NCBI GenBank assembly: GCA_002104895.1
Contig: MCFG01000002.1
Coordinates: 91,001-155,000, forward strand
Source: Anaeromyces robustus
Taxonomy: Eukaryota > Neocallimastigomycota > Neocallimastigomycetes > Neocallimastigales > Neocallimastigaceae
Length of the DNA stretch: 64,000 nt
Reading direction: 5' to 3'
Under the pieces are notes generated by a model. The model saw only the letters and a program-made list of their open reading frames with translations. It was not told the DNA's origin and made no database searches. Position 1 is the stretch's first letter, and every line of letters starts with the position of its first letter. The translations under genes and the position numbers were made by a program. Below are positions 1 to 64,000 of this stretch, in pieces.

Positions 1-5139
<5,139 letters not shown>

Positions 5140-5194
5140 GTTATTTGAATGAAGTTTTCTTCCTTTGTATTTGAATATATTCGACTAATATTCA

Positions 5195-5226
<32 letters not shown>

Positions 5227-6176
5227 CTCTTATTAATAATAATTCATGTTTTCGTCTATTATTATATCTATTAAAAAACTCATACCTTATTATCATTATA
5301 CATGTTATTTCCTAAATAATAATTTTACATAATTTTTATTAAAAAAATAAAAAAATATTTTATTACTAAAGTTTTATTATAATATATTATTAATATAATT
5401 AAATATACCATATTTTTTTGGTCTGTATGAATTTTTCATAAAACTCATTATTACTATTTTTCTTATTTAGTAGTAATTGTTTCATTTAAAATATTCAATA
5501 TAAAGTAGGTCAAAAAAAAAATCATGAAATGAACGTTGAATAATAATTATATTAAAAAAAATTAATAAATTAAGGTTTATAATATTTTTAAAAATTTAGT
5601 AATTTTAGTATTTTATATCATCACAGTTTAATATGTATAGATACTGAATTATTTTAATTCTTCAAAATTATTTTTACATTATCTTATAAAAAGGTTCATT
5701 TCAATTGTACGAAATCATAGCAAAACAATTATATACTGAATTTTTTTGCATTCTTTTTGAATAAAATTTATATTAGGAAACTAAAAATATATACATAATA
5801 AAACAAAATATTAAATAAATATATATATAAAATAAAAATTAATCAAATTAATAAGTCTATACTTAGTTTAATTAATTATATTCAAATAATAATTTTAATC
5901 TGAATAAACTTATTTCACATTTATATAAAAAATTTTAATTAAGGAAAAATATATTAAAAATTTCAAAAGTTTAATTATAAAGTATATATTTCTAAATATT
6001 TATACTTTTAATTAATAAAAATATATGTTTAAACCATAAATTTATAAAATCATTAGGAAATCACAATATATCAAATAAATTAAATCAACAATTTAATAAT
6101 ATAAAAAAAAAAAAATAAAAAAATAATAAAAATCAAAAATTAAATAATTATTATTTATAATTTTTTATGTAAAAAA
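5140..6176. other. Divergent intergenic region between the large protein gene and TRM11
   Basis: AT-rich sequence between two divergent start codons, so it must hold both promoters. It contains an uninterrupted run of 27 A (5194-5220). I see no ORF, RNA gene or recognisable promoter motif. Confidence 0.6.
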
Positions 6177-7873
6177 ATGATTCCATATTTAGTTTATTTT
6201 GTTCAATTCCACGAAGATTTTAGACTTCCAGGTTAATATTAAAGAATTATCTTAATTAAAAAGATTTATAACATTATTTTTTTTATCAATTACATGATAT
6301 TAAATAAAATTTTTATATAATAAATAAATAAATAGAACTCGAAGCTTTATCAAAACTAGAAAATGTCAAAATAAAATTTAATCGAGAAGATTATTCAAAT
6401 GATGTAATGATATTATTAACTTATAATTAATACATATTATTATTCTATTTTCTATATATACTTAAATTAATAAATTATAATTTTAATTTTAATTTTAAAT
6501 TTTGTCTTTTTTTTTAATTATATTATATTAGAATCCTTTTTTTATAGTAGAAATTGAATCAGATGAAGAAGCAAAACGTTTAATAAGACGTTCAATTTTA
6601 ACAAAGTATAATTCAAAATAATAATATGAAAATAAAACAATGATTCAAAAAAAAAAAGCTATTTCAATATCAATTTTCATCTTAATTACTAATAATTTTT
6701 ATATATATAATAGATATATTATTCAGTTATGGACAACCGGTAATAATTATCCAGAAGTATACAAAAATTTAAAAAACTTTGACCCAGAAAAATATGTAAT
6801 TTTTATTATTAATAATTAATTATTAAAATTTTTAATCTTTATATTTAATTAATAAATTTTCATCTTATTATATATAATTTTCTTAATAACCTCATGTTAT
6901 ATATAATTTTGAAAAATAACTATAATAATTAATATAAATTAATATAATTTAGAAACCATATGAAACTTCAACATTTAAATTTATGGTTGAAACCTACAAT
7001 GGAACAAGAACTATGAAAGAACAAGTTGATATTATTAATACTTTTTCATTTCTTCCATTCAAAGGTAGTATTGATTTAAAAAAACCTGATAATACCTTTA
7101 TGGTATTGGAAAAATATCCTTCTCCAACAGAGCAACCATGCAAAATTTATATGGGTAAATTAGTTGGTGTTGGAAATAGACAATTAGTTGCAACTTATGA
7201 TTTAAAGAAAAGAAAATACTTGGGTACAACTTCTATGGATGCTGAATTGTCCTTAATTATGTCTAACATGGCTTTAGTATGATATCAATTAATATTTTAT
7301 TATATCATATTATATATATTATTATTAAAAAAAATAGGAGCAATATAATAATAATAATTTATATTTATTAATATTAATTTAAAAATAGGTTCATCAAAAT
7401 TCATTAGTTTTAGACCCATTTGTTGGCACAGGTAGTTTTTTAATTACATGCTCGCATTATGGTGCCTTTACATTAGGAAGTGATATTGATGGAAGACAAA
7501 TTAGAGGCAAAGGAAAAACTAGTATTAAAACAAATGTAGAACAATATAATATGAAAAAGAGAGTTTTAGGAACTATAGTTAGCGATATGGGTAATAATAA
7601 ATTCAATTAATAATCTCTAATTTATTCATATATAATCTTAACTGTTAAATATTTATTTATTTATGAAAAAAAAATTAATAATTCTTTTGTTTATAATTCA
7701 TAAATAAAATAATAAATTTCAATAATAAAAATTATATAAAAATCTGGCAGCTCATCATCCATGGAGAAATAATGGTGAATTATTTGATGCTATCGTAACT
7801 GATGTAAATATATAAACATAGTTAAAAAAATTATTTATATAATAGAAATAGAAATAGAAATATTAATACATTA

Positions 7874-7927
<54 letters not shown>

Positions 7928-8358
7928 CATAATTATTTAAATACCTAAATCTGATTATAGCCTCCATGTAAATATTTATATATTAATTTTAAATATCAAT
8001 ACATATTGATTTGTAGTCATAATAATAATAATAATAATATATTATAATATATTATTTTTAAATATTTAATAATAATAGATGGTGTTCGTGCTGGCGCTAA
8101 AAAAATTGGTTTAAATACGGATAAATATGATGCACCACCACCAACAAAAAGAAGTGTTATGAATCCAAGATATCCATTAACTGTTCCTTATGAAATGGAG
8201 CAAGTTTTAATGGATTTAATTGAATTTGCTAGTAAATATCTCGTCATCGGTGGTCGTTTAGTTTATTGGTTACCAACTAACTCAGAAGAGTAAAATTTTA
8301 AATATTTAAAATTTAGATATTTATATTTTATTTTAAAATAATTATTTAAATAGTGATA

Positions 8359-8394
<36 letters not shown>

Positions 8395-8796
8395 TTTAAA
8401 TAATAATCAATATATATAGATATAATATAAATGATATTCCACAACATCCATCATTAAAATTAATAGCTAATAGTGAACAATCTTTTGGAAAATGGAGTAG
8501 ACGTTTAATTACTATGGAAAAAATTAAAAAATATGAAGATATTCGTCTTACAGGTGAAGGTAATACTGGTCACTATCAATTTAGACAATTTTATTTTTAC
8601 GGAAAGGTATATTGAAAATAATATTAATTGATAAATTAAAATACATCATTTAATATTAGTTTAAAATTAATATAATTTTCATTTAATAATTATAAATTAG
8701 GATGAACAAAAATTAGATGAAGATAAAGAACTCAAGAAAGAAATGTCAAAAGAAGAATTAGAGAAGGATAATGTTAAAAGAACCAAACATGAATAA
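6177..8796 (+). CDS. TRM11: tRNA (guanine(10)-N2)-methyltransferase catalytic subunit Trm11/TRMT11
   Basis: With its partner Trm112 this enzyme makes N2-methylguanosine at position 10 of tRNA. Eleven exons: 6177-6231, 6336-6403, 6532-6605, 6714-6795, 6953-7276, 7389-7590, 7751-7803, 7961-7967, 8079-8289, 8420-8606, 8701-8796. They total 1,359 nt (452 residues), close to the yeast and human proteins. The N-terminal THUMP-like region opens MIPYLVYFVQFHEDFRLPE and continues with NPFFIVE. The SAM-binding motif LDPFVGTGSF is at residues 209-218 and the catalytic DPPY motif at 286-289, followed by GVRAGAKK. All introns are GT-AG. Exon 8 is only 7 nt and encodes PP plus the first base of the Tyr codon of DPPY. 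The C-terminal exon is Lys/Glu-rich. Convergent with the WDR6-like gene 343 bp downstream. Confidence 0.95.
7961..7967 (+). other. 7-nt microexon of TRM11
   Basis: The sequence CCTCCAT lies between an AG acceptor (7959-7960) and a GT donor (7968-7969). The flanking exons end in GAT (Asp) and resume with AT-GGT, so including these 7 nt gives D-P-P-Y-G. Without it the catalytic motif disappears and the frame shifts. Confidence 0.9.
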
Positions 8797-9139
8797 ATAT
8801 AAAACAATTATCTTTTTTTTTTTTTTTTTAATAAATTATTAGAATTTTTTAGAAATATGTATTATAGAAATTTAAATGAAGTTATACACATGTTAATAAT
8901 AAATCATAAAATATATATGTTATATTTAAATTATTTTTAGCATCTATTAATTTATTAAAATTTTATTTCTTTATATATACTTATCATTACAACGTTTATT
9001 TTCATTAATATAAAAAAAAATAATAATAAATATACATCATAAAAAAGCTATTTATTTTTATTACATTTATAATTATTTTTACTTAATCATGATTCAATTT
9101 TTTTTTGTTAATGTAATATTTTAATCAATTTTAATAACT
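8797..9139. other. Convergent 3' intergenic region TRM11 / WDR6-like
   Basis: A/T-only stretches between two stop codons, with several AATAAA-like candidates for polyadenylation on both strands. No ORF or RNA gene is visible. Confidence 0.5.
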
Positions 9140-15234
<6,095 letters not shown>

Positions 15235-16000
15235 TTTATATTCTGTAAAAGTTTCTATAATCTGTATACTAAAATAAAATTAAACTAAAATGTGGATATA
15301 ATTAAGAATATATTATAATGTAAGATATAATAAAATTTTATTTTTAAAAAAAAATTTTAAAAGATCAAATATATTGTAATTGATTGGTAATTAATTAATA
15401 AGATCAACAAAAATTATTAATTAAAAATAATATAAATTCAACAAAAGTATTATTTATAATATTCAAAAAAGATAAATTTTTCTATAAAAAACCTTACATT
15501 TATTAATATATATTTATATAATGTATAAAAATAATAATAACTATCTTTATGTTATTACAAATATTCCAAAAAAGCAATTAAATAAAATAAAAAAGAAATA
15601 TATATATGTATATAATTTAATATTTATTGTTTATTTTATTTATATATTTAATTACTGTAATTACAAACAAATAAATATAAAATATGAAAGATAGAATAAT
15701 AATAAATGTCTCGATTTTCAATTATAAAAAAAAAATTCTAATAAGTTTTTTAAAGTTTAAAATCATTATATTTTTAAGCTGATGATATTATTACTAATGA
15801 TGAAAAAAATACATATCACTTTATATATAAATAGTAATATTTCTTCTAAATTTTAATATTTCAATAATATCTGTGACATTTTAAAAATAAAAAAATACTA
15901 AAATATAATAAATAAATTTTAATAAATATCAAAAAAATTTTAACATTTTTTCAATATTTATAATATAAATAATAATTTTAGAAATATTTATTTTTTATAT
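15235..16000. other. Intergenic region 5' of the WDR6-like gene
   Basis: AT-rich, no ORF. It contains one copy of the 74-bp direct repeat (15620-15693). The region must hold the WDR6-like promoter and the 3' end of the Zn2Cys6 gene. Confidence 0.5.
15620..15693. repeat. 74-bp perfect direct repeat, copy 1
   Basis: Identical base for base to 16334-16407. It includes the imperfect palindrome ATTACTGTAATTA. It lies about 310 bp past the stop codon of the Zn2Cys6 gene. Confidence 0.9.
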
Positions 16001-16544
16001 TTAAAAAAAACACTCTTTTTCATATTCTAAATATTTTGAACATACAATAGCTAAAATTTCAAGTTTCCAATTTCTTCTTTTTTTGTAAGGGCCACGTTTA
16101 ACACCCACTCTTCTAGGTTTTCTTTCAATATCAAAGCATGTATCAGCTATACCTCTCTATTTTTAAAAATTAATATATATTTTGAGTAAAATAAAATAAA
16201 TATATTAATTAATTATATAAAAAAATTATTTACTTGGATACATCTTGAACATGGTCTAACATTTGCACATTTTTTGCAAGCTTTTTGGCAATTAACTATT
16301 AATTATATATAAATTTCATTTAATAAATATTTTATATTTATTGTTTATTTTATTTATATATTTAATTACTGTAATTACAAACAAATAAATATAAAATATG
16401 AAAGATAAAAAAAAATGTTTTACCACAGGCCATCTTTACTTGGCATCTTTTCTTTTTATTATTAACAACTGAAACTTTGCTCTTATCAGTAATAATTATT
16501 TGTTTTTCCATTATTTTCCTTTTTATATATTTAATTTTATACAA
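16001..16544 (-). CDS. Small Zn(II)2Cys6 zinc-cluster protein
   Basis: Three exons: 16511(or 16544)-16424, 16295-16234, 16156-16001, joined in phases 1 and 0. The protein is 101 residues from the MEKQ start or 112 from the upstream in-frame ATG at 16544. It carries a textbook fungal binuclear zinc cluster with spacing C-x2-C-x6-C-x5-C-x2-C-x8-C, starting ACVNC and ending GIADTC. A basic linker with KRGPYKKR follows. In the family such clusters bind DNA and the basic linker helps contact DNA or the nucleus. No activation or fungal-TF middle domain is present, so it may be a truncated regulator or a minimal DNA-binding protein. The second copy of the 74-bp repeat sits in intron 1. The Zn2Cys6 domain is the best single marker that the host is a fungus. 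Confidence 0.85.
16334..16407. repeat. 74-bp perfect direct repeat, copy 2 (intronic)
   Basis: Identical to 15620-15693. Located within intron 1 of the Zn2Cys6 gene, between the donor at 16423 and the acceptor at 16296. Confidence 0.9.
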
Positions 16545-16739
16545 TAAATATTCTATTTTTCATTTTTATCTTTTGTATTTATATTAATAAAATTTATAAA
16601 ATATTACTAAAATTTCTTTAGAATCTCCTTAAAGAAATATAATAAAGAAAATTGTCTATTAAATGATATATTTGGTTATTGATAGTAATAGAAAAATAGA
16701 TGATTTTTTTAAAATTAAAATACAGATAGACACTCTTTA

Positions 16740-16770
<31 letters not shown>

Positions 16771-18132
16771 GAATAAAATAAAAAAAAAGGAAAATGTTAA
16801 AATTAATTTATAAAAAAAAAATTTTTAAATTAAAAAAAGGCTTGTGTTACACAATTTAAGATATATTCTATAGAGTTATTAATAAACCATTTTTAAGGTT
16901 TTTTAAACTTGTAATTTAAATTAAATATTTTTATCTTATTCTTTGTAATTCTATTTTTTAACATTATTTTATATAAAAAAATACAAATTTTGACCATTAT
17001 ATATTATCATTATTAAAAAAAAATTTTATTAATGATTTTTTATAAAAAAAAAATACAGTCTGTTCTCAAATGATAGAAATAATTAGATTAAAAAGGGTTT
17101 AAAAGTATTCTAAAAATTTATCTACTATATTTATCATAAAAAAACATAACCCGGTCTCAAATTACAGGAATTGTTGAGATTATATATAAGTCTATAAAAA
17201 GTTCAAAAATTATTCTATAATAGATAGTAACTATTTAAAAATTTTATTCACAATAATAATAACAAAATAAATAAATACATTATAATTTTTGACTCATTGT
17301 TTTATAATATATTAATTTTTTCGGTTTTTCTTTTTTTTTTTTTTTTTTTTTGATAAATAAGATATTCAAATATTTTAATTTATGAAAAAAAAAAGTACTA
17401 TATTTTTTTCATCAATTAATATATTTGAACATTACTAAAAAATATTGTTTAATATTATTAATAAAATAGTCTTATAATTGGTTAATGGTATTAAAAAAAA
17501 CATGTCCCTAACTATAAATATAGTTATAATGATTTGATTGGAAGACGTTAATTAAATAATTTGTCAAAAAGTAGTATAAAAAAATGGAAACCAAATTATT
17601 CGGAGTTTAAAAATCTTAAAAGAAAAAAAAGTTAATAATAAGTTAATAATGAATTTTTTATATAAAAATTGTCAATTCTAATAAATATAAATCAGTTAAT
17701 CAACATATTTAATAAATAATAATATATACATTTATTGATAATATATAAAATATATATAATATAGAATTAATACACTTTAAATATAAATACAAATATATAT
17801 AATTAATTCTCTTAATTTCATTTTATTTTTTTGCTTTTTATAAAAAAATAGGATTTTTTAAATAATAACAAAATAAGTTCATTGTTAAAGTATTTGGTAT
17901 ACAGTAATATATGGTATAAACTAATAAATAAACAGATAATAATAATTACTGTTAAAATATTTACATTTTAATAAATTAAATATATAAATATTTATAGTAA
18001 TTAAAAAAAAAAGTTTTTTTTTTTATTAATTATTTCATGCAAATAAAAATTGTTTAATGTACAATATTGATTATATTTAAAATATTCATTATTAACCAAT
18101 AAAATTATAATAATTATATTGATAATAATAAT
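16545..18132. other. Intergenic region between the Zn2Cys6 and KNTC1-like genes
   Basis: Contains a 26-A run (16745-16770) and a T run near 17330-17351. Two weakly similar segments occur near 17055 and 17150, each with TCTCAAAT followed by a GAAAT or GAATT stretch. No ORF or RNA gene is recognisable. Confidence 0.5.
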
Positions 18133-21100
18133 TTAAGATTTATGTTCTAATTCATTAAATACATTATCAATTAAAGTTTTATCCTTTTCAAATTCGGGAT
18201 GCTCATTAATATATTTCTAAATAGAAAAATATATATATAATATATAAATATACGTTATAATTTTATAGATTTATTATATTTCATATAATTAAATACTATA
18301 CCTTTAATAAAAATAATTTAGATATTACTGTTTCATTCCCATTGTTTATAGTATCCAGTTTTTCATTATACTTTTGATAATAAGATGTTACAATATTTAA
18401 TGATGTTTGATACCTAATTAAAAAAAAAATAAAAACAATATTGGTATTATTAATTTTTCTTATTATTTTCTTATTAATATTTATTATGAAACTATTAAAT
18501 TATTCTGTAATAAAATTATTATGAAATTATTTATAATAAAAATTATAAATTATTTTATAAATGTTAATTACATTCTATTTTTTAGTGATAATAATAAAAT
18601 ATTTTGAATACTATCATTATCAATTGAATAATTAATTAAATCATCAATATATCTGGTATTAAACAATATTTGATATTCATTCTTCCTTATAATTAATTCA
18701 TAAATTCCATTCCTTATTAATTGAATAGCATATGTTAAATCATATTTCCCATTATTTGAAAAATGATCATTTTGATATTCATAAAAATGGTCCAAGATTT
18801 CCACTAAAATTTTTCCAGATAATGATGAAAGAACATCCTTTTATATTTCATATTTATATTTTTAAGATAAAAAAATTTTTTTTTTCAAATTTTTAATTAA
18901 CATAAAATATTTCAAAAATTAAAATAAATGTGTTAATTTTTTTTTATTAATATTCATTTATAAAATTACTGTTATAGAAAAAAAATTTAAATAAAATATA
19001 TAAATATAATATAAAAATAATACCATAAAAATTTTTTGAATAGATGGTAATGGAGGTAAAATACATAAACCATATAAACTATTAATTATATTATTAAAAT
19101 TAGTATAATAATCACTTTGTAGTGATTGATATGAATCCTGAATTATTTCTTTAAATTGTTTTATATAATTTTCTATATCTAATTCTAATATAAATGGACA
19201 CCCATGTATGAGACTTATTATTTTTATATATATAGTGTTGATATTTGAACTATAAAGTTCTTCTAATATGTTTTCATAAAAAATAAATATTAAAAAAAAT
19301 TTTAAAACATCATTTTTAATAAAATAAATTACATTTATTGTATTAATTGAAATATACCTGATTTACTTTTAACAGTTTTTAGGCATTCAATAATTATTTC
19401 ATTCCACATAACTGTTAAACTTCTCATTTGAAGTATTTTTGGAATAGTACTTATATAGTCTAATATATCTAATAAATATATATACTTTATTATAATATTT
19501 AAAATAATATAATTAATAAATAAACAAATAAACAAATATGTAAAAATAATTAATATATATTATAAAGTTTTTAATTTTAAATGTTATTTCTTAATTGATA
19601 CTCTAACTTCAACTTACTCTTTTAACATTTATAAGTTGACGAATTACATTTTCCCATATTTCTAAATCATATATTTGATAATCCATACAAATATTGCATA
19701 TAATTTGGGCAACCTATTATATATATTTATAAAGTATTTTTATTTTAATAATAAATCAATTATGTAATATAAAAATTTTACTTAGAATATATATTTATAC
19801 CTTAGGTTCATTATAATGATGCAAAATTAATGACTTAACTAGCGATAGTTTATTACATGATTCAAATTCTACACTAGATTGATGTATATTTAAATCTTCA
19901 AAATCAGCCAAGTAAAGACAAGTTTGCATATAATTTCTAATTTAAAAAAAAAAAAACATAAAAAGGTATATATATGAAATTTATAATTATTTAAATTATT
20001 AATAAAAAATTCTATATAAGTTATAAAAAAATAAAAAAAATTTTTTTTATTTTTTCAAAATTACCTTAATTTATTATACTCAATAAATTCATTAAGTTCA
20101 TCCGGACTTGCTAATTGGAATAAAACACTAAGAGCCCTTATTCTTGTATGATGCTTTAATTTAGTACTTTTACATATAGGATTTAATAACGTTTTTATTC
20201 TTTGCTTTTTCTGACCACTTCTAAATATATAAAGCAATATCATTTGAATCCTAGATTCAGAATTTCTTTCACTATCTAAACTTATCAAATTATTCATCTA
20301 ATAATATAATAATATATAAAATTATATTTATTAAATTGAAACAAAATACTGGTATAGTATATATATTTGTCCAATTTTCATTATTTTATTATTTAATTTA
20401 CTTACCCATATCCTCATCGATGGTAGATAAATTTCTTTTTCTTCTTGTGTATATGTTGGTTCTTTACTAATCCATTTCTTTTTTTTTTTTTTTTAATTTA
20501 TTAAAAAGTATTATTATTTTTATAATAAAAATTAGTATTATATATATAATAAAAATTATTATGATTATTACTAACTTGTATTAATGTTTGTCTTATTTTT
20601 TCAATATTTAAACCATGACGTTCAGCAATTTCACTTGTAATACTATGAAGATCAATATTATCTTTTCCCATTAAAACATCAACACTTTTTTGTTCATAAA
20701 GTTTTATTACTAATTCTGTAGGATTTGTACAATATTTAATAAAATCTTTATAGCCAATAGAAATCATTTGATATTCAGTCTTAGTTATATTTAACCAATG
20801 TTTTATATTTGTTTTAGCTACATTACATTCTTCTATTGATTTCTCATCCTTTATTTAATCATTGAATAAAAATAAGATATATATATATAAATATAGATAT
20901 ATATATGATAATAAATATTCATAATTATTTAAAATAAATATTAAAATGAATATAGTTATAGAATAGTATAAATTTTCTAAATATATATATTTATTTATAT
21001 ATTAAAATTACTTTTTCCGGATTTTGATTTAAAATTTCTAAATATTTATCAACAATATATAACGCTAATTGATATGCTTCAATCCTTTCTTTTCCAGTTG

Positions 21101-24100
21101 GGAATTTACTAGCAGCATAAATGGTTTTTTCAATAATATTATGGCTTGGAGTACATTTTATTAAATATAATTTTATATCTGAAAATTTATATTTTGATAT
21201 ATAATTCTTAGTATTACCATATTCATTCATTTCATCAGTCTTATATTAATAATTTTAAAAAAATTATATAATAATAATTGTAAATAATAATAAATATATA
21301 TCAATATCAATAATAAAAAAATAATTTATTTATTATATTATATTATTTATTTATATATTTATTTATTATTATAAAATTCTCTACCATTTTTTTCAAAACA
21401 ACGTCAACAATTTTAATGAAAAATTCATCAATTGGAATATCTAGAGGTATTCTTAACGGTAATAATTTTGGTAAATTACCTTCATCCATTAATTCTGGAG
21501 ATAATATTTTCCAAGGAGATTTAACTAATGAAAAGAAAGATAATCTTGATTTACATTTTGGATATTGCTAAATAATATAATAAAAAAAGTATTATTATAA
21601 CAATTCATATAATAATTTTAAAATATCAAATATAGTATATATTATATATATAAATTTAAATATTTTGAAACAAACTTCAATCAATTCTTCCAATTTATTA
21701 TTATCTATATTAATTTCGAAATAAATCTGGAATTCGTCTATATTCGGAGGAAAACTTCTAGTGTATGATGATAAAATATCTAATATCATAATATGCTTCT
21801 TAATTGTATCTTCATTACCTATTAATCTATCCATTTGTTCATAAATAAATTGTAATTCTTTTTATTAAATAATAAAAATTTTAAAATTTATTAATAATCA
21901 TTTATTTAAGTATAAAAAAGTACATATATATTTAATTATTATCAAAAAAAAACTTTTTTTTTAATATTAAAATTAAAAATTATAATTACTGTCATAATCA
22001 TAAGGAGAAACTTGCGGTAAGCAAATATCTGTAAGCATTGCTAATAATTTTTCTTTGTTTGCAATTTCATCAATTACTCCTACGATTTTTGATTTGTAAT
22101 CATCTGTAACATTATTATTTTTTTCTATAAGCATTAATTTTATATATTCCAAAATTACAAAATCATCTTTATAATGATATATGTAAATAAAAATTAATAA
22201 ATTTATTAAATATAAAAAAATTAATTTAAAACAAAAATAAAATATATATATAATTAACTATAATTATATTTAATCTCTTTTTAATAATTACCTTCAATAT
22301 GATAATTTCTAGAAAATTCTAAAACAGTAAAAATGTCAAGATTACTTTTAAGAAGGAAACAAGATACTAATGAACGTTGATAATCATTATTTTCACTATT
22401 TTTAAATAAAGACTGACTAAAAGGTATATCTGGTATATATACATATAATTTTATAAAAATTAATTTTATTAAGTTTTAATTTTTAAATAATAATAAATAT
22501 AAAAATTTATTTTAATATTATTACTTTTTTTGATTTTATATTAAAACATTTCATATATATATATAAAATTTTTTTTATTACCTAAACATTTAAATTGATA
22601 AAACCATTTGGCATGTTTTCCTGCTTCTAAACAACCAACTTGAAAGTTTCTTTGATTCCATACTCTTCCTACAAGTGCCCCTATTGAAGCAAATTTTATT
22701 GTTCTATAATAATCATTATCAAGTGATTTAATTGCAGCCTTATATAATAATTATTAATAATATTAAATTAATAAAAATGTGTTTTTATTTAATATAAAAT
22801 CAGGAAGATATATTATATCATATATAATAAAATTTTATTTAATTATACTTTAAATATATTTGCAGCTTTATTCATTGGTAAACATAATAAATATCCTAAT
22901 AGTAAGTGTTCATCTATTTGACGAGAATATAAAGTCTAATATGTATATATATTATTTAAATTTTAATAAATATAATATTAATATATATATTAATAGTAAT
23001 TAAATCATTTTCATTAATAAAAAGGAATATATAATATTTACATTTTCTAATGAAATTTTAATTAATTCAGAATAAGAATTTATATCAACTTGATCTATAT
23101 AATTTTCTCCAAATAATGTTCCTCTGCGATAGATATATTCTAATAATAAGTTAGCTACATTCAAACTAGCCATCACACACTTATTTGATAAAAGATATTT
23201 CATAAGTTCATGACCACTTTTTACAGGATTATAATCTGCTTTTTTATTTTTTTTATTATAGAACTCTTGTTCTATGAACAATTTATTCGACATAATAAAA
23301 TCAATACACATCATCATGGCTTTTTCTGTGTTTAAAATTAAAAAATGTTCATGATATTGTTCTGAAAAGATAGAATTACCATATTTTTCCGTAAAACTAT
23401 CATTTTCATTTGTATGATATTGCTTTTGTTTCTTCATTGATGTCTGAACAAAATTGAATATATTATCATAATAATTATTTACATTATTTGCTTCAAGAAT
23501 ATAAGGATTATTCTCGTTTTCATTACTTATTGTTGAATAAGAAGTAGATGATGAACTTTGATTTATGTAATAATGATCAAGTTCTATATAATATACATTT
23601 AAATTTTAATTATATATATATTAATAAAAATTGTAAAATTTTTATAATTAAGTTTAAAAGAAAAAAGAAAGAAAAAAAAAAAAAGAAAGAGAAAAAAAAC
23701 CTTTATTATTTCTTATTAGAGTTGTGTAATCTCCAGAATCACATTGACTAAATATAAAATTCATCAATTCGCAATTTTTAAATACTCTTAGATATTCTAT
23801 AAATATATTAAATATACATATTTATTATTAGTATTAGTATTAGTATTATTATTATCATTATTATCATTATTAGTATTAGTATTAGTATTATTATTAATTA
23901 TGGTATATTATAATTTAATTCTATAAATTATTTAATTTACCATCAATTTCAGTTTCATCACATATAGATAATGCTCTTTGACTAATATATTGTATTTGGG
24001 TTGTAAATCTATTATTTTTTTTTATCTTTTTTATAGATATTGATTTATTTAATACGTTGGAAAGAATTTTATCTATTAAATGTTTTAATATATGAGCAGT

Positions 24101-26600
24101 TTCTTTATTTTTATTTCTTTTAAATAATTCCTGAACAAAAAATAAAAAAAAAAAAATAAAAAATTATATATTAAAAAATATTTTTTAATTAGATAAATCA
24201 TTTAATAAAAGAAATAATAATTATATTAATTTATACCTTTCCTTGAAGAAAAGCCACCTCATAATTATCATAAGATGATGCTTCAATTGCTAGTATACCT
24301 TTAAACTCATTTCTTGGAATACATAATATTTCAGAAAAGCGATATAAATTAGAATGATTATCATTGAAAATATCACTAATCTCCAAAGAATTATTTCTTT
24401 TACGACTATTAATCAATACAAATTGATTTTCTTTATCTACAATGACAATAAATATATAAATATTAAAAATAGAATTTTTATATGTATAAAAAATAAAATA
24501 AAATAAAATAAAAAATTTACCATGAATAGATTTATTATTTAAAGTATTTGAATTTTCAATATCGGATACTTTGGTTATTGTATTTTTATTATTTGATGCA
24601 CAATTATTTTTTATTAGAGAAAGATCATTTTTTTTATTTATTTGTGAATTCTCATCATTACAATAGTTATCAATTTTAATTGTATTATCACTATTATTGT
24701 CATTATTAGTTCTCTCGTCCTCACTCTTATTATTGTAATAATTATTATTATTATTAGTAGTAGTAGTAGATGTAGTTGTAGTAGTAGTATCATAATTTGA
24801 TTCATCTAATGAAAGATTTAACCTAGTGAATTTAATTAAAAGTTCTTTCCTAAAATCTTTACTTTTATACGATTTATATGAAACTAATACACCAAATTCA
24901 TTAAATAAAATATTTATATTTTCAAAATATTGTTTAATTGTTTTCATTTTTAATTTACTGTTTTCATTAAAAACATTTTGACTACTATATGGCATATTAA
25001 TACGAGATAAACGATTATCATGATATTGAAATTCAGATTTATTTTCATTTTCCTCTTCTAATTCATTAATTAAATTAACAATAGCTAATATTGATTTAAT
25101 AACCCATTTATATTTTAATATAACTTCATTTAATATTTCTTCATTTATTAATGATTGAGAATTAGAATCAATTAATTGATTTTCTTTATTGATAATAATA
25201 TAACCTTGATTTGTTACTGAAATAAGTATTTCTTCCATGGTTTCAATTAACCAATAAATAACATTTTTACCTATAGTAATACTATCTTCTAATGTATATT
25301 GATCTTCATCTCCATAATAAATTTCATATATAACATTTTCTAATTCTTTAACTTTTTCTGGATTTTGACTTAAACAATTATCAATATAATGTTGTATATT
25401 GAACTTCGTATAATTTTTATTATTTTTATTTCTTCTACTTTCCTCATTTTCTCTACCATATCTAATTAAATAAAGAACTTCATTTAATTTCCCTGATTTA
25501 CATAAATTAATATTTCTTATTATATATGCATCATATGAACTTAAATGATGATAAGTATTGATAATCTATTTATTAATTGTATATAAAAAATATTATTATA
25601 CATAATAAAAAGAAATATTAAAATATTTTTTAAAATTTTAATATAATTCATATAAATTAAAAATAATATTATAGCATATAAAAATATCAAATTTAATATA
25701 CTTGTAAAGCATCATCTATAGCATTTTCTCTTGAAGTAAAAGATAAAATATATTTAATTAAACCTTTTGCTAAAGACATTTTTGATATATTATATGATTT
25801 TATTTCGTAATCTAATAACATTAATTTAAACTGCATCAATCGATATTGTCCTTTTAATTCATTAATTCGTTTATTTGGTGTAATTAACATCTTAAAAATT
25901 ATAAAAAAAATTAAGATATAACAAATATAGCAGTAATAATTTTAAAGATTATTAATACCTCAAGTATAATATTATTGCAATAATAAAAAAAAGTTATAAT
26001 TATAGCAGTAATAATTTTTAAAATTATTAATACCTCAAGTATAATATTATTAACTTCATTACTCCATGGAATAGAAATACGACGCATGAATTCCAATAAA
26101 GAATCTACTTTAAATTCATTATCAGTAATATTTTTTAATACTGTCAAAATTCTCTCTTCCATTGAAACTAATATATATAAAAATATTTGAAAAAAAAAAA
26201 AAAAAAAAAAAAAACATTATTATCATTATTAATTTAATAATATACATTATATATGTTTAATAACAATTTTATATCTTACTATCAAATGTTGTAGCTTAAA
26301 ATATTAATAATAATTGTTAAAAAATGAATATATTATAATATATATTAGTTTTTATTTATTACTAAATATATAAATTTATATAAAAAAAATAAAAATATTA
26401 ATATGTTTTTTATTTTTTTTTTACCTATTGTTTGATCCATTAATTCAAAGCAATAATCTGACAATAATTTATCCACATTCATATTATTTTTATTAACATA
26501 GGGTATAAAATGTTCTTTAATAGTTTTATCTAATAATTCTGATGGAACAACTTTATCTAACATATCAAATGCTATATATATAATATAAAATAAGTATACA

Positions 26601-26633
<33 letters not shown>

Positions 26634-29600
26634 ATAATTAATATGAATATTAATTATTATATTATTATATTAATAAAATATGTATTTACCAATTCCTTCT
26701 GGTTCAGATTGATCATACTTTTCTAATGATATTTTATAATTATGAACATCCCACAAATAAACTAAATCTTGTAATTGATGTTTTAATTTATTTTCTTCTA
26801 TGGATTCGATAGTACTTTTATTTTGAAAAATACTATAACTACTAGTATGTGCTAATAAAATAATATTATCGACATGATGCATTGGAGTAGGTGCAATAAA
26901 TGTTTTATATTTTGAAGAAAATATTGTTTCAAAAGAATTATAAATTGTTTTATTATTATCAATTAATTTCATTAATTTTAAAGCATTATGTGGACTTTTT
27001 TCATAATTTTCAACTAATCTTGCTCTTTGTTCTATCCATATATAAATATAACTCCTAAAATTGATTAAATATTTATAAAAAATTACTATATTAGGAATAT
27101 CTATTCTTTTTTTCTATTATTTTCTTTTTTTTTTATTTTATTTTTTTTTATGTTATCTTTTTTTTATCTATACCTTTCATCAGGATTAAGAATAGTTAAC
27201 ACCTCATATTTTAACCACTTTATATAATCTTCAACTGGGACTTCAATAGGTATATTATCTAATATATCACATATATTATAAATCAAATCTTTCTTTGAAT
27301 CTTTTAAAAAATAAATATTAATATTAATTGACGTTAATTAAAAAAAAATTATTTGTTTTAATTGTGCTTCATTATATTTATTATTAATTAAAATATTATT
27401 GAAATATTAATGTATTTTTTAACATACCCATCAAATGTCTTCTCCAAATGACAATACCCAATGAAATTTTTCCGTAATAAAAGCATTTCTTAATATCCTC
27501 AATTATATCTGAATTTTTAAAAGATTCCCATTCCTTAGAATCAAATGATATATCATTTGTTATTCGACGACCCTTTTTTAATATAATAAAAGTTCCTAAT
27601 CTTTTTATAGATTGTTGAACTTTTATAATCAATTCATTATTCTTATGATCAATATTAGTAGTTTGAATTAATTGATTAGCATAATTTAATAATGCTAAAA
27701 TATCTTCATAATTTTTTAATTTAAGATCCAAACAAAAAGTTAAAACAAAATCAAAATCTTCTATTTGACTTAAATCTTTTATAATTTGCTTTATATCATA
27801 ATAATAATCATTATTTGAATTGACATTTTCCACAATATCAGATAGTTTAGCTTTTAATACTAATTGTTTATTTAAATTATTTTCTTCAGCAAAATCTAAC
27901 GCTTTGTCAAAAATTTTTTTATTAATCATATATTGAAATTGATTTGTTGGTATAATTTCAGACAATAAACGAATATTTAGTGTACTTTTTTTTTATATTT
28001 TAAAGAGTTATAATCAAAATAATTATTTTTTAATGATTTAATTATTTTATATTACAAAAATAAAAATTTTTAATAAATATTGAATGAATATATTAATAAT
28101 AAATAATATATTAAAATATTAAAAATATATTTGAGGAAAAAAAAATAATATACAATACTTTTCATTATCCGAATTTGCTTCAATAAAATACAAACCATTT
28201 AAATTAAATTCTTTATTAGATGATTGATCTTCTTCATTATTATCATTTTTATTTTTATTATTTTTCCATTGATTTTCATTTTTAATTAACCAAGATTTAC
28301 GATTGATTTCAATTTTATGAAGAACTTGATAACTTGGAATTTGAATGATTTCTAAATATCTTTTGAATTTTTGAGATTTTTCTTCTACTAATACGATTAT
28401 ATTTCTATCTTCATTTGATGAATGACTAGGTAAAATACAAAAATCAATAATGTCTGTATTTAAAAATTCATATAACAGTATCATCCTTAATTATTGTTAT
28501 TATTGTAGTTTATATTGTTTAAATAAATATAAAAATTAAAATTAAATTAATATATCATTAAAATATAACAAATATTAATAATAAATAATTAAAGCATATT
28601 ATAAAAAGAAAATATAAGCAAAATATATATATATACCATTCTAAACTAAATATTAATAATCTTTTATATTCGTCTAATACAAATAAATATTTTCCTTCAT
28701 CATCAACTTTAATCTTTAAAATTTCTGAATTATTTAAAATATCACTTATTCCCTCAATCATAATTGTTTTTTTATTTATTGTTGAATATGCCCATATTGA
28801 TAATGAATATTTCCCTTTTAAAAAAAAAGAATAATATTATAATTATTTAATATAAAATTGAATTATTTAAATATATATTATATATTTAAATAATAAATGT
28901 ATATTTGAATATATACCAGAACCAGCAATAATGATATTTTCTTGATCTTTTGATTTATATATACAAATATCATTGATTGATTGATGGTGTGGTGAATCTA
29001 TAGTTTGGCCTATATCAATTGTTTCAATAATTATATTTTTCTTAATCTTTTATGAAATAATTAATATGAATATAAAAATTTGTTAAAAAAATTAATAATA
29101 ATAATAATAAGCATTTAATGTATATAATAAAAACTATTTTAACTTTATAAAAATGTATATAAATATGTATATATTCACTTCAGACGCCAAAGATAAATCA
29201 TTTTTATTTATTGAATTTTCCAATTTTGTTAAATCAATATTAGAAAACTTTAACATTCTATAATCTTTAAGTATTATAAATAGTTCTTCAATATTTCCTT
29301 CTCTTTTATAAAATATAATTATTTTAATATATTAAATATGAATTAATATACTAATAAATTTATTAAAAAAATTTTTCTTTTTTTTTTATTAATTTTTTCA
29401 AATAATATTAAAAATATTAAAAAAAAAAACTAATAATAATATATTTATTACTTTTTTGTATTAAAACTTAGAGCCAAAAAACATGGTGTATTAGAAGTGC
29501 AATTTGGTTGAATTATTCGTTGAGAAAATATTATATTCTTAGTTCCAAGGTGAAAAAAAAGAATTCTACCCAAATTATCAGCAATTATAATAAAATTTTC

Positions 29601-30335
29601 ATTTTTTGAAAAGCAAACATGTTCTGGTGAACATTCTAATAATAATAATTTAAAAATAGAAATTAATATATTATATATAAATATATTAATTATAAAATTA
29701 AATTTTAATAATTATTTTTTTTCTTTTTTTCTTTTTTTCTTTTTCTCTTTTTCAATTATTAAATATTTAATAACATTTAAAATAATATTTTTATTTTATG
29801 AAGCATTGAAGTTAATACCTAATGTTACAGTTATTAAATGTTCTGTATAATTTTCATTATATAAATGAATTTGGTTTCCAGTTGCTATACATAATGCTTT
29901 AGAACTTGCAACGGAATCAATAATATTTCCACCATCATAGGTTAAATTACATATACTCTTTATATATAAAATATATAAGAAAATCATTTATTACATAAAA
30001 TAATGAAATTAAAAAAAAGAAAGAAAGAAAGAAAGAAAATGTTTTCAATTTATATAGTTCCAAAAAAATAATTTAATAAAAATAACATATATAATAAAGA
30101 TATAAAATAAATGACATTTATTATTTTAGAAAAAGAATTAAAATTTTTCAAATAAATTTTATTTCTTATTATATAACATAATTATGAAAATTGAAAATAT
30201 TATATAAAATGAATTTCAAAGTGTAATATATATATATATTTAACTTACATTATCGTTAAGCTCATATTCAATATTATCATTATTATTATTATTTCTTATA
30301 TATTGATCATAATCTTGAATGTTATCACTATTCAT
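18133..30335 (-). CDS. KNTC1: Kinetochore-associated protein ROD/KNTC1 homologue (RZZ complex)
   Basis: ROD with ZW10 and Zwilch forms the RZZ complex, which expands the outer kinetochore and recruits Mad1-Mad2 and dynein for the spindle checkpoint. Thirty-six exons with consistent phases total 7,566 nt (2,521 residues; the human protein is about 2,200). The first exon is 30335-30249, the longest 25565-24521, the last 18216-18133. Exons 1-7 give a beta-propeller-like N-terminus. The helical/Sec39-like body follows, with stretches I match to ROD: KALDFAEENNLNKQLVLKAK, DILALLNYA, FDMLDKVVPSELL, RISIPWSNEV, GQYRLMQFKLMLLDYEIKSY, DEHLLLGYLLCLP, SPWKILSPELMDE, LYLADFEDLNI and LIHGCPFILELDIENYIKQF. 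An Asn/Thr-rich low-complexity insert lies within 24,540-24,800. Exon 12 is 15 nt. Assignment is by pattern over the whole length. Confidence 0.88.
25929..26051 (-). repeat. Tandem duplication of an exon-end/5' splice site in the KNTC1-like gene
   Basis: A segment of about 47 bp containing NNIILE-coding sequence, the GTATTAAT donor and the start of the intron occurs twice, about 75 bp apart. The distal copy lies in the intron and keeps an intact donor. Use of the proximal donor (exon ends 26034) keeps the frame into the next exon at 25890. Confidence 0.75.
26280..26294 (-). other. 15-nt microexon of the KNTC1-like gene
   Basis: Bounded by AG (26296-26295) and GT (26279-26278). It adds A-T-T-F-D between TI[G/A] and I-S-M-E-E and is phase 1 on both sides, so skipping it would also keep the frame. 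Alternative inclusion cannot be excluded. Confidence 0.7.
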
Positions 30336-31340
30336 TTTCAATTTTAAAATATTATCTTTATTTGCTTATATATTTATTCTCATTCAATATTAATGTTGAT
30401 ATATATTATATATTAATTCTAATGTCAAATTATCTACCAATAATAAAAATAACAATATACATTATCAATATAATATGAATTTTTATAAATTAAATATTTA
30501 ATTAGTGGAAACTATATTTTACCACAAAAAATATATAAAATTTAATATATAATTTTATATAATTACTATTGAAATGAAATTATTTAAAAAGGTAATAAGT
30601 GAATAGTATTAAATATAATCTATTAAAATTTTTATATTTTTTGTATTTAATAAATGTTTAATATTCATAATTAATTAAAAATCAAAAAAGGAATAAAAAT
30701 TAATTACTTTTAATTACAATAATGAATAATTTTAATAATAAAAAATAATAAATAAAAATTAATTATTAACAATATATATTATATATTTATAAAAATTAAA
30801 TTAATAAATATATAGAAAATATTTTATTTTTGGTTTTATTATTAATATGTTAATATTAATTAAAAAAAATATTTAATTAAAATTATTAATTATTTAAAAA
30901 ATTATCATGTAAAGGTTATTTATTAAAATTAAAGATTACTTATTATTTATCTTTAACGAAATCAATACCATTTATAAATATAATTACCAAAATAGAAATT
31001 ATTCAATTATTCATATAAATTTATATAGTTTAGAAAAAGTAAATAGTTATTTATCTTTTTCTTCTTTTATATATATATAAAAAAAAGAATTATTTCATTA
31101 ATTATTTATTTACACAGAAAATTCTAAACTTTAATTATATTAAAATTTTGTAATAAATAACTATAATTTTACATTTTAACAATTTATTACCAAATGAAAG
31201 AAATATAAAATTTGAATAAAAATTATTTGCAAATAAGTTGTATGAAAATTTAAAATATTAAGAAACTTTGTAGGAAAGACATCATTATTGAGAGCACTTG
31301 TCATATTATTTTGTACTGTATTATTGAGATTAACACACTT
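30336..31340. other. Intergenic region upstream of the KNTC1-like gene
   Basis: AT-rich sequence without ORFs; it holds the KNTC1-like promoter. The last 80 bp before the LINE (about 31260-31340) is of more mixed composition but has no recognised feature. Confidence 0.5.
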
Positions 31341-31353
31341 CCAATATTATAAA
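31341..31353. repeat. Target-site duplication of the LINE, left copy
   Basis: CCAATATTATAAA, repeated exactly at 35457-35469, directly abutting the poly-T (poly-A of the element) on this side. Confidence 0.9.
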
Positions 31354-31376
31354 TTTTTTTTTTTTTTTTTTTTTTT

Positions 31377-31565
31377 TTAATGGCACACAATTTGTACGTC
31401 AACTTTATTGAATTTAAATATTAAAATACATGAATCATAAAAAAAACACATAATGAAAAAAAATGATACTAAAAAAAATAAAAACCAGTAAAATATTATA
31501 GATAATAATAGATAATACTGGAGGAAAAAAAGAAGTATAATAATATTTAAAAACAATAAATCCAT
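31377..31565 (-). CDS. Small hydrophobic ORF in the LINE 3' region (62 codons), uncertain
   Basis: Begins MDLLFLNIIILLFFLQYY and is almost entirely hydrophobic, then ends with a Lys/Asp-containing tail. A related frame is open at the same place in the second LINE copy (45600-45830), with one 3-nt in-frame gap between them. T-rich DNA readily gives Phe/Leu-rich ORFs, so this may be chance. Confidence 0.3.
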   Translation of the reverse strand: MDLLFLNIIILLFFLQYYLLLSIIFYWFLFFLVSFFFIMCFFYDSCILIFKFNKVDVQIVCH

Positions 31566-31606
31566 ACAGCCCTTAATTCTAAATATAGAATTAAAGTAAA
31601 ATTGAT

Positions 31607-34600
31607 CTATCCTATTCCACTAGGGTCGGAAATAGGATCGGCATTTGCCCTACTAGGCTGTCCTACTGTGTTATCAGCATTGACGTTCCTGGAGAGGTTG
31701 GTTTTAAATTTATTGAATAATATATGTTGTCTTTTACAGACAACAGGCATGATATCATTCAATAGAGCCGCAGATCGCAACAAGAATGGGGATTTTGAAT
31801 AAGTACCAGATTCAGTCTGACACTTAAACAAACATTCCCATTCCTTTTTGTATGGACTATTGTTAATTCTATCACTAAAACCATAATCTCTACCACCAAT
31901 TAAAAAAATATATATTCTATACCTATTAACTATTTTTTTACTACCTAATATATCTATATTACTTATACTATTATTACTACTTTTATAACCCTTAACAATA
32001 TTATTTATTCTATTATCCACACTAGGGTTATTACTAGTCCTAACTAAACTATTAAAAAGACTATCTAAAAAATAAAAAAAATTTCTATCTAAATCAGAGA
32101 AGTGATCAATACGAAGATTTTTAAATAAGAAACAATTTATAAACCAATGATCAATTCTCTGATAACTGTCACAATGGAAACAACATGAACAACAATTAGG
32201 ACAAGAATTATTAATCATTTTAGCAGCTTTTGCAACTCTAGCATCGATTTTATATCCACATCTTGCCCTAAGTATCCACCGAAAACCTTTGCTATATTCA
32301 GGAAATTCTAGATTAAGCTTTAAGTAACTTCTTGATTCTTCAAAGTTGTACAATTTATAAGTTTTAGCTTTAATTGATTTATCACTGTTCATGTCTCTGT
32401 CCCAATAGAATTCCATAATTTCTTTAGTAGAGGATGAAATATTGTTTAATTTATCATTTAATATTTTACTTTCTTTGTCCCAAGTCCATTTTCTTGTTGT
32501 AGCAACATTATTAACTATCTTTGAGATAATGCAGTTGGAGTCCTTCCACTTATTAAAACATCTAACCTGAGCTAAAGCACATTTACCAGAAAGTGGAGGA
32601 ATATTGAGTTCTTTTGAGATGCAATAAATAGAAACAAAAGAATTAGGTTTCGAGTAGCCTAAAATCCAATAAAAACCTTTGTTAATTATTGTTTGTGTAG
32701 AACTAGTATTGTTTTTGTTAGAACCAAGCAAAGGCGCGTAATAGGAAACTTGTCCAATAACTTTTGCAGAGAATAAAGTTCTTTTAAGAGGAATAGGAAT
32801 CAGATCATTTTTTAAAAAACCCTGAATTGAAAACAAAGCCTTACTAACTTTATTTTTCATTTTACTAATAACGAATTTTAAATCTAGAGTTTTGTGAAAG
32901 GGAACACCAAGGTAAGTATAACAATCTGTTTTAGGGATTGCAATTCCTGTTAAATAAAAGGTAGGGTCCTCTCTAAGAATATATTCCGAATTTTCATGTC
33001 TAACAGCTAATGTGCCACATTTATTAATTCCAAAAGTCATCTCGTTGTCCTTAGCCCATTTACCAACTAAACGAAGAAGTTTGTTCATACGAGATCTACT
33101 AGGGGCACAAAGAACAATATCATCAGCAAATAATCCTCCACAACAATATTCAGTATCTATTTTCACACCATTATGCAGGCAATCGTTGAAGATGTCGTTG
33201 ATAAACAAATTAAAAAGTATAGGAGATAAGGGACATCCTTGTCGAACTCCTTTAAGTATTCTGAAAGAATCGGAAAATTGTCCATTAATTTTAACACAAG
33301 CTTTGGAAGACAGATATAGGTTCTCCAAAAATTGAAAGCATTTTCCTTGTATACCAAGAGTATAAATTTTCGACAAGATGTTATATATGGGCACAGAATC
33401 GTAAGCTTTTTTAAGGTCCAGAAAAGCTATATAAGTATCTTCCCCTTTGAATTTACGTCTTTGACAAATAGAAAGAATAGAGATATAAAGACTAATACAT
33501 TCTTCCTTATTCCGAAAGCCAAATTGTTCTGGTCTGATGAATCCATGACTTATACCATATTCAGAAATTCTAGAAGCAATAATTTTCGAAAGAATCTTAA
33601 TACCATTATTGATAAGTGAGATACCACGATAGTTATCACAATTAGAAAGATCGCCTTTTTTTGGAATAGAAACAATGGATGCATTATTCCAAAAAATAGG
33701 AAAATCACCATTCCAAATACGATTAATTAAGAAACAGAAACAACTAAGACCAGCCGGAACATAGGAATCATTATTTACAGAATCATTTGAAGAGGAATCA
33801 GGAATTAAAGCTTTATAAAATTCAATAGGGATACCATCGGGACCGAGGCTTTAAAGTTAGGGATAGAAAGGATGGCCTTTTTGATTTCTTCAATGCTGAT
33901 ATCTTGGTTAATATCCCATACTATGTTATTTCCACTCTTTATACGATTAATAGCGGGAGAATTCTTCCAGAATTTTTTATTCATGCTATGTCCAGTAGAG
34001 TCATAACTAAGTTTCTTATAATAATTGCACCAAACATCTAATTGATCTTTAGTACTATACACTAAGTTATCTTGGTGGTCTCTGATAGGATGAGGTATAA
34101 ATAACTCCTGATTGTTATTTTTAATATTCTTCTTAATCCATGACCATGATTTTCTGCTGTCATTTTTTAAGGTAGCCTCGCAGCCTACTTTAATCCAAAA
34201 TAAATAGTTTTGTCTTCTAAATTCATTACACTTTTTATGAATAGATTGGCATAATTTATTATAAGATGCAACAAGGATAATAAATTGATTAGGTTCATAA
34301 TCCAAATGGCTCTTTTTAATTTGTCGATACTTCAAGCTTTTGATTCTTTGAAGACAGTAAATATTACGTGACATATGGAACATTGATTTCCTAATTTCAG
34401 TAGAAGATGTAATTTCAAGGTCCTCTGCAATTGAATTAGAAGTATTAATAAACTTATCAACTAGATCATCAATAGAAAGAGAAGGATTATTAAAGATCTC
34501 ATTATTTAAAATAGCAAACTTGTTATTGTCAACAATATCGTTTTTCATTTCCTTACAGCGAATTCTATTCCATTGAACAACCTTTTTTGGGTGAGTAAAG

Positions 34601-35456
34601 GAGAGATCAACAAAATTTTTCTTACAATATACTAACATTGGTTTATGATCAGAGACTGGGTGATAATCAATAAAGGAAGCATAAGATATAAGGTTCAACA
34701 TTTTATAATTAACCAAAGCATGATCAATATCTGAAGATAAATTACCTTGAACCCAAGAGATTCTTGAACTATTGAGAGGTAAAATTATCCAACCATTAAT
34801 CGGTGATATTTTTTCTTCAAGGTCCACTGTTTTCATGTTAAAATCCCCAACAAGAATAGAAGCATGATCACGATGAATATTAAGCCATTCAATAACTTCT
34901 GCTAAAGCACACTTCACTTGTGTAGAATGAGAGCTGACAGGGATATATACATTTCCAACAGAGCATTTAGAGTCGTATATATTATAATTAGTTAAGGAAA
35001 TAATGTAATTAAATGAATTCTCTTCAAGTATTGCTTGACAAGATTTATGATAACCTAAAAATAAGCCTCTCATGCCTGGAATACTATCAACGGCTCTTCT
35101 AACAAAATATCGGTAATTGGGAATAGTGACTTTACATGGTTGACTACTATTGGCACCAGAACCGTTCTTTGTTTCTTGAAAACAGAGAAAAAGAGGTTTG
35201 AATAATGTGATAAAGTATTCGATACTATCTTTCTTTTCGTGGTTCCATCCATTGGTATTCCAACTGAGACAAAAAGTAAACTTATCTTTGATAGAATTAA
35301 GAGTGTTGAGATTAGAGTGTATACTAACTAATGAGTTGCGTTGGAAAGAATCTGAAGTATTAGATTGTGAGGATGTTGTAGTAGAATTACTTTGGTTATT
35401 AATTGAATCATTTAAGTTTGTTGTAGAATTTCTTTGGTTATTGATTGAATCATTTA
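31607..35456 (-). pseudogene. LINE ORF: AP endonuclease + reverse transcriptase, one frameshift
   Basis: The N-terminal part is rich in Ser/Thr/Asn with an NDSINNQ repeat. The AP endonuclease follows, with LSWNTNGW, FLCFQETKNG, ILVGDFNM and VSDHKPML motifs. One frame runs to a break at about 33840-33847, just before the RT domain. The next frame carries the RT, with GVRQGCPLSPILFNLFIND and the catalytic FADD in GGLFADDIVLC. A Cys/His-rich domain comes last (CPNCCSCCFHC...H...C), then the stop at 31607. Apart from this single-base frame change the region is open from the element's 5' edge to the stop. The break could be a disabling mutation or a sequencing error in this copy. Confidence 0.9.
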
Positions 35457-35469
35457 CCAATATTATAAA
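35457..35469. repeat. Target-site duplication of the LINE, right copy
   Basis: CCAATATTATAAA, identical to 31341-31353, marking the 5' end of the element. Confidence 0.9.
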
Positions 35470-35700
35470 GATAATAATAAAATACTTTTTTATTTAATAT
35501 AAGTAATGTTATAGTTCTTTTTAGAAATTTTCATTGATAACACCAAATATTCTAAATGCATTAAATATTAACGATTTTAACCAAAATTTGTTATTAAAAC
35601 ATTAACAATTTAACCAAAAATTAATTGTTATTAACCAAAAAGTGTTATTATACTTAGTCCAGTAATTAATATTTAAAATATATAAATATATAAAACTTTT

Positions 35701-36050
35701 ATTTTAAATAATAAAAAAATACAAAGTAATTATATTTTTGTATTATTTGATGTGTTTTTATTTTTTTTTTTTTTTTTTTAATTAAAATAATTATAAAATA
35801 AATTCTTTTATAATATATCTTAATAATGATTCATTAAAAAAAAAGATAAAACTTTCAACAATATCAATTTTAAATTTATTTTAAATAATAAAAAAAATAC
35901 AAAGTAATTATATTTTTGTATTATTTGATGTGTTTTTATTTTTTTTTTTTTAATTAAAATAATTATAAAATAAATTCTTTTATAATATATCTTAATAATG
36001 ATTCATTAAAAAAAAAAAAAGATAAAACTTTCAACAATATCAATTTTAAA
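35701..36050. repeat. Tandem duplication, two copies of about 177 bp
   Basis: Copy 1 (35701-35877) and copy 2 (35878-36050) are the same apart from homopolymer lengths (a T run of about 20 versus 13, an A run of 9 versus 13). Each runs from ATTTTAAATAATAAAA to CAATTTTAAAT. No coding potential. Copy 2 abuts the MITE. Confidence 0.9.
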
Positions 36051-36373
36051 TTAAGCATAGAAAATATTAACAATTAATCAATTATATTTAAAAAAAATAT
36101 AAATATATATATATAATAATAAATATAAATAATATGTAATATACATATTAGATTGTTATTTACTATACATATTGATATATTGGTTTTTATGATATGAATA
36201 AATATATCAATATGTAAATATTTTTTTAATGATATTACACATATAATATACATGTGTTTTGAAATTTGTTTGATATATATGTTTATATAATTTTTTAAAA
36301 AAAAAAATATTTATATTACATAATTATTTTATTAAAATATAATTGATTAATTGTTAATATTTTCTATGCTTAA
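36051..36373. mobile_element. MITE-like element with 39-bp perfect terminal inverted repeats
   Basis: The left arm 36051-36089 and right arm 36335-36373 are exact inverted copies starting TTAAGCATAGAAAATATT. The 323-bp element has no coding capacity. Its interior has a further hairpin around CATATTGATATATT and its complement (about 36168-36216). The outer four bases are TTAA at both ends, as for piggyBac-type insertion at TTAA; a TA target (Tc1/mariner type) is the alternative. Confidence 0.85.
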
Positions 36374-36937
36374 TATAAAAATATTTTTGTAATTTAATTA
36401 ATATTTGCACAGTTTCTTTTAGAAGGATATCCTATTAATATTTATTATTAATAAAAATTTATATTAATATTATATTTTTATAATATTTATTTATTAATAT
36501 TATATAAATATATATAAATATATATTATAAATATTTTATAAATATATATATATTTGCTCAGTGGTAGTGACAAATGAAATCCATTATAAATTTCATTATT
36601 TCTCTTGTTGAGAAATTCGTATATATACAGGATGTTTACATCTCCGCAAATAAACATATATTTAATAATTTTATATATATTTACCTCTTATAATATTTAA
36701 AAGATTTTTATTTCGGCTAATTGTTTTTCCTTAAAATTAAATATAATATTATTATTTAACAAATTATTATACTAATATATTTTACGTCTTCCGAAACTTC
36801 ATATACCGAAAATGAATTTCTGCCTAATTCGTCGATCCTTTTTCTTGATAACCAAGAGATACTGTTACCCTCGCTTCGGTATTTGGAAATTGCAATACGT
36901 TATTTTAATCATCATAGGAAGTCATAATTAAAATATA
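36374..36937. other. Non-coding stretch with tRNA-like A-box motif and composition island
   Basis: TTTGCTCAGTGGTAG at 36553-36567 resembles the internal A box of tRNA genes. It is followed by a hairpin with arms AATGAAAT/ATTTCATT, but no clear B box or cloverleaf can be drawn. From about 36780 the sequence becomes much less AT-rich, continuing into the 88-codon ORF. Confidence 0.4.
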
Positions 36938-37204
36938 TTACCAATCATAGGTATTTTTTTTAAATGAAGCAATGAATACTTTGTCATCGTGAATTGCATC
37001 AAACACATTGGCATTGTCCCATCTTTTTAATATCAAGTCATAAAGATCAACACGAGATTCTTCTTCCAAAACATCCAACAACTCCTCAAAGGCATCTTCG
37101 TCAAAACACGCGGCATCTATTAATTCGTTATTCTCCTTCAACCAGTCTTCATTAGAAATACTTCTTGATGACCTCTTGACAGCCTTTTGCTCTTCAGAGT
37201 CCAA
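36938..37204 (-). CDS. Hypothetical acidic 88-residue ORF, possibly a gene remnant
   Basis: Not recognised. The peptide starts MDSEEQKAVKRSSRS, is rich in Asp/Glu with a helical look (EDAFEELLDVLEEE) and ends KKNTYDW. Codon use is balanced, including G/C-ending codons, unlike the surrounding DNA, and the composition island extends beyond both ends of the ORF. Just upstream another frame opens with MKKKVPEEGRAIRIEF, which would join it with a one-base shift. It may therefore be the tail of a longer decayed or transferred gene. Confidence 0.35.
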   Translation of the reverse strand: MDSEEQKAVKRSSRSISNEDWLKENNELIDAACFDEDAFEELLDVLEEESRVDLYDLILKRWDNANVFDAIHDDKVFIASFKKNTYDW

Positions 37205-37489
37205 AGAATTCTATCCTTATAGCCCTTCCCTCTTCAGGAACCTTTTTCTTCATTCCTAAATAGTCCTAACATAATAAAATAAAGACAAAACCAAAAAACA
37301 AGAATTATGGTTTAATTAATTTAAAAAAAAAATAAAATAAAATAAAAATAAACCAATCATTTATTACTGACTGTCCAATAAATAAAATAATCAAATTTAA
37401 TAATTATTATTATTAATATAATGAAAAAATTTTAATACGTAATGTAAATACATTACGTATTAAATTTTTACATAATACATAATTCAGGA
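37205..37489. other. Spacer with a perfect 16-bp-arm palindrome
   Basis: At 37431-37464 TTTAATACGTAATGTA is followed after two A's by its exact complement. The 9-bp TSD of the next element (AATTCAGGA, 37481-37489) ends this stretch. Confidence 0.6.
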
Positions 37490-38000
37490 CTGAGTGTTGC
37501 ATTTCGGCAATGTACATGAAATTTTTTGCATTGAATGGTCCATTACGCCACATTTTATATTGTAAATTTATATAAATATTTTTAACGCCACATTTATATA
37601 AAAATTTTTTAAGAGAGTTTATATACTACTAGTACTTGTATATTAAAGCATTTCTTATTTATTTCATAATTTAAAGAATTATAAATATAAATTTTAAATT
37701 TCACTTAATATTTTATTTATTTAATAATTTAAATAATTATAGATAAATTTTAAATTTCACTTAATATTTTATTTATTTCATAAGTTAAATAAAAAAAAAA
37801 AAAAAAAGAAATATTAATAAAAAGAAGATGTCACTAATAAATTGGTTTCATAAATCAATAATAAATAAAATATTGATTTTAATAATATAATAAATTTTTT
37901 ATTAATTTAATTTATAAGCCACAATATAATACATTTAAATAATACGTTATTTTAATGCGCGATACATTTACAAAATACATTGCCGAAATGCACACTTCCC
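37490..38000. mobile_element. Non-autonomous TIR element with 9-bp target-site duplication
   Basis: AATTCAGGA occurs at 37481-37489 and again at 38001-38009. Just inside are inverted ends sharing GCATTTCGGCAATGTA, one base offset near the tip (GTGTTGCATTT versus GTGTGCATTT). The 511-bp interior has no ORF. It contains a repeat of about 63 bp (TTTAAATTTCACTTAATATT at about 37690 and 37750) and two CGCCACATTTATA-like segments. A 9-bp TSD fits Mutator-like elements; with 8 bp a hAT origin would also fit. Confidence 0.8.
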
Positions 38001-38284
38001 AATTCAGGATTTATTTTTAATATTATTATAACTATGATTTAATATTAACTAATAAGTTGATAAGAAAAATTATTAATTAATATTAAAATCTTTTATGATA
38101 TAATATCTTTTTACTTTTTATTCAACTTGAATTATATTACTATATGACATGATATTAATTTATTAATTCAATTTTTGTTAATAAATTATTTAATATCATT
38201 TGTTTAATATATTTAAAACTAATACAGAACAAATAATACATATTTTTTTTTTTAAAATTATTTCTTATTCAATCTCAATAAAAT

Positions 38285-38565
38285 GATTCAGACTACTGCT
38301 TAAACAGTATCATTTTCCAATGTACTTTATTATTAATTCTATATTCTTCTTGAATCCATAATTTCAGCCTCAGACAGTTTACCAGATTCATTTATGAATG
38401 ATCAATTGTTATAAATACTAATAGCATCAATAAATCCATAATATTGTATATTCTAATAAATAATATTTTCAAATCAGATAGAGAGCCTAATTCACTGAAA
38501 AACATATCTTTCAAAACAGTCATACCAGTTTCGTTTCCAACTTTCATATTGTAATTTTATGAAAG
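38285..38565 (-). pseudogene. Decayed coding remnant of unknown family
   Basis: On the minus strand peptide-like segments appear in changing frames: MKVGNETGMTVLKDMFFSEL, then QYYGFIDAISIYNN interrupted by a stop, then SFINESGKLSEAEIMDS. The base composition is richer in G/C than its surroundings. I do not recognise the family. Confidence 0.4.
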
Positions 38566-39517
38566 AAAAACTTTCAATAAATCAGAATATATATATTTAG
38601 TAATATTTTTAAAAAAAATTATAAGTATCTTGGGGAGTTTAGGTCTATAATGTTAAAGAAAACAGGATGTAATTTAACCTATTATAAAAAAAAATAATTT
38701 TATATATTAAATAAATAATTTTAATAATATATTTAGATAAAAAATCTTAATAAATTTTAAAAATTTTTATCAAGATTTAATGTAATGTAATGTAATGTAA
38801 TAAATAGTTCAGTAAATTTAAAAAATTTACTGAAACATATAATTTTTTAAAAAAAAAATAATAAATAAAAGTTGGAATGCCATTTCTACTTTCCTTTTTT
38901 AGTAATAGGTAAATTTATTTATTATTTTTATAAAATTAATTATTGATTAATATATACATAAATATATTATTATGTATTATGAAATATAAAAATATATATT
39001 GAATTTAATAAATTGTGTTAAAATTGATTTTATTTAATTATTGATAAAAGAAGAAAAAAAAAGTTACAAGTAAATAAATAATAAATAAAATAATAATTAA
39101 TGAATAATAAATAATATTAAGTGAAATTAAATGAATAATTCAGTATTACAATAATAGTTTAACTCTTATTAATATTAACTAATTATTAATTTATGATTTT
39201 ACCTAATAGTTCTTTCTTTTTTTTCTTGTTTTATATTTATATATATATAAAGGTAATATTAAATCATTTAATAGATTTTTTATCATATATCTTATATAAA
39301 TTAATAAATAAATTACAAATAACAATAAATAATAATAATGAAGCATACATTTAGAAAATAATTATATCAATAAAAGAAAAACTATTTCATTATTATTAAG
39401 ATTCATAAGTTATTAATTTTGTTTTAGAATAATTACAGACAGGAAAGTTTGTTTTATTTATTTATTAATAAATCTTATTAAATTTTTTATACCACTTATT
39501 TCTTTTATTCTGAAATT

Positions 39518-39518
<1 letters not shown>

Positions 39519-39592
<74 letters not shown>

Positions 39593-39648
39593 TTATTTAT
39601 TTATTTATTTATTATTTATTTATTTATTTATTATTTATTTATTTATTT

Positions 39649-39684
<36 letters not shown>
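39519..39684. repeat. Interrupted (TTTA)n microsatellite
   Basis: Blocks of TTTA separated by single TTA units at near-regular intervals. Confidence 0.9.
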
Positions 39685-39685
<1 letters not shown>

Positions 39686-41279
39686 AGGTTAAGTGGGAGA
39701 AATTATTAGTTTTGTTATTTTACAATAATAATGTTGATACTTGCCTTTTTTTTAATAAGTCTATATTAGGTTCAATAATTTATTATTGTCTAATTTTTAA
39801 TAATATGAAATTTTAAGAAAATAAATATTTAATTTTAATTACGATTATCATTATTATAAAATTATTAAACTGGTATATTATATTTATTTATTAATAATTA
39901 TGATGGTATTTATATTTAAATATATATATGTTATTTATTATTTCATTAAATCTAATTTTTTAATATAAAAATTTATTAATGATTTAGTTTTTTATTATAC
40001 AATAAAAAGTAAAAATTTTATATATGTTTTAAGTTAAATATGAATTTTTTTTTAATTTTGTATATGGATCATCCATTAAATTTTTTAATCAAGGGGTTAT
40101 CTTTTCCTTTAAACTATAAACCATTTTAAAAGAGTTATCATCGAAAACAATTAAAATAAGTAGATATTAATATTATAATTATTATTGAATTAATAATAAA
40201 AATAAATATTTAATTTTATTCTTTTAAGAGCGTTACATTTGTATTAATAGAATATTAGTATATATTTTTATATATATTTTATGGTAATTATTTTATAAGT
40301 TGAATTATATATATATTTGTTAATTAAGAAGTATTAACTATAATAATTGATAATTGTATTATGATAGGAAAAGTAAGTAGTATATATAATATGATAAGTG
40401 AAGTAGTAAGTAGTATACTATCTATTAAATATATATACTTTATAAATGAAATGAAAATTATATTTTCTTCTAATTCAAAAAAAAAAAAGTCCCAATTATT
40501 ATATTAAATAATTATTCTATACAAAAAAATATATATAGTTAAATATTTAAATATTATTATGCACCTATATATATTTTGATAGAATCTGATCGTTAATTTT
40601 ATTTTGTTTTTTATAATTATATATTTAATACAAAAACTTTATTTTTTATTTTAAAAACTCTTTTCTATTACAAATAATTTATTATGAAATTATTCTTTTA
40701 TATGTGCTTTATATTTAATTTTAATTATTACTTTATTATTATATATTATATTATTTTTATGCTTTTTTATTTAATATATCAATACTATAAAAATAAAAAT
40801 ATTATACTGCTATAAATGCATAAAATAAAAAAAAAATTAATTTAAATATATCATGAATCATTTGTATATAATATATATGATTATTGCTATATTATATACT
40901 AGTATTTAATAATAAATCTTACATAAAAAATGGTTTATGGTAATTATCTTTATATAATTTAAATCAGTTTTATATAAAAAATCATAAACTTTTAAATTTT
41001 GAATATATATATAAACTTGTAAAAATAAAAGCTTTTTATTGAAATAGAAAATTGACCTTATAAATAAAAATTTGATTATTATAGAAATACAAATTTATTA
41101 TTAGTAAAAAAGTTCAAATATTTCTTAGATTATGAGTTATTTCCGAAACGATCAAATTTTTTTATAAATAATAGAAGCGATCTTAGAAAAATAATAGAAC
41201 ATAAGATTAATATTATTATTAAAAAGCGGTTTTTTTTATCAATATTATATAAATAATATGATTATATTTATTTATTCAT

Positions 41280-41314
<35 letters not shown>

Positions 41315-42559
41315 TCAATATAAAATATATATTTCTTAGTATTATTAGGAATTTTATATAGATATATATATAAAATATATATAATCTAAATTATTATATA
41401 ATATATTATTTATTAACTTTTTTTATTTAATCACTTATTAATTATTTATTTAATTATATATTTAACGATTTATTTATTATTTTAAATAATATTTTAAATT
41501 CTATCATAATTATATATATTATTTTATATTATTAAATATAATGGTATTATATTTAATAATATATTTTTTATATTGTATTTTTAAGCTTTTCTTTTTTAAT
41601 TTTCTCAAAAAATTGAAAAATACTTATTATATTATAATATATATATAATTTAATAAATATATATATTAATTAATTTAGCCATATATTAATATCTTATTTA
41701 ATTTTTATTTTTATAAAATGTATAATACCACAAAATCTTTTTATTAAAATAATAAATTATAAGGTTTATTTAAAATTATATATAATATATTATTCAATAT
41801 AATGTGTATATATTAATATTAATATATATATAAAATGTTTAATTAAATTAGAATCAATAAAAAAATAGTAAATAATAAAAATCAAGTATAATTAAAAAAG
41901 AAAAAAGTAAAAATAAAGCAAAACAATATTTATCAGAGAATACAATAAAAAAAAAAAAAGGTATAAATAGTAAAAAGTTTTCTTTAAATATTTTTTTATA
42001 TTACTTTATAGAATTAATTTTTTATTTTATTCATAAAATTTGTAATATTTATTTTATAAATAAATAATTGAAACCTGAAAGGTAAGATTAAGAAAGTAAA
42101 TAATTATTTAATAAATGAAAAGATAATATGAAGAATAAAAAAAAAATAGAAGAAGGAAGTAAAAAAATAAATATAATTTAAATATAAGAAAGAAATAAAA
42201 TAATAAATAAATATAACGTCAAAGTATAAAATAAAATGGAAAGAAAAAAATAAATAAAAAAAAAAATAAAAGAAATTTTATTTGGTTTAAATTGCTTTTT
42301 CTTATTTCAAAAAATGTCCGTCATTCTATATACAATATATTCAATTTTCATTGAATATTAATTTAATTTATAAGAATTTGTAATGGTGTTTTTATTTATT
42401 TTTTATTTTATAATATTCAAAATAGAATATTATGTTAATATATTGAATTATAAAATTATTATTTTTTTAAATTGTTTATTATTGGGAATTATTTTTTGAA
42501 AAGATATATATAATGATAGAGTTACATACATTTAAAAGATATTAAAATCTATTGTTTTA

Positions 42560-42674
42560 CTTTTTTTTCAGAAACATTTCTTAGTTTTATTTTTTTTCTA
42601 GAAACATTTATTTGTTATATTTATTAATTTATCATATATATTTTTTTTTATTTTTTTTATCTAAAATAGAAAAA
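42560..42674 (+). promoter_or_regulatory. Pyrimidine-rich leader of the A32-like gene
   Basis: Two T-rich tracts each run into an AG followed by AAACATTT (about 42570 and 42601), and a third reaches ATAG just before AAAAATGGCT. These look like candidate 3' splice sites of a 5'-UTR intron or a pyrimidine-rich leader. Which one is used cannot be told from sequence. Confidence 0.35.
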
Positions 42675-43535
42675 ATGGCTGCCATTCAAAGTGAAATCGT
42701 TAACATTAACAAGTTCAACTTCGCTAAGCTTCCATTACTTCCAAACATTGCTGTTATTGGTAAGCGTGCTCTTGACAAGGCTTCCCTTGTTCACGATTTA
42801 ATGCACAAGCTTCACGACACTCACCACTACTATTCATCTATTGTCTTTGATCCATTTGAAGCTGCTGATCCATTCTTTACTAGTTTCGTTCCAGCTTCTA
42901 ACATTTTCAATGAATTAGATGCTAATGTTCTTGAAGAAGTTATCAAGACTCAAAAGGCTAAGGCTGATATCTTAAAGCATGCTATTGGTATCAACCTTAT
43001 TAACCGTGAAACTCCAGTTAACTTCAACACTGTTGTTGTTATTTCTGGTTCTTTATTACACAAGAATATTGAAAATGTTCGTGTTAACACTTTACTTCGT
43101 GAACTTTTATCTCAAGGTTCTGAATTCGGTATTAGTGTTATTATTACTGCTCGTCACCTTAGCCACATTAACCCAGCCTTCTACGAATTCTTCGATTGGG
43201 TCTTTGCTTTCGAATCTAGCAGTGATTTAGAAAAGCAAAAATTATTCGAATTCTTCGGTGGTAACCTTGATGCTGCTCTCTTCCGTGAAGTTTTAGAAGA
43301 ATCTACTTCTGTTTCCAGAAAGTGTCTCGGTATTCGTTGTACCGGTTCTTGCTTAGCTACTGGTAACGCTCAAACTCAACTTTACTGGTACTCTCCAGAA
43401 GTTAACATTCCAAAATTCGTTTTCGGTAAGAAATACATTTTACCAACTAAGAATGTTCCAAGAAAGGCTGCTCTTATCAAGAGTGAAAAGAGTTCCGCTC
43501 CAGCTTCCCCATTAGTTGTTAAGTTATTAGCTTAA
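42675..43535 (+). CDS. A32-type (FtsK-HerA) packaging-ATPase-like protein with lost catalytic motifs
   Basis: Intronless, 286 residues from the ATG in AAAAATGGCTGCC. An upstream in-frame ATG would add only a T-rich hydrophobic tail. Its layout resembles A32-family DNA-packaging ATPases of large DNA viruses: a beta strand plus P-loop position (IAVIGKRALDKASLV, 25-39), a second strand (SSIVFDPFEAADPF), a helix around EEVIKTQKAKADIL, the Walker B position (NTVVVISGSLL, 118-128), a sensor-like strand (GISVIITARHLSHINPAF), then DWVFAFESSSDLEKQKLFEFFGG and a C-terminal YWYSPE. The P-loop keeps its first Gly and a Lys but has lost the second Gly and the Lys-Ser/Thr pair. Walker B acidic residues are Ser-Gly. 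ATP hydrolysis is therefore unlikely. Codons favour AAC, TTC, AAG, GGT and CGT, a high-expression style. Confidence 0.72.
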   Translation: MAAIQSEIVNINKFNFAKLPLLPNIAVIGKRALDKASLVHDLMHKLHDTHHYYSSIVFDPFEAADPFFTSFVPASNIFNELDANVLEEVIKTQKAKADILKHAIGINLINRETPVNFNTVVVISGSLLHKNIENVRVNTLLRELLSQGSEFGISVIITARHLSHINPAFYEFFDWVFAFESSSDLEKQKLFEFFGGNLDAALFREVLEESTSVSRKCLGIRCTGSCLATGNAQTQLYWYSPEVNIPKFVFGKKYILPTKNVPRKAALIKSEKSSAPASPLVVKLLA

Positions 43536-44887
43536 ACAGGTTCATAATACAGACTAGAAATAGAATTTATTTATATTAAAAAAATGACAATTTATCAAAA
43601 TATTATCAAAAAGTTTTTTTTTTTTTTTTTTGATAATATATGACAAATATCTATCCCTCTATCAATATATTTATAATTTTTCTTATTCTTTTAAAGAATA
43701 TCTAGAGAAAAATTTTCAATAAAAAAATATTAAAAAAAAATAAAACAATAACAAAAAAAAAGATACATGAAAATCAAATTATATATAATATTCATATTTA
43801 ATCAAAACTCTATTAAAATAATATTTTAGATACTTATTAATATAATTTATTTAATTTATTTTAATTGAAAACTTTTGATTATCAAATAATATTATTAAAT
43901 ACAATTCGAACAATTATAAAAATTAAAATTAAAATAAAAATTAAAAAAAAAGATAAAATAAATAACAAAAATTTGAAAGAAAAAAAATAATATCATAAAA
44001 AAAAGAAAAATAAATTAATAATCTAAGGAATAGTGGCCATAGATTCAAAACAAATAAAATAAATATTCAATCTTATAAATTAATATTATATAAAATCAAA
44101 ACAGAAAAACAAAAGTGACTGATTTTTCTTAAAATGACGGGAATGAAATTATTAAAAGATTATAAGGAGGAAGAATATATTTATCTAATTTATTTAAAAT
44201 TACTTTATTTATTGACTACTCTTTAAAATACTTTTAATTAAATTTTTTCAATTTTTTTATTATTTATATTTAAAATCAAAATATATTTTGATTTTAACAA
44301 GAAATGAGAAAGAAAAAGGATAAAAAAAATTACAATAATAAATACAATCTTTATTATAGTTTTTTTTTTTAACATTTTCAATATTTCTATTCCACCTATC
44401 AAATAAAAAAATATAACAATTATAAAAAAAAAAATCAAATAAATATAAATAATTTTATGAATAACTTAAACGTAAATAATATAAATTAATAAAAACAATA
44501 ACTTATAAATTAATATAAACATAAAATGAAAATAGAAAGAATATTTTATTTTTCTTTTCATATAATTTTTTTTTTTTTTTTAAGTAATAAAAAAAAAAAA
44601 AGAGAAAAAAAAGGAAATTAAAATTTTCTTTTGTTATTTATATATATAAAATAAAAATTAAAAATTAATAAAAAAATAAAATATTATCAAAAAAAAAAAA
44701 AAAGAAAAAAAAACTTTATTATATCTCGTGTTAAATACATTTTATTGTTTTAGATATATATATAGAGTTATTTAATTTTATGAATAACTTTATATATATA
44801 TATATTTATACTAATTCTATATGGAAGTACATTTATATATTTTATTATTATTATTATTTGTTTTAATTACTTATTGTTTGTATAATA
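43536..44887. other. Intergenic region downstream of the A32-like gene
   Basis: Poly-T (about 43614-43631) and long A-rich segments. No ORF beyond chance and no RNA gene seen. Confidence 0.5.
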
Positions 44888-45785
44888 CAATAAAATTGAT
44901 GCTATAGAGTTTCTAAAGCTGTTAAAATGATTAATAATTATTGTCCTAATTGTTGTTCGTGTTGTTTCCATAGTGATAGTTATCAAAGAATTGATTATTG
45001 ATTTATTAATTATTTTCTATTAAAAATTTTTCGTATTAACCATTTCTCCGATTTAGATAGAAACTTTTTTTATTTCTTAGATAATCTTTTTAATAGTTTA
45101 TATGTGACCAGTGATAACTCTAGTGTAGATAATAGAATTAATAATATATTGTTAAGGGTTATAAAAGTAGTTCCTAATAATGGAAACAATAGTATATGTA
45201 AGTAATATTGATATTTTAGGAAATAGAAAAATTGTTAACAGGTATCGAATTTATATTTTTTTAATTGGTGGAAGAGATTATGGTTTTAGTGATAGAATTA
45301 ACAATTGTCCATACAAAAAGGAATGGGAATGTTTGTTTAAGTGTCAGACTGAATCTGGTACATATTCAAAATCTCCATTTTTGTTGCGATCTAGGGCTCT
45401 ATTGAATGATATCATATCCGTTGTCTGCAAAAGACAACATGTATTGTTCGATAAATTCAAATCCAATCTCTTCAGGAACGATAATGCTGATAACACAGTA
45501 GGACAGCCTAGTTGGGAAAATCCAGATCCTATTACTGACCTAAATGAAATAGGATAGATCAATTTCACTTTAATACTATAGGAGGAATTAAGAGCTAGTA
45601 TGAATTTATTGTTTTTATGTATTACTATACTACTTTATACCTTCCAGTATTATTCATTATTATCTATAATGTTTATCTGGTTTTTCTTATTAATATCATT
45701 TTTTTATTTTATGCTTTTTTTTTATGATTTATATATATTAATATTTAAACTCAATAAAGATGATATACAATTGTGTGCTTTTAAA
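44888..45785 (+). pseudogene. 5'-truncated, decayed LINE copy
   Basis: Colinear with the 3' end of the LINE at 31.4-32.2 kb, on the opposite strand. It begins at the Cys/His domain (NNYCPNCCSCCFH...), where a Trp codon has become TGA near 44999, and drifts in frame before the open stretch 45180-45557. That stretch matches the LINE C-terminus (GGRDYGFSDRINN, QTESGTYSKSPFLLR, DNADNTVGQPS). Similarity continues through the 3' region to about 45785 and stops without a long poly-A. Dead copy by stops and truncation. Confidence 0.88.
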
Positions 45786-45790
45786 AAAAT

Positions 45791-46958
<1,168 letters not shown>

Positions 46959-47406
46959 ATGTTACCTGAAATTTTAAATAATACAAAATCTTTTGCCGAA
47001 GTAAAATCATTAACTCAACGTTTTTTTTCAATTAATGCACAAACTAAGGTCGTTAATAAAACATTATATCTTAATAAAGATAATAAATATAATATAAAAG
47101 AAAACTTAGATACGAATAAATTAAAAATTTCAAAATCAGATAAAGTTATAAATTCTGTAAAGCCTATAAAAAACAATAATATTAATGATACTATCAAAAA
47201 TGTTAAAACCAATTCAAAAAATCAATTAGTTAATAATAAAAATGTCGGAACAACAAATTCAGGGAAAAAGATAAATAATCGTACTATGACAAAAATTAAA
47301 AATCCAACACAAAAAAGATTAGATAAAGAAGTAAAAGCAACAAAAATGAAGAAAAATATGCAAGAAAAAACATCTAAGAAAATTTCAAGAAAAATTAAAA
47401 AAGCTA

Positions 47407-47454
<48 letters not shown>

Positions 47455-49285
47455 GTAATAATAATAATTGAATTTTAATAATGAATAATATAATGATTAT
47501 TATAAATTTTATTATTATTATCATTATTATTCTTATAATAATTTAATATATAATTGAATTATGTAAAACCTATTGAAACATTATTTTAATATTCAATTTA
47601 TCAAATTTATTATATATTATTTATTTTATTTTATAGAAAATAAATATTTTACAAGACAACTAGAAGAAATAAAAATTGAAGAACTTTTACTCGCAAATGA
47701 AACACAAATTAGTATAGTAAGTGGCCCTTCTTCTTGTGGAAAAACAAAACTTATTCAAAATGCTTTGCAAACTTTAGATATTGATTATGTTATTTTAGAA
47801 AGTAATGATTTTAAGAATATAAAAACTCTTTATAATACTTTAAAATATCAAATATCACCATCAATGGGTAAAAAAACTTCAAGAAATGATATTATTAATA
47901 ATGAAGCAATTTTGGATTTATTAAATTCTATTCCAGAGGAAATCCCAGTTATTATTGATGATGCCTATTCACTTTTTAATTATTCTAATGGTCTTGATAA
48001 TGATGAAGATGATAATGATGAATATTCTCTAAAAATTAATCCAATTATATTTGAATGGATTTATGGATGTCTTGAAAATGATAAAAAATTAAATATAATT
48101 CTTGTATCATCTAATCCTTTAGTTGAATGTTGGATTGATATAAGTAAATATTAATTCATATGAATTAAATTATAAAAATTTTTACTTAATATAATACGTT
48201 TTATTATTTATTATTATAAAAATTTTTAATAATTCTAATAATTATTTTTTTTTTCTTCATTAGATATACCCAATGAAATTGTTTGTTATTGTCCAATAAG
48301 AGATTTAACATATGATGAAGCTCAAGATTTCTTTTATTCTTATCTTTATGATGAAGGTAAAATTATTTATTATATATATTATTTAAATTATCAGTTTTAT
48401 TAAATAAATTTTTAAAAAAAATGTATAATTTATTAATATATATAATAAATAATTATGTATTGTATTTTTTTTTATTCATTTCATTATTATAGGTATTGAA
48501 TCTATTGATTTAACCTTTGAAGATATTTATCCAATTACTGGTACAAGATTATCAATTATTAAAGACTTTATACAGGAATATATCAAAAGACCTAATGAAG
48601 ATTTTAATGGTATATATTTTATTAGTAATATTTTAAATATTAAGATTTTATTAATATATATAATAAAATAAAAAATTATTTAAACAAAAAGTATATTATT
48701 TATAATCAATTAATATTATTCAATATTATTAATATTTTTAATTTAATTTTTTTTTTTTATTTAATTCAAATACTTAAAGATTTAGATTTTAGTACTTTAA
48801 ATGAAATTTATAATAAATTAAATAATCTTTTAGAAGACTCTGAACAACCACAATTATTAAAACGTATAATGGCCATAATGGTTGGTGAATCTGAACGTGG
48901 TTATGTAGAAGAAAAAGAATTAGAATATATATTTAATAATAACCAAGGATTTAATGAAGAAGATGAAGAAGATGAAGAAGAATATTTGTTAAAGAAAAAT
49001 AATGGAAAAAGAAGAATAAAAAAATCTTCTAAACAATCCATTCCATCATCTAAAGATTTTTGGGAAATTATTGCTACTTTAATTGAAAATAATATATTAA
49101 ATCGTAATATTATGGAATTTACTTCACCTGAACCTCTTCCATCTTCAACTTCATCTCGTAAATATACCCAAAATAATAATAAACCAGTGATAATTAAACG
49201 TCCTGTTTTATTCCCTGAAAATCAATGCGTTTTATATGCTATGGATTTAATTTTAAAAGATAATAATATTCAAATAAGTCATTAA
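46959..49285 (+). CDS. P-loop ATPase (ATPase_2/AAA+-like) with basic N-terminal extension
   Basis: Five exons: 46959-47409, 47637-48143, 48264-48356, 48493-48609, 48780-49285, all phase 1, totalling 1,674 nt (557 residues). The first 150 residues are Lys/Asn-rich and probably disordered; the N-terminus (SLTQRFFSINAQTK) could be a targeting helix. The ATPase domain follows with Walker A GPSSCGKT at 180-187 and Walker B VIIDD at 255-259. Then come a sensor-like strand (NIILVSSNPL), a CPIRDLTYDEAQDFF segment and a helical C-terminal part with an acidic loop (NEEDEEDEEE). I recognise the overall shape of archaeal-type/STAND-like ATPases but not the specific family. Intron 1 begins with an AAT run that would encode poly-Asn and a stop if retained. 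Confidence 0.75.
47411..47469. repeat. (AAT)n run at the start of intron 1 of the ATPase gene
   Basis: The run directly follows the last exon 1 base and contains the GT donor itself. If unspliced it adds about 19 mostly Asn codons and then TGA at 47469-47471. Confidence 0.8.
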
Positions 49286-50204
49286 GGAAAAAAAAATATA
49301 TATATATATATATTTAAATTAAAAATAATACTAATAAATTAAAATATAATAATATATATATATATATGAATAGAATAGAAAAATGATAATATACTGATAA
49401 TAGGGATAGGATTTTAGGATATAAATTATTTATTTTATATTATAAATAAATATTAATAATTGGGTTATTTTTTTATGTTATTTTTAATACTTTACTCTTA
49501 TTTTTACATTACTCTTATTTTTACTTTACTTTTATATTTATATATTTAAATAATATTTATATTAATTATTTATTTCAATTTATAATAAAAGATACATGTA
49601 TTTTTTTTTTTTTCTTTTACAAAGCATTACTAAATTAATTGATAAAATACACTTTTAAAAAACTAATTGATTAAAAAATAAAATGAGATAAAATAAAATA
49701 AAATAAAAATAAAATAAAAATGAAATAAAAATAAAATAAAAATGAAATAAAAATAAAATAAAAATAAAATAAAAATAAAATAAAAATAAAATAAAAATGA
49801 AATAAAAATGAAATAAAAATAAAAATAAAAATAAAAATAAAAATAAAATAAAATAAAAAAAAAAAAAATAAACATTAAATATTATTGAATAGAATTAACT
49901 TTTTTTATTTATTTATTAATATATGTATGCTTTTTTATTTTATTAATATTATTTTTGTTAATTTTTGAACATGTTCTTATTATTAAAAAGATAGTTTGTT
50001 TTTAATTAAAAAGTACTCAATAAATTATTATTAATTCGTCTATAAATATAAATATAAATATATATAATTTTATATTTTAAAGTAGGAGTTATTATAAATC
50101 ATTATATTATTATTATAAAAGTTTTTGATGATTATTATTTAAAAGAATAAATATTAAAATATTAACAAGTGAAAAGAGAATAATAAAAGAGTAAGCTTTT
50201 TTTT
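49286..50204. other. Convergent 3' intergenic region with A4T-type minisatellite
   Basis: AAAAT/AAATG units fill about 49675-49868. On the minus strand this gives a Phe/Tyr-rich ORF that is clearly spurious. No other feature. Confidence 0.6.
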
Positions 50205-51365
50205 TTACTCTTTTTCAATTAAACATTGATTAACAACTTTTAATAAATGTGAATTTTCTAAAGCAGCAGCTACTCTTTCTTTACTATATTAATAAAAAGA
50301 ATATTATTAAAAAAAAAAAGAAAAAAAATTTTTTTTTTTATTTTAATTAAAACCATGATTCAAATATTTTCTATTACATATGATATATAAATATATATAT
50401 TAAATTAATATTTACTCATTTAATTGTTTATTCACAGCAGCGTCAGATTGATGTGTACCTTCGGCAACAAAAATATCAATCTATATCATTATATATTTAT
50501 TATTAATAAATTAAACAAGTTTAATTATTGAGTTATTTTATCACAAATCAAAATTAATTATCAAAATTAAAATTTTATTTTATTTTATTTTATTTTTTTT
50601 ATATTTTGTTTGTTTATCTTACTTTAAAACGAGAAGGTAAGGAACGAAGTAAACGAACACGAATACAAAGACCAATTAAAGTTGCCATTGAACAATGTGG
50701 AATTGTGGGGAAAAAAGTGACAGAGACATAATTATTACTATCTTCAACATGTACACTTTCTAATCTAATAACATTTAATTGTTCTAAAGTTAAAGGCTAT
50801 AATTGAATTGGGTTTTTAATTATTAATATTATAAGATAAAATTTAAATTTATATAATTAAATTTTTTTTTTTTAAAATTAGTATTTGAAATTTGTAGATT
50901 TCAAATTAAGAAAAAATAAAAATTATTTTTCCTTTTTTTATTATTAATAGTATATATTATTTATATTATATATTTATAAAAATTTACATGTTCTGGATCA
51001 TTAATGGTTCTTATTAAATCTTTTTGAATTTTCATATATAATTTATATACATATATATATATTTATTTGTATGAAGATATTTAGTAAATAAAATTAATAA
51101 TTTTTTAAAGTCGAAATTTCATTTTTTTTTTTTTTTTTAATTATAAAAACAATTGAATTTTTTTCTTTTTATTCTTAATTCTTAAATGATAATTATAAAT
51201 TATTAATAATAATATTTAAATTGGTGAATATTATTTACCAAAAACTTCTTCATTATCAATTGGTTCTCGAGTTTCATCTTGTTCATTTATATCATATTTG
51301 ACTTTTGTTATATCAATCTTTTCTGCTACTTCATATACAACTGGATTAGCATTTAAAACAGTCAT
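50205..51365 (-). CDS. CIA2: Cytosolic Fe-S assembly targeting factor CIA2 (MIP18/FAM96 family)
   Basis: CIA2 with CIA1 and MMS19 hands Fe-S clusters to cytosolic and nuclear apoproteins such as DNA polymerases and helicases. Five exons: 51365-51239, 51019-50988, 50796-50623, 50480-50416, 50283-50205; 477 nt, 158 residues, the normal family size. Family signatures run through the whole protein: [36 protein letters not shown] with the conserved reactive Cys (residue 88), [34 protein letters not shown] and a C-terminal NQCLIEKE. All splice sites are GT-AG. Exon 2 is only 32 nt. Divergent from the EXD2-like gene. Confidence 0.95.
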
Positions 51366-52054
51366 TTTTTATTATATTCTTTTAATATTAAAATTTAAGA
51401 TTTTAATTTATTAATTATGATTTATATATATAATCGTTGATATATATATATAGTTTCTTTTCTTTCTGATTTTTTTTTTTAAAAAAATGAATTTTGAATT
51501 TTTGAAATTTCTTTTAATTTGATTTTAATAAAAAATTTTTTTTTTTTACAGTACAAAAAATTTTTTTATCAAAGATAAAATTAAGTTAATTGATAAAAAA
51601 TTACTCATAATAATTAAATCAAAAAATTTAAATATTAAATAAATTAATTAATAAAATTAATGAATAGATCAAAATCTAAATAAATTTATAAAATTTTTTT
51701 TTTGTTAATTATTTTTGATAATATATTTTATCTATAATTGATTTAAAAAAAAATTATTTTATTGAATAATTAATAACTAATTATAGTTATTAATTAATTT
51801 TATTATTTAATAAAAAAAAAAAAAAAAATTAATTTATATAAAAAAAAAAAAAATCAAACATATAATATTAAATAAATTAAAATAAAATTTAAATTTATAA
51901 ATTAACAATAAAATTATTTTTTTTTTTAATTTCAAAATCATTTTAAATTTCATTTTTAAATTATAAAATTTAATTATTGTGAAATTTCATTTTAAGAAAA
52001 ACATAAGAAATTTATTTAATTTATTATTTTTTAACGAATAAAAAAAGCAAATAA
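51366..52054. other. Divergent promoter region CIA2 / EXD2-like gene
   Basis: 689 bp of A/T-rich sequence between two start codons, with several A and T runs. No ORF or recognisable motif. Confidence 0.5.
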
Positions 52055-54102
52055 ATGAAGAGAAAAAGTGACGAAGATATTATTAAAAAAATTAATGCTA
52101 AAAAAAAACCTATATATGAAAATTGTTCCGTTTATACTATTGATAATCTATTACTATTTCGTTGTAATAGGTTAGAAATTAATTATTTTGTATAAAGATT
52201 TTATATCTATAATAAATATTTATAAAAAAAGAATTATATTTTAAATATCATAAAGTATAAATATTTTTTATTTTATTTTTATTTTTAATTATAATTACTA
52301 TTAGAATTAAATATTTTAAATTTAATTGGGTATACATTAATAATTATTATTTTTTTTTTAAAAAAAAATTTTGTAAAATAATAATTGTTAGAAAAAAAAT
52401 AAATTGGTATTTATCTAAAGATTTAGCAGATATTATTGAAGCAAAACCAGGTGAAGATTTTGCTATACGATTGAAATTTGTTGCAAGAGGAAAATCACAT
52501 TCTGATACTTTATGGGGCACAGAAGATAGAGCAAATCAATGTTGTGTTTGTGGTTCTGAAGACCATTTAAATCTTCACCATGTATTTCCTTATGTTTATA
52601 GAAAATGGTGTCCTGAAATAGTTAAATCTCATACTGTAAAACAAAACAATATATTTATTTATTTATTTATATTATTAATTAACATTATTACAAAATATAT
52701 TATTATTATTATTATTATTATAATTATTGATAATTAAAAAAATTAAATTTCATTTTAATTTTAAAATAAAAAATTAATTTATTTTTATTATTTTTTTTAA
52801 TATTTATGTATATCATATATATATACTTTCTTTATTTTAATATATTTTAATAATAACGATACTACTAATAATAAAAATAAGCATCATGATATTTTACCAT
52901 TATGTACTTTATGTCATGCAAATTATGAAATTCATGCTCAAAAATTAAAAACAGCTATTGTTAATATGTTTAATATGCCTTTAGAAAGTAGAGGTTATGT
53001 AGAATACCCTGATAATAGACCTGTAATAAAAGCTGCAAATGCTTTAAAATGGCATTCTGAAAAAATTCCTGAAGAAAGGAAAAAACATCTTTTTAAAATT
53101 GTACATGATTTTTTTGAAACTAGAAAAATGGCAGATACTATGTCCTATGAAGAAATGATAAATCAAGCTATGATATTACCAACTTTAGAAAAATCAAAAG
53201 ATTTTTTAGAACATGGGGAATATGTTATAAAACAAATATTATCCATACCAAAAGGTGATAGTTGTTCATGTACAAATCAAAATTGTCCATGTAAAAATAA
53301 AGAATTACAAGTAAAATTTAATAATGATCATCATAATATTGAAAAGAAATCATTTATTACAGAAAAAAATCAATTAAATAAAGAAAAGCAAAAACAGAAA
53401 AAAGAATTAAAAGAAAAATCAAAAGATAAGGATAAAGAGAAACAAAATCAAGATCAGAAAGAAAAAGAAAAAAAGGATGAAAAGGATAAAAAAGAAGAAA
53501 AGATTGAATTAAAAGAAGAAAAAATAAAAGAAGAAAAAGAAAAAGAAAAAGAAAAAGAATTAAATGAAAAAACACCAATAGAATTACATTTTTCTGCATC
53601 TAAAATAGAAACTGATGATCCAAATGGTTCAAGTATAGAAAGAGATTTAGAAATTTTAAATAATTATATCAATAAATGTTGTGGTAATGAATGTTATTGT
53701 CAGTGTCAAAGATTACCTATGCCAGAACAAATGACAAAAGAATTTTATAAACCAGAAGGCTATGAATTGAAATCCCTTACTACAGAAAATCAATCCAATA
53801 TAAAAAATCATCAAAAAGATCATCATACGTTCAATTCTGATAAATTACCAGATACAGAATCAAATGTTATTGGTAAAACTATATATGATACAGATAATAA
53901 AAATATATCACCAGCATCACCTTCTGATCAAAAACAAAATCTTGATAGTAAAACTGATGAAATGATTAATGATAAAAATAATCAAAGAAATAAAATGCTT
54001 GAACGATTTATAAAAATGTGGAGAAAACATTTTTTAATATATACCCAACCAAAATATTTATCAATTAGTTGGCAAGTTAGTAATAGTGTCTATTGTGATT
54101 AA
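52055..54102 (+). CDS. Stand-alone EXD2-type C-terminal HNH-like domain protein with charged disordered tail
   Basis: Three exons: 52055-52170, 52392-52635, 52882-54102; 1,581 nt, 526 residues. Residues 24-135 match the part of EXD2 (3'-5' exonuclease domain-containing protein 2) that lies after the nuclease: VYTIDNLLLFRCNRKKINWYL, then Cys89-x2-Cys92, NLHHVFPYVYRKWCPEI, a second pair Cys128-x2-Cys131 and His132. These look like the zinc pairs and HH of an HNH/beta-beta-alpha metal fold. The DEDD exonuclease domain itself is absent. A long Lys/Glu coiled stretch follows (about 250-310), with two Cys-rich patches (CSCTNQNCPC and CCGNECYCQC). A C-terminal segment LERFIKMWRKHF...PKYLSISWQV looks like a conserved tail. 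Function unknown; nucleic-acid binding is an inference. Confidence 0.7.
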
Positions 54103-55191
54103 AAATAAATATTTACATGGTGTAAAAGAAAATAATTTAAAATCAATTGAAAAAAAAATAATAATTATTCAAAAAGTAATAAAGCTTAAATAAAAAAAAA
54201 AGTTAATTTTTTTTTAATTAATTAAATCAATGAATATAAAATGATTGAATTTCATTTCAACTGTATAAAGAATAATTATTATTTTTATCAATAAAATTTT
54301 TATTTTATATATTTAATAATAAAATTTAACAATTAATTACTTTAATTATATTTAATTATATATTTATATTTTCATTTTCTTAATTTTTTTTTAATATGAT
54401 ATTTAAGTAATACAGTTGTTGTAAACAAAGCGCAATTATAATTATTTTTTTTATATTTCTTTATATTTTGATATATATCGGAATTCATAATATCTATCAC
54501 ATATATTTATATGATTAAAGATTTTTTTTTTTAAAAAAAATAGTTATACACTTATATTTAAAATTGTATATCATTTTTAAAAAAATAAAATATTAATATA
54601 TATTAGAAACTATATTAATAATTTGTAATATTTATTGCGTTCATTATATTCATGTACCTCATAATGATTACTGTTACTTTAAATCGACTGGAATCTCCTT
54701 TCATTCACGCTTAATTTGTTAATATTAAAACTATAAATAATTATTTTTTTATTATTATTATTAGTATTATTATAAAGCTTTTAATATATAATTGAATCTT
54801 ACATAATAATATTTTTAATAGGATAATTATAAATAAAAATAACGAAAATGATTTATTTTTTTTAATATATTTATTGAAATATGAAATTAAGTTATTATAA
54901 GTTATATAGTATGTAATTGATTTTCCAAACCTATATTTATTAAAATTTTAAAAAAAAAAAAAAATGTAGTACTATTTTTGATATTTAATATTGTCATTTT
55001 GTGTATGTTACATTAAATTTAATTAGTGAAAAGTATTTAATATATATTTTTTTATAAAAAAATTTTTTTTTTTTTTTTTTTTTTCATTTTTAGTTTTTTT
55101 GTTATTATTTACACTTTTATTATAATAAGAAAAGAAAAAAAAAAAATAAGAAAGCAAAAATAAAATAATAATAAAAAAAAAAGAAATAAAA
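54103..55191. other. Intergenic region upstream of ALG1
   Basis: A/T-rich with a T run at about 55066-55084 and A-rich purine stretch just before the ALG1 start. No feature recognised. Confidence 0.5.
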
Positions 55192-56254
55192 ATGTGGATA
55201 ATTTTTCAAACTTTATTAATAGCAACTTTATTATTATTAATAGTTATAGTTGCAGGTATTGTCTATTTATTAAAGCAAACTAGAGAAAAACTTTCCAAGA
55301 AACCTGATACGAACAATGGTAAACCAAATGTTTTATTATTAGTCCTTGGTGATATTGGAAGATCCCCAAGAATGCAATATCATGCATTATCATTTGCTGA
55401 AAATAATTATAATGTTGATTTTGTTGGATACAAAGGTAAGATATTACATATATATGTATAATGAATTAAAAAGTTTTAAAAAAAATATATAAATATGTAA
55501 TGTAGTAAATTAATAATATCATTTAATTGAAATTTCGAATTTTAACATTTAAAAGAAATTACATTATACTATTATTACTTATATAATAATTGATAATATA
55601 ATAATGAAAAAAAATAAGATTTTATGTAATTGTATAATAATGTTAATTTTTAATACTAATATATAATGTTTTTTTTTTATTGCATGTTTTAATAGGTAAT
55701 GAACCAATGAAAGCAATTTCAGAATCTAAAGCTATTACAATTCATTATATTCCAACTCCAGAATCTTTAAAAGATGTTGAAGGATCAGTAATTTCATATA
55801 TTATGCAAGGTGTTCAACGTGTTATTAATCAATTTAAACAATTAATAAATCTTTTATTATTTGAAATTAATAAACCAAGATATATTCTTGTCCAGGTATA
55901 CCTATTTTTATATTAATTTTATATATATAATATAATAATATCAATATCAATAAATATAATAATGGTCCTACCAATAACAATTATATATATTATATTAAAT
56001 AATATTAAATGAAAATAATATAAATAGAATCCTCCAGCAATTCCAACTTTATTAATTATTCAATTAGTAAACTTTTTACTTCAGTCGAAATTAATTATTG
56101 ATTGGCATAATTTTGGTTATACTATCATGTCCGTTACAATGGGAAACAGTCTCATTGTTAGAGTTGCAAAATTGTAATTTTTTAATTGAATTTTTTATTA
56201 ATATATATATATTTATACAAAAATATGATTTATAAGAACAATATAAATAATATA

Positions 56255-56334
<80 letters not shown>

Positions 56335-57153
56335 TATTAAAAATAAATATTACTACTAATAATAAATAATAAAGATATGAGATGGTTTTTGGAAATTACG
56401 CTTATGCCCATCTTTGTGTTACTAAAGCTATGGCTACCTTTTTAAAAGATACTTTTAAAGTAAAGTAAGTATAATATTTTCAAGATAATAAATTTTAATA
56501 AATAATAAATTAATTATTCATTATTCTACTTTTATACTAATTTATATATTATATTAGAGGTCAAATTTGTGTTTTATATGATCAAGCACCAAAACATTTT
56601 AGAAGATTAGAACTTGACGAAATTCATAAAGTATTTAATAATATTAATAAAAATATATAAAATTATGTAATAGAATAAATGAATAAATAAATAAATGAAT
56701 AAATAAATAAATATATATATATATTTATATATATAATCATAGTTATTATTAAAATTAGATTTTAAAGATGAATCCAAAGAACAACAAGATGAAAATATTA
56801 AATCCGAAACTATTATTACAAAAGAAATTAGTCAAAATGGTTCCACAGAAATTGTATATAAAGAAAATAGACCAGCCTTAATTATTAGTAGTACAAGTTG
56901 GACACCTGATGAAGATTTTTCTGTTCTTTTAGAAAGTTTAAAACATTATAACGAAATTCTTAATAAATCACCTGAATTTATTGAAACTAATCAATTACCT
57001 AAACTTTATGTTGTTATAACTGGTAAAGGACCATTAAGAGAATTTTATGAAAAGGAAATTCAATCTTTAGATATGAAATATGTTACTATTAAAACCGTAT
57101 GGCTTGTTATGGAAGATTATCCAAAATTATTAGGTAATATATATATATATATA

Positions 57154-57191
<38 letters not shown>

Positions 57192-57628
57192 TTTAAAATT
57201 TATTTTATTTATATTTTAAAAATTCATAATTTATTTATTGTAATATATATAGGATCTGCTGATTTAGGTGTATGTTTACATACTTCTTCATCAGGACTTG
57301 ATTTACCAATGAAAGTCATTGATATGTTTGGATGTGGATTACCAGTATGTGCCTATAATTTTGAATGGTATGATTTATTTTAATAAAAAAATAAAAAAAG
57401 AATTAATAATTTATTATAAGATAGTTTAAAAGAATCTCTATATATATCTATAAAAAAAGACATATATACATAAATTATATAATTAAAACTATTGGTTTAA
57501 TTCATAATATATTTAATAGTTTGGGTGAGCTTGTAAAGCATGGTAATAATGGATTATGTTTTGATAATTCTGATGAATTATCTAAACAATTTGTGGTAAG
57601 TAAAAAAAAATATTATTATTATTATTAC

Positions 57629-57668
<40 letters not shown>

Positions 57669-57900
57669 TGGTTAGAGATAACTTATTAATGATATATATA
57701 TATAAATATTTATATTATTATTATTATTATTATTATTATTATGATTTCATTTTTTTTACTCTATCATTATTAATAAGACTTTATTGAAAAAATTCCCAAA
57801 CAATGAAAAATTGATCAATATGAGAGAAAATATTAAAGAATACCAAAAAAGAAGATGGGAAGATAACTGGAATGAAAACATTTTACCATTATTAAAATAA
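55192..57900 (+). CDS. ALG1: Chitobiosyldiphosphodolichol beta-1,4-mannosyltransferase ALG1
   Basis: ALG1 adds the first mannose from GDP-mannose to GlcNAc2-PP-dolichol on the cytosolic face of the ER, an essential step in N-glycan assembly (family GT33). Nine exons: 55192-55435, 55696-55895, 56028-56173, 56375-56464, 56558-56630, 56743-57133, 57253-57367, 57520-57595, 57778-57900; 1,458 nt, 485 residues. An N-terminal membrane anchor spans about residues 3-25. Signatures follow: [86 protein letters not shown] and GCGLPVCAY. All splice sites are GT-AG. Introns carry (AAT)n and (ATT)n runs. Confidence 0.96.
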
Positions 57901-58777
57901 AAATAAAAAAATGGAAAAGAAAAAAGAAACTATAATAAAACTATAACTACAAAAAAAAACCTAATTATTAAAATTAAATAATTGAAATATATATTATATA
58001 TATAGATAGATTATGATTTTATATAGAAAATAAATAAATAAAATAAAAATAAAAATAATAAAAAAAATTAATATTCTTTTGTATAATAATATAAGTGTAT
58101 GTGCATGTATAATTTTTTATGTAATTTTTTTTTATATATATAATTTTTATTTATTATTATTTATTAATTATTTTTTAATGATTTGTTAAATTGAATTTAA
58201 CTATTTAATTATTTAATTATTATTTTTTTCGTTTTTATTTTATTTTTTTTTTTAAATTTTAAAAATAAAATAAGAATAAAATATAATTAAATCTATAAAA
58301 TTAAATAAAAATATATGTTGTTTTAACATAAAAATTAGAAAGTTTCTTTTTAATATATAAAAAAAATACTAATATAATATATATAATTACTTTATTCAAA
58401 ATAAAACAAAAACTTTTTTTTTTTCTTTTTTTCTTTTCTTTTTTATAAATTTTTTTAATAGAATTTAAAAAAAGAAAATAATAATAAAAAAAAAAAAAAA
58501 AAAAGTATAACTATAATGCTTAATTTAGGTGAATAAAAAATTAATAAAAATTAAATATTAAATATTCTAAATTATTAATTATAAAAATGTATTAATCATA
58601 TAATTATATTAATATTCCTATTTTTTGAGTGAAAATCGATAGTAATTAATTACTAATACAATTGATGTTTAATAATTAACATATATATTTATATTTATAT
58701 TAAATATATATAACAATTTGTTTAAAATTTAGTTAATTTAAATTTTTTTTTTGTTTTAGTTTGTTTTGATTTAGTTT

Positions 58778-58814
<37 letters not shown>

Positions 58815-59639
58815 GATTAGTTGTTTTCTTTTTTTCTTTTTTTTTTTTTTTTTTTTTTTCATTTCTTTTTTTTTTTGTTTTGATTTTTTTATTGTTTATA
58901 TTTTTTTTTCTTTTTTCTTTTTTCTTTTTTCTTTTTTTTTTTTTTGTTTCGATTTTTTTATTGTTTAAATATTTTTCCTTTTTTTTTTTTGGCTTTTTGC
59001 TTTTTTTTTTTTTTTTGTTCTTCCTTCTTTGGTTGTTTGATTTATTTATTTATGGTTATTGTTTAATTTTTATTTTTATCTTCTATTTTATTTATTTGCT
59101 CATTTGTTATTATATATATATATTCTATTTATAAGAATTTCTAACTAAAAAAAATATATATTAATTTATAAATTGTCTATCAGTATTATTAATCTATATT
59201 TTATATTTTATATTTTATAATGATAAAAGATTTAATAAAATAAATATAATATTTGTATATTGGCATCCTTATTCTTGAAATTTCATATATAAATATCAAT
59301 AAAAATAAAAATATAGTTATTTATATATAATATATATATATATATAACTATAAAAATAAAAAATAATATTATTTTATTTTTTATTTTTATTTTTATTTTT
59401 ATTTTTTATTTATATTTATTTATACAGTTTGACAAAAATTATTTCAAATAATTTGAATAAAAAAAAAAAAATAAAATAAAATATAAAAATAAAAATATAA
59501 TAAAAATTATATAAAATGGAAGAAAAAAAAAATTTTTTTTTTCTTTAATTTCTATTTCTATTTCTATTTTTATTTTTATTTCTATTTCTATTTTTTTTTA
59601 ATTATTATTAATTGATTAATTGATTAATTGATTAATTAA
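57901..59639. other. Convergent 3' intergenic region ALG1 / phosphatase gene
   Basis: Very long T-rich blocks (about 58740-59000) interrupted by single C or G, and a short palindromic TATATA stretch near 59330. The Phe-rich ORF here is a product of T runs. No gene seen. Confidence 0.6.
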
Positions 59640-61175
59640 TTAGAGTTTTTGAAAATCTTTATATAATAAGTTATTTTTTGTAGTAGTATTTGTAGTAGTA
59701 GTTGTTGAATTTTGGAATAATATTTTTTCAAATTCAGTTAATTGATTCATTAAATTAAGATTTGGTGATATATGAGGATTACGTAATTTAACAAATGCAT
59801 AGGCTTGTGCCACATTAAGATGTAAAGTTTTCATAATATATGCTATAATTAAACTTGCTGAACGAGATACACCTTGTTGACAGGAAACAAGAACAGCTTT
59901 CTTTTTATTTCTAGATTCATTAATAAAATCAAATGCTTTATCAAAATATTTACTTAAATGATCTTGATTATGATGCCAATAAAATTTTTTATAACGTATA
60001 TTACGTTTAAGAGTTGCAGATAAATCACGAAGAGCTTCAACTGTACTTAATTCAGTTTTATTAATAAATTTACTTTTTTCAGCTTCTTTATCAAATTCAT
60101 CATCAACTTCTGTACTTAATTTATGATCAATTTCAATGACAGCATTATCATCATAAATCATTTCAATATCAATTTCATCATCAGTAATTTTTGAACTTTT
60201 AATTAAAGAGCTAGCATCTTCTTTTAAGAAGGACATAATAAATGGATTATTTACTTCATAAGCAACATTAAGTAAAGCTCCAATATTTAAATCATCAATA
60301 ATATTTTTATCAGCTGCATTTTCTTCACATCCTAAGTAAAGATATGGAAGAATACAAATTGGACCATATTTATAGGGTTCTGAAGCAGTTAAAATACATT
60401 CAGAATCTTTACTTTGTTTTTGTTGTAAAAAGTCTGCTGCTAAGGAAGTACTATAATATTCATCATCATCTAAAACAGACTTTCTTTTATCCTTATTTGA
60501 TTTTTTGTCATTATTATTATTATTATTTATAACAAGAGAAGGTTTTTGATTCTTCTTTTTATCTTTTGGTAAAGGATATTCTTTATTTAATGGAGAATCT
60601 GGTGATAAAGCATCTTCAATATTTAAAGTAGAAGCATGTAATTCAAGGAAATGTCTTTTTGGTGGTATAGTAGCTGAAGTACAAGAAGGTTGTAAACCTC
60701 TAGTTCTTTTAATAGATAATGGAAGTAAAACTTTGTTTGCTTCCTTCATTTTTTTAGAATATTTCTTTGATGGTACATAATTTTCTTCGAGGTCTAATTT
60801 TTTATTTTTTAATAATGAATTGACTGCTGAATCAATTGTATTTACACCAGAATTATTTACATTATTAACTGGTGAAGTTGAATTAATGATGGTACTATTA
60901 GTTGGTGAAGATGTAGATATTGACATACTACTTAAACTAGTTTTTGTATTAATTGAAGAATTAGAATTCATTGTAGCTGTATATCCACTTAAATCGTTAC
61001 TAGCAATTGGTGAAGGTTCGTTTGATTTTTTTAAGATTTTTATATTTAATTTTGGTTTTGGTTTATTCTTTGTTTTTGCTATTGGTATTTCATTAGAATT
61101 AGAATTAGAATATAAATCAATATTTTCTGTATTTATTGTTAATTTATCAGATGATATAATATCAGTTGAAGCCAT
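59640..61175 (-). CDS. Dual-specificity (MAP kinase-type) protein phosphatase
   Basis: A single 511-residue exon. The first 235 residues are Ser/Asn/Lys-rich and probably disordered, with SP/TP sites and LPLSIKRTRGL-type basic motifs as in fungal MAP-kinase phosphatases. The phosphatase domain starts near YGPICILPYLYLG, followed by NIGALLNVAYEV. A long acidic insert of about 85 residues comes next, then KFYWHHNQDHLSKYFDKAFDFI, the P-loop SCQQGVSRSASLIIAYIM (Cys432, Arg438) and LRNPHISPN. The layout matches yeast Msg5/fission yeast Pmp1-type enzymes that dephosphorylate MAP kinases. The residue before the catalytic Cys is Ser instead of the usual His. Confidence 0.9.
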   Translation of the reverse strand: MASTDIISSDKLTINTENIDLYSNSNSNEIPIAKTKNKPKPKLNIKILKKSNEPSPIASNDLSGYTATMNSNSSINTKTSLSSMSISTSSPTNSTIINSTSPVNNVNNSGVNTIDSAVNSLLKNKKLDLEENYVPSKKYSKKMKEANKVLLPLSIKRTRGLQPSCTSATIPPKRHFLELHASTLNIEDALSPDSPLNKEYPLPKDKKKNQKPSLVINNNNNNDKKSNKDKRKSVLDDDEYYSTSLAADFLQQKQSKDSECILTASEPYKYGPICILPYLYLGCEENAADKNIIDDLNIGALLNVAYEVNNPFIMSFLKEDASSLIKSSKITDDEIDIEMIYDDNAVIEIDHKLSTEVDDEFDKEAEKSKFINKTELSTVEALRDLSATLKRNIRYKKFYWHHNQDHLSKYFDKAFDFINESRNKKKAVLVSCQQGVSRSASLIIAYIMKTLHLNVAQAYAFVKLRNPHISPNLNLMNQLTEFEKILFQNSTTTTTNTTTKNNLLYKDFQKL

Positions 61176-64000
61176 TTATTTATTTATCTTTTTACTATTT
61201 TTAATATTATATTAAATGTTCTATTTTTATATAATCGCTTTTTTTTAATTATTTATCTTTGATTAATAATATTAATATTAATTATATATATTTAAATAAT
61301 ACTTAATAATAAATTAAATAATTCTTAAAATTAATTTTATAGATATTATTTGTAATTTACTCTTATTTTATTTTGTTTAATTTTCTCCTATTGTTGAAAA
61401 TAAAGAAATGTTTGAATAATTCTTTTATCTATAATATATTAATATATATAAATAATAAAAATCAAAAAGTTAAGATTTACAGTTAAAAAAAGTTTATTTT
61501 ATTTTATATTATGTTTGAAAAAAAATATTTTTTATATTTATTTTCTTTTTTATTTATTGACTTTTTTTTAAAAAAAAAAGTTAATATATAAAAAAATATA
61601 TATAATAATTTTAAAAATGAAAAAAAATTACTTTTCACAAATTAAGGAGATTTTGAAAAAGGTTTGTTTAAATTATTTATATTGGATTTTCTACTATCTT
61701 AACATTTATAAAATATTATATTTAATTATTTTTTATAAATTGAATTTTTTTATTTTTTTTTTGTTTTTTGATATTTTTAAATTATTTTTTTATTTAATTT
61801 AATTTAATTTTATTTTAATTTTATTTTATTTTTATATTTTTATTTATATGAATATTCTTTAAATCAAAATAAAACTTTTTTTTTACTTTTAATATTTATT
61901 TTTTTTTTTAAAAAAAAAAAGAGAAATTTAAAAATAAAATTTTTTTTTTTAAAAAATTTTATATTATATTTTTTAAAGTTTAATATAATTATGAAATTTA
62001 TTTATAATGCTAATACATTCATTTATATTTATATATTATTTATTTATTTAATTAAGATTTGTACATTTATATATATATTAAGAGCTTACAATATTATTTG
62101 TCAAAATATTATATATGCATATATTTATACAATACTATACAATATATAGAATTAATTACAATAATATATTACATAAATTATTTTCATTATTTATTATTTA
62201 TATTAGATTTAACTTATTTATATTATTATATGTCATAATTTCTATTTATTGGTATATTATTATATTATATTATTTTATATAGTTTTAATATATTAATTAA
62301 TATAAGAGCTTTAGTGATAATTTGGTTTGTTTAACGATTATTATTATTTATTATTATTTATTTACTATAATAATAATTTTTATTATTATAACAATTAATA
62401 ATGATTACTTTGACAATTATTATTACTTATAATTAGATAATAAATGTCAATTTTATTGTTATGTTAATATAAATAAAATATAAATTTATTGATTAAATAT
62501 GAGTATATCAAATAATAAATAAAATTATTATTTGATAATAATAAATATTGCATTATATCATTTATAATTGCTTTTCTATAATATTAATATTTTCGGAAAA
62601 TAACAAAACTTTTCAATATTATAAAGTTTTTAGTAAAAATAGATTAAACTATAAACCAATAACTTATATATATATTTTATTTTAATATTAAATTATAAAT
62701 ATTTAATAATTATTTTGTATATAAGAAATCTTATTTTAATATTTATGACATCTAACATGATTTATATTATTAATAATAAAACTCTATAAAAATAAAAATT
62801 ATAGAATATTTTTTCCTTTCTATTATTTAATAACCTATTTTATTAATACAATCAAATAATAAGTTTTTATTATAATATTTTTATATATTCCTATATTTAT
62901 AATATATTATATATATATATTATTTACAGTAACTTTTTTTTATTTAATAAATTAATGTAAAAAAAAAAGCAATAATTATTAATTAACATAGAAATTCAAA
63001 AAAATATAACATTTATATGTTTTTTTTATTATCATTATTTTACATGTATATTAATATCATAATATGTAAAATTAACGTTTATTAACAAACATTTTGTTTT
63101 TATTAAGATGAAAATACTGTTTATAGTATACAAAGATAGTTTTTTTATGTTTTTTTTTTTTTTTTTTTTTTTTACTCTTGTTTTTGTTTTGTTTTTGTTT
63201 TTTTTTTTTTACAGATGTTAATTATGAAAATCATTATTTAAATTAAATTTTAATATATTTTGTACTCCATTAAATAATATACTAATAAATAAAGTTTTTA
63301 TTTATCATTTTTTGTATGACAAAAAATAAATTAAGGTAAATAAAAAATTGATATTTTATTTGCTGATGATATTCATATAATTTTATTATATAAAAAATTT
63401 TTTATTAATTTTAATTTATAATATATTTATCAATCTATTGTTTGTATAAACATTAATATATTGTAATATATTTTATTTATATATGTTTATTTGTTTGTTT
63501 TTAATATAAAAGTTTGTGTAATATCAATCATTTTTTAATTTTTAATTTATTTTATATCATAAATAAATAAAAAAATAAAGTTGGAGAAAAAAACATTTTT
63601 TATTTTAATACATAGTATAGTTTATAATAAAACAAACTTTTTGTTTTTTTAACAGATTAAAAGTTATATTAACTTATATAAAACTATGTTTCATTCATTC
63701 AACATTCAATATATATATATTTATATTAAAATATACTAACATTTAGTTTTATAGAGTTAATAATAAGTATATTATAATAAATATTATAATATACTTATAT
63801 AACAATATTATATTTAAAAAGAAAAAATGTATGTTCAAAAAATACAAAGGAATATTAATTATTGTAATATTTTATTTATAGAAAAAAATATTATTATATA
63901 AACTTTAAAGATATTTCTTAAAAAAATATATATTATCAAAAAATATAAGAAATTTTTATTTATTGATTATTTTTGTGCTAAGTAATTTTTTATTTATAGA
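61176..64000. other. Right-end AT-rich region without recognisable genes
   Basis: Contains the phosphatase promoter, T and A homopolymers (for example 63150-63172 and a GTTTT-rich stretch after it) and no coding-quality ORF. The 61-codon Phe/Leu/Tyr-rich ORF near 61.7 kb has the composition of random A/T sequence. Confidence 0.6.

Follow-up and report, generated by a model that had tools for sequence, protein, structure and literature searches.

The open reading frame at 42675-43535 of the window, by which we mean the whole analysed stretch of 64,000 nucleotides, raises the question of how a gene resembling viral DNA-packaging ATPases came to stand among ordinary fungal genes, and what its product could do with the ATP-handling residues replaced. 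The plus-strand frame starts with ATG, runs through 286 codons without a stop and is intronless; a recheck of coordinates and frame left this description, first given in a sequence-only reading of the locus, unchanged. The protein (P0001) is encoded once in the 70.2-Mb, 769-contig genome. Its relatives are nine further protein clusters, 80-92% identical to it and each 285 or 286 aa long, all of which start with Met-Ala-Ala like the window protein. The family aligns without gaps, except for one residue near the C-terminus in three of the nine relatives. The longest contig measures at most 1301 bases for six of the nine clusters, which would fit a transcript origin, and the nine probably belong to other gut fungi. 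Broken homologues had been named as evidence that would speak against a preserved gene; instead, all ten clusters are full length and intact, as expected of a domesticated gene conserved across lineages.

The window belongs to contig C112 and has a composition of 17% GC. Among the 150 of 683 candidates that were scored, the genome gave 150 matches to the dockerin-type family PF02013, which is absent from 14 control prokaryotes; taken with the low GC content, these matches suggest that the host is an anaerobic gut fungus, presumably of the phylum Neocallimastigomycota. The gene itself sits in an ordinary chromosomal setting, the recognizable neighbours being a LINE-type element, a KNTC1-like exon, an AAA-domain exon and a dual-specificity phosphatase. 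No viral neighbour (capsid, integrase or fibre) was recognized around it, in a Pfam scan of ten neighbouring ORFs that left five without a match, and the segment 43536-45179 holds no ORF of at least 80 aa. The LINE-type retroelement (31607-35460, minus strand) comprises an endonuclease ORF (PF03372) and an ORF that by eye is reverse-transcriptase-like, and a 125-codon piece, by eye from the 3' end of this same element, lies at 45180-45557 on the plus strand, roughly 1.6 kb past the end of the ORF. The KNTC1-like kinetochore protein exon (27396-27965, minus strand) matches PF24520 with an E value of 7.4e-27. The AAA/ATPase_2-type exon (47573-48154, plus strand), which has an intact P-loop and DD, scores just below the cut-off and perhaps belongs to an origin-recognition subunit. 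The features of the gene are listed in the table.

Table. Features of the 286-codon gene, in window coordinates.
Feature	Position	Strand	Basis
Coding sequence, putative pseudo-ATPase of the A32-type packaging lineage, 286 aa	42675..43535	+	ORF, family alignment, profile matches
Former Walker A, residues 29-37, GKRALDKAS	42759..42785	+	G29 and K35 kept; Asp34 and Ala36 replace second Gly and Ser/Thr (10/10 fungal rows)
Family-specific insert, residues 101-117, ahead of the Walker B strand	42975..43025	+	14/17 positions invariant; exact ends alignment-dependent
Former Walker B strand, residues 120-125, VVVISG	43032..43049	+	Ser124-Gly125 in 10/10 fungal rows; Asp-Asp in 53/53 viral rows
Site of viral Asn-x-Arg-His, here Gln-Gly-Ser-Glu, residues 147-150	43113..43124	+	Gln147 and Glu150 in 10/10; position 149 Ser in 9/10, Thr in 1/10
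Site of viral sensor-type Gln (Q165), here Arg160	43152..43154	+	Gln in 52/53 viral rows, Arg in 10/10 fungal rows
Site of conserved viral Arg (R175 of P0011), here Tyr170	43182..43184	+	Arg in 52/53 viral rows, Tyr in 10/10 fungal rows
Cys-rich, strongly conserved stretch, residues 214-240, three invariant Cys	43314..43394	+	22/27 positions invariant, pairwise identity 0.957
C-terminal part, residues 241-286, past the region matched to viral ATPases	43395..43532	+	hhalign match stops at residue 214; 29/46 invariant

Likeness to the A32 ATPases, as the sequence-only reading had proposed, is upheld by profile comparison and genome searches, though no Pfam family was matched. The Pfam search with the single protein gave Fasciclin as its best result (E 0.025, below the cut-off), and that with the family alignment gave no match above the cut-off. 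The cut-off of PF04665 was reached by neither the protein nor the family, a search of the whole genome with PF04665 gave no match, and no Pfam P-loop family was matched by either protein or family, even weakly. The PHROGs search with the single protein returned only sub-threshold matches with unrelated names, solved structures searched with the protein and with the family yielded no sequence match (all E >0.7), and no relative was found in IMG/VR or the prokaryote genomes. Fasciclin, weak in six of the ten members, and TraM (E 0.2) were discarded as noise below the cut-off.

When a profile of the ten sequences was run against a collection of 5.8 billion proteins (8000 candidates scored), the family itself was followed by two Pox_A32 (PF04665) proteins with E values of 0.081 and 7.8. 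The viral ATPase family gathered from these two comprised 205 proteins at E <= 0.001, 120 of them listed; the viral profile consists of 49 sequences, namely 48 of the 120 listed, hand-picked to be full length and widely spread, plus a single one from contig L004. Comparison of the fungal family with this profile by hhalign gave a probability of 96.6 and a score of 70.2 over 156 columns at 28% identity, whereas none of 200 column shuffles exceeded 24.3 and reversing the alignment gave 16.8. Residues 1-106 alone scored 52.0 (150 shuffles at most 23.5). For residues 107-286 the score was 30.9 (shuffles at most 26.9) with a probability of only 31.0, and for residues 118-286 it was 31.1 (shuffles at most 23.5) with a probability of only 33.5. 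Both parts match the viral profile in collinear order, and the matched region includes segments outside the P-loop, such as IFNELDANVLEEVIK. In the reverse direction, the viral queries P0011 and P0025 found the 42675-43535 ORF as their sole match at E <= 10 in the 70-Mb genome (E 0.0056 and 0.0044, respectively), whereas the more distant query P0115 placed it second (E 0.109), after an ABC-type ORF (E 0.070). At the level of sequence, these comparisons show that the fungal protein shares common descent with the A32-type packaging ATPases, the link being weaker with P0115, and the A32 core of the fold is probably retained.

We call the matched ATPases Polinton-like-virus proteins because of the gene content of two contigs, as read by eye: L015, which encodes a distant member, carries capsid, lipase-like and tyrosine-recombinase ORFs, and L002 carries a Peptidase_S74 fibre gene. 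The closest relatives found would accordingly be ATPases of small (Polinton-like) viruses and not of giant viruses, in a comparison made without a giant-virus set. P0011 and P0012 reach PF04665 at 31.5 and 33.3 bits, respectively. The fibre-like protein of L002 (2926-6711) has 1261 aa and bears its Peptidase_S74 chaperone domain near the C-terminus. A reading of the P0011 viruses as gut viruses was dropped, as a close relative from an ocean survey, the marine TARA protein P0089, shares 96% identity with P0011 across 159 residues.

The state of the catalytic motifs was read from a joint MAFFT alignment of 53 viral and ten fungal sequences. The viral rows keep the P-loop almost without exception (first Gly 53/53, second Gly 50/53, Lys 53/53, Ser/Thr 53/53). 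The fungal protein departs from the Walker A pattern GxxxxGK[S/T], reading GKRALDKA, and residue 32 varies within the family. The second Gly and the Ser/Thr are replaced, as had been noted from the letters; the Lys had been counted among the losses as well, but K35 is present in all ten rows. The replacement of the Walker B acidic pair by Ser-Gly, noted in the same reading, recurs in every fungal row of the MAFFT alignment. The hhalign register puts Walker B 17 residues earlier, at N107-L108 (Asn-Leu), and there are no acidic residues there either. The viral Asn-x-Arg-His site (Asn 52/53, Arg 53/53, His 53/53) contains R153. Of the residues that could serve as arginine finger and polar sensor, R153 corresponds to Ser/Thr in the fungal family, R175 to Tyr and Q165 to Arg; either Arg could be the finger. 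A sensor Gln has a role in A32 ATPases described in parts of PMC11703096, and the Gln at the viral Q165 position is probably that residue. Judged from the aligned rows, loss of the ATP-handling residues is fixed across the fungal family. Since the defining A32 motifs are absent, we do not count the gene among the functional A32 ATPases, and with both acids, the arginines and the sensor gone, ATP-driven DNA translocation is very unlikely. Beyond the former active site, the invariant Cys of the family are C217, C222 and C226; the stretch that holds them is unaligned with any viral segment and is a possible metal site.

Pairwise identity within the fungal family is 80-97%, and 68.5% of the columns are invariant. 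The tree joins the fungal sequences into one clade with a stem of 4.67 changes per column and a shallow crown. A long stem followed by a shallow crown indicates large change before constraint, as expected under domestication. In the free tree, the fungal clade joins 16 viral rows including P0011, opposite the 37 others (support 96/92). The length of the stem makes its placement among the viruses unsure. The AU test does not reject an alternative placement within the viral radiation (p 0.408), and we claim no exact viral source.

Codon use sets the ORF apart from its surroundings. Preferred codons for Lys, Phe, Asn, Tyr and His make up 62 of 76 (0.82), compared to 0.96 and 0.95 in two EF1a genes, 0.91 in an EF2-like gene, 0.90 in enolase (partial) and 0.86 in a BiP-like HSP70. 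The fraction is 0.19-0.55 in four other HSP70 ORFs, 0.40 in another translation-factor-type GTPase, 0.02-0.13 in ten hand-picked non-LINE ORFs of the window and 0.25-0.29 in two LINE ORFs; labels finer than the Pfam family, such as EF1a, EF2-like or BiP-like, are what we take these genes to be. The GC content is 0.375, versus 0.184-0.254 in the ten picked window ORFs. High-expression codon use, as originally suggested, is thus borne out by values near those of the elongation factors and enolase. The accompanying description of the codons as C-ending holds for Phe, Asn, Tyr and His, but is imprecise overall, as third positions are 49% T and 23% C; C is favoured over T in those four pairs, not in Asp (2/10), and G over A for Lys. 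The bias indicates long-term selection for strong translation, and on codon grounds the protein is probably abundant. Two HSP70 gene pairs, L007/L008 on contig C35 and L009/L010 on contig C765, are divergently oriented; their examined ORFs use AT-rich codons, which sets them apart from the BiP-like HSP70 on C6.

We favour, with slightly better than even confidence, a domesticated A32-type ATPase of a Polinton-like or closely related virus that has become a conserved, single-copy, abundant pseudo-ATPase, which would serve as a scaffold or in binding, its old pocket put to a new use. An old viral-type gene, kept by selection for an abundant non-catalytic protein, was also what the sequence-only reading had proposed; descent, motif loss, conservation and codon bias agree with it, and the closest relatives found, in a comparison made without a giant-virus set, would be small-virus and not giant-virus proteins. 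The structural, DNA-binding or antiviral functions suggested there are conjectural. We propose that the gene of a viral packaging ATPase was captured before the sampled relatives split, that its product became a pseudo-ATPase, and that it was then tuned for strong translation as a single-copy host gene. The A32 core and a tendency to self-assemble would have been retained, and ATP hydrolysis and DNA movement lost. The product may be an abundant oligomeric scaffold or binding protein, in which the former ATP pocket, with its Gly and Lys left, is reused for another ligand or partner and would act together with the conserved inserts (residues 101-117 and 214-240) and the new C-terminal tail. In vaccinia A32, according to parts of PMC11703096, assembly is independent of ATP or DNA binding and its motif is a coiled coil, whereas DNA binding requires an intact Walker A. 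By analogy, this split favours a scaffold over a DNA-binding role, and the fungal descendant would be expected to assemble but not to grip or move DNA. Somewhat short of even, in our estimate, is the broader proposal that gut fungi as a group made a Polinton-like-virus motor into a single-copy protein of top abundance, a nucleotide-independent ring or scaffold whose pocket binds something else.

The same viral descent and the catalytic losses in all ten rows would also suit an antiviral role, in which a dead subunit is built into the packaging ring of an invading DNA virus and disables the ring; a high-output codon bias would be apt for such a stoichiometric inhibitor. We regard this dominant-negative role as unlikely. 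Restriction factors typically evolve fast, and the slow evolution of the fungal family (80-97% pairwise identity) speaks against a partner in an arms race. Moreover, the nearest viral ATPases found are only ~28% identical and belong to a family with the marine member P0089. A capsid protein and a fibre of Polinton-like viruses, used as queries in searches without a positive control, had no match in the genome.

No more probable is that the protein descends from a generic P-loop NTPase, such as an AAA or ABC protein of the cell, and only happens to look like A32. Local similarity is common among P-loop families, and the ORF that precedes the window ORF for P0115, presumably an ABC transporter with a real P-loop, does reach 15.2 bits with the viral profile. 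The window ORF, however, scores 25.5 bits despite its broken P-loop, and none of 12,000 shuffled ORFs exceeds 10.2 bits, against a background of 300 ORFs from the window and the fetched loci. That a protein with a broken P-loop outscores a genuine P-loop ATPase favours descent from the A32 lineage over generic resemblance. The collinear match through IFNELDANVLEEVIK and the second half, outside the P-loop, and the failure of every Pfam P-loop family to match even weakly point the same way.

An NTPase that is still active through unconventional residues, with K35 kept and other acids replacing Walker B, is improbable. The first P-loop Gly and the Lys are invariant in all ten sequences, and blocks at the former catalytic site exceed random blocks in conservation (0.954 versus 0.884; fraction as high 0.028), the former having been chosen with the per-region table already known. 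Ten of the 11 motif columns are invariant, which is weak against the background of 68.5%. Such conservation is suggestive of a pocket that still does something, as the favoured reading supposes too, but the second Gly, the Ser/Thr, the Walker B acids, the Arg-His pair, the sensor-type Gln and the conserved Arg have all been replaced. Highly improbable is a functionless viral fossil in decay, which would suit a gene lying between LINE pieces and ordinary genes with no viral neighbours recognized, but is already contradicted by conservation and codon use: the nine other clusters are full length and intact, 268 of the 308 differences from P0001 score zero or above in BLOSUM62, and the codon bias is like that of elongation factors.

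If the broader proposal is true, Polinton-like viruses once infected ancestors of this fungal phylum. A host gene fixed in gut fungi and descended from a double-stranded DNA virus would preserve a molecular record of infections of that kind. The route of domestication would be unusual, as the captured protein was a DNA-translocating motor, not a capsid or envelope protein, whose catalytic site was removed while much else was kept. Gut fungi are important degraders of plant fibre, and a conserved protein that is abundant there, judged by codon use, is directly testable.

As of 2023, fungi had no known double-stranded DNA virus, according to PMC10640383, and a large survey of DNA-virus integrations excluded fungi, according to parts of PMC10120064. 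RNA viruses are reported for the gut-fungal phylum in parts of PMC7482067; our literature search found nothing on DNA viruses of the phylum. Among the titles and abstract beginnings listed, in a search that most subscription journals lay outside, none described this gene or any A32-type gene in gut fungi. Like the present locus, Rhizophagus irregularis, Gonapodya and Allomyces exemplify viral genes in early-diverging fungi (parts of PMC10640383 and PMC5294986), in main texts where the term Neocallimast- is absent. According to the same parts, the viral genes there lie in a viral region of 1.5 Mb or in genomic islands that include polymerase or primase-helicase genes, whereas here a solitary, conserved, codon-optimized gene is found.

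Compared to vaccinia A32 and the NCLDV packaging ATPases (PF04665), the fungal protein belongs to the same superfamily, linked through P0011 and P0012, but the Walker A, Walker B, arginine and sensor residues characteristic of those enzymes (parts of PMC11703096) are replaced. With the Polinton-like-virus A32-type ATPases (the P0011 family; L002, L015) it shares a collinear core of ~190 residues, the P-loop Gly and Lys, and the segment IF-x-EL-x-A-x-x-L-x-E-x-I. It differs from them in the loss of the other catalytic residues, a changed N-terminal leader, extra inserts and a C-terminal tail, and its gene is a single chromosomal host gene without recognized capsid or integrase neighbours. Fv1 and EBLN are reportedly viral genes retained by their hosts; compared to these, what is retained here would be the gene of a packaging motor with a changed catalytic site. 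Early-diverging fungi were already known to carry viral genes; what is new here is a probable domesticated viral gene that encodes a catalytically dead packaging motor.
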